DNA of 64,000 nt, from positions 682,001-746,000 of the forward strand of contig WLID01000001.1 of NCBI GenBank assembly GCA_009702325.1, in the 5' to 3' direction. This stretch comes from Actinomycetota bacterium. Its GTDB lineage: Bacteria; Actinomycetota; Thermoleophilia; Gaiellales; Gaiellaceae. Shown one piece after another: positions 1-64,000 of this stretch. The position numbers were made by a program, and so were the translations under genes. Within the stretch, counting starts at the first letter, position 1. Every line of letters begins with the position of its first letter. The notes under the pieces were generated by a model that searched no databases, had not been told where the DNA came from, and saw only the letters and a list, made by a program, of their open reading frames with translations.

Positions 1-2
1 CG

Positions 3-917
3 GCGCAGTTCAGAACGTTCTGCCTGAACTTCGATCACGCTGCGTATCTCGAACGTCTCACCGGCATGGGGGTTCGGTGGATCGATGCCGCGGATCCCGA
101 GTTCCCGCCGCGCCTGCGCTCGATCTACGATCCGCCTCCCGGCCTATTTGTGCGAGGTGCGGGTGACGTCACGGTTCTCGCAACCCCGTCGGTGGCAATC
201 GTCGGCGCCCGCTCGTGTTCCGACTACGGGGCGCACGTCGCGAGGACGTTTGCACGTGACCTCGCGCGGGCGGGTGTTGTCGTTGTTTCGGGCCTCGCTC
301 GCGGCGTCGATGGTTGGGCGCACCGGGGCGCGCTCGAGGGTGGGGGAGTCACAGTCGCCGTGCTTGGGTGTGGCATCGATCGCACCTATCCGGCGGCACA
401 CACGACGTTGGCCGCGTCGATCTGCGACCGAGGACTAATCGTCTCGGAGTATCCGCCGGGTGTCACGTCGGCGCCCTGGCGGTTCCCGGCGCGCAACAGA
501 ATCGTGGCGGGTCTCACGGCCGCGACGTTGGTCGTGGAGGCGCGTGAACGCAGCGGTGCGCTGATTACGGCCGACCTTGCGCTGGAGGAGGGCCGAGAGG
601 TGCTGACGGTTCCGGGCGAGATCACCTCGCCGCTCTCCAAGGGAACGAACGATCTGCTCCGCCTCGGGGCCCGCCCGGTGTTTGATGTTGCGGATGTGTT
701 CGAGGCGCTCCAAATTGAGCCACCGTCGCTTCACGCTGCGGGAGCGCCCGACAACCCGGTCGTAGCCGCAGTCCTCGCCGCCGTTGACGCAGGGGCTGCG
801 AGCGCAGATGACGTGACGCGCGCGACGGGCCTCAGTGCGGGCGACGTTGCGGGCGCGCTTGTCGAGTTGGAACTCGCAGGATCCCTGACGGTCACCGATG
901 GGGTCATCAGGAGGTGA
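3..917 (+). CDS. dprA: DNA-processing protein DprA (5' truncated by window edge)
   Basis: DprA/Smf binds incoming single-stranded DNA during transformation and loads RecA on it. The frame is open to the window edge, so the first ATG at 66 is probably internal and the 304 visible residues lack the N-terminus. The Rossmann-like core is complete: VAIVGARSCSDYG, SGLARGVDGWAHR, a GCGIDRTYP segment, SEYPPG, FPARNRI and the VVEARERSGALITA strand-helix. The last 70 or so residues fit the small winged-helix (DprA_WH) tail. comEA and comEC lie in the same window, about 55 kb away, consistent with a competence role. The family call is secure; the true start is not visible. Confidence 0.95.
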   Translation, partial: AQFRTFCLNFDHAAYLERLTGMGVRWIDAADPEFPPRLRSIYDPPPGLFVRGAGDVTVLATPSVAIVGARSCSDYGAHVARTFARDLARAGVVVVSGLARGVDGWAHRGALEGGGVTVAVLGCGIDRTYPAAHTTLAASICDRGLIVSEYPPGVTSAPWRFPARNRIVAGLTAATLVVEARERSGALITADLALEEGREVLTVPGEITSPLSKGTNDLLRLGARPVFDVADVFEALQIEPPSLHAAGAPDNPVVAAVLAAVDAGAASADDVTRATGLSAGDVAGALVELELAGSLTVTDGVIRR

Positions 918-928
918 TGCGTCCGTCG

Positions 929-944
929 TAGGATCGGGGGTGTG
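929..944 (+). promoter_or_regulatory. -10 hexamer giving a leaderless FAD-oxidoreductase mRNA
   Basis: TAGGAT at 929-934 is followed by 7 nt and the GTG start at 942. No Shine-Dalgarno sequence lies between. The spacing puts the predicted transcript start on the start codon. Confidence 0.6.
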
Positions 945-2081
945 ACGACAACTCCATATTGGCTCGGCGGCAAGACCGAGCTCGCGGTGCCCGCTGCCAC
1001 GCGGAGGGGCGAGACCGACGTCACGATCATTGGTGCGGGCGTCACGGGTCTTTCGTGCGCGCTCACGTTGGCGCGGGGCGGCATGGCTGTGCGGGTCGTC
1101 GATACCCGCGGTGTTGCCGCGGGTGCCTCAGGGCGCAACGGTGGCTTCGCGCTACGTGGTGGAACACCCGCCTACGACGAGGCTGTCGCCTCGCTCGGAC
1201 GGGAACACGCGCAAGGGCTATGGCGGCTTACCGAAACCGCCTTTGCGCGGATGCTCGAGCTCGGGGGTGACGCGTTCCGGCGGGTCGGGAGCATCCGGCT
1301 CGCCGCGAGCGACGACGAACTCGAGGCGATCGAGCGTGAGTACGCGGCGCTCACGGCCGACGGCTTCGTCGTCGAACGAGTCGCGCGACTTGAACCGCCA
1401 CTCGACCGTCTCTACGCGGGCGCGATCCACCATCCCGGCGACGCCGGCTTCAATCCGGCCGTCTGGATGGAACGGCTGGCTGCGCATGCGGTCGAGGCGG
1501 GAGCCGAGATCGTCGCCGACACGGTGAACCCCGAGGCGTTGCCCGAAGGCACCGTCGTGATCGCGGTTGACGCGCACACCTCAAAGCTGCTGCCCGAGCT
1601 CGCCGACGCCGTCCAGCCGGCACGCGGGCAGATGCTTGCGACCGCGCCGCTCCCGGCCGTCCGCTACGGCGTCCCGTACTACGCGCGCGACGGCTACGAC
1701 TACTGGCAGCAGTTGCCCGACGGCACTCTGCTCGTCGGTGGCTGCCGCGACCACGCCTTCGCCGCCGAAGCGTCCGCAGACGACGACGTCACGAGCACCG
1801 TCCAGTCAGGCATCGAGCGGCTCCTTGTGAACCTCGTCGGCAGAGCGCCAACGATCACGCACCGTTGGTCGGGGGCCTGGGGTGAGACGCTCGACCGCCT
1901 GCCACTATGCGGCCCGGTGCCGGGTCGAGGAGGCGTTTGGGTCGCCGGAGGTTACTCCGGGCACGGCAACATCCTCGGCTTCGCGTGCGGCGAACTGATC
2001 GGCAAGGCGCTCCTAGGTGATGTCCGCCGCGAGTTGCGCCTGTTCGACCCACGGCGCCCATCGCTCAGCCAGCGCGCTTAG
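942..2081 (+). CDS. FAD-dependent amine/amino-acid oxidoreductase (DAO family)
   Basis: Predicted soluble flavoprotein of 379 residues that oxidises a primary or secondary amine or amino acid. The N-terminus carries the ADP-binding fold (IIGAGVTGLSCAL, residues ~30-42, ending in the acidic VVDT), then ASGRNGGFALRGG, the flavin-contacting segment of the DAO family. Near the C-terminus GGYSGHGNILGFACGE is the second FAD-contact loop. Closest remembered relatives are gamma-glutamylputrescine oxidase and glycine oxidase-like proteins; the substrate cannot be read from the sequence. The GTG start is chosen because a -10 hexamer precedes it by 7 nt and dprA ends 24 nt upstream. The next gene, convergent, is an ornithine-cyclodeaminase homologue, which may hint at amino-acid or polyamine catabolism. 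Confidence 0.85.
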   Translation: MTTTPYWLGGKTELAVPAATRRGETDVTIIGAGVTGLSCALTLARGGMAVRVVDTRGVAAGASGRNGGFALRGGTPAYDEAVASLGREHAQGLWRLTETAFARMLELGGDAFRRVGSIRLAASDDELEAIEREYAALTADGFVVERVARLEPPLDRLYAGAIHHPGDAGFNPAVWMERLAAHAVEAGAEIVADTVNPEALPEGTVVIAVDAHTSKLLPELADAVQPARGQMLATAPLPAVRYGVPYYARDGYDYWQQLPDGTLLVGGCRDHAFAAEASADDDVTSTVQSGIERLLVNLVGRAPTITHRWSGAWGETLDRLPLCGPVPGRGGVWVAGGYSGHGNILGFACGELIGKALLGDVRRELRLFDPRRPSLSQRA

Positions 2082-2091
2082 AAGGCTTCAC

Positions 2092-2111
2092 AGCGGCGCA
2101 CAGGCGCCGCT
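2092..2111. terminator. Hairpin between convergent genes
   Basis: AGCGGCGC and GCGCCGCT form a perfect 8-bp stem around a 4-nt loop between two convergent stop codons. There is no strong T-run on either side, so factor-assisted or hairpin-only termination is inferred. Confidence 0.5.
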
Positions 2112-2131
2112 TCGGAGAGCGCTCGCGCCGA

Positions 2132-3076
2132 CTACAGCGAAAACGACTGGAGCCCGGAGAGCTCCGGCAGCCGGCGCATCGCGGCGACGACGATCGCGAG
2201 ATCCTGAATCGCGAGCCCGGTCGAGTCGAACGTCGTGATCTCATCCGCCGAAACCCGCCCGATCACCTCGCCCGCGAGCACCGCGCCAAGCTCCGTCACG
2301 TCGCTGCGCGCAATCGCCCCGGCCTCCGCAAGGTGCGCGAGCTCACCGCCATGCGATGCCTGCTCCCAGTCGTCGCAGAACAGGCGCGTCCGGCGGAGCT
2401 CGGCGGGGGAGATCTCGGCCTTGCCCGGCCCGTCGGCACCCATCAGGCTCACGTGCTGCCCCGGCCGCAACGAGCCCTCATCAAAGAGCAGCGTATGCCC
2501 GGGCGTCACGGTGACAACAAGATCGGCAGCGAGCGCCTCCGCCCGGGACGGAGCGACGATCGCGCCAAGCTCCTCCGCCGCGGCGGCGGCACGCGACTCG
2601 TCGGCATCCCACACCAACACCTGGTGCCCGCGCGCGACAAACGCCCGCACCGCGGCACGCCCATTCACGCCGACACCCACAACGGCAGCCGTCGCCGCAT
2701 CGCGCTTCCCGAGCGTCTCCGCCGCCAGCACAGCGGCAGCGCCCGTGCGCAGCGCCGTCACGGCACCCGCCTCCATCACGGCGCGCAACTCAGCAGTCTC
2801 CGCATCAGACACAACCACGAGCCCGTTCACCGTCGGTAGACCGCGCTCCGGGTTCCCCGGGAACGACGAGACCCACTTCAGGATCGTGTAGCCAGCACCA
2901 AGTGCCGGCATCGCGCGGAAGTCGCCCGCCGGATAGTTCGTCACGTACGCCTTCGGCGGCATCACCCACTCGCCGCGGTGATGGGCAAGGAACGCCTCGC
3001 GGACAGCCTCAACGGCCTCGCCCGGCGACACCGCCGCTTCGACGTCGCGTGCTGTGAGGACGGGAATCCCGCTCAC
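2132..3076 (-). CDS. Ornithine cyclodeaminase / mu-crystallin family NAD(P)-binding protein
   Basis: Protein of 314 residues. Family members deaminate and cyclise ornithine to proline, or reduce cyclic imines. Visible are KWVSSFPGNP (the substrate-site lysine region), EAGAVTALRTGAAAVLA, the Rossmann turn VVGVGVNGRAAVRAF with an acidic residue ending the second strand (VLVWDAD), and the SLMGADGPGKAEI segment holding the conserved aspartate. It starts 14 nt after the pntB stop on the same strand, so it may be the last gene of the transhydrogenase transcript. Whether it is a true cyclodeaminase, an imine reductase or an alanine-dehydrogenase-like enzyme cannot be decided here. Confidence 0.85.
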   Translation of the reverse strand: MSGIPVLTARDVEAAVSPGEAVEAVREAFLAHHRGEWVMPPKAYVTNYPAGDFRAMPALGAGYTILKWVSSFPGNPERGLPTVNGLVVVSDAETAELRAVMEAGAVTALRTGAAAVLAAETLGKRDAATAAVVGVGVNGRAAVRAFVARGHQVLVWDADESRAAAAAEELGAIVAPSRAEALAADLVVTVTPGHTLLFDEGSLRPGQHVSLMGADGPGKAEISPAELRRTRLFCDDWEQASHGGELAHLAEAGAIARSDVTELGAVLAGEVIGRVSADEITTFDSTGLAIQDLAIVVAAMRRLPELSGLQSFSL

Positions 3077-3089
3077 ACGCGCCTCGGAG

Positions 3090-4475
3090 CTAGAGGGCCT
3101 TGACGGCGGAGACGAGCTTCAACACCGACGCCTTCGCGTCGCCGAAGAGCATCGCCGTGCCCGGCAGCACAAACAGCGGGTTATCGATGCCGGCGAAACC
3201 GGTTGCCATCGACCGCTTCATCACGATCGTCTGCGCAGCAGCGTCGACGTTCAAGATCGGCATGCCGTAGATCGGGCTGCCCGGATCGTTGCGCGCCGCA
3301 GGGTTGACGACGTCGTTCGCGCCAATCACGAGCACAACATCGGTCTGCGGGAACTCCGGGTTGATCTCGTCCATCTCCTTGAGGGCGTCGTACGGGACGT
3401 TCGCCTCAGCAAGGAGCACGTTCATGTGGCCCGGCATACGGCCGGCAACAGGATGGATCGCGTACTGAACGTTCACGTTCTTCTTCTCAAGCTCATCGGC
3501 GAGCTCGCGCACCGCGTGCTGCGCCTGCGCGACGGCCATGCCGTATCCCGGGACGATCACGACGTTCTGGGCGTACGCGAGCATGATCGCAACGTCCTCG
3601 GCGTTGACCGACCGCACGGTTCCTTCAACCGCGGCGGCACCAGCGCCAGCCTGCACCTGCCCGAACGCGCCGAATAGCACGTTGCCGATCGAGCGGTTCA
3701 TCGCCTTGCCCATCATCAGTGTGAGCAGCGTTCCCGAGGCACCAACGAGGGCGCCCGACACGATCAGGACGTTCGAGCCAAGCTCAAAACCGGTAGCCGA
3801 CGCTGCAAGGCCGGTGAAGGCATTGAGCAGCGAGATCACGACGGGCATGTCGGCGCCACCGATCGGCAGCACGAACAACACACCGAAGATCGAGGCGCCC
3901 ACAAGCACCACAACCATCAGCCACTGCGCCTCGGAACCAGCGATCATCGCGATTCCAGCAGCGAGCACACCTGCGATCAGCAGACCGTTCCCAAACTTCT
4001 GGCCCGGATACGTGATCGGCCGTCCGCCAATCAGCTCCTGCAGCTTCGCGAACGCGATCAGCGAACCGGCGAACGACACCGCGCCGATCAGCGCCGACGC
4101 GACAACCGCCACGATCACGTCGCCGTGCAGATGGCCGGGCTCCGGCGCCATGTTGTGGAACTCCGACAGCGACACGAGCGCCGCTGCACCACCGCCGACG
4201 CCGTTGAAGAGCGCCACCATCTGCGGCATCGCCGTCATCTTCACGCGGCGGGCACCAACAAGGCCGAACACCGAGCCGATCGCGGCACCAACCGGAATCC
4301 GCCAACCAATGTGCATCCCGGAGTGGGCGAGCGTGACCACGATCGCGATCGCCATACCGATCGCGCCAATCCAGTTACCGCGGCGCGCAGTCGTCGGAGA
4401 CGACAGGAAGCGCAACGCCAGGATGAAACAGATGATCGTGACGAGGTAGAAGAGGTTCGAGGTGGTCTGGCCCAT
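3090..4475 (-). CDS. pntB: Proton-translocating NAD(P) transhydrogenase subunit beta
   Basis: Membrane subunit (461 residues) of the transhydrogenase that couples hydride transfer between NADH and NADP+ to proton entry, supplying NADPH. About nine hydrophobic segments fill residues 1-260. The C-terminal NADP(H)-binding domain III shows VIVPGYGMAVAQAQ, HPVAGRMPGHMNVLLAEA and VLVIGANDVVNPAA, all hallmark segments. Length matches E. coli PntB. The start overlaps the pntA2 stop by one base, so the three subunit genes are translationally coupled. A split alpha subunit (pntA1 and pntA2) is the usual arrangement in alphaproteobacteria and many actinobacteria. Confidence 0.97.
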   Translation of the reverse strand: MGQTTSNLFYLVTIICFILALRFLSSPTTARRGNWIGAIGMAIAIVVTLAHSGMHIGWRIPVGAAIGSVFGLVGARRVKMTAMPQMVALFNGVGGGAAALVSLSEFHNMAPEPGHLHGDVIVAVVASALIGAVSFAGSLIAFAKLQELIGGRPITYPGQKFGNGLLIAGVLAAGIAMIAGSEAQWLMVVVLVGASIFGVLFVLPIGGADMPVVISLLNAFTGLAASATGFELGSNVLIVSGALVGASGTLLTLMMGKAMNRSIGNVLFGAFGQVQAGAGAAAVEGTVRSVNAEDVAIMLAYAQNVVIVPGYGMAVAQAQHAVRELADELEKKNVNVQYAIHPVAGRMPGHMNVLLAEANVPYDALKEMDEINPEFPQTDVVLVIGANDVVNPAARNDPGSPIYGMPILNVDAAAQTIVMKRSMATGFAGIDNPLFVLPGTAMLFGDAKASVLKLVSAVKAL

Positions 4476-4789
4476 TACTCCTCAGCCTTCTTCTGCGGCT
4501 CGCGCTTCTTGAACATCTCAAGCATGCGGTCGGTCACAACGAAGCCACCAACGACGTTCGCGGCGGCAAGGATCATCGCGATGAACCCGACCCAACCGGT
4601 GAGCAGATCGGGATCGGCGGCGCCCGCAACGAGCATCGCGCCGACAACGACGATGCCGTGGATCGCGTTCGTGCCCGACATCAGCGGCGTGTGTAGCAGC
4701 GTCGGCACCTTCGAGATCACCTCGATACCGAGGAAGATCGCGAGCGCAAGAATCGTCAGCTCAACAACAAGCTGGGTGTAATGGGTCAC
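4475..4789 (-). CDS. pntA2: NAD(P) transhydrogenase subunit alpha, membrane part
   Basis: Small subunit of 104 residues with three hydrophobic helices, equivalent to the C-terminal membrane part of a fused PntA. It ends in a basic tail (KKREPQKK). The gene overlaps pntA1 by 4 nt upstream and pntB by 1 nt downstream, which fits tightly coupled synthesis of one complex. Identification rests mainly on this position plus the conserved HTPLMSGTNAIHGIV segment, which is characteristic of the family. Confidence 0.95.
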   Translation of the reverse strand: MTHYTQLVVELTILALAIFLGIEVISKVPTLLHTPLMSGTNAIHGIVVVGAMLVAGAADPDLLTGWVGFIAMILAAANVVGGFVVTDRMLEMFKKREPQKKAEE

Positions 4790-5868
4790 GCGGCCTCCTT
4801 GCGTGTCACGCAGGCGCCCGACGTGATCTCGTCTTCCCAGTCGAGCGTCAGTTCCCCAGCGGGTGCGAGATGGGTGAGCAGCGTCGTGATGTTGCGTGCG
4901 TACAGCTGGCTCGCATGCGACGCCATCAAGCTCGGAAGGTTCAACGTGCCGACGATCGTGACGCCATGCTCGACGACAACCTCGCCTGGCTTCGTCAGCT
5001 CGCAGTTGCCGCCCGTCTCGGCAGCAAGATCGACAATCACCGAGCCGGGACGCATACCCGCAACCGCCGACGCCGGAATCAGGCGTGGGGCAGGGCGGCC
5101 AGGGATCGCAGCCGTCGTGACGACGAGGTCGAAATCGGGGATCCGGGCGTTCAGGGCCTCCTGCTGCTTGGCCTGCTCCTCCGGCGTCAGCTCGCGTGCG
5201 TAGCCACCCTCAGTCTCCTCGCCAACAACGCCGAGGTCGAGGAACTGCGCGCCGAGCGACTGCACCTGCTCTTTCACCGCCGGGCGAACATCGAAGCCGG
5301 CGACGACGGCGCCGAGACGGCGGAGCGTTGCGATCGCCTGCAGACCCGCGACACCGGCGCCAAGGACGAGCGCCTTGGCGGGTGCGATCGTGCCGGCAGC
5401 CGTGGTGAGCATCGGCAGAAACTTGGGAAGGTTCTCGGCGGCGAGCAGGGCACCCTTGTAGCCCGCGACCGTCGCCTGCGATGAGAGCGCATCCATCGAC
5501 TGTGCGCGCGTCGTGCGGGGAATCGACTCCATCGCGAACGCGACAACGCCGCGCGCTGAAAGCGCTGCGATCAGATCCTTGTCGGTGAGCGGCGTCAGGA
5601 AGCCAACGAGCACCTGGCCGGAGGAGAGCTTCTCGATCTCGGCGGCCGTCGGCTTCGCGACCTTCACGACCGCATCGACGCCGGAGAACGCGTCATCGAC
5701 GAGTTCCGCACCGACGGCAGCGTAGGCCTCGTCGAGGAAACCGGCCGCAACACCAGCACCGCGTTCGACGACGACCGTGAACCCTTCGCCGAGCTTGGCG
5801 ATGACCTCAGGGACGAGCGCGACGCGATGCTCGCCGACTGCCTGCTCTTTAGGAACTCCAACCCGCAT
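4786..5868 (-). CDS. pntA1: NAD(P) transhydrogenase subunit alpha, NAD-binding part
   Basis: Soluble NAD(H)-binding domain I (360 residues), related to alanine dehydrogenase. The protein begins RVGVPKEQAVGEHRVAL, the family's usual N-terminus, which fixes the start at 5868 although the frame is open for 35 more codons upstream. The dinucleotide fold VLGAGVAGLQAIATLRRLGA ends in the acidic FDVR, expected for NAD. The conserved segment FLTPLTD lies before it. TAGCGT lies about 10 nt before the ATG and may be the -10 element. It heads the pntA1-pntA2-pntB operon, divergent from the DedA gene. Confidence 0.96.
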   Translation of the reverse strand: MRVGVPKEQAVGEHRVALVPEVIAKLGEGFTVVVERGAGVAAGFLDEAYAAVGAELVDDAFSGVDAVVKVAKPTAAEIEKLSSGQVLVGFLTPLTDKDLIAALSARGVVAFAMESIPRTTRAQSMDALSSQATVAGYKGALLAAENLPKFLPMLTTAAGTIAPAKALVLGAGVAGLQAIATLRRLGAVVAGFDVRPAVKEQVQSLGAQFLDLGVVGEETEGGYARELTPEEQAKQQEALNARIPDFDLVVTTAAIPGRPAPRLIPASAVAGMRPGSVIVDLAAETGGNCELTKPGEVVVEHGVTIVGTLNLPSLMASHASQLYARNITTLLTHLAPAGELTLDWEDEITSGACVTRKEAA

Positions 5869-5940
5869 AGACGGCCGGACGCTATCGAAAACACAGCACC
5901 TGGGAGAGGGCAGATCGAACGTCTGGCCGTTTCCGTCGCC

Positions 5941-5956
5941 TACACTCGCTGTTGTG
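5941..5956 (+). promoter_or_regulatory. -10 hexamer giving a leaderless dedA-like mRNA
   Basis: TACACT at 5941-5946 lies 7 nt before the GTG at 5954, with no ribosome binding site between. It supports this GTG over starts further upstream in the same frame. Confidence 0.6.
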
Positions 5957-6541
5957 ACCCACCTGATCACCACCTACGGGCTGATCATTGTGTTCGGACT
6001 CGTCGCGATCGAATGCGCCGGTGTGCCGGTTCCGGGAGAGACCGCGATGATCATCGCGGGCGTCCTCTCATCGCAGGGTCACTACCCGCTTTGGCAGGTG
6101 ATCGTTGTCGGTGCAGCCGCCGCGATCATCGGTGACAACGCGGGATACGTGATTGGGCGTAAGGGTGGCCGCAAGCTCCTTGAGCGAACGCCGATCGTCC
6201 GTGACTACTTCCACAAGGTGCTGCCCCCATCGGAGCGCTTCTTCCAAAAACACGGTGCGAAGACGATCTTCCTTGCCCGGTTTATCGCCGTGCTGCGTGT
6301 GACTGCCGCGTGGATCGCTGGCATCACCCACATGCCTTGGTGGCGCTTCGCCATCTTCAACGCGGCGGGCGGCATCGTGTGGGCTGTCCTCGTCAGTGTG
6401 GTCGCTTACCAGTTCGGGAAATCGGCGGCAGATGCGATTCAGCACTACGGGCTGTACGCCCTCGTCGTGATCGCAGTGCTCGTGGCTGCCGTGATTCTCG
6501 TGCTGCGGGTTGTGCATCGCCGCGGTATCGAGCACAGCTAA
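5954..6541 (+). CDS. DedA-family membrane protein
   Basis: Integral membrane protein of 195 residues in the DedA/SNARE-associated family, members of which move undecaprenyl phosphate or phospholipids across the membrane and support envelope homeostasis. Key features are the re-entrant segment AIECAGVPVPGETAMIIAGVL (E and PGE conserved), GDNAGYVIGRKGGRK, and the second re-entrant part FLARFIAVLRVTAAWIAGI with the conserved arginines. Hydrophobic helices follow to a short basic tail. The GTG start is chosen for the -10 hexamer 7 nt upstream and because the preceding in-frame residues are not membrane-like. Divergent from the transhydrogenase operon. Confidence 0.9.
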   Translation: MTHLITTYGLIIVFGLVAIECAGVPVPGETAMIIAGVLSSQGHYPLWQVIVVGAAAAIIGDNAGYVIGRKGGRKLLERTPIVRDYFHKVLPPSERFFQKHGAKTIFLARFIAVLRVTAAWIAGITHMPWWRFAIFNAAGGIVWAVLVSVVAYQFGKSAADAIQHYGLYALVVIAVLVAAVILVLRVVHRRGIEHS

Positions 6542-6730
6542 ACGCAATCCCTCACCGAGCGGCACAGAAATACTTCGCTCGATAATGCGACTCGCACGCT
6601 TGTCGACAAAAGTGGGCAATGTCGAGAATAGTCACGTCAATTCAAGACATACGCGCACGAGAAGAATGCTTGCGAATTGCGTCAATCCAACAAGATTCTG
6701 TTAGGGCTTCTCAGATCGAAAAAGTCGAAC

Positions 6731-6772
6731 TATGCTGTGCCTAAGTAAAGAACCTTTAGGAGGAGTTTCTTT
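6731..6772 (+). promoter_or_regulatory. -10 element and hairpin presenting the ribosome binding site
   Basis: TATGCT at 6731-6736 is a good -10 candidate. Downstream, AAAGAAC (6747-6753) can pair with GTTTCTTT (6765-6772, one bulged U), leaving an 11-nt loop that holds the strong AGGAGG (near 6759). The right arm ends on the first base of the TTG start. The structure could keep the start region partly closed. Confidence 0.45.
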
Positions 6773-6969
6773 TGGCACGCAAGACCGTTCTCGTATGCGA
6801 TCAGTGCGGCAAGGAAGTCGGAGAAAATCGTGGAGCAACGCTCCGCGTCACCTACACCGACGCCCGCCGTGGTTCCAAGGTCGCCGACCTCTGTGACACC
6901 TGCGCCGCCGACCTTCCCGGCCGCGCAGCTGCACGGCGCGGCCGTCGACCCAAGGCCGTAGCGGCCTAG
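6772..6969 (+). CDS. Small zinc-ribbon protein with basic AT-hook-like tail
   Basis: Sixty-five residues. Two cysteine pairs, CDQC (residues 9-12) and CDTC (41-44), are spaced as in a zinc ribbon, and the last 15 residues are strongly basic and rich in Ala, Arg and Gly (AARRGRRPKAVAA), resembling an AT-hook or the DNA-binding tail of Lsr2-type proteins. Start is a TTG 7 nt after an AGGAGG. A long GC-rich hairpin follows the stop. Short intergenic space on both sides, strong SD and monocistronic layout suggest a well-expressed protein. A nucleoid or RNA-binding role is a guess; no family name is assigned. Confidence 0.7.
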   Translation: MARKTVLVCDQCGKEVGENRGATLRVTYTDARRGSKVADLCDTCAADLPGRAAARRGRRPKAVAA

Positions 6970-6980
6970 TTCGTTTCCGG

Positions 6981-7014
6981 TGTGGCTGGGCGCGCTCACG
7001 TGCGCCCAGCCACA
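6981..7014 (+). terminator. Strong 13-bp hairpin after the zinc-ribbon gene
   Basis: TGTGGCTGGGCGC (6981-6993) is perfectly complementary to GCGCCCAGCCACA (7002-7014) across an 8-nt loop, 11 nt past the stop. No U-tract follows, as is common in high-GC actinobacteria. Confidence 0.7.
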
Positions 7015-7096
7015 ACCGAGCTTTCCCCTCGAAGTTTCGCCCGAAATCTCCGCTCGGAGCGGGAAGTGGTGCGTAATTCTTGGGTCGTCCGCGAAC

Positions 7097-7111
7097 TACG
7101 ATGACCCGATG
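7097..7111 (+). promoter_or_regulatory. -10 hexamer giving a leaderless helicase-nuclease mRNA
   Basis: TACGAT at 7097-7102 is followed by exactly 6 nt and the ATG at 7109; no SD sequence. This decides the start against the longer open frame beginning at 6980. Confidence 0.65.
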
Positions 7112-10036
7112 GCGTTGAACCTCGTCGCCGGCCCTGCGCACGCGGGCAAGGTCGCTCTTCTGCTTGAGCGCTATCTCGCCGTCGTCGACCGCGATCCATT
7201 CCTCGTCGTACCCATTCGCTCCGACGTCGAGGCGGTTGAACATGACCTGCTTTCGCGCGCGGGATGCCTGACCGGCGGATCGATCGGAACGTTTGACGAT
7301 CTCTTTGCGCGGATTGCCGGACACGACCCCTTTCACGACGTCGTCCTTTCAGACACGCAGCGTGCGTTGCTCCTACGGCGTGTCGTCGCCGATGCGGTGC
7401 GGAACGACGGCGGCATCGGCCGCTCGTCACGCTTCTCGGGTTTCACCGACGCGCTTGCGCAAGCGATCGTCGAACTCGAATCGGGATTGCTCGAACCCGC
7501 TGATCTGGACGGCGATCTCGCAACGCTCTACGCCGGCTATCGGTCGCGCCTCGCCGAGATCGGACGACGTGACCGGGAACTCGTGCGCATCGCCGCCGTG
7601 CGTCGACTCGAATCCGAATTCGACGCGTGGAATCGAGAGCCCGTGTTCGCCTACGGATTTGAAGATCTCACCGCGGCCGAGTGGTCGGTGCTCACGGCTC
7701 TCGCGGGCCGAACCGACGTCACCGTATCGCTGCCGTACGAACCTGGCCGAGCTGCGTTCGCGTCGCTGCAGCGGACGGTCGAGGATCTCGCGTCCCTCGC
7801 AGACGGACGGATCGAGGAGCTCCCGCCGCGGAGATCGGAGGGGCACGTTCCCGCCCTCGTCCATCTTGAGCGCCAGCTCTTTGTCGAGTCGCCCCACGTG
7901 ACGGAGATCGGTGGCGCCATCCGCTTCCTTGAAGGCGCAGGAACCCGTGGAACGCTGGAACTCGTCGCCGAGGAGATCCTCCGCCTGATTCGCGACGGCA
8001 TGGCGCCCGAAGAGATCGGCGTGATCGCGCCCGCCCCAGACACGTATCGAGCGCCGCTCGAGACCGTCTTCGGCTCGCTCGGAATCCCGTATGCGGTGGA
8101 GGTGCCTGAGCGCCTGAGCGCGACCGCGTTCGGCCACGCGCTGATCGCGCTGCTCCGCTTCGCGTGGGGCGGTGGCACACGACGGGAGCTCTTCACGTTC
8201 ATGCGCTCGCCGTTTTCGGGCGTCTCGCGCACCAACGTTGACTTCGTCGAGGGTCGACTTCGTGGCCGGGCGATCGATGCTGCCGAACGGGTGGAAGCAG
8301 AGACCGAGCGGCTGCGTGAGGCGCCACTCGTTGCGCTCCGCGACCTGCGCGACGCCGACACCCCACTCGCGGGAGCAACCGCGCTTGTCGGGGCGATGCT
8401 GCGCTTTGCCTACCGGCTGGAAACACCGCCCGTGGGAGAGACAGCACGCAGCGACCTTCGCGCCCACGCCGCCGCACTCACCGTGCTCCGAGAGCTGCAG
8501 AGCTGGGCCGACATGGGCGAGGCGGTGAGCGAGGACGACGTTGTCTCGTCGCTTGAGCGCTGCACGCTGCCTCGGCCGTCGGCGGCCGAACCCGGTCGTG
8601 TCGCCGTGCTCGATCTCCTTCGCGCTCGAACGCGAGCGTTCGGCGCCGTGTTCGTGCTCGGGCTTGAAGAAGGGTCGTTGCCTCGACGTGGGCGCATGTC
8701 GCCATTCCTTGACGACGACAAGCGGCGCGAGCTCGGACGTCGCCTCGAACGACCCGACCAGGCCAGTCGCGACCGGTACCTCTTCTACACGGCCTGCACA
8801 CGCCCCACAAAGCGGCTGTACCTCGTTCGTGAGGCCGCGAGCGACGAAGGCACACCCCGTGAAGCGAGTCCGTTCTGGCACGACGTTCGGGCCCTCTTCG
8901 ATCCAGACGACGTCGCGCGTTCCACCGTCCGACGTTCGCTCGCTGCGATGACCTGGCCGCTTGATGCCGCCCCAACGGAGAGGGAACGTCTTCGCGCGCT
9001 CGCGCGGCTCGCGGCGGAGCCGGCCTCAGCGGAGTTGGCCGACGCACTCGCCTACACAAACGGTTGGGATCGTCGATTGCGCCGGGCGCGGCGGGCCTTC
9101 GAACGCGAGGCACGACTCAAGAACCCGGCTGTCCTTGCCCAGTTGGGCTCACGATCAGTGTTCGCCGCGACCGAGCTCGAGCGCTTCGCCGACTGCTCGT
9201 CCGCGTGGTTCTTCGAACGGCTCGTGTCGCCCAAGACAGTCGATGCTGAAGCCGACGCGATGCTCCGCGGAAGCGTTGCCCACCAGGCGCTCTACAAGCT
9301 CTACTCACTGCTGCCAAAGGAGCTCGGAAGCGATCGCGTCACACCCGAGAACCTTCCCGCTGCACTGGAGCTGCTCGAGCGGTGTCTTGCCGAGGCGCTC
9401 CATGGCGGCGTGCGAATCGATCTCGACCTCGTCGATGCCGCCGAGCTGCGGGAGTCGCTCCGACGAGACCTTCGACGCTTCCTGCACGACGAGGCCGAGT
9501 CGAAGGTCGAGTTTCTTCCCCGCAAGTTCGAAGTCGGCTTCGGTTCGGAGCGCTCAGCGCCGGAGCTGCAGCGCGGGCTCGATCTTGGCGATGGCCTCGC
9601 GATGAGCGGGAAGATCGACCGCATCGACGTCGACCCCTACAGCGCCCGCGGGATCGTGCAGGACTACAAAACCGGCAAGGGCGCGTTCTCTGCGCGTCAG
9701 ATCGACGACGAACGTCGGCTGCAGGTGCCGCTCTACATGCTCGTGCTGCGCGATCTTGTCGGGATCGAGCCGCTCGGCGGTGTCTACCGCTCGCTCGCGG
9801 GAGCGCGGGCCACACGTGGCATGTTGCGCGCCGAGTCAAGCGAGGATCTGCCCGGGTTTAGCAAGGCCGACTACCTCGACGAAGAGACGTTTTGGGCGCA
9901 GGTCGAAACCGCTCGCGACCGTGCACGTGGCTACGCCCAACGCATACGGCACGGCGACGTGCAGCTCGACCCAAAGGGCGGCGAATGTCCACCGTGGTGT
10001 GACCTTTGGACGATGTGTCGGACGGCCCGCTCGTGA
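7109..10036 (+). CDS. AddB/AdnA-like helicase-nuclease subunit (RecB-type nuclease domain)
   Basis: Predicted 975-residue subunit of a double-strand-break resection machine. The N-terminal P-loop is degenerate: GPAHAGKV lacks the Ser/Thr after Lys, so ATP-driven unwinding by this subunit is doubtful. A UvrD-like region spans the middle (VFVLGLEEGSLPRRG and YTACTRPTKRLYLV near residues 515-575). The C-terminal PD-(D/E)XK nuclease has GSVAHQALY, KIDRIDVDP and VQDYKTG. Four cysteines, one in FADCSS before the nuclease and three in CPPWCDLWTMC at the end, fit the 4Fe-4S staple known from AddB. The stop overlaps an ATG of the partner gene by one base (TGATG). Whether it belongs to the AddB or AdnA lineage is not settled by eye. 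Confidence 0.85.
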   Translation: MALNLVAGPAHAGKVALLLERYLAVVDRDPFLVVPIRSDVEAVEHDLLSRAGCLTGGSIGTFDDLFARIAGHDPFHDVVLSDTQRALLLRRVVADAVRNDGGIGRSSRFSGFTDALAQAIVELESGLLEPADLDGDLATLYAGYRSRLAEIGRRDRELVRIAAVRRLESEFDAWNREPVFAYGFEDLTAAEWSVLTALAGRTDVTVSLPYEPGRAAFASLQRTVEDLASLADGRIEELPPRRSEGHVPALVHLERQLFVESPHVTEIGGAIRFLEGAGTRGTLELVAEEILRLIRDGMAPEEIGVIAPAPDTYRAPLETVFGSLGIPYAVEVPERLSATAFGHALIALLRFAWGGGTRRELFTFMRSPFSGVSRTNVDFVEGRLRGRAIDAAERVEAETERLREAPLVALRDLRDADTPLAGATALVGAMLRFAYRLETPPVGETARSDLRAHAAALTVLRELQSWADMGEAVSEDDVVSSLERCTLPRPSAAEPGRVAVLDLLRARTRAFGAVFVLGLEEGSLPRRGRMSPFLDDDKRRELGRRLERPDQASRDRYLFYTACTRPTKRLYLVREAASDEGTPREASPFWHDVRALFDPDDVARSTVRRSLAAMTWPLDAAPTERERLRALARLAAEPASAELADALAYTNGWDRRLRRARRAFEREARLKNPAVLAQLGSRSVFAATELERFADCSSAWFFERLVSPKTVDAEADAMLRGSVAHQALYKLYSLLPKELGSDRVTPENLPAALELLERCLAEALHGGVRIDLDLVDAAELRESLRRDLRRFLHDEAESKVEFLPRKFEVGFGSERSAPELQRGLDLGDGLAMSGKIDRIDVDPYSARGIVQDYKTGKGAFSARQIDDERRLQVPLYMLVLRDLVGIEPLGGVYRSLAGARATRGMLRAESSEDLPGFSKADYLDEETFWAQVETARDRARGYAQRIRHGDVQLDPKGGECPPWCDLWTMCRTARS

Positions 10037-13000
10037 TGAACGACCGGCAGCTCGAGGCGGTCAAGGCACGAGGCGAGGTGTTCGTCTCTGCTGGCGCCGG
10101 CACAGGCAAGACCTCTGTTCTGGTGTCGCGCTTCGTACGGGCTGTCTGCGACATGGAGCTGAGCGTCGATTCGGTGCTCGTGATCACCTACACCCGTAAG
10201 GCGGCAGGCGAGCTTCGCACGCGCATCCGCGCGGCACTCGTGCAAGAGGGCAAGCATGAGCTGGCACGGAGTCTCGACAGCGCGTGGATCTCAACGATTC
10301 ATGGCTTCTGCTCACGCCTCCTGCGTGCGCACCCCTTTGAGGTTGGCATCGATCCACGGTTTCGCGAGCTTGACGACGAGGGGGGCGCCGTTATTCGCGG
10401 CGAGGCGTTCGCGAAGGCGCTCGACCGCTTCTGTGCCGACGAAGACGCTGATCACCTGCGTCTGCTTGCGACGTACACAGCAGACGGTCTGCGCCGGCGG
10501 CTGATCGGCGTATTCGAAACGCTCCGCTCAGCAGGCAGAGACCTCGTGCTTGAGCCCGCACCGCCGCCGCAGCTGGCGTCGAGCCTTGCCGAGCTGCGAC
10601 TGCGCGCGGGAGAGCTGGCCGCCGACCCTGAGGCGACGGAGTTGCAGCGCGCCGTTGCGACGGCCGCACTCGACCTCCCCAATGACCCGGAGGCGCTCTG
10701 TCATCTCGGCCCACTGCTCGCGCGCGGCGCCCGGGCGCAGGAGTTCGAGGCGGCACGGAAGGCAGTTGAACGCGACGCCCTAGAGACCGTCGCTGCACGC
10801 GACCGGCTGCTCCTGCAGGAGCTCCTAACGTTGTTCGCTGAGGAGTACGCCGCCGCGAAGGCGCGCGAGTCGGTCGTTGACTTTGAGGATCTCCAACTGT
10901 TGACCCGCGACCTCCTGCGCAACGCACCCGAGGTGCGGGCAGTCGAGCAGCTGCGCTTCCGGGCGATCATGGTCGACGAGTTCCAGGACACGAACGAGCT
11001 GCAGACACAGATCATCGATCTGCTCCGGCAGTGGCCTGACGGTTCCGAGATCGCCGACGAGAAGGACGTCTTCTACGTCGGCGATGAGTTCCAGTCGATC
11101 TACGGCTTCCGGCACGCCGATGTGGAGGTGTTCCGTCGGCGTCGAGAGGCGGCCAAGCTGAGGCTCCCGCTCTCCGAGAACTACCGCTCGCGCGCCGAGG
11201 TGCTCGCGGCCGTCAACCATCTCTTCGCCGGGGCGTTCGGTGAGGGGTTCCAGGAGCTTGCCGCATCGCGAGAGTTCCCCGACCCGGTGTTTGGGCACCC
11301 GGTCGAGCTGCTTGTGACCGACAAGGACGCGTACAAGGGAACGGGCACGCATTGGCGTCGCGCGGAGGCCGCGAATGTCGCTCAGCGTGTTCGCCAGCTC
11401 GTCGATGACGGGGCCGCCGAACCCGGTGACGTTGTGCTGCTCTTTGCTGCGGGGACAGACGCCGAGCAGTACGAGGAGGAGCTCCGCAAGCTCGGGCTCC
11501 CAACGTATCGGGCGATGGGCCGCCGGTACTTCGGCCAGCAGCAGGTGTCGGATCTGCTGATGTACCTGCGGCTGATCTGGAACCGCTACGACGACGTGGC
11601 GCTCGCATCGGTGTTGATGTCGCCGTTCGTGGGGGTCTCGAATGACGCAATGCTGCTCGTGCGGCGCCACGCTGGTCGCCGTCCGATCTTCACGGGTATC
11701 GAACGCTCGCTTCCTGAGCCGTTGTCGGAGGAGGATGAGCGGCTGATCCGTGCGTTCAAGCAGCGCTTCGAGCGGCTCGTCTCGGCGTCGGCGCGGGTGT
11801 CACTTGAACGTCTGTGCGAGCTGATTGTCGCCGAGCACGACTACGACCTCGCGGTGCTTGCCCGGTGGGATGGTGGGCGTCGCTACGCGAACATGCGCAA
11901 GCTGATGCGGCTTGCTCGCGGCTATGAGGAGCTGCGCGGTCGGGACGTGGAGGGCTTCGTGCGGTTCCTCCGTGATCAGCAGTCGCTTGGCGCGTCGCAG
12001 CTTGAGGCCGTGTCGGAGGAGGAGGGTGCGGGGGCGGTGCGGCTGATGACGATTCATGCCGCGAAGGGGCTTGAGTTCAAGGTCGTTGTGGTCGCAGACG
12101 CTGGCCGCGACACCGGCACGGGGGGCGGGTCGGAAGAGATCGTGGCGTTGCCCGACGGGCGCATCGGAATGAAGATTCCGCATCCATCAACAGGCAAGCC
12201 CGAGCCGGTTGCCGGCTGGGATGCGGTGAAAGAGGCGCGCGACGCGGCCAACCAAGCAGAGCGTCTGCGGCTGTATTACGTCGCGATGACGCGTGCGCAG
12301 GAACGACTGATCGTGTCGGGCTCGCTCGATGAGCGCCGCGACACCCCGATCGGCTGGGTGATCGAGCAGCTTGATTGCGAAGCCGAGCTTGAGGGAGCGA
12401 CAGAGCCGTTCGAGCTTGAACGCGACGGCGCGATGTTCTTGGTCTCGGTGCAGCGAGCGGCGCTGGAGGACGACCCCGATACGGAGCCCGAGGCCCCAGA
12501 ACTCGATGAGGTTGCGACCGCCGATCAGCTGAGTCTGTTTGCGGCGCTACCCGATACGCCTGCGCCGCGCGGGTACGTGCTGCCGGAGATCGTGCCGATT
12601 CCAACACCGCCGCTCCATAGCGTTCGCCGCCTGTCGTACTCGTCGATCGCGTCGTTTGAGCGCTGCTCGTATCGCTACTACGCGGAGCGGGTGGGTGGCC
12701 TTCGGGAGCGCCGGGCGATCGCGGTAGGTGTCGCGGGTTTGGCCGCGACCGAAATCGGCGACGCGGTGCATCGGCTGCTGGAGGTTGTCGATCTCTCGGC
12801 CCCCGCCGCGCCGCCACTCGATCCCGTCTCGGACTGGTACCCGGATGTGAGCGAAGCGGAGCTTGAACGCATCGATCGGTTTGTCCGCTCGTACTGCGAG
12901 TCGGACTTGGCCCGTCGTATCGCAACGTTGCCGGGCGTGATGGTCGAGCGGCCGTTTGCGTTTGAGCACGACGGCGTCCTCTTTCACGGCCGTCTCGACG

Positions 13001-13386
13001 TGCTTCAGCGCGATGGTGGGAAGGCGCTGATTCTCGACTACAAGACGAACATCCTGGGTGAACGTGATCCGGCGGTGATCGTCGACCACGAGTATTCGAT
13101 TCAGCGGGTCGTCTACGCCCTCGCGTGCTTCAAGGCGGGGGCCGACGATGTCGAGATCGTCTACCACTTCCTCGAACGGCCCGACGCCGTCGTCAGGACC
13201 CGCTTCGACCGCTCGGCGATCCCTGAGTTGGAGGCCCGGCTCTCGGTCGCGACCAACCAGATCAATGCCGGGCCGTACGAGCCGCGTCCGAGCGATTTCA
13301 ACTGTGCGGGATGCCCGGCTCTTGACCTTGTGTGTGCTGGCCCGAAGCTGCTTGGTGGAAGCGCAACCTCCGCAATATCGGCGTAG
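10036..13386 (+). CDS. UvrD/RecB-type helicase with C-terminal nuclease (AddA/AdnB-like)
   Basis: The motor subunit, 1116 residues from the ATG at 10036; an in-frame ATG at 10006 would add 10 residues. All superfamily-1 motifs are present: SAGAGTGKTS (Walker A), ITYTRKAAGELRTR (Ia), DEFQDTN (II), GDEFQSIYGFR (III), LSENYRSR (IV), LMTIHAAKGLEFK (V) and YYVAMTRAQERL (VI). The C-terminal nuclease shows TEIGDAVHRLLE, HGRLDVL and ILDYKTN. FERCSYRYY plus CAGCPALDLVC supply four cysteines that could hold a second iron-sulfur cluster. It forms a two-gene unit with the upstream nuclease gene and is followed after 1 nt by nth. Expected role: end resection before RecA loading. Confidence 0.9.
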   Translation: MNDRQLEAVKARGEVFVSAGAGTGKTSVLVSRFVRAVCDMELSVDSVLVITYTRKAAGELRTRIRAALVQEGKHELARSLDSAWISTIHGFCSRLLRAHPFEVGIDPRFRELDDEGGAVIRGEAFAKALDRFCADEDADHLRLLATYTADGLRRRLIGVFETLRSAGRDLVLEPAPPPQLASSLAELRLRAGELAADPEATELQRAVATAALDLPNDPEALCHLGPLLARGARAQEFEAARKAVERDALETVAARDRLLLQELLTLFAEEYAAAKARESVVDFEDLQLLTRDLLRNAPEVRAVEQLRFRAIMVDEFQDTNELQTQIIDLLRQWPDGSEIADEKDVFYVGDEFQSIYGFRHADVEVFRRRREAAKLRLPLSENYRSRAEVLAAVNHLFAGAFGEGFQELAASREFPDPVFGHPVELLVTDKDAYKGTGTHWRRAEAANVAQRVRQLVDDGAAEPGDVVLLFAAGTDAEQYEEELRKLGLPTYRAMGRRYFGQQQVSDLLMYLRLIWNRYDDVALASVLMSPFVGVSNDAMLLVRRHAGRRPIFTGIERSLPEPLSEEDERLIRAFKQRFERLVSASARVSLERLCELIVAEHDYDLAVLARWDGGRRYANMRKLMRLARGYEELRGRDVEGFVRFLRDQQSLGASQLEAVSEEEGAGAVRLMTIHAAKGLEFKVVVVADAGRDTGTGGGSEEIVALPDGRIGMKIPHPSTGKPEPVAGWDAVKEARDAANQAERLRLYYVAMTRAQERLIVSGSLDERRDTPIGWVIEQLDCEAELEGATEPFELERDGAMFLVSVQRAALEDDPDTEPEAPELDEVATADQLSLFAALPDTPAPRGYVLPEIVPIPTPPLHSVRRLSYSSIASFERCSYRYYAERVGGLRERRAIAVGVAGLAATEIGDAVHRLLEVVDLSAPAAPPLDPVSDWYPDVSEAELERIDRFVRSYCESDLARRIATLPGVMVERPFAFEHDGVLFHGRLDVLQRDGGKALILDYKTNILGERDPAVIVDHEYSIQRVVYALACFKAGADDVEIVYHFLERPDAVVRTRFDRSAIPELEARLSVATNQINAGPYEPRPSDFNCAGCPALDLVCAGPKLLGGSATSAISA

Positions 13387-13387
13387 C

Positions 13388-14065
13388 GTGACGCGCAGCT
13401 ACGTTCGGGAGGCGCGTCGGCGGGTCGGGCCGAAACGTGATCGTGTCGCACTGATCCTCGCGGCGCTTGCGGTTGAGCATGCGGATGCTGGGATCGCGTT
13501 GGCGTTCGCGAACGACTTGGAGTTGCTTGTGTCGGTGATGCTTTCTGCGCAGACGACCGACGTGAACGTGAACCGTGTGACGGAGACGCTCTTTAAGAAG
13601 TACCGGCGGCCCGAGGATTACCTAGCGGTGTCGCAGGAGGAGCTCGAGCGTGACATCTTCCAGACGGGATTCTTCCGTCAGAAGGCGAAGTCGCTGCGCG
13701 GAACGATGCGGATTCTGATCGAGGAGTTCGACGGTCAGGTGCCCGAGCGGTTTGACGATCTGTTGCGGCTCCCCGGGGTTGCGCGCAAGACAGCGAACGT
13801 TGTGTGCGCCGAGCGGGGTGAGGCGCAGGGAATCGTGGTGGATACGCATGTGCGGCGGATCTCGCAGCGGCTTGGGTTTACGCGTCAGGAGGATCCGGTG
13901 AAGATCGAGCGCGATCTGATCAAGATCGTTCCGCGTGCCGACTGGGCCCGCTTCCCGCACTTGCTGATCTGGCATGGGCGGCGGATCTGCGACGCGCGTA
14001 AGCCTGACTGTGCGTCGTGTCCGATTGCTGGTCTGTGTCCATCGAGCCGGGTGGAGCCCCGGTGA
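13388..14065 (+). CDS. nth: Endonuclease III
   Basis: Base-excision-repair DNA glycosylase/AP lyase of 225 residues, removing oxidised pyrimidines. The helix-hairpin-helix LPGVARKTANVV carries the catalytic lysine and is followed by VDTHVRRISQRLG with the catalytic aspartate. The C-terminus has the C-x6-C-x2-C-x5-C iron-sulfur pattern (CDARKPDCASCPIAGLC). The GTG start lies 2 nt after the helicase stop and gives the usual family length; longer readings upstream overlap the helicase gene. It probably shares its transcript with the helicase-nuclease pair, a coherent DNA-repair group. Confidence 0.96.
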   Translation: MTRSYVREARRRVGPKRDRVALILAALAVEHADAGIALAFANDLELLVSVMLSAQTTDVNVNRVTETLFKKYRRPEDYLAVSQEELERDIFQTGFFRQKAKSLRGTMRILIEEFDGQVPERFDDLLRLPGVARKTANVVCAERGEAQGIVVDTHVRRISQRLGFTRQEDPVKIERDLIKIVPRADWARFPHLLIWHGRRICDARKPDCASCPIAGLCPSSRVEPR

Positions 14066-14087
14066 TGCCCGACGTGGTGAGGTTGCG

Positions 14088-14534
14088 CTAGACGGGTGTG
14101 ACGGCGACGAGGATGTCGCCGGACATGTCGGGCGACGGGAAGAAGTCGGCCCAGACGGTGACTTCGACGCCGTCGGCGTTGCGCATCGTGAGCTCTTGTT
14201 CGAGCCGCCGCGCGTCGTGTTCACGTACGTCGGCGAGCGCCTGTTCGGCTGACAGGGCGAGCTTCTCGTAGAGGTTGCCGCCAACAACGTCAGCTGATGA
14301 GAGCCCTGCGAATGCTTCGAGTTCGCTTCCGGCGACTTTGATGGTGTCGGTGCTGTCGATCACCACGAACGCTGTTGCGTCGGCCGGGAAGTAGTCGTTT
14401 CGCATTTCGAACGTCTGATCGCAGGCGCAGTTGAAGCAGGGTGGCCGGGTGTGATCGGGTTCTTCACCGAGCGATTCGGCGCCCGAGACGATCGAGCGGC
14501 GCAGCTTGCAGTTGGGGCACATGAAGTACGGCAT
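14088..14534 (-). CDS. Zinc-ribbon plus PAS-domain protein
   Basis: Small sensor-like protein of 148 residues. The N-terminus is cysteine-rich (CPNC at 6-9, then CFNCAC near 33-38), which looks like a zinc ribbon. From about residue 50 the sequence resembles a PAS fold: FVVIDSTDTIKVAGSELEAFAG, a central helix, then a beta-rich end with ADGVEVTVWADFF. No output domain is attached, so it may act through a partner or as a redox/ligand sensor. The start at 14534 begins MPYFMCPNC and excludes non-conserved upstream frame. It sits downstream of trxB on the same strand, 53 nt after its stop, possibly in one transcript. Function unknown. Confidence 0.65.
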   Translation of the reverse strand: MPYFMCPNCKLRRSIVSGAESLGEEPDHTRPPCFNCACDQTFEMRNDYFPADATAFVVIDSTDTIKVAGSELEAFAGLSSADVVGGNLYEKLALSAEQALADVREHDARRLEQELTMRNADGVEVTVWADFFPSPDMSGDILVAVTPV

Positions 14535-14587
14535 GGGTTCAGCGTATCGGGTGGCGTCAGGACTGGTGTTCGAATCCTGAAGGGCGT

Positions 14588-15541
14588 TTAGCCCTCGTGT
14601 TCGGGGCCCTCGTGTTCGGCGAGCCACCGTTCGGCGTCGAGCGCACCCATGCATCCGGAGCCTGCGGCGGTGATTGCCTGCCGGTAGGTGTGGTCTTGCA
14701 CGTCACCCACGGCGAAGACACCGGCGATGTTCGTTGCGGTCGAGCCGGGCTTGGTCACGAGGTAGCCGTTCTCGTCGTGGTCGAGCTGGTCGACGAAGAG
14801 CTTGGTGTTCGGGTCGTGACCAATGGCGACGAAGAAGCCTGCCGCTTCTAGGTCAAGCGTTTCTCCTGTGTCAGCGTGCTTGACCCGGACGCCGGTGACG
14901 GAGGTGTCTCCGAGGATTTCCTCGACGGTGTAGGGCGTCAGCAGCTCGAGCTTTTCGTGCGCCTTGGCCCGTTCGACCATGATCTGTGATGCCCGGAATT
15001 CGGAGCGACGGTTGACCAGGGTGACTTTGGTGCCGAACCGGGTGAGGAAGAGGGCCTCTTCGAATGCGGAGTCGCCGCCGCCGATGACGACGATCGGCTT
15101 GTCACGGAAGAACGCGCCGTCGCAGGTCGCGCATGCCGAGACGCCGCGCCCTTGGAGGCGCTGTTCGGATTCGAGGCCGAGCCAGCGGGCGCTCGCGCCC
15201 GTGGCGACGATCACGCTCTTCGCGCGGTATTCGTCCTTCTCAACCCACACGCGAAACGGGCGTTCGGAGAAGTCGACTTTGGTGACCTCGTCGGTCACGA
15301 ACTCGGTGCCGAACCGCTCCGCCTGCCGACGGAAGTCGGTCATCATCGTTGGTCCCATGACGCCGTCGGGGTAGCCAGGGTAGTTCTCGACGTCGCTGGT
15401 GATCATGAGCTGTCCGCCCCACGTAACGCCTTCGATAACGAGTGGGTTGAGTCCGGCGCGCGCGCTGTAGAGCGCTGCGGTGTAGCCGGCGGGGCCGCCA
15501 CCGATGATGATCACTTCGCGTACGTCGTCGTGCTGAGTCAA
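14588..15541 (-). CDS. trxB: Thioredoxin reductase
   Basis: NADPH-dependent flavoenzyme (317 residues) that reduces thioredoxin. FAD-binding IIIGGGPAGYTAALYSARAG opens the protein; the redox-active pair is in SACATCDGAFF (CATC); the NADPH fold is VIGGGDSAFEEALFL; the FAD-closing motif is FAVGDVQD. Length matches low-molecular-weight bacterial TrxB. The start is a TTG preceded by CAGGAGG with 6-nt spacing, one of the clearer SD sites in the window. trxA is not adjacent. Confidence 0.96.
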   Translation of the reverse strand: MTQHDDVREVIIIGGGPAGYTAALYSARAGLNPLVIEGVTWGGQLMITSDVENYPGYPDGVMGPTMMTDFRRQAERFGTEFVTDEVTKVDFSERPFRVWVEKDEYRAKSVIVATGASARWLGLESEQRLQGRGVSACATCDGAFFRDKPIVVIGGGDSAFEEALFLTRFGTKVTLVNRRSEFRASQIMVERAKAHEKLELLTPYTVEEILGDTSVTGVRVKHADTGETLDLEAAGFFVAIGHDPNTKLFVDQLDHDENGYLVTKPGSTATNIAGVFAVGDVQDHTYRQAITAAGSGCMGALDAERWLAEHEGPEHEG

Positions 15542-15609
15542 TCCGGGCCTCCTGGAGGGTGCGTCGTTCGGGGTGCTTTCACCCTAGTTCAACGACGGAA
15601 TCGATGGCG

Positions 15610-16887
15610 TTATGCCGCGTCGGCTGGGCGCATCGGAAGTTCGAGTACGCCGCCTGTGGTTTCGACCAGCTCCGGCTGCTCATCGCCGACGAGTTCGGGT
15701 GCGACGAACGGGCGGGTGGAGTGGTCGAGAGCTTCAACGTCGGGTAGCGGGTCGGATCCTGCACCGTGCTCAGGGAACTTCCGTGCCGTGACAAGGACGC
15801 GCGACTCAAGCGAGCCGACAGCCTCGTTGTAGGCGCCCACAGCGGTGTCGAGCGACTTTCCGACCTTGGCGAAATGCTTTGCGAACACACCGACCCGCTC
15901 GTACAGCTCCCGGCCGCGCTGCGAGACCTCGCGGGCACTCGCCGCGACCGTCTCCTGCTGCCAGCCGTAGGCGACCGTTTTCAGGAGCGCGATCAGCGTG
16001 GTGGGGGACGCGAGGATGACGCCGGTTTCAGCACCGGCCTCGATCAACGTCTTGTCGTGGTCGACGGCTGCGCGGAAGAACGCCTCGTCGCCAAGGAACA
16101 TCACGACGAACTCGGGTGACTCATGCTGCTTCCAATACGCCTTCTGGCTGAGCTTCGAGACGTGGTCACGAACCTGCCGCGCGTGACGCTCGAGGTTGAC
16201 TCGGCGGGTCTCGTCGTCGGTCGCCTCGATCGCGTCGAGGTAGGCGTCGAGCGGCACCTTCGAGTCGATCACGATCTTCTTGCCGCCCGGAAGGCGGACG
16301 ATCATGTCGGGCCGCTGCAGCCGCCCGTCGGCGTCGCGTTCGCTTGCCTGCTGGTCGTAGTCGCAGTGCTCAACCATTCCGGCGAGCTCGACGACTCGCT
16401 GGAGCTGCATCTCGCCCCACCGGCCACGGACGTGCGGCGCGCGCAGCGCGGTAACGAGATTGCCCGTCTCGGAGCGAAGCTTCTGTTGCGTTTCGGCGAC
16501 CGCCTTGAGCTGCTCGCCGATCTGAGACACGGCGGCAATACGCTTCTCTTCGAGTGCCTTCGAGCTGACATCGAAACGCTCAAGCGTCTCTTTGATCGGC
16601 TTCAGCTTCATGTCGGTGCTCTCGAGCAGGCGTGCCGTGCTCTTGTCGAGCGCATCGCCAGTGAGGGCCTTCAGATGCTCTTCCCACTGCACCTGTGTCC
16701 GCTCAACGAGCGCGAGTTTTTCTGACGCCTGCGCGCGTTCCTGTGCGAGCAGCTGGTCGCGGTGGGCGACCTCCTGCTCGGCCTGCGCGATCACGCCGCG
16801 AAGACGCTGTGCTTCGGTGCGGGACCAGAGCCAGACCGCCAGCGCACCGGCAGCGGCAGCAACGAGAGCGATCACGGCCATCAACAT
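15610..16887 (-). CDS. rmuC: DNA recombination protein RmuC
   Basis: Protein of 425 residues. RmuC proteins are membrane-anchored, nuclease-like factors that limit recombination at inverted repeats. The first 20 residues form one membrane helix (MAVIALVAAAAGALAVWLW), followed by a coiled coil rich in Glu, Gln and Ala to about residue 110. The core shows RGRWGEMQLQRVVELAGM, VIDSKVPLDAYLDA, HVSKLSQKAYW and PEFVVMFLGDEAFF, all typical. The tail is acidic and variable. Start at 16887 (an alternative ATG is two codons later). The open frame further upstream runs through the hairpin region and is rejected as coding. trxB follows after 68 nt on the same strand. Confidence 0.95.
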   Translation of the reverse strand: MLMAVIALVAAAAGALAVWLWSRTEAQRLRGVIAQAEQEVAHRDQLLAQERAQASEKLALVERTQVQWEEHLKALTGDALDKSTARLLESTDMKLKPIKETLERFDVSSKALEEKRIAAVSQIGEQLKAVAETQQKLRSETGNLVTALRAPHVRGRWGEMQLQRVVELAGMVEHCDYDQQASERDADGRLQRPDMIVRLPGGKKIVIDSKVPLDAYLDAIEATDDETRRVNLERHARQVRDHVSKLSQKAYWKQHESPEFVVMFLGDEAFFRAAVDHDKTLIEAGAETGVILASPTTLIALLKTVAYGWQQETVAASAREVSQRGRELYERVGVFAKHFAKVGKSLDTAVGAYNEAVGSLESRVLVTARKFPEHGAGSDPLPDVEALDHSTRPFVAPELVGDEQPELVETTGGVLELPMRPADAA

Positions 16888-16954
16888 GGGAGGAGGACCG
16901 TATCGCGGCCGTCGGACGGAACACGTGTTCCGGTCGCATTCCCGTCGGACCAAC

Positions 16955-17037
16955 AAAAAAATCAGCCCCGGCGAGTCCGAAGACCTACCGGGGCTGAGTG
17001 CCGGATCCAACGAGTCCGAAGACCTACTGGATCCGAC
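16955..17037 (-). ncRNA. Candidate small RNA: two UUCG-capped hairpins with a terminator
   Basis: Two long hairpins lie in tandem. Each contains the same 17-nt core (17011-17027 and 16972-16988), folding on the minus strand to a C(UUCG)G tetraloop stem. The outer stems are unrelated in sequence but each fully complementary: 8 bp in the upstream hairpin (17028-17035 with 17002-17009), 9 bp in the downstream one (16989-16997 with 16962-16970). The downstream hairpin is followed by seven U residues (16961-16955), a textbook intrinsic terminator. G-U pairs close only on the minus strand, showing which strand is the RNA. A promoter directly precedes it. Alternatives: an attenuated leader of rmuC, whose ATG is 67 nt beyond the terminator. 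Confidence 0.65.
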
Positions 17038-17044
17038 AAGGGGC

Positions 17045-17073
17045 AATCTAGTGGCGTCTTCCGGCCTCGTCAA
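17045..17073 (-). promoter_or_regulatory. Sigma-70-like promoter for the two-hairpin RNA
   Basis: TTGACG (17073-17068) and TAGATT (17050-17045) are separated by exactly 17 nt. The predicted transcript start is near 17037, one or two bases before the first hairpin. Confidence 0.65.
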
Positions 17074-17182
17074 CGGCCTCCGGATTGAAAATGTCGCTAC
17101 GAGCGGACATTTCTCTTGAACGCGTTTGCGAACCACGAGATTTCCCGTCCGAAGAGGGCAGGAGGCCGACCGTGCCACACCG

Positions 17183-17197
17183 TACGCTCACTCCATG
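17183..17197 (+). promoter_or_regulatory. -10 hexamer giving a leaderless dinG-like mRNA
   Basis: TACGCT at 17183-17188 is followed by 6 nt and the ATG at 17195; no SD sequence. It fixes the start against a longer open frame. Confidence 0.65.
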
Positions 17198-19057
17198 CAC
17201 GACGCCTTCGGGCCCGGTGGGGCTCTCGCACGCACGCTTGCTGGTTTCGAGTCGCGCCCCGAACAGGCCGCGCTCGCCGACGCGGTCGCACGGTCGCTCA
17301 CGTCGGGTGAACACCTCGTCGCAGAGGCAGGCACCGGAACAGGGAAGAGCCTCGCCTATCTCATCCCATCGCTCGAGTCGGGAGAGCGCGTCGTTGTCGC
17401 CACCGCCACAAAGGCGCTCCAGACGCAGCTCCTTGAGTACGACGTACCCGCCGCCGCGCGAGCACTCGGCCGGAAAGTGAACGTCGAGATCCTCAAAGGC
17501 CGGGCGAACTACGTGTGTCGGCGCCAGCTGTCGACCTTCGGGCAGATGCTGCTGCGCGAGCCGCGAGACGAAGAGGCCTGGGAGGTCATTGAGCCCTGGC
17601 TCGAAGAGACGGTGACGGGAGATCGAGCGGAGCTGCCGATCGAGCCGTCCGAGTCGCTCTGGGCTGAGCTCGCCGTGGGATCCGATCGTTGCGTCGGTCG
17701 ACGATGCGCATTGCTCTCGTCGTGCTTCGCCGAGGCGGCTCGTCAGCGCGCCTCCGAGGCAGAGCTCGTGATTGCGAACCACGCCCTCTACTTCGCCGAC
17801 ATCGCGGCCGACGGCGGCGTCTTGCCAGAACACGGGGCGGTCGTGTTCGACGAGGCTCACCGGCTGGAAGAGACGGCAGCCACCTGGCTTGGTGGTCGTG
17901 TGTCGCGCCATGCGATTCGGCGTCTTACCCTCGACGTTGAGCGTGCGTGCCGCGACGAGAAGCAGCAGGTCCCGGCCCGTGTGCTCGATCGCGTCGAGCT
18001 TGCAACCGACCGCTTCCTCGCCGCGGTGACGCCCGCCACCGGGCGCCGCCGCCTGCGCGAGCCACCACTTGAGCTCGTACGCCCCCTCGTCGAGGCGCTT
18101 GCCGACCTGAACCACGCGCTCGCAGGTGATGGCGAAGGGTTCGAGACGCTCGGCCGTCGGTCGCTTGCGTTGGCGGCCACAGCCGAGGCGTGCCTCGATC
18201 CCGACACGGAGGGTCGCGTGGTGTGGTCGGAACCCGACTCGGTCGCCTGGGCGCCCGTCGACGTCGCCACCGAACTCCGCGATCGCCTGTGGCGCGAGGG
18301 GCCCACCGCAATCCTCGTCTCGGCAACGCTGACGACGGGCGAAGACGCGCGGTTTGTGCGGCGGCGCCTCGGGCTCGATCAAGCACGCGAGCTCGTTGTC
18401 GGTTCACCATTCGACTACCGCAGCCAGGCCCTGCTCTATCTGCCGCGAGGGATGCCTGATCCTCGTGCTGACGAGTTCGGCGCGAAGGTTGCCGAAGAGG
18501 TGCGGGCGCTCCTGCAGCTCTCGGAGGGGCGTGCGCTTGTCCTCACGTCGAGCTACCGCGCACTCGGCGAGCTGAAGGCGTCGCTCCAGGGGAACGTGCC
18601 CTATGAGGTGCTTGTTCAGGGAGAGGCGCCACGAGAGCGTCTCCTCGAACGGTTCCGCTCCGAGGTCTCGTCGGTGTTGCTTGCGACGTCGACGTTCTGG
18701 CAGGGCGTCGATATCCCCGGTGAGGCGCTCTCGTTGCTCGTCATCGACAAGCTGCCGTTTTCGGCCCCCGGTGACCCGCTCTATGAGGCGCGGTGCGAGG
18801 CGGTCTCGAAGGCCGGGGGCGATTGGTTCGCCGACTTTGCATTGCCGATGGCGATGCTCCAGCTGCGGCAGGGCTTTGGGCGTCTGATCCGCAGCCACTC
18901 CGACCGCGGCGTTGTAGCGATCCTCGATCCGCGGCTACGGACGAAGGCCTACGGCCGTGCGTTCCTCGCGGCACTGCCGCATGCGCCGATGGCGGAGGAT
19001 CGCGTTGCTGTCGCATCATTCTTCGGCACCTCCGCTGTGGCAGCGGCCGGGTTCTAG
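17195..19057 (+). CDS. DinG/XPD-like ATP-dependent DNA helicase
   Basis: Superfamily-2 helicase of 620 residues, 5'-3' polarity expected, acting on R-loops, forks or damaged DNA. Walker A is EAGTGTGKSLAYLIP near residue 50; ATATKALQTQL is motif Ia; VFDEAHRLEE is the DEAH box. Cysteines in NYVCRRQL, DRCVGRRC and SSCFAEAA match the iron-sulfur cluster insertion of DinG proteins. ANHALYFADIA follows, then motif VI QGFGRLIRSHSDRGVVAILD near the end. No exonuclease domain is attached. The start is fixed by the leaderless promoter. Confidence 0.93.
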   Translation: MHDAFGPGGALARTLAGFESRPEQAALADAVARSLTSGEHLVAEAGTGTGKSLAYLIPSLESGERVVVATATKALQTQLLEYDVPAAARALGRKVNVEILKGRANYVCRRQLSTFGQMLLREPRDEEAWEVIEPWLEETVTGDRAELPIEPSESLWAELAVGSDRCVGRRCALLSSCFAEAARQRASEAELVIANHALYFADIAADGGVLPEHGAVVFDEAHRLEETAATWLGGRVSRHAIRRLTLDVERACRDEKQQVPARVLDRVELATDRFLAAVTPATGRRRLREPPLELVRPLVEALADLNHALAGDGEGFETLGRRSLALAATAEACLDPDTEGRVVWSEPDSVAWAPVDVATELRDRLWREGPTAILVSATLTTGEDARFVRRRLGLDQARELVVGSPFDYRSQALLYLPRGMPDPRADEFGAKVAEEVRALLQLSEGRALVLTSSYRALGELKASLQGNVPYEVLVQGEAPRERLLERFRSEVSSVLLATSTFWQGVDIPGEALSLLVIDKLPFSAPGDPLYEARCEAVSKAGGDWFADFALPMAMLQLRQGFGRLIRSHSDRGVVAILDPRLRTKAYGRAFLAALPHAPMAEDRVAVASFFGTSAVAAAGF

Positions 19058-19067
19058 CGGGGCGATC

Positions 19068-19646
19068 GTGGGGCGACGGGTGGTGATCTTCGCGGCGGTG
19101 GGCACGCTAGCGGTCGTGCTGGTGGCCGCAGCGGTCGTTCTGCTCACCCGAAGCACCAGTCCAACGTCGAAAGTGGCGAAGGCGATGCGCACGGCGGGCT
19201 GCACCTTCGCGAACTTCCCGGAGCAGGAGAGCCTTCCCGACTACGCGACGCTGCCGCCCGAGGAGCCGGTGCCATACAACTCGTCGCCGCCAACGAGCGG
19301 TCGTCACTTCCTGACCACGGTTGTGTGGGGGATCTATGGCCAGCCGGTGAGCGAGTACCAGGTGGTGACAAACCTTGCGCGTGGCGGCATCGTGATCCAG
19401 TGGGGCATGGACGTGCCTGCGGCCGAGGTGCGACGGGCCCAGGCGTTCATCACACGGGATGGAACGGCGATGATCGGGGCCCCGAACGCGCTGCTCGGCG
19501 ACAAGATCGCGTTGACGGCTTGGACGCATCTCGCTGAGTGCACCCGCTGGAATCTTGCCGCTGCGAAGCTCTTCCGCGACACGTTTCGCTTCAACGGGCC
19601 CGACTCGCCGGGACTCGATCCCGCGTCGCTCGCGCCCGGGAAGTAG
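19068..19646 (+). CDS. DUF3105 membrane-anchored protein
   Basis: Protein of 192 residues with an N-terminal membrane helix (VVIFAAVGTLAVVLVAAAVVLL) and an extracytoplasmic DUF3105 domain. Family marks visible are YNSSPPTSGRHF and NLARGGIVIQWG, in the position of the family's EHGGVV motif, although the usual glutamate-histidine pair is replaced by AR, a notable deviation. CTFANFPEQE and HLAECTRW provide two cysteines that might form a disulfide. The GTG lies 11 nt after the dinG-like stop. No biochemical function is established for this family. Confidence 0.75.
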   Translation: MGRRVVIFAAVGTLAVVLVAAAVVLLTRSTSPTSKVAKAMRTAGCTFANFPEQESLPDYATLPPEEPVPYNSSPPTSGRHFLTTVVWGIYGQPVSEYQVVTNLARGGIVIQWGMDVPAAEVRRAQAFITRDGTAMIGAPNALLGDKIALTAWTHLAECTRWNLAAAKLFRDTFRFNGPDSPGLDPASLAPGK

Positions 19647-19673
19647 TCGAATCGTTTAGCCTTCAGCCGCCGA

Positions 19674-19756
19674 GCCGGGGTGGCGAAATTGGTTAGACGC
19701 GCTTGGCTTAAAACCGAGTGCCTTCGGGCATGAGGGTTCGATTCCCTCCCCCGGCA
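19674..19756 (+). tRNA. tRNA-Leu (anticodon TAA)
   Basis: Acceptor GCCGGGG (19674-19680) pairs with CCCCGGC, with A as discriminator at 19756. Anticodon stem CTTGG/CCGAG encloses loop CTTAAAA, giving UAA. A long variable arm (TGCCTTCGGGCA) marks class II. The 3' CCA is not encoded. A TAGCCT lies about 11 nt upstream and may be the -10 element. Confidence 0.96.
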
Positions 19757-19784
19757 TTCCGCAGAGCGGAACTACACTCCGGAT

Positions 19785-21065
<1,281 letters not shown>

Positions 21066-21079
21066 GTCACCATAGGCCT

Positions 21080-21490
21080 GTGAGCACGCAACAGCAGGTG
21101 CGCGAAGCGATGGTCTCTGACCCGCTCGCGCTTGACGTGAACGACTCGGCGCAGGCTGCCGGGGAGGCTTTGATGCGGCCGGAAGTGCGCGCGGTGCTCG
21201 TGTGCGACGACGGCAAGCTCGTGGGTGTTGTCACCCGCAAGACGCTCGTGCGCGAGGTGGTTGCGACTGGGAGCGACCCGCGGACGACGCTCCTCAGCGC
21301 GATCGCCGAGAAGCCCAACATGACGGTTGAGGCGTCGATGCCGCTCGCCGACGCCTACGCGCTCCTTGAGGAAGCCGATCTGCCGCGCGTGCCCGTGATC
21401 GAGAACGGCGTTCTCGTGGGTGTGCTCTCGCGCGCGGTTGTGCAGCGGCGGCTGTCCGAGGACAGCCCCTCCGAGCCTGACGGCGAGTAG
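21080..21490 (+). CDS. CBS-domain pair protein
   Basis: Stand-alone Bateman module of 136 residues: two CBS repeats, about 7-60 (VREAMVSDPLALDVNDS ... VGVVTRKTLVREV) and 70-128 (MTVEASMPLADAYALLEE ... VGVLSRAVVQRRL). Such proteins bind adenylates and regulate partner enzymes. The gene starts 14 nt after the glutamate dehydrogenase stop on the same strand, so an adenylate-sensing role linked to nitrogen metabolism is possible but only inferred from position. Confidence 0.85.
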   Translation: MSTQQQVREAMVSDPLALDVNDSAQAAGEALMRPEVRAVLVCDDGKLVGVVTRKTLVREVVATGSDPRTTLLSAIAEKPNMTVEASMPLADAYALLEEADLPRVPVIENGVLVGVLSRAVVQRRLSEDSPSEPDGE

Positions 21491-21499
21491 GCGCGCCGC

Positions 21500-22051
21500 T
21501 TAGGCGGCGCGCTCGATCTCGACTTCCGCCGCGAGCGCGAGCAGGTTCTCGCGGATCGCTGCGCGCGCGGTGCTGTCAATCACGCGGCCAGCGTCGTCGA
21601 CCTTGTCGGCGACGCCACCGATTGGGGTCTCTTTGCCCGTGAGCCGAGCACCCATCGCGGAGAGCACCTTGCGAAGTTCCGCTTGCGCCCAGACGGCTCC
21701 GAACATGCCGGTGCTCGAACCAATCACCGTCACGGGCTTGCCACGGAACGGGTTCTCGGCAAGCGGCCGTGATGCCCAGTCGAGCGCGTTTTTCAGCGAG
21801 CCGGGAATCGACGAGTTGTATTCGGGTGTTGCGAAGAGCACTGCGTCGGCCGCAGCGACGGCCTCGCGGAGGCCGCGAACCGCGGCGGGTGTTGTTTCGC
21901 CCTCGAGGTCGGCGTCGTAGGCCGGAACCTCACGCAGGCCCTCCCAAACCTCAAGCTCGGCTCCGGGCGGGAGGAGTTCTCCTGCCGCCCGGAGCCGAGC
22001 CGAGTTGTACGAGCCAGCGCGCAGGCTTCCAGAGATCGCCAGCACGCGCAT
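21500..22051 (-). CDS. NADPH-dependent FMN reductase family protein
   Basis: Flavodoxin-fold protein of 183 residues. SGSLRAGSYNSARLRAA is the phosphate-binding loop for FMN, FATPEYNSSIPGSLKNALDW the second family motif, and VIGSSTGMFGAVWAQAELRKVL the third. Members reduce FMN, quinones, azo dyes or chromate. It overlaps nothing but starts 2 nt after the YceI stop on the same strand, so the two probably form one transcript under the YceI operator. Confidence 0.93.
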   Translation of the reverse strand: MRVLAISGSLRAGSYNSARLRAAGELLPPGAELEVWEGLREVPAYDADLEGETTPAAVRGLREAVAAADAVLFATPEYNSSIPGSLKNALDWASRPLAENPFRGKPVTVIGSSTGMFGAVWAQAELRKVLSAMGARLTGKETPIGGVADKVDDAGRVIDSTARAAIRENLLALAAEVEIERAA

Positions 22052-22053
22052 CG

Positions 22054-22590
22054 TTACTGCGCCTTGACGAGGCTGAGGTCGGCGCTCAGCGTCACGATGT
22101 TGTCGAGCGCCTTCGAGCCGTCGGGCATGTCGTTGTTCCAGTTGATGCCGAACGCGGTGCGGTCGATCTCAGTCGAGAGCTTGAGACCAAAGCGTGCGTT
22201 GCCGTACGGATCGGTGACCGGGCCCGTGATCGAACCACGGAGTGTTGCCGGCTGCGTCACGCCCTTGAGGGTGATCTCGCCCGGAACCTCGACTGAGGCG
22301 CCCGAGACATTGATCGCGCCGGAGAACGTCACTTCCGGGTAGCGCTCGCCGTCGAAGAAGTCGGGGGAGAGCAGGTGACCCTTGAGGTTCTCGTCCTTGA
22401 CATGGATCGACGCGATGCGAGCGGCGCCGCTGAGCGCGCCGTTCTCGATCTGCGCATTGATGTCGCTGACCGAACCGGAGAAGAGGCCGATCCCCATGTA
22501 GTGGACGTCGAAGCCGACCGACGAGTGAACGCCGTCGGCGTTGTAGGTGCCGGCGGTAATCGCGGTGGTGTTCGCTTCCGTGATGCTCAT
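22054..22590 (-). CDS. YceI-family lipocalin-like protein
   Basis: Protein of 178 residues with a beta-barrel that binds polyisoprenoid chains in known members. Visible family features: AGTYNADGVHSSVGFDVHYMG, where the family usually has W-x(n)-H-S-x-V-x-F-x-V-x-H, SGAINVSGASVEVPGEITLKG, TDPYGNARFGLKLSTEIDRTAFGINWN. There is no signal peptide, so it is cytoplasmic, as in many actinobacterial copies. An AGGAG lies about 12 nt before the ATG. It is transcribed from a clear promoter at 22644-22672 flanked by two copies of a putative operator. Confidence 0.92.
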   Translation of the reverse strand: MSITEANTTAITAGTYNADGVHSSVGFDVHYMGIGLFSGSVSDINAQIENGALSGAARIASIHVKDENLKGHLLSPDFFDGERYPEVTFSGAINVSGASVEVPGEITLKGVTQPATLRGSITGPVTDPYGNARFGLKLSTEIDRTAFGINWNNDMPDGSKALDNIVTLSADLSLVKAQ

Positions 22591-22627
22591 GTGCGTGTGC
22601 TCCTGGTGGTTGATGTGCAGAGAGAAA

Positions 22628-22679
22628 AGTTGATAACGCAAGCATCGTAGCAGGAGAAAGTTGCGTGCGCAAGTATCGT
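22628..22679 (-). promoter_or_regulatory. yceI promoter with tandem 21-bp operator repeats
   Basis: On the minus strand TTGCGC (22672-22667), a 17-nt spacer and TACGAT (22649-22644) form a promoter. Two direct repeats of AGTTG-N4-CGCAAG-Y-ATCGT (plus strand, 22628-22648 and 22659-22679) are 31 bp apart, about three helical turns. One covers the -10 and start region, the other the -35. The second contains the near-palindrome AGTTGCG-TG-CGCAAGT. A MarR-type repressor is a reasonable candidate. Confidence 0.65.
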
Positions 22680-22720
22680 GAGGTCGTGTCGGCTCCGGGC
22701 AGCAGCGGGCGCCGGTTAGA

Positions 22721-23593
22721 TCAGCAGCAAGGGAGCGGCAGCTCGTCGTCGGGCATCGGCCCGAGTTCGGCGGCTGCCAGCGCGGCACCGTCGAGGATGT
22801 CGCGTTCGCTGTAGGCGATTCGAGCAAGGTTGTAGCGGTGGAGCACCTCGGCGACGATCAGGGCGCCTCCGACGACAACGGGAGCGCGGGCGGGATCCAT
22901 GCCTGGCACGAGCGCCCGTTCGGTCGTCGGCAGTGAGGCAAGCAACGCGAGCGTGGTGTCGACCGCCTCGGTTGTCAGGTCGCCCACGATTGCCTCGAGC
23001 TGGGCGACCGTGCCCGCGACCCCGACCGCGTCAATGACGTCGAGCTCGGGCAGGAGGTCGCGCACGTCGGCTCGTGCAGCGGCGAGTTCCGCAGCAGTTG
23101 GCGGGTCGGAGTCGAGGTGCCGTTCGGTAAGGCGTACGGAACCCACGTCGAAGCTGCGGCGGAACGAACCCGCGGTGATCTCGGTCGAACCACCCCCAAC
23201 GTCGAGGAGCAGCGTGCGCTCGCCGAGCGGGCCGATGCCACGCCGAGTCAGCGCTGCCTCGTCATCGCCTGAAAGCAGCCGCGTCGTGAACTGGAAGCTG
23301 CGCTCAATCTCCCCGAGGAACGCCTCGCCGTTTTCAGCGTCGCGAACCGCGCTTGTCGCAACGGCAAGCACGCGCACTGCGCCTAACGCGACCGCCTCCC
23401 GCCGAAAGTCGACAAGCGTATTGCGGACGCGTGCGATCGCAATAGGTAGAAGGATTCGTCGCGCATCGACGCCCTCACCGAGGCGCGTGACAACTGTTCG
23501 TCGCACGATCGGAGTGACCGTGCCGTCGTCGACATCGGCGATCAGCAGGCGTGTCGAGTTGGTGCCGAGGTCGACTGCGCCGACGCGGATCAC
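22721..23593 (-). CDS. Exopolyphosphatase / guanosine pentaphosphate phosphatase (Ppx/GppA)
   Basis: ASKHA-fold hydrolase of 290 residues acting on polyphosphate or pppGpp. The phosphate-1 loop is VGAVDLGTNSTRLLIADV, the phosphate-2 loop LLDVGGGSTEITAG, and GVAGTVAQLEAI the adenosine/ phosphate-binding GxxGT motif. ERDILDGAALAA is the conserved C-terminal signature. Only the short two-domain version is present, as in many actinobacteria. GTG start. The gene overlaps the upstream membrane-protein gene by 4 nt. Polyphosphate versus pppGpp specificity is not readable. Confidence 0.93.
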   Translation of the reverse strand: MIRVGAVDLGTNSTRLLIADVDDGTVTPIVRRTVVTRLGEGVDARRILLPIAIARVRNTLVDFRREAVALGAVRVLAVATSAVRDAENGEAFLGEIERSFQFTTRLLSGDDEAALTRRGIGPLGERTLLLDVGGGSTEITAGSFRRSFDVGSVRLTERHLDSDPPTAAELAAARADVRDLLPELDVIDAVGVAGTVAQLEAIVGDLTTEAVDTTLALLASLPTTERALVPGMDPARAPVVVGGALIVAEVLHRYNLARIAYSERDILDGAALAAAELGPMPDDELPLPCC

Positions 23594-23913
23594 TTGCGGG
23601 GATACACGGCGCCGAGTGCTCCGAACAGCGCGCTGCTGTCACCCCAGGCGGCCGAGAGAATCCCAAGCGTGCGCCGCGACTTCTGCAGGCGCGCGAGCGC
23701 GGCCTGGAGTTCGCCCGCCGTGTCTGCCGCCTTTGACACCCGCGTTTCGATCCCGGCCGCCTTCGTGAGGACGTCGCCGATGCCACGGCCGAGCTTGCGT
23801 TGGAGCGATCGCGCTGCACGCCACACCTCGAGAGCCCGCACGACAACCATCCAGACACCGGCAAGGAATGCGGCGAGACCGACGATGAACGAGACCAGGA
23901 TGAGCGTGCCCAC
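23590..23913 (-). CDS. Small membrane protein with helical tail
   Basis: Protein of 107 residues: one N-terminal membrane helix (LILVSFIVGLAAFLAGVWMVVV) followed by an amphipathic, Arg/Lys/Ala-rich region with heptad character that could form a coiled coil (residues ~30-85). No catalytic motif seen. It overlaps the ppx-like gene by 4 nt (ATGA-type coupling on the minus strand), suggesting co-translation. Family not recognised; resembles small anchoring or division-site accessory proteins only in layout. Confidence 0.6.
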   Translation of the reverse strand: MGTLILVSFIVGLAAFLAGVWMVVVRALEVWRAARSLQRKLGRGIGDVLTKAAGIETRVSKAADTAGELQAALARLQKSRRTLGILSAAWGDSSALFGALGAVYPRK

Positions 23914-23933
23914 GACAAGAGCCTAACGCGCCG

Positions 23934-23945
23934 TAGGATTGCGCC

Positions 23946-23948
<3 letters not shown>
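23934..23948 (+). promoter_or_regulatory. -10 hexamer giving a leaderless PAP2-protein mRNA
   Basis: TAGGAT at 23934-23939, then 6 nt, then the GTG at 23946. No SD sequence. Confidence 0.6.
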
Positions 23949-24763
<815 letters not shown>

Positions 24764-24822
24764 TAGACCGAAGGCCCCGGAAACGGGGTCTTCGTCGTTC
24801 AGGCACGGCTCGAGGAGAGGGG

Positions 24823-25776
24823 CTAGGCTCGCACGTCGTAGCGGGGCCAGAACTCTTCGTGTTCGCGGAGCCACTCGGCTGTCCGAGCGAGACCGTCCGC
24901 AAACGACACGCGGGGCTTCCAACCGAGCACCGCTTCGATCCGTGCCGGGTTCGAGACCCAGGTACGCAGATCCCACGCACGACCTTCCATCGAGCCCCAC
25001 TGCGGTTCGACGTCCAGCGCGAACACCTGACGTGTCAGCTCGACAGCTGCGCCGATCGTCGTCTCGACACCCGAGCCGACGTTGAACACCTCGCCGGGGG
25101 AGACGCCATCGCGGGCGGCAGAGATGAACGCATCAACGACGTCGTCGACGTAGACGAAGTCGCGGGCAATCGCCGGGTCGACGAGCGGCGGCAACTCGCC
25201 TCGGAGCGCATGCACGACGAGCGCCGGGATGAGCCGGCCCGGCTCTTCCCACGGGCCAAACACCGAGTAGAGGCGCAGCGTGCAGGTCGGTAGGCCATCG
25301 CGGTGCGCCGCGAGTGTGACGTAGTGCGTCGCAGCAGCCTTCGCCACCGCGTAGTCGCTGTTCGGCTCGACAATCTCGCTCTCCGACGGCGCGTGATCCT
25401 TGTCGCCGTACTCCGACGACGAGCCGGCGTTCACGATCGCTGTCGCACCTGCGCGCCCTGCCGCGTCAACGACGTTGATCGTGCCGATCACGTTTGTCTC
25501 GATGATCCGACGGCGGTCGGTCTGCCACGAATACGCGCCGTGGGCCGCCAGATGGAAGACCCATTCGGGCTTCGCGTTCCCGATCGCCCGGGCGACCGCG
25601 TCGCCGTCGCGGAGGTCAACCGCTTCGGCCGTGACCACGCCGGGCGCGCCTGCGAGACGCCACAGCTCCGAACTGCCGCTGTGGAGTGCTGTTACGTCGT
25701 GTCCGTCGGCAGTCAGCCGTCGGACGAGCGCCGCGCCGACGAAGCCGCCAGCCCCGGTGACAAGCGCGCGCGCTAC
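24823..25776 (-). CDS. NAD-dependent sugar epimerase/dehydratase (extended SDR), no standard start codon
   Basis: Extended short-chain dehydrogenase acting on nucleotide sugars. The NAD fold ALVTGAGGFVGAALVRRL lies only in frame upstream of the first usual start (GTG at 25638). The active site is Y-x3-K-degenerate: SDYAVAKAAATHYV with the serine in NAGSSSEYG. RDFVYVDDVVDAF and the C-terminal ARIEAVLGWKPRVSFADGL are typical. Between the nearest in-frame stop (TGA, 25824-25822) and the glycine-rich loop there is no ATG, GTG, TTG or CTG; 25776 (GTA) overlaps the stop of the upstream glycosyltransferase. A shifted, rare-codon or coupled initiation, or a sequence error, must be assumed. Last gene of a four-gene operon. 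Confidence 0.8.
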   Translation of the reverse strand, partial: VARALVTGAGGFVGAALVRRLTADGHDVTALHSGSSELWRLAGAPGVVTAEAVDLRDGDAVARAIGNAKPEWVFHLAAHGAYSWQTDRRRIIETNVIGTINVVDAAGRAGATAIVNAGSSSEYGDKDHAPSESEIVEPNSDYAVAKAAATHYVTLAAHRDGLPTCTLRLYSVFGPWEEPGRLIPALVVHALRGELPPLVDPAIARDFVYVDDVVDAFISAARDGVSPGEVFNVGSGVETTIGAAVELTRQVFALDVEPQWGSMEGRAWDLRTWVSNPARIEAVLGWKPRVSFADGLARTAEWLREHEEFWPRYDVRA

Positions 25777-26756
25777 GGCTCGTGCCTGTGCGGGACGATC
25801 GTCGCGCGCTCCTCGTGCCCCTCACGGATCACGCTCTCGACGATGTAGGCCGGGCGACGCTTCACCTCGTCGTACACGTGGGCGAGGTAGGAGCCGATGA
25901 TGCTGAGGCAGAGCAGCTGGATGCCGCCGAGGAACAGGATCACGACGAGCAGGGTGGTGACGCCGCGCGGCGCGATGCCTGGCTCCACGATGCGCAGCAC
26001 GATTTCGACGATCGCAGCGACGGTCGAGAACGCGACAACGACACCGGCGATCCAGGTGATCAGATCGAGCGGGGCGTACGAGAACGAGAGGATCGCTTTG
26101 CGTGCCCAGCCGAAGTTGCGAATCAGCGAGTTCGTACTGACACCAAACGGCCGTTCGGGGCGAACGTACGGAACGCCTGTCTGATTGAAACCGACCCACG
26201 CACGCAGCCCGCGCATAAACCGGTTCTTCTCCGGCAGCGCGTTCAGAGCGACGACGACGCGGCGGTCGATGAGCGAGAAGTCGCCAGCATCAACAGGGAC
26301 GCGAACATAGGAGAGTCGCTGAAAGAGACGGTAGAAGCCCTTGTACGACGCACCCATGAACCGTGACGTCTCACGCTTCACGCGAACGCCGTAGACGACG
26401 TCGTAGCCTTCGAGCCACTTCGCGTGGAACTCCTCGATCAGCTCCGGCGGATCTTGTAGATCGCCGTCGAGGAGGATCACAGCGTCGCCGCGGGCGATCT
26501 CCATTCCGCTCGTGAAGGCGCTTTGGGAGCCGAAGTTGCGCGTGTGGTTGACGACCACGACGTGCGGATCGCGAGCCGCAAGTTCGGTCAGCACGTCGCG
26601 CGCGTTATCGGGGCTCGCGTCATTGACGAAGATGATCTCGTAGTCGACACCGAGCTTCGTGAACACCGCCGTTAGCCGCTCGTGCATCTGCGGAACCGCC
26701 TCCGCATCGCGGTAACACGCAATAATCGCCGAGAGCATTCGCCGCTCGTCGCCCAC
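25773..26756 (-). CDS. Family 2 glycosyltransferase with two C-terminal membrane helices
   Basis: Protein of 327 residues of the DPMS/GtrB/ArnC type, transferring a sugar from a nucleotide donor to a polyprenyl phosphate. The GT-A domain shows SAIIACYRDAEAVPQM, VNDASPDNA, NFGSQSAFTSGMEIARGDAVILLDGDLQDPPEL (DGD is the metal site) and KNRFMRGLRAWVGF. Two helices near residues 230-255 and 268-292 precede a cytosolic tail. It starts 3 nt after the transketolase gene stop, so it belongs to the same operon, and supports a surface glycan or glycolipid role. Confidence 0.93.
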   Translation of the reverse strand: MGDERRMLSAIIACYRDAEAVPQMHERLTAVFTKLGVDYEIIFVNDASPDNARDVLTELAARDPHVVVVNHTRNFGSQSAFTSGMEIARGDAVILLDGDLQDPPELIEEFHAKWLEGYDVVYGVRVKRETSRFMGASYKGFYRLFQRLSYVRVPVDAGDFSLIDRRVVVALNALPEKNRFMRGLRAWVGFNQTGVPYVRPERPFGVSTNSLIRNFGWARKAILSFSYAPLDLITWIAGVVVAFSTVAAIVEIVLRIVEPGIAPRGVTTLLVVILFLGGIQLLCLSIIGSYLAHVYDEVKRRPAYIVESVIREGHEERATIVPHRHEP

Positions 26757-26759
26757 GCG

Positions 26760-27680
26760 TTACCGAGCCTGCAGTGCGGTTGTCGTCCGTGCAGCGATGG
26801 CTGCGGGTGTGAGGCCGAACGCCTCGGCGAGGTAGCCCTCATCGCCGGAGAAGCCTCGTGGCATCGACTCGATGCCGATGCGAGAGAGCGGCGTGCCAAG
26901 CCCGTTGTCAGCGATCACCTCGGCCACGTATGAGCCGAGCCCGCCGGTGCGGTAATGCCCCTCGACAGTGAGCGCAACGCGGGAGCGGTCAATCAGCTCC
27001 GCGAGTTGAGCGTCGGGCGATGGGTTGAACGAACTCACGACCGCAACTGTAACGCCGACTCCGTCGCGTTCAAGGAGCGCGGCGGCCCCAAGCGCAGCAG
27101 CTGCGAGCGGCCCAAGCGCCACGATCAGCGCATCGGTGCCATCCCCAATCGTCTCGGCTGCTCCGAGCGTGAAGCGCCCGTCAAGCCCATCGACTGGGGT
27201 TCCGCCGCGGCCGAGGCGCAGGTAGACGGGGCGCTCGTAGTTCTTCAGCGCCCGCAGCGCAGTGCGGGTCTGCTCGCGGTCGGCGCAGACGACGGTGGTG
27301 AGCTCGGGCTGGAGGCGCATGAGGCCCACGTCTTCGAGCGCGTAGTGCGTCACACCGTTGTGGCCGTAGTCGGTACCGCCGCCGATGCCAACGACGCGCA
27401 CCGGCAGGTGGTGGAGGGCGGGGCCGTTGCGGATGAACTCGTACGGCCGCATCGACGCGAACGTGGCGATCGAGTAGACGAAGGGCGTGAACCCGGCCTC
27501 CGCGAGCCCGGTCGCCATGCCGACCATGTTTTGCTCCGCAACGCCCGCGTTGAAGAAACGGTCGGGATAGGCCTCAGCGAACGGCTCGAGGACGGTGAAA
27601 CCGAGATCACCTGTCAGCAGGACGATCCGGTCGTCATCTGCAGCGAGCTCAAGCAGGCCGGCGACAAATGCGTTCCTCAC
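26760..27680 (-). CDS. Transketolase-like C-terminal subunit
   Basis: Pyrimidine-binding plus C-terminal domains (306 residues) of a split thiamine-diphosphate enzyme. DRFFNAGVAEQNMVGMATGLAEAG holds the catalytic glutamate that activates ThDP. FVYSIATFASMRPYEFIRN and TDYGHNGVTHYALEDVGLMR are further family segments. The partner N-terminal subunit is encoded just upstream with a 4-nt overlap. Small two-gene transketolases usually serve specialised sugar pathways rather than the pentose phosphate cycle; here the operon adds a glycosyltransferase and an epimerase. Confidence 0.92.
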   Translation of the reverse strand: MRNAFVAGLLELAADDDRIVLLTGDLGFTVLEPFAEAYPDRFFNAGVAEQNMVGMATGLAEAGFTPFVYSIATFASMRPYEFIRNGPALHHLPVRVVGIGGGTDYGHNGVTHYALEDVGLMRLQPELTTVVCADREQTRTALRALKNYERPVYLRLGRGGTPVDGLDGRFTLGAAETIGDGTDALIVALGPLAAAALGAAALLERDGVGVTVAVVSSFNPSPDAQLAELIDRSRVALTVEGHYRTGGLGSYVAEVIADNGLGTPLSRIGIESMPRGFSGDEGYLAEAFGLTPAAIAARTTTALQAR

Positions 27681-28489
27681 GAGGCAGCCTCCAGCTCTGC
27701 GAGCGCCTGCGCGTACTGCTCGTCGTTCAGCGGCCAGTAGTGCCAGTCGATCGTGCTCTCCATGAACGAGACGCCACGTCCGAAAATGGTCTTTGCGATC
27801 ACGACGTGGGGAGCACCGGAGTGCGTGTCGAGCGCGTTGATGACGTGCGCGAGCTCGTCGGGGTTCGTTCCGTCGGCGTCATGCACGTCCCACCCGAAGG
27901 CGCGGAAGCGGTCGCCGAGCGGCAAGAGGTCGAGCACGTCGCGGGTGTAACCAAACGCCTGCTGGCCGTTGAGATCGATGATGGCAACAAGGTTCGCAAG
28001 CTTGTGGTGCGCCGCAAACATGACCGCCTCCCACACCGAGCCTTCGTTGCATTCAGCGTCACTGACCACAACAAACGAGCGACGGGCGGAGCCGTCGAGC
28101 CGCGCGGCAAGCGCGGCACCCGTTCCAAGCGACAGCCCCTGGCCGAGCGATCCGGTCGAGAAGTCGATGCCGGGTGCGAGATGCTCCGGGTGGACGCCAA
28201 CCACGGTGCCGTCGCTGCAGTACTCATCAAGCAATGCGCGGTCGAGTCGACCCGTTTCAGCAAGCGCGGCGTAGAGCGCGAGTGCGGCGTGGCCCTTCGA
28301 AAGGACGAGGCGGTCGCGGTTCGGATCGTCAGGCATCCCGTTGATCACGTCGCCGTAGAGCGCAGCCAGGATGTCGACGATCGAAAGCGCCGAACCGATG
28401 TGGCCCACATGGGCTGCGTAAGCACGCTCGATCACGGTGCGGCGTATGCGGCCTGCGAGCCGCCCGCCCAATGATTCCTCGCGGGTCAT
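27677..28489 (-). CDS. Transketolase-like N-terminal subunit
   Basis: ThDP-binding half (270 residues) of the split transketolase. GHIGSALSIVDILAALY, VLSKGHAALALYAAL, STGSLGQGLSLGTGAA and VVSDAECNEGSVWEAVMFA (SDAE in place of the usual GDGE, with the downstream N of IIDLNG) make up the cofactor and metal site. First gene of the four-gene minus-strand operon; the ATG at 28489 is preceded by a 70-bp divergent promoter region shared with the MFS exporter gene. The substrate is unknown. Confidence 0.93.
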   Translation of the reverse strand: MTREESLGGRLAGRIRRTVIERAYAAHVGHIGSALSIVDILAALYGDVINGMPDDPNRDRLVLSKGHAALALYAALAETGRLDRALLDEYCSDGTVVGVHPEHLAPGIDFSTGSLGQGLSLGTGAALAARLDGSARRSFVVVSDAECNEGSVWEAVMFAAHHKLANLVAIIDLNGQQAFGYTRDVLDLLPLGDRFRAFGWDVHDADGTNPDELAHVINALDTHSGAPHVVIAKTIFGRGVSFMESTIDWHYWPLNDEQYAQALAELEAAS

Positions 28490-28558
28490 GGGTGTGAAAT
28501 CAACCAGAACGGTGGTTCCTGCGCGGCACCAGTGTCATTCGGTAAGAATCACCGCGTG

Positions 28559-30031
28559 ATGGACTCGCGGAGACGCTGGCTGGCACTGATCGTGCTGTGT
28601 CTGGGAACGCTCATGATCGTGCTCGATACGACGATCGTAAACGTCGCGCTGCCGTCGATTCGCGACGACCTCGGCTTCTCGGAGACGTCGCTCGCATGGG
28701 TGGTGAACGCCTATGTCCTCACCTACGGCGGCTTTTTGCTCCTTGGCGGACGACTCGGTGACCTGCTCGGAGCACGCCGCGTGTTTCTCGTCGGGCTCTG
28801 CCTCTTCACGTTCTCGTCGCTTGCCTGTGGAATCGCTGATTCGCAGACGTTCCTCGTCACCGCCCGGGCTGTCCAGGGAGTTGGCGGCGCCGTCGTCTCG
28901 TCGGTCTCGCTCTCGCTGATGCTCAATCTCTTTACCGAGCAGGGTGAGCGGGCGAAGGCGATGGGCCTCTTCGGCTTCGTCGCTGCTGGCGGCGGCAGTG
29001 TGGGGGTGCTTGCTGGCGGGCTGCTTACCGGCGCGTTTGACTGGCACTGGATCTTCCTCGTCAACCTTCCCGTCGGCGTTCTTGTGCTCGGACTCTCGCT
29101 CTTCCTGCTCCCGGGTGGGCGCGGTGAGGGTGATTTCCGCCATCTCGATTTCGCTGGTGCAATCACGGTCACCGGGGCGTTGCTCGTTGCGGTCTATGCG
29201 ATCGTCAACGGCAACTCGGCTGGGTGGACGTCGGCACGGACGCTCGGGCTGCTTGGAGTGGCCGCAGCGTTGCTCGCGGCGTTCCTTGTCATTGAATCTC
29301 GGGTTCGCGCACCGCTCGTGCCGCTCAACTTCTTCAAGCTGCGCAACCTCACAACGGCCAGCAGCGCCGGGATCCTCTGGTCGGCCGGGATGTTCGCGTG
29401 GTTCTTTCTCTCGGCCCTCTATCTCCAGATCGGGCTCGGCTACCGGCCGCTCCTTGTGGGTCTGGCCTTCCTACCGTCGAACGCGATCATGATGGCGTTC
29501 TCGATCGGACTGTCTGCGAAGGTCGTGATGCGGTTCGGCACTCGCATTCCGCTCGCGCTCGGGCTCCTGCTGACATCGCTTGGCCTCGTGCTCTTCGCAC
29601 GTGCCCCGGTTGGCGGCAGCTTCGTACGTGACGTGCTGCCGAGCATGATCCTGCTCGGGATCGGTGCCGGGCTGTCGCTCAACCCGATCATGCTCGCCGC
29701 GATGAGCGAGGTGCCCCAGGATGAGTCAGGGCTCGCATCAGGTGTTGTGAACACCGCGTTCATGATGGGTGGTGCGCTCGGACTCGCAGTCCTCGCGAGC
29801 ATTGCGGCCTCGCGCAGCTCGTCGCTCCAGGCGGGTGGTCTCGGTGAGACAGCGGCACTCGTCAGCGGGTATCACGCCGCGTTCGTCGTCGGCGCGATGT
29901 TCACGCTCGCTGCAGCCATCCTAGGAGCGGTGTTCGTCCGCGAGATCGTCGCGTCGGCTCCCCATCTGCACCTTCCTCACCACGACCATCAGCACGCAGG
30001 TGAGCCCGAGCTCGAGGGCGCTACCGACTGA
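28559..30031 (+). CDS. MFS exporter, DHA2 (14-helix, EmrB/QacA) family
   Basis: Predicted proton-driven multidrug exporter of 490 residues, with about 14 hydrophobic helices. LDTTIVNVALPSIRDDLGFS (motif C region of helix 1 in this family) and GGRLGDLLGARRVFLVGL (motif A) are clear. The C-terminus is a short His/Glu-rich tail (HLHLPHHDHQH). Starts at GTG 28556, ATG 28559 or GTG 28532 are all possible; ATG 28559 is chosen because helix 1 begins a few residues later. No adjacent regulator gene is visible. Confidence 0.9.
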   Translation: MDSRRRWLALIVLCLGTLMIVLDTTIVNVALPSIRDDLGFSETSLAWVVNAYVLTYGGFLLLGGRLGDLLGARRVFLVGLCLFTFSSLACGIADSQTFLVTARAVQGVGGAVVSSVSLSLMLNLFTEQGERAKAMGLFGFVAAGGGSVGVLAGGLLTGAFDWHWIFLVNLPVGVLVLGLSLFLLPGGRGEGDFRHLDFAGAITVTGALLVAVYAIVNGNSAGWTSARTLGLLGVAAALLAAFLVIESRVRAPLVPLNFFKLRNLTTASSAGILWSAGMFAWFFLSALYLQIGLGYRPLLVGLAFLPSNAIMMAFSIGLSAKVVMRFGTRIPLALGLLLTSLGLVLFARAPVGGSFVRDVLPSMILLGIGAGLSLNPIMLAAMSEVPQDESGLASGVVNTAFMMGGALGLAVLASIAASRSSSLQAGGLGETAALVSGYHAAFVVGAMFTLAAAILGAVFVREIVASAPHLHLPHHDHQHAGEPELEGATD

Positions 30032-30036
30032 ACGGA

Positions 30037-31323
30037 CTAGGCGGGTGAAGGCGCTGGGATCGCGCGCCTTCGGAACAGCGTTGGATGGTTGATGGCCAGT
30101 GAGAGAGCGGAAGCGAGCAGGCACAGCAGGCCTGCGCTGACGAACGCGTAGGTGTAGCTACCAAACCACCCGCGCGATGCTCCTGCGAGCCATGCCGCCG
30201 CGGCCGCACCGAACTGGTGGGCGGCGAAGATCCATCCGAACACGATCCCGACGCGCTCACGGCCGAACGTGTCGGCGGTTAGCGCCACGGTTGGCGGCAC
30301 CGTCGCGACCCAGTCGAGCCCATAGAACACTGCGAACGCGACGAGCGCGTATCCCGACCCGAACGCGGCGGGCAGCGCGATGACGGCGAGGCCACGGAGC
30401 CCGTAGTACCAGGCGAGCAGGTGCCGCGGATCGACTCGGTCTGTGAGCCAGCCAGACAGTGTCGTGCCGATCACGTCGAAGAGTCCCATGAGCGCAAGCA
30501 GCGATGCGCCCGTGACAGCGCGCATGTTGTGGTCGATCGCGGCCGGAATCAGGTGCGTTCCAATCAACCCGTTCGTCGAGAGACCGCAGATGAAGAAGGT
30601 CGCCGACAGGAGCCAGAAGACGCGCGACTTGAAGCCGAGCAAGAGCCCGTCAATAGCCGGCCGGAATGGGCGTGCGGAGCGCTCCGGCACCGGCACGTGT
30701 TCCGTCGCCCCGTACGGCTCGATGCCGATCGATTGCGGGCGGTCGCGAACGACGATCGCGACGAACGGAAAGACGATCAGCATCGCGACGAACGCCACCG
30801 ACAGAGCGGCCCAACGCCAGCCGTAGGCGGTCGCGAGCCATGCGAGCGCGGGAAGGAAGATCATCTGCCCGCTCGCGTTGCTCGCCGTGAGAATCCCAGT
30901 GACGAGTCCGCGCCGGGTGGTGAACCAGCGGTTCGCGATCGTCGCAGCGAGTGGCACTGAGACGGCACCGGTTGCGCCGCCTACGACCACACCCCAGAGC
31001 AGATCGAGCTGGTACGGGGCGTTCATCACTGTCGTTAGGCTCGCGCCGACGGCGATCGTGGTCACCGCGATCAAGATCACCTTGCGGACACCGAAGCGAT
31101 CCATCAGCGCGGCCGAGAAGGGCGCTGTCAGCCCGAAGAGCAGCAGCCCAAGCGAGATTGCGATCGAGATTGTGCCCCGCGACCAGCCGAACTCGTCTTG
31201 GAGCGGAACGATCAGCACGCCGGGCGTCGCACGGAACCCGGCGGTCGTAATGAGCGTCACGAACGTGACGATCACGATCAGCCACGCGTAATGCAGCGGC
31301 CTCCCGATGAGACGTTCGATCAT
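30037..31323 (-). CDS. MFS transporter (oxalate/formate antiporter-like, OFA/MCT group)
   Basis: Twelve-helix carrier of 428 residues. FGWSRGTISIAISLGLLLFGLTAPFSAALMDRFGVRKV combines the OFA-type helix 1-2 loop with motif A. The remaining sequence alternates hydrophobic helices with short basic loops. OFA/MCT members move monocarboxylates or organic anions. The start overlaps the stop of the upstream glutathione-S-transferase-like gene by 4 nt, so the two are coupled; a shared detoxification or catabolic role is possible. Confidence 0.85.
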   Translation of the reverse strand: MIERLIGRPLHYAWLIVIVTFVTLITTAGFRATPGVLIVPLQDEFGWSRGTISIAISLGLLLFGLTAPFSAALMDRFGVRKVILIAVTTIAVGASLTTVMNAPYQLDLLWGVVVGGATGAVSVPLAATIANRWFTTRRGLVTGILTASNASGQMIFLPALAWLATAYGWRWAALSVAFVAMLIVFPFVAIVVRDRPQSIGIEPYGATEHVPVPERSARPFRPAIDGLLLGFKSRVFWLLSATFFICGLSTNGLIGTHLIPAAIDHNMRAVTGASLLALMGLFDVIGTTLSGWLTDRVDPRHLLAWYYGLRGLAVIALPAAFGSGYALVAFAVFYGLDWVATVPPTVALTADTFGRERVGIVFGWIFAAHQFGAAAAAWLAGASRGWFGSYTYAFVSAGLLCLLASALSLAINHPTLFRRRAIPAPSPA

Positions 31324-31949
31324 GCCGCGAACGGCGGTGGGTCGAGCTCCTGCTCAACCCACATCGTGCGAACTCCGGGGATTTCGTAACAGCGCATGGC
31401 GTAGTCGCGCAGGCCTGGCCGATCCCACGCGGGCGGGTCGAGGCGGCGACCCCACCGGATGAGCATCACGAGGAAGAGGTCGGCAACCGTCCGCGTGTCA
31501 CCGGCGAGCCACTCGCGGTCAGCGAGGCGCAGCTCGATGCGGTCAAACAACGTTGCCAGCTCGGCCGCTGCTGTCTCAGCGACGCCCTCGGTGCCGTAGC
31601 GCACGGGATAGAAGTAGCGCAGAAAGCCGGTCTGCACCGTGTTTGTCAGGTGCATCAGCCATCGATACGCCTCCGACCGCTCATCCGTGCCCGCGGGCGG
31701 CAGCAGGTGGGCCTCCGGATAGCGCTCCGCGAGGTGCAGGAGAATCGCGGCCGACTCGGTGAGCACGAGGTCGCCGTCGATTAGCGTCGGCACGAGGCCG
31801 GTGGGGTTCACGCGGCGGTACGACTCCGCCACATGACCGTCTGTGCCGGTCTCGACGCGCGCGAGTTCATAGTCGATGCCGATCTCGGCGAGCGCGGCGT
31901 GCGGTGCCATCGATGCGGTGCCGGGACGGTAGTACAGGCGCGTACCCAT
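31320..31949 (-). CDS. Glutathione S-transferase family protein
   Basis: Protein of 209 residues with a thioredoxin-like N-terminus (TRLYYRPGTASMAPHAALAEIG, NPTGLVPTLIDGDLVLTESAAIL) and an all-helical C-terminal half. The serine in TASMAP may be the catalytic residue of a beta/theta-like enzyme. Because actinobacteria mostly use mycothiol rather than glutathione, the thiol used is uncertain. Four-nt overlap with the downstream MFS transporter gene. Confidence 0.88.
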   Translation of the reverse strand: MGTRLYYRPGTASMAPHAALAEIGIDYELARVETGTDGHVAESYRRVNPTGLVPTLIDGDLVLTESAAILLHLAERYPEAHLLPPAGTDERSEAYRWLMHLTNTVQTGFLRYFYPVRYGTEGVAETAAAELATLFDRIELRLADREWLAGDTRTVADLFLVMLIRWGRRLDPPAWDRPGLRDYAMRCYEIPGVRTMWVEQELDPPPFAA

Positions 31950-31982
31950 CGCGCCATCCTACGCACCAGATCGGCTCTGGCG

Positions 31983-32741
31983 ATGCAGAATCAGGGAGTG
32001 AGCGTTGGCCAAACAGTGTTCGTCTTTTTCGCGGGTCTTGTGACGGCTCTCGCGACAGGGCTCGGGGCGCTTCCGTTCGTGTTTGGCCGCAGGTTTACGA
32101 ACACGTGGCTTGGCCCTGCAAACGCGCTCGCGGGCGGAGTGATGCTTGGTGCGAGCGCAGCGCTCCTGATCGAAGGGGCAGATCGGAACGCGTGGCGGAC
32201 GGTGCTTGGTGTTGCGCTCGGCGTGGTGTTCATTGCCGTCACCGCGAAGCTGCTCGGTGGGCATGACGACCTAGAGCTTGGGTCGCTTCGAGGCGCGGAT
32301 GCCCAACGCGCGCTGTTGATCGTCGGCGTAATGACGGTGCACTCCGGGGCAGAAGGCATCGGCGTGGGAGCTTCGTTCGGCCCGAGCCAGACGTTCGGAA
32401 TCATCATCGCGCTCGCCATCGCGTTGCAAAACATTCCTGAGGGCCTCGCGATCTCGCTCGTGCTCGTTCCTCGCGGGACACGCGTGCGCTCTGCCGCCTG
32501 GTGGAGCATCTTCTCGAGCCTGCCACAGCCCCTGCTTGCCGTCCCTGCGTACCTCTTCGTTGCGACGTTCGCCGGCGTGTTGCCGGCTGCGCTTGGCTTC
32601 GCGGCGGGCGCGATGGTGTGGATGGTGATGGACGAGTTGATTCCCGATGCGCTCGAACACTCGTCTCGCGCGTCGGTCGCTGGCGTCACGACCGTGTCAT
32701 TCGGTGCGATGCTCGCGCTCGAGCTTCTCGTGTCGTCTTAG
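31983..32741 (+). CDS. ZIP-family divalent metal transporter
   Basis: Membrane protein of 252 residues with about eight helices. Helix 4 carries [15 protein letters not shown] and helix 5 [14 protein letters not shown]; the H-x3-E and N-x2-P-E-G patterns are the binuclear metal site of ZIP carriers. A short His-Asp loop (GGHDDLE) follows helix 3. Substrate is probably Zn, Fe or Mn. The ATG at 31983 is preferred; GTG at 31998 is an alternative. Divergent from the GST gene with only a 33-bp gap. Confidence 0.93.
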
Positions 32742-33784
32742 GCGGGCGCAGCTCGCCGCGCGAGCTCCGCGCGAACCGCGGGTGCGACTTCGGTTCCGAA
32801 GAGCTCAATCGAATGCATGAGCTTTGCGTGGGGGAGGGTGCCGACGCTGAACTGGATCAGGAACCGGTCGTGCTTGAAGATGTCGTGTTGGAAGAGGATC
32901 TTCTCGACGATCTGCTCGGCATTCCCAACGAAGTTGGCGCCGCGAAGGGTTGCCGCTGCGTCGTAGTCGTGGCGACCCATCGGCTGCCAGCCGCGTTCTT
33001 TGCCGATGCGGTTCATCATCTGTGAGGCGTAGGGCCATGACTCGTCGAGGGCCTGCGCCGGAGTGTCGGCGATGTACCCGTGAGAGTTGATGCTCAGGGC
33101 CGGGATCGGGTCGTGGCCTGCTTCGCGCGCGGCGCGACGGTGGAGCTCGGCGAACGGTGCGAATCGCTCTGGCATGCCGCCGATGATCGCGAGCGCCATC
33201 GGCAGGCCGAGACGGCCCGCTCGCAACGCCGACTCAGGGTTGCCGCCGACCGCGACCCACACCGGCAGCGGCTGCTGCACAGGGCGCGGATAGACGCCGC
33301 GACCGTCGATCGATGGGCGATACGTGCCGTTCCAGAGCACCTCTTCGTGGTCGCGCAGCTGCAACAGCAGGTCGAGCTTCTCCGAAAACAGCGCGTCGTA
33401 GTCGTTGAGCGAGTACCCGAAGAGCGGGAACGACTCGATGAACGAACCGCGCCCGGCCATGATCTCTGCCCGACCGTGCGAGAGAAGATCGACGGTCGAG
33501 AACTCCTGGAACACACGCACCGGATCGTCTGAGCTGAGCACGCTCACCGCGCTCGTCAACCGAATCCGCTTGGTGCGCATCGCAGCCGCCGCGAGGACAA
33601 CAGCGGGTGCGGACACGACGAAATCGGGCCGGTGGTGCTCGCCCAGACCGAACACGTCAAGGCCCACCTGCTCGGCAAGTTCGATCTCTTCAAGGAGGTT
33701 CGCGATTCGTTGTTCAGGGCTGATCGCCTCGGCGCCGCTTCGGCCTGGCTCAAGTTCCGCGAACGTGTAGATGCCGAGTTCCAT
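32738..33784 (-). CDS. Luciferase-like (LLM) flavin-dependent monooxygenase
   Basis: TIM-barrel oxidoreductase of 348 residues. The N-terminus [10 protein letters not shown], then [41 protein letters not shown] and [22 protein letters not shown] are standard for this superfamily. Uses FMNH2 or F420; the presence of fbiC in the window makes F420 possible but the sequence does not decide. It ends convergently with the ZIP gene (4-nt overlap of the 3' ends). Confidence 0.9.
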
Positions 33785-33837
33785 GAAGGGGGAAGTGTAG
33801 GGACGGCCGCTGGTTCGACTCCCACCCCAAGACGACG

Positions 33838-33856
33838 AAAGGCCCGGAGGCCTCTC
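33838..33856 (-). terminator. Hairpin terminator after the small membrane gene
   Basis: AGGCC and GGCCT arms fold on the minus strand and are followed by TTTCGTC, about 27 nt beyond the stop at 33881. Confidence 0.55.
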
Positions 33857-33880
33857 GTCAAAGCGGGTTTCGCAATACGG

Positions 33881-34150
33881 CTAGTGGTGCGACTCGATAT
33901 AGAACCCGTCGCCCTTGTCGTTCAGGTCAGTCGTCAACGTCAGATAGACGAGCGCGAAGATCGATGAGATCAGCACGACGACGGCGGGGCCGATCAACCA
34001 GAACTTCTGGAAGCCGAATGCAAGGCACGTAAAGAACGCGACGAGCGCCATGGGGAGACCGAACCCGGTCATCCACCGGTACATCTCCTTGTCCCCCAGC
34101 TTCGCGTCGTATACGCCATGTGATCCGGGCACCTGGTGGTCTTCGGTCAA
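33881..34150 (-). CDS. Two-helix small membrane protein (paralogue A)
   Basis: Protein of 89 residues from a TTG preceded by AAGGAG at 8-nt spacing; GTG 34159 lies too close to this SD. It shares with the next upstream gene the pattern DKEMYRWM-GFG, two hydrophobic helices with an AFFT...F-FWLIGPA turn, and the ending FALVYLTLTTDLN--GDGFY. No known domain recognised. The layout (short polar N-terminus, two helices, acidic tail) suits a subunit or assembly factor of a membrane complex, but nothing proves it. Confidence 0.7.
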   Translation of the reverse strand: MTEDHQVPGSHGVYDAKLGDKEMYRWMTGFGLPMALVAFFTCLAFGFQKFWLIGPAVVVLISSIFALVYLTLTTDLNDKGDGFYIESHH

Positions 34151-34244
34151 AGCGTCCACTCCTTCCGCCCGGACATCGTCGCCCGGGACAGCTGATGGCA
34201 TGCGTCAACGCGAACCTAACACCCGCGAGCGCGGATGTGAAGCG

Positions 34245-34262
34245 GAAAAACCCCGGTTTTGG
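34245..34262 (-). terminator. Intrinsic terminator between the two paralogues
   Basis: On the minus strand AAAACC and GGTTTT arms are followed by a fifth T, 14 nt after the stop of paralogue B. Confidence 0.6.
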
Positions 34263-34275
34263 CTGGCCTAGTTGG

Positions 34276-34530
34276 TCAGTGCGATTCGGCGTAGAAGCCG
34301 TCGCCTGTTTCGTTCAGGTCAGTCGTGAGCGTGAGGTAGACGAGCGCGAAGATCGTTCCGATGAGCACGAAGATGGCCGGGCCAATCATCCAGAACTGGT
34401 CGAAGGCGAAAGTCAGGCTGGTGAAGAACGCGACGAGGGCGCACGGGGTGCCAAAGCCGACCATCCACCGGTACATCTCCTTGTCGGCGAGCTTCGCCGC
34501 AGTTGCCTGATCGATCTTCGAATCGCTCAT
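34276..34530 (-). CDS. Two-helix small membrane protein (paralogue B)
   Basis: Protein of 84 residues, clearly homologous to the gene 3' of it: ADKEMYRWMVGFG, ALVAFFTSLTFAF, FWMIGPAIFVLIG and ALVYLTLTTDLNETGDGFY align without gaps. Each copy has its own SD and terminator, so the duplicates are separately expressed. Start ATG with AAAGG about 9 nt upstream. Function unknown. Confidence 0.75.
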   Translation of the reverse strand: MSDSKIDQATAAKLADKEMYRWMVGFGTPCALVAFFTSLTFAFDQFWMIGPAIFVLIGTIFALVYLTLTTDLNETGDGFYAESH

Positions 34531-34653
34531 GTCTGCCTTTCTGTCTCGGGTTTGCGCCGTTCAACCGCGGCGCACAAGCCGCGAGATCCGTACGGGTTGT
34601 ACCAGAGGGTGCGGCGACCGAGATGGGGGAACCGACCGGCGACGGAGGCCGAC

Positions 34654-34669
34654 TACCGTACGTCACATG
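34654..34669 (+). promoter_or_regulatory. -10 hexamer giving a leaderless azlC mRNA
   Basis: TACCGT at 34654-34659 is 7 nt from the ATG at 34667, with no SD. Confidence 0.55.
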
Positions 34670-35347
34670 GTTCGGAGCAGGCCGCAGATTCAGGCAACGG
34701 ACAAGGTCGCCGGTAGGGCGGTTGCCATTGGTGTTGCGACCGGAGTGTACGGCCTCTCGTTCGGTGCTCTCGCGACGGCGGCAGGCGTCTCGACGGCGAA
34801 GGCGGTTGCGTTGTCGGCTCTCGTCTTCACCGGTGCAACCCAGATCGCGGTGATCGGCGTGATTGCTGGGGGTGGCGGGATGGTGAGCGCGGTCGCAAAC
34901 GGCCTTGTGGTCGCGATGCGCCACCTCGCATATGGCGTGGCGGTGTCGCCGCTCCTTCCGGACAGGCGTCCTGCTCGTTTGCTCGCGGCGCACGTGATCA
35001 TCGATGAGTCCACGGCGATGGGAACAGGCGCGCCAACGCGTGACGAAGGTCGGCGCGCGTTCCTCCTCACAGGCGCGTCGGTGTTCGTGTTCTGGAACCT
35101 GGCCACCTTCGCCGGCGCCGAGCTCTCGCGTGCCGTCGCAAGCCCTCATGCGCTCGGGCTTGACGCCATGTTCCCCGCCGCGTTCCTCGCGTTGCTTGCA
35201 CCGCAGCTGCGCCAGCGACGCGCGCCGGCAGTCGCGGCCGCCGGCGCGCTGATCGCCACACTGCTGATCCCTGTTGCCCCCGCCGGCATTCCCGTGCTCG
35301 CATCGGTTGCTGCGCTTGTGCTCGTTCTGCGGGAACGAGCTTCGTGA
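34667..35347 (+). CDS. azlC: Branched-chain amino acid exporter, large subunit (AzlC family)
   Basis: Inner-membrane permease of 226 residues, equivalent to AzlC/YgaZ. GLSFGALATAAGVSTAKAVALSALVFTGATQ is the signature region, followed by RHLAYGVAVSPLL and about seven helices. Works with AzlD/YgaH to export branched-chain amino acids. The azlD gene overlaps the stop by 4 nt. The start is set by the -10 hexamer; the open frame upstream overlaps the divergent gene and has no membrane character. Confidence 0.9.
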   Translation: MVRSRPQIQATDKVAGRAVAIGVATGVYGLSFGALATAAGVSTAKAVALSALVFTGATQIAVIGVIAGGGGMVSAVANGLVVAMRHLAYGVAVSPLLPDRRPARLLAAHVIIDESTAMGTGAPTRDEGRRAFLLTGASVFVFWNLATFAGAELSRAVASPHALGLDAMFPAAFLALLAPQLRQRRAPAVAAAGALIATLLIPVAPAGIPVLASVAALVLVLRERAS

Positions 35348-35646
35348 GCTGGACAGCGATCATCGTGCTCGCCATCGGCGTGTACGCAATGAAGGCGGCA
35401 GGGCCGCTCCTCTTTGCAGGGCGCTCTCTGCCCGAGCGGTGGGAAGGGGTCGCAACCATGGTCGCGGTCCCGTTGCTCGCCGCACTCGTCGTCACGCAGA
35501 CGGTGACGGCCGGCCACCACTTCGTTCTCGACGCTCGGCTGCCGGCCCTTGGTGTCGCCGCCGCGGCAGTTGCACTCAGGTTCCCGTTCCTCGTCGTCGT
35601 GCTGCTTGGCGGCGGAACCTGCGCCTTGTTGCGGCTGCTCTTCTGA
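35344..35646 (+). CDS. azlD: Branched-chain amino acid exporter, small subunit (AzlD family)
   Basis: Hundred-residue membrane protein with four hydrophobic helices; AIGVYAMKAAGPLLFAGR and FPFLVVVLLGGGTCALLRLLF match AzlD/YgaH-type subunits. Overlaps azlC by GTGA, the usual translational coupling of this pair. Confidence 0.88.
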   Translation: MSWTAIIVLAIGVYAMKAAGPLLFAGRSLPERWEGVATMVAVPLLAALVVTQTVTAGHHFVLDARLPALGVAAAAVALRFPFLVVVLLGGGTCALLRLLF

Positions 35647-35649
35647 CGT

Positions 35650-35666
35650 TAGGCTGCGAGGCGATG
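35650..35666 (+). promoter_or_regulatory. -10 hexamer upstream of lysE-like gene
   Basis: TAGGCT at 35650-35655, 8 nt before the ATG at 35664. Only 3 nt after the azlD stop, so the exporter genes could also be co-transcribed. Confidence 0.45.
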
Positions 35667-36305
35667 ATGTCGGGCGACAGGTATCTCGCGTTTGTTCTTG
35701 CCTCGCTGGTGATCGCGCCTGTCCCCGGCCCAAGCGTGCTCTTCGTGATCAGTCGGGCAGTTGCACTGGGTCGAGGGGCAGCGATCGCCACGGTCATAGG
35801 CAACTCGGCGGGGGTATTCGCGCAGGCTGTTGCTGTCGCGTTCGGAGTCGGAGTTCTTGTGGAGCAGTCAGCGGTGCTCTTCAACGTGATCAAACTCGCT
35901 GGTGCCGGATACCTCGTCTATCTCGGGATTCGCACGTTTCGGGAACGGCGTGAGCTGGCGGAGGTCTTCGACGCGACCATCGCACCCCGCAGCACGCGAC
36001 GGATCTTGCGGGAGGGTGCGATCGTCGGGCTGATGAACCCGAAGGTCGCCGTGTTCTTCGCCGCGATCCTGCCGCAGTTCGCTGATCCGTCCCGTGGCCA
36101 CGTGCCGCTGCAGCTCGTGCTGCTCGGCTTCACCTTCTCGGTGATCGTGCTGGTTTCGGACAGCTTGTGGGGATTGATGGCCGGGTCCGCACGGGCATGG
36201 TTCATGCGTTCCCCAGGCCGTCTCCGGCTCGTCGGCGGCGCCGGCGGCCTCACGATCGTCGGTCTTGGCTTGAGCCTCGCGTTCGCAGGACGCAAGACGT
36301 CGTAG
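35664..36305 (+). CDS. LysE/RhtB-family amino acid exporter
   Basis: Six-helix exporter of 213 residues. PVPGPSVLFVISRAVALGRGAAIATVIGNS and LAGAGYLVYLGIRTFR, then GLMNPKVAVFFAAILPQF, are the family's diagnostic segments. Substrate (threonine, homoserine, lysine, arginine or other) unknown. Sits directly behind azlCD, making a run of three amino acid export genes. ATG at 35667 is an equally good start. Confidence 0.92.
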   Translation: MMSGDRYLAFVLASLVIAPVPGPSVLFVISRAVALGRGAAIATVIGNSAGVFAQAVAVAFGVGVLVEQSAVLFNVIKLAGAGYLVYLGIRTFRERRELAEVFDATIAPRSTRRILREGAIVGLMNPKVAVFFAAILPQFADPSRGHVPLQLVLLGFTFSVIVLVSDSLWGLMAGSARAWFMRSPGRLRLVGGAGGLTIVGLGLSLAFAGRKTS

Positions 36306-36315
36306 GCAGGAGGCT

Positions 36316-37560
36316 CTAGCTGGCGCGGCCGAGCAGGACGCAGCCGTTATGCCCGCCGAGCCCCATTGCGTTCGACAGGGCGACATCGATCTGCACCTCG
36401 CGCGCCACGTTCGGCACGTAGTCGAGGTCGCAGTCCGGATCAGGTTCGCGGTAGTTGATCGTCGGTGGCAGGACGCCGTTGTGGAGCGCGAGGATGCACA
36501 TGATCGCCTCGATCGCCCCTGCCGCACCGAACGTGTGCCCCATCATCGACTTCGTCGACGAGACCGCAAGCTTGTAGGCATGGTCGCCGAAGACGTTCTT
36601 GATCGCCTTCGTCTCGGCGAGATCGCCGAGCGGGGTGGAGGTGCCGTGCGCGTTGATGTAGCCAACACGTTCGCGGTCGATTCCGGCTCGCTCGAGCGCG
36701 GCGCGCATCATCCCGGCGACGCCTTGTGCCTCGGGCTCAGGCTGCGCCATGTGATGAGCGTCGTTCGAGGCGCCGTACCCGAGCACCTCGGCATAGATGC
36801 GGGCGCCACGGCGTTCCGCCAGCTCCCAGTTCTCAAGGATCACTGCACCCGAACCCTCCGCCATCACAAAGCCCGCCCGTCGCGCGTCAAACGGGCGACA
36901 GGCATCGGAGGGCACTTCGTCTTCGTGGGCGAGGCCGCGCATCGCGGTGAATCCCGCGAGCATGATCGGATGAATACACGCCTCGGTGCCACCGGCAAGG
37001 ACAGCGTCAACGCTGCCACGGCGGATCGCCTCGGCTGCCTCACCAATCGCATGCGATCCAGTTGCGCATGCTGAGACAACGGCGAAGTTCGGCCCGCGAA
37101 TGCCGAGGTTGATTGCGAGCTGGCCCGACGCCGAATCGACGAGGATATTTGGCAGGAAGCTCGGTGAGACACGGTCGGCACCGCGCTCGCGGTAAATGTC
37201 CCACTGGTCGACAACGCCCCCGATCCCACCGACAGCCGAACCGAAGACGATCCCGATGCGGGTTGGGTCGAAGTCTTTGAGCCCTGAGTCGTTGAGCGCT
37301 TCGGTGCCCGCTGCGAGCGCAAACAGCACGTTGCGCTCAAGCTTGCGAACCTCTTTCGCCGAGGCAACTGTCGTCGGATCGAACCCTTTCACCTCAGCCG
37401 CTATCGAAACGGGCTGCTCCGATGCATCGAACGCGGTGATGTAGTCGATGCCCGAACGGCCAGCAAGGGCACTCTCCCAGGTCGAGGCGATGTTCAGCCC
37501 GAGGGGGGTGATTGCGCCGATTCCTGTCACGGCGACGCGGATAGGTGGAGCTTGGCCCAT
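36316..37560 (-). CDS. fabF: Beta-ketoacyl-ACP synthase II
   Basis: Condensing enzyme of fatty acid synthesis (414 residues). Active-site cysteine lies in SACATGSHAIGEA (near residue 165), with histidines in NAHGTSTPLGD and STKSMMGHTFGAAGAIE. GGHNGCVLLGR ends the protein as in FabF. It stands alone here: no acpP, fabD or fabH adjacent, so it may be the housekeeping enzyme in a scattered set or a secondary copy. Convergent with the lysE-like gene. Confidence 0.95.
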   Translation of the reverse strand: MGQAPPIRVAVTGIGAITPLGLNIASTWESALAGRSGIDYITAFDASEQPVSIAAEVKGFDPTTVASAKEVRKLERNVLFALAAGTEALNDSGLKDFDPTRIGIVFGSAVGGIGGVVDQWDIYRERGADRVSPSFLPNILVDSASGQLAINLGIRGPNFAVVSACATGSHAIGEAAEAIRRGSVDAVLAGGTEACIHPIMLAGFTAMRGLAHEDEVPSDACRPFDARRAGFVMAEGSGAVILENWELAERRGARIYAEVLGYGASNDAHHMAQPEPEAQGVAGMMRAALERAGIDRERVGYINAHGTSTPLGDLAETKAIKNVFGDHAYKLAVSSTKSMMGHTFGAAGAIEAIMCILALHNGVLPPTINYREPDPDCDLDYVPNVAREVQIDVALSNAMGLGGHNGCVLLGRAS

Positions 37561-37657
37561 GCGCGGAGGTTAACGATTGAGCGGCGAGCAGCCAACCGGG
37601 AAGGTGAGGGAAGGCTGGCGTACCCCCGATCGACGAACGTGGCAGTCTTCGTGGGGC

Positions 37658-38692
37658 ATGGCAGATGAGACAGTGATCGACGGTCCCAAGGCACCGGTTC
37701 CGTTCCCGCCGATGGAGGCCGAACTCGTGCGCGAGCTGCCAGTCGGCGACGGGTGGCAGTACGAGCCGAAATGGGATGGATTCCGGGGCGTCCTCGAGAA
37801 CGTCGGTGGTGGTCTTCGGCTTTGGTCACGTAATGGTCGGCCGCTCCTGCGCTATTTCCCGGAGCTGTTGCCGCTCGGCGAGCTTCTGCCGCCCGTGTCG
37901 GCGCTCGACGGCGAGATCGTCATCGTGCGGGACGGGGCGCTCGACTTCGATGCGATGCAGATGCGCCTTCATCCGGCCGAATCCCGTATCCGCAGGCTTT
38001 CTGCCGAAATCCCCGCGTCATTTGTGGCTTTCGATCTGCTCGTGTGGGAGGGCGAGGAGGTATGGAAGCGGCCGCTGCGCGAACGGCGCAAGGCACTTGA
38101 GACAAGCGCGGCAGGGTTCGTCGTCTCGCCTGCAACGACCGATATCGCTGCAGCACGCTCATGGCTCGACCAGTTTGAGGCGCTCGGCCTCGACGGGGTG
38201 ATTGGCAAGCGGCTCGATCTGCCGTATCTACCGGGCTCGAGGGATGCTGTCGTGAAGATCAAGGAGCACAAGTCGGCCGACTGCGTCGTCGTCGGGATCC
38301 GTTGGAAAGGCACGCCAGAGAAGCTGTCGACGCTGCTTCTCGGGCTCTACCGGGAAGACGGGGAGATCGACTACGTCGGATCGTGCGCGGTTGCGGCGAA
38401 GGGCCGCGAGGACGTTGCGGTGCGCGTGTTGCCGCTCCTCGGCGATGCGCCCGACCGGCGTTTCTCGGAGCCAAGTCGGTGGGGGAGCGGAGAGCTAGAA
38501 GAGGCGGCCATTCGACCCGAGCTTGTTGTCGAGGTGCGCTACGACAAGGTGCAAGGAGATCGCTTCCGTCACGGGACGAAGCTCATCCGGTGGCGCGACG
38601 ACAAGGATCCGGCATCGTGCACGTGGCGCGAGTTGCGTCCGCCACGCGCGGCGGGATCCGCGGGCGTCGGCTCCCTGTTCGCGTCGAGTTAG
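37658..38692 (+). CDS. ATP-dependent DNA ligase (LigC-like)
   Basis: Ligase of 344 residues, acting in repair beside the main NAD-dependent enzyme. Nucleotidyl-transfer lysine in YEPKWDGFRGVL (motif I, near residue 33), LDGEIVI (motif III), FVAFDLLVW (IIIa), LDGVIGKRLD (IV) and AVVKIKEH (V). The OB-fold half follows (residues ~205-330). No polymerase or phosphoesterase domain, so it is not a full NHEJ LigD; length and organisation match mycobacterial LigC. No ku gene nearby. ATG at 37658 precedes the first conserved segment by about 20 residues. Confidence 0.93.
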   Translation: MADETVIDGPKAPVPFPPMEAELVRELPVGDGWQYEPKWDGFRGVLENVGGGLRLWSRNGRPLLRYFPELLPLGELLPPVSALDGEIVIVRDGALDFDAMQMRLHPAESRIRRLSAEIPASFVAFDLLVWEGEEVWKRPLRERRKALETSAAGFVVSPATTDIAAARSWLDQFEALGLDGVIGKRLDLPYLPGSRDAVVKIKEHKSADCVVVGIRWKGTPEKLSTLLLGLYREDGEIDYVGSCAVAAKGREDVAVRVLPLLGDAPDRRFSEPSRWGSGELEEAAIRPELVVEVRYDKVQGDRFRHGTKLIRWRDDKDPASCTWRELRPPRAAGSAGVGSLFASS

Positions 38693-39960
38693 GACAGCGT
38701 CAAGACAGGGCTCGTGATCTTTGCTGCCGCATCAACGATGCGGAACTGTGCGCCGACGTGGGCGTGAACGACGCGCTTCACTACGCCGCCTGTCCCGGCC
38801 TGGGAGAGGCCGCCAACGCCAACCCACCGCCCAGACACGCGCTGCTGCAGCACGTAGTGACGACCACCCGTGGCGGGCCGAATCTGCGCCCAAAGCGTTG
38901 CAGTCGTGGAAGTATGCGCGAGCTCGGCGAAAGGCAGTTCGAACGCCACGTACGACGGCTTCGCCACGCCGGTCGACGTCAACAGGCCGCTTTGCCAGCG
39001 CGCCGGATCGGGCTCGTCTTGGAGGAGGTACTGGACGAGCATGTCGACCTTCGGGGTGAGGTACACGCGAAGTGCGGCCTCCGAGATGTACTGCGCCTGC
39101 CGCGTGTAGGTGACGCCGAGATACCGGTCGGGAGGGTTCGTCTGGAACCCAAACTCCGTGAGCCACAGTCGCACGCCACTGCCGAACGATGTGTTCACGG
39201 CTGCAACGAGCCGGCCGATCGTCGAGAGCGTGATCGTCGTGCAGTGTGTGCATCCGCCCGTGGAGGGAGTTTCGTCGGGGTTCAACGGGTAGGGGTTGTG
39301 CGCGTACGCGTCGAGGTGAGCGTGCGCTGCGGCCATGCCGGCGATCCATGCGACAGGAGAGACGCCACCCGTGGCAGCCCGGGGTGCCGTCACCCCGCCG
39401 CCTACCAGGGCATGGATGTTTGCCGCGTGAATCGCGCCATACGCCGGGTTCAGCAGCCGTGTCACGTACACCGACGGTGAATCGGGAAGAAGCCAGCGAC
39501 GCTGGTTGGGCTCGTTCCAGATCAGCCAGCGCCGAACGTAGGGATAGCGCCGCGCCGCTGTGCCGGCGAAACGCGCGAACGTGACCCCATTTGTGGGGGC
39601 AATGTTCGTGCCCCTGCCGCCATTTGCCCACGCTGGCGTCGAGACGAGCGTGAGAACGGGTTCAATTCCTGCTCGGTGGAGACCTGAGATCAGCTGGTCG
39701 TAGCCATCCCAGTCGTATCTCCCGTCGCCAGGCTCGACGGTGTTCCACAACAGATTGATCCGCACGAGGCTGACGCCCATCCCTTTGAGGCGCGCGATGC
39801 GCGTGTCGAGCGTTCCCGGCCCGTACCGAAGCCAGGCGTCATCTTGAATCCCGAAGCGCGCCGTTGGTGCCGCTGTGGCGGGGCGTGCACCTGCGGCCGC
39901 GAGCGCAAAAAGGCATGCCGCAGCGGCAGCGAGACACACGATTGCGGTGAACTTCCTCAT
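38689..39960 (-). CDS. Secreted TIM-barrel glycoside hydrolase-like protein
   Basis: Exported protein of 423 residues. Residues 1-31 are a signal peptide ([24 protein letters not shown] ... ATAAP). The barrel shows clan GH-A features: [29 protein letters not shown] (acid/base Glu) and [10 protein letters not shown] (nucleophile Glu), with HNPYPL between. It best fits a GH5/GH39-like family. About 80 C-terminal residues form an added beta-rich region ([19 protein letters not shown]) of unknown role. The 3' end overlaps the ligase gene by 4 nt. Two cysteines (GGCTHCTT) may form a local disulfide. Confidence 0.85.
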
Positions 39961-40045
39961 CGACGACCCTCACCCATCATCGACCACAGCCGTGAAGGCC
40001 CCGTTAGGCAGATGCGTGGAATATCGGGAAGGGCGCATCGTCGGT

Positions 40046-40062
40046 TAGCCTCGAGTGCAATG
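40046..40062 (+). promoter_or_regulatory. -10 hexamer upstream of the chimeric ORF
   Basis: TAGCCT at 40046-40051, 8 nt before the ATG at 40060; no SD. Confidence 0.45.
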
Positions 40063-40488
40063 CGGCGATTTCTCCCCATGGGCTTCGCGATGTTGGCGCT
40101 GGCTTTTGCGCCCGCCGGTTTGGGTGCACACCTGCCCGGTTACACAAACAACCAGGTCGTGAATGCGGTCAACGGTGCGCGTGCCGACTACGGCGAAAAT
40201 CCGGTGACGGTTCAGCCGTGGGCGGATGTTGACGGTGTCACGAGTGCGCTCGACCCAGAGCTCGTCGCAGAAGTGTTGAACGTCATTCGTGAGCTTGCTG
40301 CGGGTGGGATGACAATGGTGATTGCGACGCACGAGATGGGCTTCGCGCGCGAGATCGCTGACCGGGTGTGCTTCCTCGACGAAGGTGTGATTCTCGAACA
40401 GGGGCCACCGTCGCAGATCTTCAGCGACCCGCAAGAGGCTCGCACCAAGCAGTTTCTGCAACGGATCGTCGATGCTGGCCGGTTGTAA
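40060..40488 (+). pseudogene. Chimeric ORF: signal peptide segment joined to 3' end of an amino acid ABC ATPase
   Basis: The 142-residue frame has two unrelated halves. Residues 1-23 are a signal peptide ([15 protein letters not shown]) and 24-59 a short secreted segment ([19 protein letters not shown], faintly like the start of a CAP/SCP domain). From residue 61 (base 40240) it switches to the C-terminal fifth of a GlnQ/HisP-type ATPase: TSALDPELV (D-loop), [18 protein letters not shown] (H-loop), [12 protein letters not shown] and the usual tail. Walker A, the Q-loop, the signature and the Walker B aspartate are all missing, so it cannot be a working ATPase. Most simply a deletion fused two genes. 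No permease or binding-protein gene is adjacent. Confidence 0.8.
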
Positions 40489-40548
40489 TCGGTTGCAGGC
40501 GACCTCTTCGGCGCCCCTGTCGCCGGAATGGCCGCTAACGTCTTGGGC

Positions 40549-40842
40549 ATGATTGATCCCGCTTCGAGCACCGCGATCCGCCTTGAGCCACTCGACGACT
40601 TCGTTGTCATCGAGCCGCTCGAAGAGAGCGAGACTGCGAGCGGCCTGATTGTGCCGATCAACGAAGCGTCACATGTGGCTACGGGCATCGTCGCCGCGAT
40701 CGGCCCCGAGGTCACCACCCTTGAGCCGGGCGACAAGGTGCTCTATCCGCGCTCGGCAGGGTTCGAGGTTCGACTCGTCCGTTCACCTCACCGGGTGCGC
40801 GTGATGAAGCGCGAAGATCTCATCGCTCGCGTTCACGACTAA
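40549..40842 (+). CDS. GroES-like co-chaperonin protein
   Basis: Protein of 97 residues with the GroES beta-barrel pattern: IRLEPLDDFVVIEPLEESETASGLIVPINE (mobile loop region), ATGIVAAIGPEV, LEPGDKVLYP, then RVMKREDLIARV at the C-terminus. The typical mobile-loop IVL is shifted (LIVPINE). No groEL follows, so it is a stand-alone or second copy. The next gene starts 3 nt after its stop. ATG at 40549 chosen; an ATG seven codons upstream is also possible. Confidence 0.8.
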   Translation: MIDPASSTAIRLEPLDDFVVIEPLEESETASGLIVPINEASHVATGIVAAIGPEVTTLEPGDKVLYPRSAGFEVRLVRSPHRVRVMKREDLIARVHD

Positions 40843-40845
40843 GTC

Positions 40846-41574
40846 GTGTCAGGCAGAGTCGCTGGAGCGTTGCAGTCGTTTGCCCGTGCCGGGGTCGCGA
40901 GGCCGGTGCGAGGTGCGATCGACAAGGCTCTCGGCGGACGTCTCCGGAAGGTGCGTGTCGTGTCGGGAGTCGCTCGAGGGGCGCGCATGGAGCTCGACCT
41001 GCAGTCGGAGAAGGCGTACTGGCTCGGACACTACGAGCCGGCCGTACAGGAGCTGATCCGCGCTCATGTGAGGCCCGGCGAGCTCGTGTATGACGTGGGT
41101 GGGCACCGCGGGTTCTTCAGCCTGTGCGCCGCTCGCCGCGGCGCGAGCGTCGTGGTCTTTGAGGCTTCGCCCGAGAACGCCGCGCGTATCCAACGGAACA
41201 TTGATCTGAACCGTTTCCCGGTCACCCTCGTCGAGGCCGCGGTGTGGGACAGCGACCAGGGTGTGTCGATTGTGGAGGGGGAGTCGAGTTCCGAGTGGCG
41301 TGTGGTCGAGGGTGGCACGCTTCCGACGGTTACGCTCGACGATGTGGCTGGCGACGGGCCGTTTCCCAGTTTCATCAAGATCGATGTTGAGGGCGCCGAG
41401 CTTCGGGTGCTCGCCGGTGCAAGACGTGTGATCGAACGTCAGCGGCCGGTGATCGTGTGTGAGGCGCACAGCGACGAGGCGGTTGGTGCGATCAAGGAGC
41501 TTCTGGCCGGCTACGTCGTCTCGAGTGTTGGGCATCCGTGGCGTCTCGTGGCGATCCCGTCGGTGGCGGAGTAG
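40846..41574 (+). CDS. FkbM-family methyltransferase
   Basis: SAM-dependent methyltransferase of 242 residues. Motif I is VYDVGGHRGFFSLCAARRGASVVVFEASP (SAM-binding loop and acidic residue), followed by NIDLNRFPVTLVEAAVWD and IKIDVEGAELRVLAGARRVI, the FkbM signature. Members methylate sugar hydroxyls or secondary metabolites. GTG start 3 nt after the GroES-like stop. Acceptor unknown. Confidence 0.9.
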   Translation: MSGRVAGALQSFARAGVARPVRGAIDKALGGRLRKVRVVSGVARGARMELDLQSEKAYWLGHYEPAVQELIRAHVRPGELVYDVGGHRGFFSLCAARRGASVVVFEASPENAARIQRNIDLNRFPVTLVEAAVWDSDQGVSIVEGESSSEWRVVEGGTLPTVTLDDVAGDGPFPSFIKIDVEGAELRVLAGARRVIERQRPVIVCEAHSDEAVGAIKELLAGYVVSSVGHPWRLVAIPSVAE

Positions 41575-41584
41575 GCGAGCCGTC

Positions 41585-41890
41585 GTGGTAACGGAGCTTG
41601 CTGTCCTGAATGTGATTCCTGGCCGTGAGGCGGAGTTTGAGGCTGCGTTTGCGCAGGCGAAGGGTCTGATTGCCGGGGCAGAGGGGTTCCGGTCGCTCGA
41701 TCTGCAGCGGTGCCTCGAGAACCGGTCGCGCTACTTCTTCCGTGTCGAGTGGGAGCGGCTTGAAGATCACACGGACGGCTTCCGCAACTCACCCGCGTAT
41801 GGGGAGTGGAAGCAGCTCCTGCATCACTTCTACGATCCGTTTCCGACGGTCGAGCACTTCGAGCTCGTCGCGCGCGTCGAGCGTTCGTAG
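41585..41890 (+). CDS. Antibiotic biosynthesis monooxygenase (ABM)-fold protein
   Basis: Small ferredoxin-like dimeric protein of 101 residues: ELAVLNVIPGREAEFEAAF, GAEGFRSLDLQRCLENRSRYFFRVEWERLEDH, then an SPAYGEWKQLLHHFYDPFP helix with paired histidines, and VEHFELV at the end. This matches the ABM/heme-degrading-like group, whose members act on polycyclic or heme substrates or only bind ligands. GTG start 8 nt after the methyltransferase stop; the unit GroES-like/FkbM/ABM is likely co-transcribed. Confidence 0.85.
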   Translation: MVTELAVLNVIPGREAEFEAAFAQAKGLIAGAEGFRSLDLQRCLENRSRYFFRVEWERLEDHTDGFRNSPAYGEWKQLLHHFYDPFPTVEHFELVARVERS

Positions 41891-41946
41891 TCAAGCGCCG
41901 GAGGCTCTCTTCGGGCCGCTGCGCGCCGGCGTCCAACCCCCTGCGT

Positions 41947-42147
41947 CACCCCCCGGTGTCAGACACCGGACGTAGTCAAGCCTTCGGGTGTAACGCGTTC
42001 GAAACAGTTTGGCGGCGAGCAGACGACCCGGAATGGCTTAGACAAACGGTTTCATTGCCGCGCGGGACGAGAGACCGGACGCTGAAAACGTTACAAAGAT
42101 GTTCCAGAAGACACTTGACAGAAAAAGGTGTCTGACACCGGGGGTTG
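41947..42147. repeat. REP-pair-like element with 21-bp terminal inverted repeats
   Basis: The 21-bp left end (41947-41967) and the reverse complement of the right end (42127-42147) differ at one base. Each contains the palindrome GGTGTC-A-GACACC next to a C-run. The 159 bp between carry no gene. Two inverted copies of a short palindrome this far apart resemble a REP pair or a miniature element; the same palindrome could also fold in RNA. Confidence 0.6.
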
Positions 42148-42213
42148 CGGCCCGGCGTTGCGAGGGCGCGCGAGGGACCGAGTGCGCTGCGCGGACGAAC
42201 GGCGCCGGAAAGC

Positions 42214-42249
42214 AGAAAACCCCGCGGCCAGAGGGCTCACGGGGTTCTC
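42214..42249 (-). terminator. Terminator of tRNA-Ser(GGA)
   Basis: On the minus strand AGAACCCCG pairs with CGGGGTTTTCT across a GC-rich loop, about 15 nt past the tRNA end, with a short U-run. Confidence 0.65.
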
Positions 42250-42263
42250 GGATCACGGTTGAG

Positions 42264-42352
42264 CGGAGAGAGAGGGATTTGAACCCTCGAAGCACCTTTC
42301 GGCACTTACGCGATTTCCAGTCGCGCTCCTTCGGCCACTCGGACACCTCTCC
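42264..42352 (-). tRNA. tRNA-Ser (anticodon GGA)
   Basis: Acceptor GGAGAGG pairs with TCTCTCC (one G-U), discriminator G. Anticodon arm CGCGA-CTGGAAA-TCGCG gives GGA. Long variable arm with GTGCCGAAAGGTGC. The 3' CCA is not encoded. Confidence 0.96.
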
Positions 42353-42561
42353 GTTGCGACACGGAGGGTAGCCGCTTGGGTGGTTAGCCGCGCAGCATGG
42401 AGCGTGCGCGAGCTGCTCGAATCGCATCGCTCAACGACGCAAGATCGTAGGCGCCGTCAGCCGTCCCCCGCTTGATGAAGCGAGATCGCCATTTGACTCT
42501 TAGGCGATGACGAGTCGCAGTTCGAGGGGAACTGCTGGCGATGTTCTGCGGAGGGGGAGTT

Positions 42562-43701
42562 ATGCGTTTGATGCTTGCGGGCGCGATCGCGTGTCTCGGT
42601 TTTGGCGTGGCGTTCGCGATGCCGTCGATCGCGGCGACGAAGCATGCGGGGAGAGCGGCGGACGCTCCGCCTGGCGCGACGGCGCTATGCAAAGACGGGA
42701 CGTACAGCTTCTCGCTGACGCACTCCGGAACTTGCTCGTCACACGGTGGAGTCGCGGTATGGCTGGACGGTTCGGGAGGATCGACAACGACCACTCCGGT
42801 CACGACGTCCCCAGCGACGACTTCGACGACGACTGACGCGCTTGCGCCGCACTGCCAACCGACGCAGGGAAACCCATTGCTGACCTACGGGCCAGGGCTC
42901 GCGATCTTCTACCCGTTCGCCTACGCCTACACAGGAACGCTCACGACGGCGACTATCGACTACGGCGACGGCTCGAAGGCGAACCTGCCGATGCCGATCC
43001 CGTCAGCGCTCCAACTGCAACACACGTACGCCACGAATGGCACGTACACCGCCACGCTCTCGTGCGTCGACAGCAGTGGGCGGCAGGCCTCAACGTCCGT
43101 GTCCTTCGCCATCACGACGGCGAAGAACACCACGCCGGGCGCAGCCCCGACAACAACGACGCTGACAACGACCGTAGCAAGCGTTCCGCCGAAAATCACC
43201 ACGATTCCCGCTCACAAGGTGTCCTCGACCCCCTCGTCGGTCGGGTTCGGGGCAGGCCGCGCATTCGGACATCGGACACGCACAAGCTCGTGCCGTCTGT
43301 CATCCCTTCCCGATCGGCGATGCTCACCCGGAGCCTATTACCCAAGCCTCACGAAGACTCTTCTCTGCTCATCGAGCTTCCACACGAGCGCCATTCGGCA
43401 CGTCACCGAGTCCGAGAAGCACGAGGTCGAGCGCGAATACGGAATGGCCGCCAAGCCGTACGGCTCCAAGGTCGAAATCGACCACATCGTGCCGCTCGAG
43501 ATCGGCGGATCGAACGAAATCACGAATCTCTTCCCAGAAGCCGCAAGCGCGGCACCCGGCTACCACGTCAAGGACAAGCTCGAGAACCGCCTGCACTCGG
43601 CGGTTTGCTCAGGGCAGATGAGCCTCCGCAACGCGCAACGGCAAATCGCGATGAACTGGGAACGCCTCTACCGTCAGGTCTTCGGAGTGTCGCCGGCCTG
43701 A
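42562..43701 (+). CDS. Secreted DUF3761-PKD-HNH nuclease-like protein
   Basis: Exported protein of 379 residues with three regions. Residues 1-25 are a signal peptide (RLMLAGAIACLGFGVAFA). Residues ~40-70 match DUF3761 (ATALCKDGTYSFSLTHSGTCSSHGGVAVW, two cysteines). After a Thr/Ser-rich linker, residues ~95-190 look like a PKD-type beta sandwich (TATIDYGDGS, HTYATNGTYTATLSCVDSSG). A second Thr-rich linker leads to an HNH-type domain: EIDHIVPLEIGGSNEITNLFPEA, HVKDKLENRLH and NWERLYRQVF. The start is chosen for the GGAGGGGGAG 3 nt upstream and the signal peptide. No immunity gene is recognised beside it. Likely an extracellular or surface nuclease; DNA versus RNA target unknown. Confidence 0.8.
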   Translation: MRLMLAGAIACLGFGVAFAMPSIAATKHAGRAADAPPGATALCKDGTYSFSLTHSGTCSSHGGVAVWLDGSGGSTTTTPVTTSPATTSTTTDALAPHCQPTQGNPLLTYGPGLAIFYPFAYAYTGTLTTATIDYGDGSKANLPMPIPSALQLQHTYATNGTYTATLSCVDSSGRQASTSVSFAITTAKNTTPGAAPTTTTLTTTVASVPPKITTIPAHKVSSTPSSVGFGAGRAFGHRTRTSSCRLSSLPDRRCSPGAYYPSLTKTLLCSSSFHTSAIRHVTESEKHEVEREYGMAAKPYGSKVEIDHIVPLEIGGSNEITNLFPEAASAAPGYHVKDKLENRLHSAVCSGQMSLRNAQRQIAMNWERLYRQVFGVSPA

Positions 43702-43787
43702 GTCGACGAACACACGTTCGCGGTAGCATCGTCGCGCCGCCCGGCCCCGGGAAGGGCACCTTGCGAGAACCAGACAGCGGCACCGGC

Positions 43788-44051
43788 ATGAGCCTCGAGG
43801 CCGCGCTCGAGCTAACCGCGCAGCAGCTCGCCAAGCCAGCCACGGCGCGACGAGGCGCGCTGATGGCCACCCGGTGGGTTGAGGTGTGGCTCGCTCAGGC
43901 CTCGCCGCGCCCAGGCATCCACGAGACGCGGCGTGTCGTCCAAGCGCTCTGCGCGCTTCAGAGCGACGATCACGCCGGCAGAGCGACGCGGTTCCTTCAA
44001 CACGTCGCCCTAGGTGGAGAGTTCCCGCGTCACAACGAGTACGGGTTCTGA
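43788..44051 (+). CDS. Hypothetical protein, 87 residues
   Basis: Short helical protein: SLEAALELTAQQLAKPATARRGALMATRWVEVWLAQ, then HETRRVVQALCALQSDDHAGRATRFLQHVALGG. No motif recognised. TAGCAT lies about 55 nt upstream, but no good SD precedes the ATG. It follows the secreted nuclease gene by 86 nt on the same strand and could be a partner, including an immunity protein, but only position suggests this. Confidence 0.4.
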   Translation: MSLEAALELTAQQLAKPATARRGALMATRWVEVWLAQASPRPGIHETRRVVQALCALQSDDHAGRATRFLQHVALGGEFPRHNEYGF

Positions 44052-44181
44052 CTCGGGGGTGTCCGAAAGAGCGACTATCGCGCCGACCGGCGCACAGGCA
44101 GGCTCTCGGCGGGCCGGGTAGCCGGTGGCGAGTCTCACCGCGGGAGTCGTGCCTAACGCTGCCCGGCCCGATCTCAGACGG

Positions 44182-44517
44182 TCAAGCCGACGACGAGGCG
44201 TCGTACGTGTCCTGCTGTTTCACGAATCCAATCGGGAACCGGGGTTCCGCACTCACGGCAGTGAGCCTGCGCACGCTGAGGATCAGCGCCTCGGGCGCGA
44301 TGATGAGCTGAATCTCGTCCGGAGTGGTGAACGTCAGAAAAGGGGTTAGTAGGCCGATGGTCTTGACCCGAATGGCTGCCCCTGGCGCGTGTACGTACCA
44401 AGCGATCTCCTCGTCTGGATCAGAATTGCTTGCGAGGAGATGTCGGGCCGTGTCTTGCAGAGCCTCGAATGCGCGGTCCGCTGGTGTCGGGATGGATGGC
44501 ATAAGCGGGGTCTCCAC
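44182..44517 (-). CDS. Hypothetical protein, 111 residues
   Basis: Small soluble protein. The sequence PTPADRAFEALQDTARHLLASNSDPDEEIAWYVHAPGAAIRVKTIGLLTPFLTFTTPDEIQLIIAPEALIL has amphipathic helices then beta strands, with normal composition for this genome. No family recognised. Start could be 44517 or the ATG five codons later. Lies between tRNA-Ser genes in the accessory-looking stretch. Confidence 0.45.
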   Translation of the reverse strand: METPLMPSIPTPADRAFEALQDTARHLLASNSDPDEEIAWYVHAPGAAIRVKTIGLLTPFLTFTTPDEIQLIIAPEALILSVRRLTAVSAEPRFPIGFVKQQDTYDASSSA

Positions 44518-44634
44518 GCACCCACGCTATCTCGGTGAGACTCTGCGCGCCAGTTGCGCGCCAGTCGTGGTTCTTTCTATGCGGTTCTATGCCCCTACCT
44601 GCGGATGAAGCACGACCGGACTCGGGCGACGCAA

Positions 44635-44675
44635 GAGAGCCAGAAACCCGCGCGTGCTGCGGGTTCCTGGCTCTC
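44635..44675 (-). terminator. Terminator of tRNA-Ser(CGA)
   Basis: A 17-nt arm (44635-44651) and its near-perfect complement (44659-44675) flank a 7-nt loop, a few bases past the tRNA 3' end. Confidence 0.7.
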
Positions 44676-44681
44676 CGTGAG

Positions 44682-44768
44682 CGGAGGGGAGAGGATTTGA
44701 ACCTCCGATCCATTTGCATGGATAACGGTTTTCGAGACCGCCGCATTCGACCGCTCTGCCACCCCTCC
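44682..44768 (-). tRNA. tRNA-Ser (anticodon CGA)
   Basis: Acceptor GGAGGGG pairs with CCCCTCC, discriminator G. Anticodon arm GCGGT-CTCGAAA-ACCGT gives CGA. Variable arm ATCCATGCAAATGGAT is long, as for class II. The 3' CCA is not encoded. Confidence 0.96.
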
Positions 44769-44856
44769 GAACGCGCTACAGACTAGCGGCCACTCGCTGA
44801 GAACCGAGCGGCTGCCGCTCTCGTGGGTGTTCGGCTGCACCGAACGGAGGTTGACC

Positions 44857-44885
44857 GTGGGGGAGAACCGGCGGTTCTCCCCCAC
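44857..44885 (-). terminator. Perfect 13-bp hairpin between tRNA-Ser genes
   Basis: GTGGGGGAGAACC (44857-44869) pairs perfectly with GGTTCTCCCCCAC (44873-44885) over a 3-nt loop, 10 nt past the tRNA-Ser(GCT) end. Confidence 0.7.
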
Positions 44886-44894
44886 GCGTACAGG

Positions 44895-44985
44895 CGGAGA
44901 AGGAGGGATTCGAACCCTCGAGGCAGGGATTACCCCACCTAACGCCTTAGCAGGGCGCCGCCTTCAGCCACTCGGCCACTTCTCC
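44895..44985 (-). tRNA. tRNA-Ser (anticodon GCT)
   Basis: Acceptor GGAGAAG pairs with CTTCTCC, discriminator G. Anticodon arm GCGCC-CTGCTAA-GGCGT gives GCU. Long variable arm (TTAGGTGGGGTAATCCCTGCC). The 3' CCA is not encoded. Confidence 0.96.
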
Positions 44986-45086
44986 GGGAGCGCCATCGTA
45001 CCGAGATGGCGCAAGGGTCATCGGCGCATCCGCTAGCGGGATGAGTTGCTCCGGTACGGAGGTGAGGTCGCTGCGACGGAAGCGGA

Positions 45087-45575
45087 CTAGGCGACGCTGG
45101 CGATGTACGCCGCGACGTCCTGGATCTGCTCGTCGGTGAGCTTGCCAGCGAACGCGGGCATCGTGCCCTTACCGTTCGTCACCCGGTCAACGATGACGTC
45201 AGCCGCAGACTTCGTCTCATCGAGGTTGGGGCCGACAGCGCCAGCTGCATCAGCGTCTGCCAGAACATGACAAGCACCGCACCCGTTCGCAGTGAAGACC
45301 GTCTTACCGTTCGCCGCATCACCGGTCGATGCTGTTGCTGCAGCGACAGCCGGCTCACCCTCAGCCTCTTTCTTCTCTTTGCCGAAGACGAGGACGGTGG
45401 CCATCATCGCGAGGAACAGCACCACGCAAAGCACGAGATAGATCGGCATGTGCTTGCCCGGGAAGTTCGGGCTCTTCGTCGGTAGCACGAAAGCTGAGAT
45501 CACCGAGAAGACGATGAAGATGCCGCCCATTGTCGCGAGGGCGATCTCTTGTGAGGTGGAAAGAGCGAAGATCAC
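45087..45575 (-). CDS. Membrane-anchored monohaem cytochrome c
   Basis: Protein of 162 residues with two N-terminal membrane helices (residues ~9-30 and ~45-65), an Ala/Glu-rich linker and a class I cytochrome c domain. Haem site is NGCGACHVLADA (CxxCH); the sixth ligand is the methionine of KGTMPAFAGKLTDEQ. YIASVA ends the domain. It probably shuttles electrons on the outer face of the membrane to an oxidase not present here. GTG start gives the first helix; longer readings add polar residues only. Confidence 0.9.
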   Translation of the reverse strand: MIFALSTSQEIALATMGGIFIVFSVISAFVLPTKSPNFPGKHMPIYLVLCVVLFLAMMATVLVFGKEKKEAEGEPAVAAATASTGDAANGKTVFTANGCGACHVLADADAAGAVGPNLDETKSAADVIVDRVTNGKGTMPAFAGKLTDEQIQDVAAYIASVA

Positions 45576-45597
45576 GGGCGGGAGCTTAGAGGATCTC

Positions 45598-46395
45598 TCA
45601 GATCGATGCGTCAGTTCCCTCAGCGGCAGCATGCGAATGCTCGTCGCCGTGGGAATCGGACGTTTCCGGGGCTACGACAGCAGCGGCCATTTCGGCACCC
45701 GTGTCGTCTGAATCTGCGGCGTCTTCTGCGGTGTCTTCACGCAGATAGAGCATCTCGTAGGCGACTGCTGCGATCGTTGCGCCTGCGAGCGGCCCGACGT
45801 ACCAAACCCAGAAGTCCGTCCACTCGCCTGATGCGAGCTGCGGGCCGAACGCGCGGGCCGGGTTCATTGCGGCGCCTGTGAGGCCGCCACCCATGAGGAT
45901 GTCGAGCGTGATCGTCAGGCCGATGCCGAGCCCGGCGATCTGCTTGAACGAGCCGCGCGAGTCGACGGCTGTGGCGAAGATCACCCAGACGAGGAAGAAC
46001 GTGAGGACAGCTTCGATCGCGACGGCCTTACCGGCGTTGATCGTGTGGTCGATCGAGGGGGCTCCGAGGTGGAGCGTCGACTTGCCGCCGGGCGGGAGCA
46101 CCCACCAGAGCAGCAGTGCGGCGAGCGTTGCACCCGCGAGCTGCACGATCCAGTAGAAGGCGGCGAGGCTCGCCTCGATGCGCCGTGTGATCAGGAAAGC
46201 GAACGTGACGGCGGGGTTGAAGTGACCGCCTGAGATCATCCCGACCGACGAAACCATCACGGCAATCACAAGGCCGTGAGCGAACGCGGCACCGACGAGA
46301 TCGCCATAGATCAGCGAGCCACAGCCAATGAAGATGAGGGCGAACGTGCCGACGAACTCGGCTACGCCACGCTTGAGGAAGTCACCTGCGAGCAT
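45598..46395 (-). CDS. MIP-family channel (aquaporin or glycerol facilitator)
   Basis: Six-helix channel of 265 residues. The two half-helix motifs are GGHFNPAVTFAFL and GAAMNPARAFGPQL; both NPA boxes are intact. AEFVGTFALIFIGCGS opens helix 1. Spacing and the aromatic/arginine region favour a water channel. The C-terminal 45 residues are acidic and His-rich (DSHGDEHSHAAAEG), unusual for aquaporins and possibly metal-binding. Lies 22 nt upstream of the cytochrome c gene on the same strand. Confidence 0.92.
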   Translation of the reverse strand: MLAGDFLKRGVAEFVGTFALIFIGCGSLIYGDLVGAAFAHGLVIAVMVSSVGMISGGHFNPAVTFAFLITRRIEASLAAFYWIVQLAGATLAALLLWWVLPPGGKSTLHLGAPSIDHTINAGKAVAIEAVLTFFLVWVIFATAVDSRGSFKQIAGLGIGLTITLDILMGGGLTGAAMNPARAFGPQLASGEWTDFWVWYVGPLAGATIAAVAYEMLYLREDTAEDAADSDDTGAEMAAAVVAPETSDSHGDEHSHAAAEGTDASI

Positions 46396-46523
46396 CGTGG
46401 GCGGGATCTTACGGGCACGGACGGACGGACGGAGTGGGTTGAAGCACGCTTTTCGACCGGACACGAGAACTTGCGGTCACAATAGAACGCCACTCGCACT
46501 CCCCTCGAACAAAGGACGCATCG

Positions 46524-46922
46524 ATGCCTCTGACACCAGATCAGGCCGCCTTTCTACGCGACAACGCGTTTCCCGCTGTGCTCACCGCGCTTCGCCCCGA
46601 CGGTTCACCTCATTCCACGGTTGTGTGGATGCACGAAGACAACGGCGACGTTGTCGTGAATACGGCGCTTGGTCGTGCGAAGGATCGTTTCCTGCGCAAC
46701 GATGGTCGGGCTTCGGTTGTCGTCGTCGATCCGACGAACCAGTACAAGTGGGTTGGCGTGTCCGGAGCGGCGACGCTCGAGACCGAAGGTGCGTACGAGC
46801 AGATCGACCAGCTTTCGAACAAGTATCTCGGCAAGGACTATCCGTGGCGGAGCCCGGATGAGACGCGTGTGACGGTTCGGATCAAGGCCGAGAAGGTTGA
46901 CGCGATGGGGTTCGACGCCTGA
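46524..46922 (+). CDS. F420/PPOX-class flavin-split-barrel oxidoreductase
   Basis: Protein of 132 residues. LRDNAFPAVLTALRPDGSPHSTVVWMHEDNGDVVVNTALGRAKDRFLRND matches the TIGR03618-type PPOX/F420 family (the RAKDRFLR segment contacts cofactor), and VSGAATLETEGAYEQIDQL is typical. Likely binds F420 or FMN. AAAGGA precedes the ATG by about 8 nt. The next frame starts on its stop codon. fbiC, needed to make F420, is 2.5 kb downstream. Confidence 0.9.
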   Translation: MPLTPDQAAFLRDNAFPAVLTALRPDGSPHSTVVWMHEDNGDVVVNTALGRAKDRFLRNDGRASVVVVDPTNQYKWVGVSGAATLETEGAYEQIDQLSNKYLGKDYPWRSPDETRVTVRIKAEKVDAMGFDA

Positions 46923-47539
46923 GCGCCGCGTTTCGTATCTATCGCATCCCGTTCTCAACCAATGTCGAGCGGGTTGCGCTTGCGGCCGCATACAAGGGGC
47001 TTGAGGTCGAGTGGATTGACGTCGACCGCGACGATCGTTCCGCGATCGTCGCGGTCAGCGGCCAAGACTTGGTGCCCGTTCTTGTGTCGGGCGACGAGGT
47101 CGTCGTGGATTCGCCGGTCATCCTCCGGTGGATTGACGATCGCTTCCCGGAGCCGCCGCTGTGGCCGCCCACCGAGCCCGAACGGTCTGAGGCCGACGTG
47201 TTTGTGGAGTGGTTCAACGGTGTTTGGAAGCGGCCACCCAACGAGCTTGCCGCTGAGCTTGAACGTGACGAGCCGGACGCAGCCGTGGTTGCCGCGCTCG
47301 GCAGTCGCCTTGCGGGGCTGACGGACGTGTTTGAAGGGCTGCTTGCCGACCGCGACTATCTGCTTGGGGCGTTTGGCATCGCGGACGTCGTCGCCTACCC
47401 GTTCCTTCGGTACGCGGTTGATCGCGACCCGACCGACGCGGAGCTGTTCCACCAGGTGCTGCGCGACCACGTGACCACGAACGGCCGGCCACGCTTTGCC
47501 GCATGGCTTGAGCGGATGAGCAACCTCCCGTACGCATGA
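46919..47539 (+). CDS. GST-like protein with probable CTG start
   Basis: Thioredoxin-fold plus helical protein of 206 residues: [58 protein letters not shown], then an all-helical half ending [17 protein letters not shown] and RFAAWLERM. The N-terminal fold is only complete if reading begins at CTG 46919, which overlaps the PPOX stop (CTGA). The first ordinary start, GTG 47069, would cut the first beta-alpha-beta unit. Overlaps the DUF255 gene by 4 nt at its end. Confidence 0.75.
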
Positions 47540-49428
47540 ACCGTCTTGGCATTGAGACGAGCCCGTATCTCCTGCAGCACGCGGAGAATCCGGTCGATTG
47601 GTACCCCTGGGGCTCGGAGGCGTTCGCGCGCGCCACGGCCGAGGACAAACCGATCCTGCTCTCGATCGGCTACATGGCCTGCCACTGGTGCCATGTGATG
47701 GAGCGCGAGTCGTTCGAGGATCAGGCGACTGCTGATCTGATGAACGAGCACTTCGTGTGCATCAAGGTCGACCGCGAAGAGCGCCCCGACGTCGACTCGG
47801 TCTACATGGATGCTGTCGTGTCGCTCTCGGGTCATGGTGGCTGGCCGATGACGGTGTTCCTGACACCTGACGCGAGGCCGTTCTATGGGGGCACGTACTT
47901 CCCGCCGGAGTCGCGGCATGGCCTGCCCGGGTTCAAGCGTGTGCTCGAATCGCTGGCCGACACATGGCGCACCAAGCGCGGTGATGTGGAGGAGGCAGCT
48001 TCGGGGCTGACCGAATACCTCCAGGCAGCGGCTTCGGTTGCGGGTGCGCCTGGCGTACCAGAGCGGCAGGTGCTCGACACGGCCGCGTCGGCGCTCCGCG
48101 AAGGGTTCGACTACGTGTGGGGCGGCTGGGGACGCTCGCCGAAGTTCCCACCTGCCTGCACCCTTGAGTTTCTGCTCCGCCGCGACGAGCGCGAGCTCAC
48201 GCGGCTCACGCTCGACGGTATGGCCGCGGGCGGGATGTACGACGTCGTCGGTGGCGGCTTCCACCGGTACTCGGTCGATGAGCGCTGGCTCGTTCCGCAC
48301 TTCGAGAAGATGCTGTACGACAACGCGCAGCTGGCGCTCGCGTACCTGCACGGCTGGCGTGTGCACAAGGCTGAGCGCTACCGCGAGATCGTCGAGGAGA
48401 CGATCGCCTACATGCTGCGCGAGCTGCGGCTTCCAACGGGTGGATTTGCGTCGGCGCAGGATGCCGACACAGACGGCGTCGAGGGGTTGACCTTCACGTG
48501 GGCTCCGGGTGAGGGCGCGCCCGACAAGCTCCTTGAGCCGTTCGAACACGGTCGGTCGATCATTCGAGGCCAGATCGATCCGGACGAACGCGCGCAGCTC
48601 TTTGCGTTGCGCGAGCTGCGGCCGAAGCCGGCGCTCGACGACAAGGCGGTCGCCTCGTGGAACGGCCTTGCGCTTGCCGCGCTTGCCGAGTGCGGACGGG
48701 TGCTTGAGCGGCCTGAATGGATCGATGCGGCACGGAGCGCCGCGTCGTTCCTGCTTGGCCCGATGTCGTCGAACGGCCGCTTGCGGCGCACGTGGCGTGA
48801 CGGGATCGGCAAGGGGGATGGGTATCTCGAGGATTACGCCGACGTGGCGAACGGCCTGATCGAGCTGCACGTCGCTACTGGCGAGATCCGCTGGCTGAAC
48901 GAGGCGCATCGCCTTGCGTCACTCGCGATCGAGCTCTTTGGCGACGACGAGGGCGGCGGCTTCTTCCACACTGCTGCCGACGCCGAGAAGCTCGTCGCGC
49001 GGAAGAAGACGTTCGACGACCATCCAACGCCGAGCGGGAACGCGATGTTCGCCTACGTGCTGATTCGGCTTGGGCGCATCTACGGCAACACCGACTTTGA
49101 GGAGCGCGCCGAGGGTGTCCTTCGCCTTCTCGCGAAGGGGCTTGAGACGGCGCCAACTGCCTACGGCTTCGGCTTGGTGGCACTCGACCTGTATCTGGCC
49201 TCGCCGCGGGAGATCGCGATTGTCGGCTCACCGCTTTCCGACGTTGCGCGCGCCGCGATGGCGACCTGGGATCCGCACGCGGTCGTCGCTTACGGCCCCA
49301 CCGACGAGATTCCGCTGCTTGAGGGTAAGACGTTTGTCGACGGTCAGCCTGCGGTGTATGTGTGCGAGCGCTTCGCCTGCCAGGCGCCGATCACCGACGC
49401 GGCCGCGTTCTCGGGCAACGTGTCGTGA
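47536..49428 (+). CDS. DUF255 thioredoxin-domain protein (YyaL/SPATA20-like)
   Basis: Protein of 630 residues. N-terminal thioredoxin-like domain with [20 protein letters not shown] (CHWC near residue 50) and [13 protein letters not shown]-type segment ([19 protein letters not shown]), then a six-hairpin-like helical barrel with [51 protein letters not shown] and [12 protein letters not shown]. This architecture is highly conserved across life but its reaction is unproven. It overlaps the upstream GST-like gene by ATGA and runs up to fbiC. Confidence 0.94.
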
Positions 49429-49433
49429 CCCAC

Positions 49434-49448
49434 TACGCTTCCGACATG
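49434..49448 (+). promoter_or_regulatory. -10 hexamer giving a leaderless fbiC mRNA
   Basis: TACGCT at 49434-49439 is followed by 6 nt and the ATG at 49446; no SD. This is in the DUF255 stop region, so fbiC may have its own transcript besides any read-through. Confidence 0.6.
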
Positions 49449-51770
49449 GAGCTCCTTGGGCGCCCCCTCGATGACCTGATGGCCGAGGCGCGCGCCGTGC
49501 GCGACACCCATCGCGGTCGGCTCATCACCTACAGCCCGAAGGTGTTCATTCCGCTGACGAAGCTCTGTCGCGACGTATGCCACTACTGCACGTTTGCGCA
49601 CCCGCCCCGGCGTGGCGAGCGGGCGTTCATGACGATCGACGAGGTGCTTGAGGTTGCGCGCGCCGGTGAGGCTGCCGGCTGCCGCGAAGCGCTCTTCACG
49701 CTCGGCGACAAGCCAGAGCTGCGCTACGCGGCCGCTCGCGAGGAGCTTGCCGACCTTGGCTGTGCGACGACGATCGAGTACCTCGCTCGCGCCGCGCAGG
49801 CGGTGCTCGACGAGACGACGCTCCTGCCGCACATCAACCCTGGTGTGTTGACGGCGGAGGACTTCGCGCTGCTCCGTCCGGTTGCTGCCTCGATGGGGTT
49901 GATGGTCGAGACGAGTTCGCCGCGGCTTTCGGAGCGGGGTGGGCCGCATTTCGGCTCCCCCGACAAGCTGCCGGAGGCGCGGTTTGAGACGCTTCGTCTT
50001 GCCGGCGAGGCGCGCGTTCCGTTCACAACGGGGATCTTGATTGGGATCGGCGAGACCCGCGCGGAGCGCATCGAGGCGCTTGAGCGGATTGCGGCGGCTG
50101 GCCCACACATCCAAGAGGTGATCGTCCAGAACTTCCGTGCCAAGGAAGGGACGAAGATGGCCGCCTCGGTTGAGCCGCCGCTGGAGGAGTTGCTGTGGAC
50201 GATCGCGGTTGCCCGGCTGATCCTGCCGCCTCGGATCGCCCTGCAAGCTCCGCCGAACCTCACCGAGGATTTCGCACAGCTCCTTGATGCGGGTATCGAC
50301 GATTGGGGCGGTGTGTCGCCGGTCACGGTCGATCACGTCAATCCCGAGGCGCCGTGGCCTGAGGTCGATCTTCTCCGTCAGGCAACGCGCAGCCGTGGCT
50401 TTGAACTTGTGCCGCGGCTGACGGTCTACCCGGCGTTTCTCGATTCCGAGTGGATCGACCCCGCCGTGCTGCCGCACGTGTTGCAGATCTCTGACTCGCT
50501 CGGCCTCGCACGCGAAGATGGCTGGGCGCCTGGTGAGCCTGGTGCGATCCCGTTTGTCGTCTCGCGCGATGCGCTGCCGATCGACACGCGCGACGAGCTC
50601 GGCGAAGACGAGATCGCTCGCCTCTTCCGGGCCCGCGGTGAGGAACGCGAGCGCGTGTTTGCAGCTGCCGATCACCTTCGGCGCGAGGTGAACGGAGACG
50701 TTGTCACCTACATCGTGACGCGCAACATCCAGTACACGAACGTCTGTTACTTCAAGTGCGGCTTCTGCGCGTTCTCGAAGGGCAAGCTCGCGGCGAACCT
50801 GCGAGGAGAGCCATTCCTGGTTCCGCACACCGAGATCGTGCGCCGGGTCGAGGAGGCGTGGGATCGGGGTGCCACGGAGGTGTGTCTCCAGGGCGGCATC
50901 CACCCGTCGTTCGATGGCGACTACTACGCCTCGGTTGTGCGCGCGATCAAGGACGCGGTGCCTGACATCCACGTGCACGCGTTCAGCGCCCTGGAGATCT
51001 GGCAGGGAGCTGCGACGCTCGGGGTGCCGCTGAAGGAGTATCTCGCGCGGCTTCGCGACGAAGGGCTCGCGTCGCTGCCAGGGACGGCGGCCGAAGTGTT
51101 GGATGACGAGATTCGCGCGCTGATCTGCCCCGACAAGATCAACTCGGCGCAATGGCTTGAGGTGCACGAGGCCGCGCACGCGGTGGGACTGCGTTCCAAC
51201 AACACGATCATGTACGGCCACGTTGAGGGGCCTGCGGCCTGGGCGCGTCACCTGGTGCGCGTGCGGGAGCTGCAGCAGCGAACCGGCGGGTTCACCGAGT
51301 TTGTTCCACTCCCGTTCGTGCACATGGAGGCGCCGATGTATTTGAAGGGCCGTGCACGAAGCGGCCCGACGTTTGGCGAGATGCTCCTCATGCACGCCGT
51401 TGGGCGACTGGCGTTGCATGGGCAGATCGACAACATCCAGGTGTCGTGGGTGAAGGCCGGCCCGGAAGGGGTCAAGCAGGCCCTGCGTGCAGGTGTGAAC
51501 GACCTCGGCGGGACGTTGATGAACGAATCGATCTCGCGGGCTGCCGGGTCGGAATGGGGACAGGAGTTGGCGCCGGAGCAGATGGAAGCGTTGATCAAGA
51601 GTGCTGGCCGGATCCCGCGGCAGCGGACGACGCTGTACGGCACTCCTGCGGCCGAGCAGGTCGAGAGGTCGTTCGGGGCCGCTCCGCTCGCGGAGCCGTG
51701 GAATCCGCACGTCAACGAGGCGCAGCTGCCTCGTCCGGTACGCCTCGTGCGGCCGGCGAACGCCGCCTAG
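49446..51770 (+). CDS. fbiC: FO synthase, CofG-CofH fusion
   Basis: Two radical-SAM modules in one chain (774 residues) that build 7,8-didemethyl-8-hydroxy-5-deazariboflavin, the chromophore of F420. CofG half: LCRDVCHYCTFAHPP (C-x3-C-x2-C) then GDKPELRY and HINPGVLTAEDFALL. CofH half from about residue 400: NVCYFKCGFCAFSKGK, CLQGGIHPSFDGDYY, HAFSALEI and RSNNTIMYGHVE. Fusion is the actinobacterial form. ATG 49446 is chosen for the leaderless promoter; GTG 49425 overlaps the preceding stop. Confidence 0.96.
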   Translation: MELLGRPLDDLMAEARAVRDTHRGRLITYSPKVFIPLTKLCRDVCHYCTFAHPPRRGERAFMTIDEVLEVARAGEAAGCREALFTLGDKPELRYAAAREELADLGCATTIEYLARAAQAVLDETTLLPHINPGVLTAEDFALLRPVAASMGLMVETSSPRLSERGGPHFGSPDKLPEARFETLRLAGEARVPFTTGILIGIGETRAERIEALERIAAAGPHIQEVIVQNFRAKEGTKMAASVEPPLEELLWTIAVARLILPPRIALQAPPNLTEDFAQLLDAGIDDWGGVSPVTVDHVNPEAPWPEVDLLRQATRSRGFELVPRLTVYPAFLDSEWIDPAVLPHVLQISDSLGLAREDGWAPGEPGAIPFVVSRDALPIDTRDELGEDEIARLFRARGEERERVFAAADHLRREVNGDVVTYIVTRNIQYTNVCYFKCGFCAFSKGKLAANLRGEPFLVPHTEIVRRVEEAWDRGATEVCLQGGIHPSFDGDYYASVVRAIKDAVPDIHVHAFSALEIWQGAATLGVPLKEYLARLRDEGLASLPGTAAEVLDDEIRALICPDKINSAQWLEVHEAAHAVGLRSNNTIMYGHVEGPAAWARHLVRVRELQQRTGGFTEFVPLPFVHMEAPMYLKGRARSGPTFGEMLLMHAVGRLALHGQIDNIQVSWVKAGPEGVKQALRAGVNDLGGTLMNESISRAAGSEWGQELAPEQMEALIKSAGRIPRQRTTLYGTPAAEQVERSFGAAPLAEPWNPHVNEAQLPRPVRLVRPANAA

Positions 51771-51775
51771 CGACG

Positions 51776-53038
51776 CTACGACTCGAGCGCGAAGAGGTCG
51801 TCGAGCGTTTCGCGCCGACGGATGAGCCGGGCGTGACCATCGGCGACGAGCACCGCCGCGGGGCGCAGCAGCGCGTTGTAGTTCGACGCCATCGAGAGCG
51901 TGTAGGCGCCCGTTGCGGGTACGGCGAGGACGTCGCCGCGGTGTGGTTCCGGGAGCTCGACCCGGTCGATCAAGACGTCGCCCGACTCGCAGTGCTTTCC
52001 GGCGACGGTGAAGCGGCCGACCGTCTCGTCGTCGACGCGGTCCGCGAGCACCGCGGTGTACCGAGCCTGATAGAGCGCCCGCCGCGGGTTGTCAGACATG
52101 CCGCCGTCAACCGCCACGTACGTCGTTCCGTCGGCGGCCTGCTTCACGGTTCCCACCGAGTAGAGGGTGACTCCCGCGCGGCCGACGAGCGAACGGCCCG
52201 GCTCCATCATCACGGCGACGGGCGGCAGGCCATGCTCGGCCCAGGCGCGTTCAAGCTCGGCTGCGACCTGCCCGGCGAAGTCATGGATCGACGGGCGAGG
52301 ATCTTCGGGCGCGGTCGCGACCCCGAGGCCGCCGCCGATATCGATCGTCTTCGGCGTCCAGCCCGTCTCGGTGCGTGCGCGTGCAGCGAAGGCGGCGATC
52401 CAGTCGGCCGTCATCAGCGCGGCACCCGCATCGAAGAGCTGTGACCCGATGTGGGTGTGGAGCCCTTCCAGCCAAGGTGCGTGTCGGATCGCATCGAGCG
52501 CAACCTCGGGCGGAACCCCGAACTTCGACCCGTGGTGGGCGGTGCGGATCGCTTCGTGCGTGTCGGCGTCGATCCCGGGAGTGATGCGCAGGATGCCGCG
52601 CTCGATGCCAGCGGCCTTCGCCCGGTCGAGCTCCTCAAGCGAGTCGATCGCGACGAGCGCCCCCACGGCGGCTGCCGCTGCGAGCTCAGCGTCGGACTTG
52701 TTGTTGCCGTGCACGACGATCTCCGCACCCGTGTATCCCGCACGTTGCGCGAACGCGAGCTCGCCAAGCGACGCAACATCTGCACCAATGCCTTCCTCGC
52801 GCAGGATGCGCAACACCTCGACATTCGGGAACGCTTTCGACCCAAAGTGGATGTGAACGTTGGGGGCGGCGGCGCGGTAGGCGCGAGCGCTCGAACGGAT
52901 CGTCGCTTCGTCGTACACGAGGAGCGGCGTGCCATAGGTTGCCGCGAGCTCCGATGCGGCGACCCCGCCAATGCTCAGGCGACCGCCGAGTGAGGCGGCA
53001 GTCTCGGGGAAGAGCGAGAGGACTTCGGTGTTGCTCAC
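51776..53038 (-). CDS. lysA: Diaminopimelate decarboxylase
   Basis: PLP enzyme (420 residues) making lysine from meso-diaminopimelate. The cofactor lysine is in HIHFGSKAFPNVEVL; the phosphate-binding site is DIGGGLGV; HTHIGSQLFD and MMEPGRSLVGRAG are substrate and cofactor contacts; the active-site cysteine lies in GKHCESGDVL near the C-terminus. Start GTG 53038. Divergent from leuS with its leader. Confidence 0.96.
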   Translation of the reverse strand: MSNTEVLSLFPETAASLGGRLSIGGVAASELAATYGTPLLVYDEATIRSSARAYRAAAPNVHIHFGSKAFPNVEVLRILREEGIGADVASLGELAFAQRAGYTGAEIVVHGNNKSDAELAAAAAVGALVAIDSLEELDRAKAAGIERGILRITPGIDADTHEAIRTAHHGSKFGVPPEVALDAIRHAPWLEGLHTHIGSQLFDAGAALMTADWIAAFAARARTETGWTPKTIDIGGGLGVATAPEDPRPSIHDFAGQVAAELERAWAEHGLPPVAVMMEPGRSLVGRAGVTLYSVGTVKQAADGTTYVAVDGGMSDNPRRALYQARYTAVLADRVDDETVGRFTVAGKHCESGDVLIDRVELPEPHRGDVLAVPATGAYTLSMASNYNALLRPAAVLVADGHARLIRRRETLDDLFALES

Positions 53039-53088
53039 AGCTCGATTCTGCCTGCACACGGCGTTTCACCCCACCGAGGAGGCCTCGC

Positions 53089-53094
53089 TACACT
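53089..53094 (+). promoter_or_regulatory. -10 hexamer of the leuS leader
   Basis: TACACT, 8 nt before the GTG of the leader peptide. Closer to consensus than anything else between lysA and leuS on this strand. Confidence 0.55.
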
Positions 53095-53102
53095 CGGAAA
53101 CA

Positions 53103-53183
53103 GTGCAGGATCTGCTGACGAGCCTCTCGCAGTTCGAGGGGCTTTTTCGTTTCTCGGGATCGACGACACAAGGGAATTGCTGA
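53103..53183 (+). CDS. Leucine-rich leader peptide upstream of leuS
   Basis: Twenty-six codons from a GTG immediately behind a -10 hexamer: VQDLLTSLSQFEGLFRFSG and a short polar tail, ending TGA 2 nt before the leuS ATG. Leucine codons stand at positions 4, 5 (CTG CTG), 8 and 14. The leucine pair lies just upstream of the 5' arm of an intrinsic terminator inside the ORF. The layout is that of a ribosome-sensed attenuator for leucyl-tRNA synthetase. Translation of this frame is not proven. Confidence 0.6.
   Translation: MQDLLTSLSQFEGLFRFSGSTTQGNC
53121..53150 (+). terminator. Intrinsic terminator / attenuator in the leuS leader
   Basis: AGCCTCTCG (53121-53129) pairs over 9 bp with CGAGGGGCT (53135-53143), one G-U, loop 5 nt, followed by TTTT then CG. 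Upstream lysA is divergent, so the only transcript it can act on is that of leuS. Confidence 0.75.
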
Positions 53184-53185
53184 CA

Positions 53186-55636
<2,451 letters not shown>

Positions 55637-55637
55637 C

Positions 55638-55655
55638 CGTCACAGAGCTGTGACG
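55638..55655 (+). terminator. Hairpin between leuS and comEA
   Basis: CGTCACA (55638-55644) and TGTGACG (55649-55655) form a 7-bp stem with loop GAGC directly after the leuS stop. No U-run, so it could instead be an operator. Confidence 0.4.
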
Positions 55656-55699
55656 AAGATGATCCAGTGACGTAACGCGCCGCTCGGCACGCTCGGTCT

Positions 55700-56323
55700 A
55701 TGGCCGACTTCGCCTCCGACCGTCGCCGCGTCCTCGCGACGCTGGCCGTCGCAGCGGTCGCGGTTGTCGTCCTGGCTCGGCTGCTCGGCTTCGGTGGCGA
55801 GAGCGCCGTCAGGGTGCCGTCGGTGGCGGAGGCGGCGACGGTTTCGATTCCGATCGCGGATGGGTCGTCGACCACGGCTGCGGGGTCGGCGTCGCTGGTC
55901 GTTGACGTTGAGGGGGCGGTTCGCCGACCGGGGCTCTACCGCTTTCGCTCCGGGGCTCGCGTTGCCGACGCGTTAGTGCGGGCGGGCGGGCTGAAGCCGT
56001 CGGCCGCTGCCGGGGGTGTCAACCTCGCGGCTCCGCTTGCCGATGGCGAGCAGGTCGTGGTTCCCGCGCGCTCCACCGCAGGGGTGGGTGACGCCGCCGC
56101 GGGCGGTGGCGCAGCAACGGGTGGTGGCGCTCCCGTCGACCTCAACTCGGCCACCGTTGAGCAGCTTGATGGGCTTCCGGGCATCGGCCCGGTGACGGCA
56201 CAGAAGATCATCGACTACCGCTTGGCGCACGGGCCGTTCACCTCGGTCGATCAGCTCGACGCGATCCCCGGCATCGGTGCGTCTCGCATCGAAAACCTGC
56301 GGGGCCTTGTGGTGCCGGCGTGA
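55700..56323 (+). CDS. comEA: Competence protein ComEA
   Basis: Membrane-anchored DNA receptor of 207 residues for transformation. Residues ~10-30 form a membrane helix (VLATLAVAAVAVVVLARLL); an SLBB-type segment follows (DVEGAVRRPGLYRFRSGARVADALVRAGG); a Gly/Ala linker leads to the helix-hairpin-helix pair VDLNSATVEQLDGLPGIGPVTAQKIIDYR and DAIPGIGASRIENLRGL that binds DNA. Overlaps comEC by 4 nt. Confidence 0.95.
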   Translation: MADFASDRRRVLATLAVAAVAVVVLARLLGFGGESAVRVPSVAEAATVSIPIADGSSTTAAGSASLVVDVEGAVRRPGLYRFRSGARVADALVRAGGLKPSAAAGGVNLAAPLADGEQVVVPARSTAGVGDAAAGGGAATGGGAPVDLNSATVEQLDGLPGIGPVTAQKIIDYRLAHGPFTSVDQLDAIPGIGASRIENLRGLVVPA

Positions 56324-57777
56324 CGGTGCTCGATCGCTACCCGCACCACCTTCTTGCCTCCACGCTTGTCGCGGGTCTCGCGTTCGCGAACGTCGCCCAC
56401 ATTCACACGGTTGGGCTCGCGGTCGTTGGTGTCGCGCTGGTGTTCGTCCTTGGCGATCCGCGCTCGACGGTGCGCTTTACCGCTCTTGCGGTCGCTCTCG
56501 CGGCGTTTGGTTGGTGGTGGGGGTCGGGACGACTTGAACGTCTCGACCGCAGCGTGCTCTCGGCTCATGTGGCGGACGCAGGCCGGTTCGAGGCGGTTGT
56601 GACGGCCCCGGCCAAGGTGGGGCGCTATCGGATCCGCGTGTTCGGTGCGGTTAGGGGATACGAGGGTCGCCGTGTTCGCGAGCCCGTCCTGCTCGAGCTG
56701 CCGCTTGGCCGGTCGCCGCCGCAAGGTGCCGTAATCCAGGGTGCCGCGACGGTGCGCGCACCTCGCGGGCCGGCCGACGGATTCGACGAGCGCACGTGGC
56801 TTCGCCACCAAGGTGTTCATGTGATCGTGCGCTACACCGCCTGGCGTCAGGTTGGCCGCCGAGGCGGGGTCGGTGGTGTGGCCGACAGGATTCACGCGTG
56901 GCTCGGCGCGGCGATCGCTTGTGGGGTGACCGGGGAGCGGCGTGCGCTGCTCGTTGGGATCGTCCTGGGTGACGACGGCGGCCTGTCGCAGAGCACGAAG
57001 GAGCACTTCCAGGCGAGCGGGCTTTACCACCTCCTCGCCGTGAGTGGTCAGAACGTCGTGCTTGTCGCGGCAGGGGTGTTGGTGTTGGCGTGGCTCGTCG
57101 GGGTGGCGCGTGTGGTGGGTGAGGTTGGTGCATTGGTGGGCATTGCGGCGTATGTGTTGGCCGTGGGTGCGCAGCCGTCTGTTGTGCGCGCTGGGGTGGC
57201 GGGGGCGCTTGCGTCGATCGCATGGCTTACTGGGCGTTTGGGTGATGCGTGGTACGCGCTTGCTCTTGGTGCGGTTGTGTTGCTTGGTTGGAACCCGATG
57301 TTGGTGTTCGACCCGGGTTTCGAGCTGTCGTTTGCGGCGGTGGGCGCGATCTTTGCGGTCGCGCCACGCGTACGGGCGCGGCTTGCTGGCTATCCGTTAC
57401 CGGACCATCTCCAAATGGCGATCGCGGTCTCGGGAGCGTGCGGGCTTGTGACCGCACCGATTCTGTGGTTTCGATTTGGTCAGCTGCCGCTCTTGACGAT
57501 CCCGGCGAACGTGCTCGCAGAACCAGCGATGCCGATCGTGTTGACCCTCGCGTTTGCGACAGCTGCGCTCGGGCCTGTGACTCCGGCGGGGGCAGCGTTT
57601 CTGAGCTGGTGTAACGGCTGGGTTGTTGCCTACATCGGTGGCTGCGCCCGGCTTATTGGATCGGTTCCGGGGGCGCAGATCACGGTCACCAATCCGCTTG
57701 CGGGGCCCGCAGTGGCGGTCGCTATCGCGTTGGTGCTGGGTGTTGTGTGGGCCGTCGTGAGAGTGCGGATGGAGTGA
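56320..57777 (+). CDS. comEC: Competence protein ComEC (short form)
   Basis: Channel protein (485 residues) for import of transforming single-stranded DNA. Starts with membrane helices, then a beta-rich part with DGFDERTWLRHQGVHVIVRY, then the competence domain: LVGIVLGDDGGLSQSTKEHFQASGLYHLLAVSGQNVVLVAAGVLVL and about nine helices. The metallo-beta-lactamase-like C-terminal domain of many ComEC proteins is absent; the protein ends after the last helix. GTG start overlaps comEA stop. Confidence 0.94.
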   Translation: MTVLDRYPHHLLASTLVAGLAFANVAHIHTVGLAVVGVALVFVLGDPRSTVRFTALAVALAAFGWWWGSGRLERLDRSVLSAHVADAGRFEAVVTAPAKVGRYRIRVFGAVRGYEGRRVREPVLLELPLGRSPPQGAVIQGAATVRAPRGPADGFDERTWLRHQGVHVIVRYTAWRQVGRRGGVGGVADRIHAWLGAAIACGVTGERRALLVGIVLGDDGGLSQSTKEHFQASGLYHLLAVSGQNVVLVAAGVLVLAWLVGVARVVGEVGALVGIAAYVLAVGAQPSVVRAGVAGALASIAWLTGRLGDAWYALALGAVVLLGWNPMLVFDPGFELSFAAVGAIFAVAPRVRARLAGYPLPDHLQMAIAVSGACGLVTAPILWFRFGQLPLLTIPANVLAEPAMPIVLTLAFATAALGPVTPAGAAFLSWCNGWVVAYIGGCARLIGSVPGAQITVTNPLAGPAVAVAIALVLGVVWAVVRVRME

Positions 57778-57781
57778 GCGG

Positions 57782-57820
57782 CGGGTGGCGGGCGAAGCGT
57801 GAGGCCTCACCCGCCACCCG
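57782..57820 (+). terminator. Hairpin after comEC
   Basis: CGGGTGGCGGG (57782-57792) and CCCGCCACCCG (57810-57820) are perfectly complementary, 11 bp, starting 5 nt past the stop; no U-run. Confidence 0.6.
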
Positions 57821-57873
57821 TGCGCTTCCACGGCTGACGATGTCCCCGAGATGACGTTCCGCAGCGAATAGGA

Positions 57874-57904
57874 GGGAAGGGCCGTTGCGGCGACGGCCCT
57901 TCCC
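57874..57904. terminator. Perfect 12-bp hairpin between convergent genes
   Basis: GGGAAGGGCCGT and ACGGCCCTTCCC flank a 7-nt loop. It lies between comEC (plus) and the repeat protein (minus) and could end both transcripts. Confidence 0.65.
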
Positions 57905-57974
57905 CTCGACTGCGTCGTGCACCTCGCATCCGTCTGCCGATTCGCTCAACGTCTGCGGTACGTGAGCGGTCCTT

Positions 57975-59454
57975 CTAGTGCTTGGCGTGCGCCTTGCTCG
58001 TCTTGACGATCCGGGTGTGAAGCTTCGCGAGCGTCGTGTACTGCCGAACGAGCTTCGAGAACCGCACCGTCGCGTTGGTTGGCGCACCAGTGGCGGCCGC
58101 CGCGCCAGCGTTCGCCGGCGGCACCCCGATCATGAACAGCACACCGTTGAAGCACCCAATGCCGGCCTGATCGCCAACCTTGAAGCCCGCGACGCTTGGC
58201 GAGCCTGCGCCGACGGTGCAGGTGAGCGGGCCGACGGTGATCGACGAGCTGCTCACCGCGCTGACGGTTCCGAGCTTCACGGTGACACCGTCAGTGGTGC
58301 CAGGCGGGGGTACCGATCTTCACCAGCTTGCTGTCGATACAACCGATGCCTGCGACATCGCCGACCTTGTAGCTCGCGGTGCTCGGCGAGGTCTGCGTGA
58401 TGGTGCAGGTGAGCGTGCCGATGGTCACCGCGCTCGACGAGAGCGCTGTGATCGGGCCGAAAGCGGTCTTCATTTCGCCACCCTGCGCCGCGCCAGGAAT
58501 CCCAATCTTCACGAGGACGCCATTGCGGCAACCGATGCCTGCCTGATCGCCAACCTTGAAGGCGGCGACGCTCGGGGAAGTCTGAGCGATCGTGCAGGTG
58601 AGCGTCCCGATCGTCACCGACGTTGTTGTGAGCGCGGTGATTGCGCCGAACGAGGTCTTCAGCTCGGCGACCTTGTCGTCGTCATCGTCATCGTCGTCGC
58701 CCTTGCTGCTGCTTCCGGCTGACGGCACACCGATCTTGACGAGCGCACCGTTGATGCAGCCGATGCCCGTTGGGCCACCAACGGTGAAGCCAGCCGTGCT
58801 CGGGGAGGTCGAACCGATCGTGCACGTAAGCCCCGACACCGTGATCGAGGTCGACGAGAGTGCCGTGAGCACGCCCATGCGGACGACCATCTGGCTTGTG
58901 GAGTGCGACTCACCAGACGAACCCTGCGAACCTGACGACTGCGAGTTCGACGGTGCCGCGACGAGGTACACAAGGTTCTGACCGACACAGGCGATCACGA
59001 CGCGCTGCCCAACCGTGAACGATCCGGTCGTTGGCGAGCCGGCGCCGACCGAGCAGGTGAGACCATCGACCGTGATCGACGAGCTGCTCACCGCGTTGAT
59101 GTTCCCGTTCTTCTGAACGACCTGGGCGTTCGGTGCGGGGAGCGGACCTTCGATCCGGGTGAGGATGCCGCCCGTGCAGCCGATGTGAACGCGGTCGCCC
59201 ACGTGGAATGAGGTGAGGTTCGGCGAGGCGCCGGTCGCCTGACAGGTCAATGGGCCGACCGTGATCGAGCTTGAGCTGAGAGCCGAGATCGGATCTTCGG
59301 CTGACGCCGTTCCGCCCGACGGGGTTGTTGTGGTTGTTGCGACCGTCGTTGTTGTTGAAACGGTCGTTGTGGTGCCGGTCGTGGTCGTTCCCGTGGTCGT
59401 CGTCCCGACGGTCGCGGTGGCCCCGGTGGGGACGATGGACGGAGCTGTAGCCAT
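57975..59454 (-). pseudogene. DUF5666-like repeat protein split by a frameshift
   Basis: Tandem beta-rich repeats of about 65-75 residues, each with SSSITVG-LTC, then SP-S--FKVGD--GIGC-NG-LVKIG. Five lie in one frame (59454 to 58291); the sixth is in another (58280 to 57975). Dropping one base (A at 58302 on the plus strand) joins the two in register and removes the premature WHH-stop, which supports an error or a real frameshift. The N-terminus is Thr-rich (TTTTGTTTT-type tracts, residues ~15-45) and the middle has a run of eight Asp. No signal peptide is seen at either start. Conserved cysteine pairs in each repeat could form disulfides. Function unknown. Confidence 0.7.
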
Positions 59455-59474
59455 AGGGGGTGATTTCCCGGTTC

Positions 59475-59512
59475 GTGTGGTCCGCCCACCACACGTGCCG
59501 TGGACCACGTGT
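59475..59512. promoter_or_regulatory. Overlapping inverted repeats in the divergent control region
   Basis: GTGTGGT/ACCACAC (59475-59481, 59488-59494) overlaps ACACGTG/CACGTGT (59491-59497, 59506-59512). They lie between the repeat-protein gene and holA, upstream of both, and suit a dimeric regulator. Confidence 0.4.
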
Positions 59513-59573
59513 AACCGATTGTGGCCCGATTGTCCAGCGCGTGCAGCAATTCCTTACCGGCTGCTCATGCTTC

Positions 59574-59588
59574 TATCCTTGGTCTGTG
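59574..59588 (+). promoter_or_regulatory. -10 hexamer giving a leaderless holA mRNA
   Basis: TATCCT at 59574-59579, 6 nt before GTG 59586; no SD. Confidence 0.6.
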
Positions 59589-60575
59589 GCCGCTGATCTC
59601 AAACCCGCCTACCTGATTGGCGGCACCGATCGGCCAAAGGTTGATCGGGCGTTGGAGCGGCTTCGTGGGCGATTCGACGCTGATGCCGTCGAGCGTCTGC
59701 GCGCATCCGAGGCGTCGGGGGAAGAGGTCGTCGCCTCGTGCAACGCAATGGGGCTCTTTGCGAGCGGTGGACGGCTGATTGCGGTCGACGGGGTGGAGTC
59801 GTGGAAGGCCGCTGACGTCGCGGCGGTCGCGGCCTACCTGAAGGCGCCGTCGCCCGACACGACGCTCGCGCTTGTCGCAGGCGAGATCAAGAAAGATTCG
59901 GCGCTTGCGAAAGCTGTCGCCGCGGTCGGCGACCTGCTGCTGTGGGATGTGCCGCAGAAGACCCTGCCCTCATGGGTTCTAGAGCAGTTCAAGCTGCACG
60001 GTGTGTCGGCCGACATCGACGCGTGCCGCTTGCTGATCGAGCTCGTCGGGGAGGATCTCTACGAGCTTGCGTCGGAGGTCGACAAGATCGCGACGTGGGC
60101 AGGGGCAGGTGCGACGATCACCGACCATGAGATCGAGGAGCTCGTCGCTCCCCGCGCCGAAGCGTCGGGGTTCGCACTCACCGACGCGTGGGGGCAGCGC
60201 GACATCGCCTCAGTCTTGAAGGCGTCGGAGACATTGATGGAACGGTCGGGCGACCCGCGCTCAAAGTCGATTCCAATCCTTGTGGGGCAGCTCACGAATC
60301 ATGTGGCGCGCGTGAAGACCTGCCAGCAGTTTGAGTCGCAGGGCATCTCCGCAAAGGAGGCGGCGACCCAGATGAAACGACATCCGTTCTACGTTGGAAA
60401 GCTCTACACACAGGCACGGAACTTCAGTGCCGAGGAGCTGCGCAACGTGACCATACGCCTAGCTGAGCTTGACTTTGCGCTCAAGGGCGGTTCGCGGATC
60501 GCGAACGACCTCGAGCTGGAGCGAGCGTTGATCGACATCACAGCTCGCCGAGAGCCAGCAGGGCGGAACGCCTAA
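59586..60575 (+). CDS. holA: DNA polymerase III delta subunit
   Basis: Clamp-loader subunit of 329 residues that opens the sliding clamp. KPAYLIGGTDRPKVDRALERLRG opens the protein in the usual way; the middle has DLYELASEVDKIATWAG and ALTDAWGQRDIASVLKASETL; the C-terminal collar helix region is RNFSAEELRNVTIRLAELDFALKGGSRIANDLELERALI. Start GTG with -10 hexamer; position before rpsT is conserved in many bacteria. Confidence 0.94.
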   Translation: MAADLKPAYLIGGTDRPKVDRALERLRGRFDADAVERLRASEASGEEVVASCNAMGLFASGGRLIAVDGVESWKAADVAAVAAYLKAPSPDTTLALVAGEIKKDSALAKAVAAVGDLLLWDVPQKTLPSWVLEQFKLHGVSADIDACRLLIELVGEDLYELASEVDKIATWAGAGATITDHEIEELVAPRAEASGFALTDAWGQRDIASVLKASETLMERSGDPRSKSIPILVGQLTNHVARVKTCQQFESQGISAKEAATQMKRHPFYVGKLYTQARNFSAEELRNVTIRLAELDFALKGGSRIANDLELERALIDITARREPAGRNA

Positions 60576-60609
60576 GAACCCGGGCTAGCGGAACGCCCGG
60601 AAACGCAGG

Positions 60610-60870
60610 CTAGTTGCCGGCGAGAACGCGGGCAGCCTGCGACTTCTTGCGGGCTGCGGCGTTGCGGTGAAGAGCGCCACGCGTGACGGCACGATCGATC
60701 AGCTTGACGAGATTGCGGTGCTCCTCGGTGACCTTCGCGGCGTCGCCTTCTTCAGCGGCAGTCGCAAGGCGCTTGGTGAGCGTCTTGATCGTCGAGGTGT
60801 ACCGCAGGTTCTCGAGACGCTGCTCGGTGGCCGTGCGGATGCGCTTCTTCTGTTGCTTGATGTTTGCCAT
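60610..60870 (-). CDS. rpsT: 30S ribosomal protein S20
   Basis: Eighty-six residues, all helical and basic: ANIKQQKKRIRTATEQRLENLRYTSTIKTL, then LIDRAVTRGALHRNAAARKKSQAARVL. Binds 16S rRNA early in 30S assembly. The start MANIKQQ excludes a longer upstream reading. Convergent with holA and divergent from murJ. Confidence 0.97.
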   Translation of the reverse strand: MANIKQQKKRIRTATEQRLENLRYTSTIKTLTKRLATAAEEGDAAKVTEEHRNLVKLIDRAVTRGALHRNAAARKKSQAARVLAGN

Positions 60871-60970
60871 AGTCGGTTGCCCGCTCCTGCGGGCCGGAAG
60901 ATCGTAGCAAAGAGGCGCACTCGGCCAGGGATTGGCTGCAGGGTGGCGTATCGTCCCGGCTGGTGGCCCC

Positions 60971-62554
60971 TTGAGCGACACCCTCCCTGACTCTGTAGCC
61001 CCACGAAGGCGCTTGGCTCGCTCGACCGCGATTTTTGCGGCTGCAACAGGGCTCTCGCGGGTTCTCGGACTGGTGCGCGAGATGGTTGCGGCGAACTATT
61101 TCGGTGTTCAGGGCCGGATCAACGCGTTCACCGTCGCGTTTCAGATCCCGAACCTGGTGAGGGCGCTCGTTGCCGACTCAGCACTTTCGTCGGCGTTCGT
61201 GCCGGTGTTCAGCGACCTGCTCGAGAAGGGGGATCGGCGGCGCGCCTGGCGTGTGGCGTCGAGCCTCTTCTGGCTGATGGTGTTGGGGCTCGGCGCCCTG
61301 ACCGCGCTCTTCATGTTGCTCGCACCGCTCCTTGTTCGGCCGTTTCACCCTGTCGATCCGGGCCTTGCTGTCGGGCTTTCGCAGGTGCTGTTCCCGATCG
61401 TGGCGCTCCTGGGTGTCTCGGGGATCATCGTCGGAATCCTCAACTGTTACGACGAGTTCTCGGTGCCGGCGCTCACGCCGGTCGCGTGGAACGTGGCGAT
61501 CATCATCGGGCTCGTGATCGGCGTGCCGCAGGCGCATTCCGACAGCTCGAAGCTCTACATCTACGCGGCGGCGATCCTGGCGGGAACCGTTGTGCAGGTG
61601 CTGCTGCCCATCCCGTGGCTGCGCGGTCGTGACGATCGCTTGCGCCTCGTGATCGACTGGCGCGACCCGGCGGTGTGGCGCACGTTGAAGCTGATGATCC
61701 CGGTGACGCTCAGCCTGGGACTGATCAACGTCAACGCGGTTGTCGACACGTTCTTTGCCTCGCGGCTCCTCGATCCCAACCTCGCGCCGGCCGCGATCGA
61801 CAAGGCGTTCCGTGTCTACATGCTCCCGCAGGGAATGTTCTCGGTCGCCGTCGCGACAATCTTGTTTCCCACGCTGTCGCGGCTGTCCGCTCGCGATGAC
61901 TGGGATGGGTTTCGCGAGACGGTCTCGCTCGGTCTGCGTCAGATCGCTTTCCTGCTCGTTCCTGCGAGCGCGGTGATCGCCGTTCTTGCAACGCCGATTG
62001 TTCGGCTGCTCTACCAGCGAGGTGCGTTTACGCCGCATCAGACAACCGTGGTCGCGGGCGCGTTGATCGCGTTTACGTTGGGACTGACGTTCAACGGCAC
62101 GATGCTGCTTCTCAACCGGTCGTTCTTCAGCCTGCAGTCGAACTGGTTGCCCACCGCGATCGCGCTTGGCAACCTCGTTGTGAACGGTGTGCTCGACGCG
62201 TTCTTCTACCGCTTCGGGGTCTGGGGAATTCCGCTTTCGACGTCGGTCGTCAACCTCGCGGGCACCGTGGCGCTCATCGTTGTGTTGCGGCGACGTCTCG
62301 GTCGTCTCGATCTCGATGCGGTCAGCGAGTCGCTCCTGCGCGTCGTTGCGGCATCTGCCCTTGCGGCCGCCGTTGGCTGGGGCGTGTGGCACACGATCGA
62401 TCCCGTCGTCGGCCGCTCGTTCTTCGGGCAGCTTGGGTCGCTCCTGCCCGCGCTTGCCCTCGCGGGTTGTGTCTACCTCGTCGCGTGCAAGGTGCTGCGC
62501 GTGCGGGAGCTCGACACGCTCACCGGCGTGATGCGCCGCCGGTCGGGAGGCTAA
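60971..62554 (+). CDS. murJ: Lipid II flippase MurJ
   Basis: Fourteen-helix MOP-superfamily flippase of 527 residues that moves peptidoglycan precursor across the membrane. [34 protein letters not shown] is the signature N-terminus, with [27 protein letters not shown] next; the cation/lipid-site arginines are present. TTG 60971 is chosen; TTG 60932 would add 13 residues. TATCGT at 60949-60954 is a possible -10 element. No fused kinase domain. Confidence 0.93.
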
Positions 62555-62586
62555 CGGCGGGCCGCGGCTACCATCGCGGTCCGAGC

Positions 62587-64000
62587 ATGGAACAGAAGAA
62601 CATCCGCAACTTCTCGATCATCGCGCACATCGACCATGGCAAGTCGACGCTCGCCGACCGCATCCTCGAGCTGACAAACGCTGTGTCGAAGCGCGATATG
62701 CGCGCGCAGCTGCTCGACTCGATGGATCTTGAGCGCGAGCGCGGCATCACGATCAAAGCGCAGGCAGTGCGGGTGAATTGGAAGGGCCATCAGCTCAACC
62801 TGATCGACACGCCGGGTCACGTCGACTTCACGTACGAGGTGTCGCGGTCACTGCAGGCATGTGAGGGCGCGCTGCTTGTCGTCGACGCGGCGCAGGGAAT
62901 TGAAGCGCAGACGCTCGCGAACGCGTATCTCGCGATCGAGAACGACCTTGAGATCGTGCCGCTCGTCAACAAGATCGATCTGCCTCAGGCCGATCCCGAC
63001 GGGGCCTCGGCGCAGGTGGCTGAGCTGATCGGAGAGAAGCCCGAGCGGGTATTGCGGATCTCGGCGAAGACGGGCATCGGTGTTGAGGACGTGCTCGACG
63101 CGATCATCGAGCGGATCCCGGCACCAACCGGCGACCTCGACGCTCCCGCCCGCGCGCTCATCTTTGACTCGTCCTACGACCAGTACCGCGGAGTCGTCGC
63201 GTTCGTTCGTGTCGTTGACGGGCGGCTTTCGCCGCGCGACGTCCTGCGCGCAATGGCGCTCGGCACGAAGTTCGAGGCGCAAGAGATCGGCGTCATGTCG
63301 CCGGTGATGAAGCCGGTGCCGTACCTCTCGGCGGGCGAAGTCGGCTATGTGATCACGGGACTCAAGGATGTCTCTGAGCTCCGCGTCGGCGACACGCTCA
63401 CGCCCGAGAAGAACCAGGCCACTGAGCCGCTTCCGGGGTACAAGGAAGTCAAGCCGATGGTCTTCTCGGGACTCTTCCCGACCGACTCCGACGACTACCC
63501 CGATCTGCGCGACGCGCTCGAGAAGTTGAAGCTGAACGACGCCGCGCTCTTCTATGAGCCTGAGACCTCACAGGCGCTCGGCTTCGGTTTCCGCTGCGGC
63601 TTTCTCGGCCTGCTGCACATGGAGATCGTTCGCGAGCGGCTTGAGCGCGAGTTCGACCTCGACCTGCTCGTGACGGCACCGAACGTCGCGTATCGCGTGC
63701 GTGGCTTGAACGAGACCGAGTGGACGGAAGTGCACGTTCCATCCGACCTTCCGAGCGCGATCGACGAGGTTGAAGAGCCCTACATCAAGGCCTCGGTGAT
63801 CGTTCCGAAGGAGTACGTCGGCGCGGTGATGGAGCTGTGCAACGAGCGCCGCGGCAAGTTCGCGGCGATGGAATATCTGTCGGAAGCCCGCGTCCATCTG
63901 ACGTACGAGCTGCCGCTCGGCGAGATCGTCCTCGACTTCTATGACCAACTGAAGTCGCGCACCAAGGGGTACGCGAGCTTCGACTACGACCTCGTCGGCT
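62587..64000 (+). CDS. lepA: Elongation factor 4 (3' end cut by window)
   Basis: Ribosomal back-translocase GTPase; 471 residues visible and the frame is open at the edge. G1 is [12 protein letters not shown]2 RERGITI, G3 DTPGHVDF, G4 NKIDLP. Domain II follows with [20 protein letters not shown], then [36 protein letters not shown], which distinguishes LepA from EF-G. About 130 residues are missing. TACCAT 12 nt upstream is a possible -10. Confidence 0.97.

Follow-up and report, generated by a model that had tools for sequence, protein, structure and literature searches.

The 83-nt double hairpin found between dinG and rmuC in the window (the whole 64,000-nucleotide stretch of DNA analysed here) is very probably a genuine small RNA gene in its own right, and comparison with related genomes indicates that it is very probably the tandem-duplicated form of a hairpin RNA carried by most sampled genomes of one taxonomic family of Thermoleophilia. 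I propose an autonomous RNA, driven by a sigma factor and terminated in a U-run, that would act in trans as a structured ligand, and estimate the probability of this reading at roughly 0.5. The gene boundaries, folding, conservation, paralogy and independence from rmuC are supported by sequence comparison, and the locus shows the features of an autonomous small RNA gene: a promoter of its own, a terminator of its own, and a conserved RNA structure. A free small RNA with these two signals was one of the options offered by the sequence-only reading, and the comparative evidence strongly supports it.

The RNA gene between dinG and rmuC

The gene is predicted on the minus strand at 16955..17038, from folding, BLAST within the genus and covariation, with its start at 17036-17038 and its end in a U-run. 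Hairpin 1 (16999..17038, minus strand) consists of a 12-bp outer stem, a region in which a U.G and a G.U wobble flank an A x C mismatch, a 4-bp apical stem and a UUCG loop. A 1-nt linker separates it from hairpin 2 (16962..16997, minus strand), the terminator hairpin, which was identified from the fold and is also matched by two of the models described below (67.3 bits for R2, 57.8 bits for R3); the U7 tract of the intrinsic terminator follows at 16955..16961 on the same strand. The two hairpins share a 17-nt core, GTAGGTCTTCGGACTCG, at 17011..17027 and 16972..16988 (both minus strand), and no third copy was found within three mismatches in the 64-kb window. The double-hairpin locus is single-copy in its own genome, so a dispersed repeat was rejected.

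Together with the U7 tract, the two hairpins fold at −53.3 kcal/mol (z = −6.0), and none of the shuffled sequences was equally stable. The opposite strand reaches only −39.8 kcal/mol and its apical stems are open, which bears out the earlier claim that the G-U pairs close on the minus strand only. The minus-strand promoter, the two hairpins, the identical core and the seven U residues were likewise all confirmed in the sequence. Two points required correction: the outer stems are fully paired as described, but the shared core is not, as it holds the two wobbles and the mismatch; and the first hairpin, thought to lie within two bases of the promoter, actually begins 6–8 nt after the −10 hexamer, where the +1 position is expected.

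According to the ORF list, rmuC lies downstream (15610..16887, minus strand, ATG at 16887), and dinG (17195..19057, plus strand, ATG at 17195) is divergent, in agreement with the view that nothing upstream on the minus strand is coding. An open frame does extend through the RNA and on into rmuC. A coding reading was rejected, since in the genus relatives examined this frame is lost and contains stops.

Conservation within the genus

An initial search for the pair-of-cores pattern retrieved three congeners. An 88-nt BLAST query then gave matches in 10 of 13 genomes of the genus (E ≤ 0.001), and in none of 48 other genomes. The RNA shares 87–99% identity with its counterparts in eight other species of the genus, where compensatory changes preserve the fold; for example, the apical stem of hairpin 1, GGUC-UUCG-GACU, becomes GCUC-UUCG-GAGU in four species. 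An alignment of nine genus sequences shows two-sided changes at four pairs, with 99.3% of cells paired. Within the genus, the outer-stem sequence is held more constant than base pairing alone would require. The promoter spacer and the flanks diverge among these relatives, and TTGAC and the −10 hexamer are largely retained.

One genome, G010, has a single imperfect hairpin (L139, 2635-2685), whose 5′ half derives from hairpin 1 and whose 3′ half derives from hairpin 2, with the promoter retained. This fusion is as expected for a deletion between the repeated cores and, as G010 has thereby reverted to one hairpin, it indicates that two hairpin copies are not essential. The proposal of two copies of a binding unit therefore holds for the layout of this genus only: elsewhere there is usually one hairpin, and in G010 a single one.

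A wider family of hairpin RNAs

A first model (R1), run over the 103 genomes of the taxonomic family, matched other genera, in which a single hairpin stands behind the same type of promoter. A second model (R2), built from 17 hairpins with a covariation of 0.554 versus 0.240 in shuffled alignments, matched 70 of the 103 genomes at E ≤ 0.01, and a third (R3), built from 65 sequences, reached the same count at E ≤ 0.001, with matches in 24 of 34 genera; R2 and R3 were partly trained on loci later found, and these within-family counts are thus not independent, the control being the near-absence of matches outside the family. A search of 399 genomes of the class matched only two extra-family genomes (G268 and G219), both weakly, and the G268 match follows an apparent tRNA gene, of which it is probably the terminator. 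A search of 396 genomes of the phylum matched five extra-family genomes, again weakly. Six of these seven weak matches (all except that in G219) were inspected, and all six lack the promoter at the required place. Within the family, genus g11 (6 genomes) gave no match, and neither did two congeners of the window genome; the RNA is thus not essential everywhere. Phages, plasmids and viral contigs were also searched and gave no match to the RNA, and a phage or plasmid origin was rejected on this basis. R3 has a second match in the window, at 42205-42254 on the minus strand (17 bits), directly after a tRNA at 42264-42352; it was rejected as a family member, being probably the terminator of that tRNA.

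In other genera, the usual form is one hairpin of ∼38 nt, homologous to hairpin 1 and followed by a U-tract (∼45 nt in total), and several paralogs are often present per genome. In an alignment of 68 members, two-sided changes occur at 13 of 17 pairs, and 94.5% of cells are paired. Double-change cells number 176, versus 53 ± 5.6 in shuffles, and none of 500 shuffles reached the observed value on any of five measures. A covariance search across related genomes had been the check proposed for the sequence-only reading, and the pairing is kept across the aligned members. The constant parts are 5′ CC and 3′ GG in the mid-stem and the U.G / R-C / G.U region. The outer stems covary freely between genera, with the 3′ strand, CGGGUUCG, varying less across the family than the strand it pairs with. 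The loop is mostly UUCG, but also CUCG, UACG and once GAAA, and appears to be a stable cap rather than a sequence that is read.

In G018, which has six matches at E ≤ 0.001, four loci (L082, L084, L091 and L128) carry near-identical hairpins despite diverged promoter spacers, which suggests that the hairpin sequence is held fixed between these paralogs. At L110 (G030), partial hairpin copies occur downstream of the main one, at 3267-3313 and 3397-3443, within near-identical repeats of ∼130 bp. The motif GGWCC is found 6–10 nt 3′ of the hairpin in 21 of 77 loci (e.g., L075, L078, L090 and L093), and anywhere in the 26 nt after the hairpin in 23 of 77, versus 6% of shuffles.

Promoter and predicted start

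The sigma-70-type promoter TTGACG-17-TAGATT (17045..17073, minus strand) is the sole promoter-like site found between 15.5 and 18.5 kb, where shuffles give 0.2, and its layout recurs at most of the family loci. By a strict test, 60 of 82 loci have a promoter at a fixed distance from the hairpin, compared with 0.3% of shuffled sequences and 0.2% of random positions, and in 57 of these 60 the gap from the −10 hexamer to the hairpin is 6–7 nt. Most of the other loci miss the test narrowly, having TTGCAT or a 19-nt spacer. Upstream of the family loci, information content peaks at the two hexamers only. This, and the fixed spacing, place the predicted transcription start at the first paired base.

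The same spacing makes it most improbable that these are ordinary intrinsic terminators of upstream genes with a promoter by chance. The hairpin and U-run do often lie 40–110 nt after a co-directional gene, and the weak matches in the phylum are plain terminators; but conservation between species far exceeds what a terminator needs, and at the dinG-rmuC site there is nothing to terminate, as the upstream gene is divergent.

An upstream palindrome

Further upstream lies a putative operator, GAAATGTCCGCTCGTAGCGACATTTTC (17087..17113, minus strand), with a CGC-N5-GCG core at 17095-17105, centred at about −62 from the predicted start. At 41 related loci, a palindrome of the form CGC-WMNKW-GCG followed by TTTT lies at −51 to −65 relative to the start; these loci are largely rmuC-linked members and members of the recR-lysC type (see below), and it is rare before the scattered copies referred to as B/D-type. 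This suggests that a transcription factor controls many copies of the RNA through this putative operator. The right flank of the palindrome is T-rich, and its centre is mostly near −53 in genus g41 and at −60 to −65 elsewhere, about one helical turn apart. The idea that the palindrome terminates the upstream gene was rejected, as its flanks are often non-complementary and the motif is also present where that gene is divergent.

The operator core at these 41 loci is identical to the core motif of ClgR, CGC-N5-GCG (PMC3613350). ClgR was considered as the factor and rejected: a near-match lies upstream of clpC, which is a standard ClgR target, in the window's own genome, but the clpC upstream regions of 30 relatives lack the motif. 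A 99-aa XRE protein considered as a ClgR candidate was also set aside, the resemblance being weak.

Genomic context and independence from rmuC

In 35 family loci, rmuC is found by tblastn downstream of the RNA, co-directional and syntenic, and a divergent DinG is found by tblastn at several loci. A second group of loci lies between recR and an aspartokinase gene (lysC), these names coming from reading the translations rather than from a family search. The B/D-type copies are scattered, and by a rough ORF caller 10 of 23 have an upstream gene on the same strand and a downstream gene that is convergent.

The second option of the sequence-only reading was an attenuator of rmuC, that is, a cis-acting leader controlling this gene. 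Synteny in 35 loci, as well as an alternative fold of the read-through transcript that opens hairpin 1, would be compatible with it. However, rmuC has a promoter-like element of its own, GTCCGAC-N8-TACGGT (16897..16917, minus strand), outside the RNA. A GTCCGAY-N8-TANNNT element, with the fuller family form GTCCGAY-N8-TASCGTT, stands shortly before the rmuC ATG in 32 of the 35 RNA-linked loci, versus 0.9% of shuffles, and lies 4–346 nt after the RNA. Other genes intervene between the RNA and rmuC in G003 and others, and paralogs are found before lysC and opposite convergent genes. Analysis of the sequence gave no sign that rmuC depends on a leader transcript, nor of an antiterminator that opens the terminator hairpin, as hairpin 2 stays intact in the read-through fold. 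The element and the intervening genes indicate that rmuC is transcribed separately from the RNA, and leave control by attenuation highly improbable.

The layout of the rmuC element, RecA-NDp/PafBC-like, matches that of the LexA-independent damage promoter of mycobacteria, tTGTCRgtg-8-TannnT (PMC5656591). Directly upstream of it is a palindrome, GGAACACGTGTTCC (16918-16931, minus strand), that resembles an SOS/LexA box; similar ones are found in G012 and G009.

The position of many copies between genes, often convergent ones, and the fusion of start and terminator within ∼45 bp, raise another explanation, namely a device at the DNA or transcription level, in which a promoter followed immediately by a terminator occupies polymerase or insulates the neighbouring genes, with the RNA as a by-product. 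The strongly conserved upper stem (the CC/GG pairs and the U.G / R-C / G.U region) would be needless for insulation, and so would paralogs such as L125 and L152, which are nearly identical although their promoters have diverged. I therefore consider such a device quite unlikely.

Comparison with known RNAs

A scan of the whole window with Rfam 15 at the gathering score identified tRNAs only, and the only matches in 19 family loci were tRNAs and a single cobalamin riboswitch, none of which overlaps the hairpin RNA. The riboswitch match, of the AdoCbl type and just above threshold, adjoins a B-type copy (L087, 2328-2471, minus strand). For two single-hairpin members, Rfam gave no match with a meaningful E-value. 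The best Rfam score, in a 201-nt search, was for ncS54 (RF02871, Burkholderia sRNA 54), at 29 bits and E = 5e-5; membership was rejected, as this is below the gathering score of 43. Like the window RNA, ncS54 is a tandem of two similarly sized hairpins, of which the second is a terminator with a U-tail, but it comes from another phylum, and the single-hairpin members of the new family gave no ncS54 score. The likeness is one of shape, not homology.

Short hairpins, sometimes repeated, are shared with several other known RNAs. The 6C RNA, like the hairpin RNA a short conserved RNA of actinobacteria, acts through C-rich loops and increases two-fold with mitomycin C in Corynebacterium, according to work cited in PMC6789036; as characterised there, it differs from the hairpin RNA, whose loops are stable UUCG, CUCG, UACG or GAAA tetraloops, and no 6C match appeared in the Rfam scans of the window and the 19 loci. 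The RNAs targeted by ANTAR proteins are, as in the window, dual stem-loops; they are read by a protein, have hexanucleotide loops with A1 and G4, and mostly lie within or beside the gene regulated (PMC8164766). The hairpin RNA, with UUCG-type tetraloops, its own promoter and mostly one hairpin, falls outside that definition. The Cuckoo/CcsR RNAs of Alphaproteobacteria are short, mutually homologous and often multi-copy, and have repeated hairpins, but their loops carry an anti-Shine-Dalgarno sequence, absent from the loops here. The put RNAs of phage HK022 fold into a pair of hairpins right at the 5′ end of a transcript and act on RNA polymerase, but to antiterminate that same transcript, whereas the hairpin RNA ends in its own terminator. 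As far as the literature searched reaches, no description of the hairpin RNA was found, and it appears to represent an undescribed small-RNA family with an unusually minimal gene.

Proposed mode of action

In the model proposed here, RNA polymerase with the housekeeping sigma factor would start at the base of hairpin 1, and transcription would stop in the U-run that follows hairpin 2, yielding a free RNA of ∼83 nt, nearly all double-stranded and UUCG-capped. I infer from the sequence that the RNA is transcribed, acts in trans and has a protein partner: its stem may be read by an RNA-binding protein or by RNA polymerase, for which the RNA would be a ligand, decoy or cofactor.

Most well-studied bacterial small RNAs base-pair with mRNAs, and a stand-alone antisense RNA acting in trans has to be weighed on that ground. 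The conservation of the outer stem within the genus, as well as the greater constancy of CGGGUUCG, speak for it; the frozen outer stem could fit base pairing after unwinding, which is the strongest counter-argument to the ligand model. But an unpaired seed is nearly absent, only the 1-nt linker, small mismatches and structured tetraloops being available, the loop swaps between stable tetraloop types, including GAAA, and the outer stems covary freely between genera. Scarce single-stranded RNA and loop swapping favour reading of the stem by a protein or polymerase, so that the RNA probably acts in trans as such a ligand, and antisense pairing appears unlikely.

A possible link to the damage response

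The genomic setting may hint at DNA damage: the RNA lies between dinG and rmuC, the latter with a PafBC-type (RecA-NDp-like) promoter element, and other copies are beside recR. The WYL domain of PafBC has an Sm/Hfq-like fold, and an RNA activator has been proposed for it (PMC6789036). It is a long shot that such a DNA-damage regulator, a PafBC-type WYL protein, has the hairpin RNA as its nucleic-acid ligand; if true, RNA levels would rise through a damage-responsive operator, and the RNA would then activate the WYL regulator, and with it rmuC and other repair genes. From the rmuC element, a Thermoleophilia version of the PafBC/RecA-NDp-type regulon may be mapped.

The RNA family is widespread and multi-copy in a largely uncultured lineage of Thermoleophilia. 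Its gene design is minimal, with transcription predicted to begin at the first base of the very hairpin that terminates it, and the duplication in the genus, together with the fused single-hairpin revertant G010, provides a natural experiment on copy number. No Hfq is known in Actinobacteria (PMC6789036), and an RNA that is all stem, with probable recognition by a protein, may therefore offer a handle on how small RNAs act in these bacteria.
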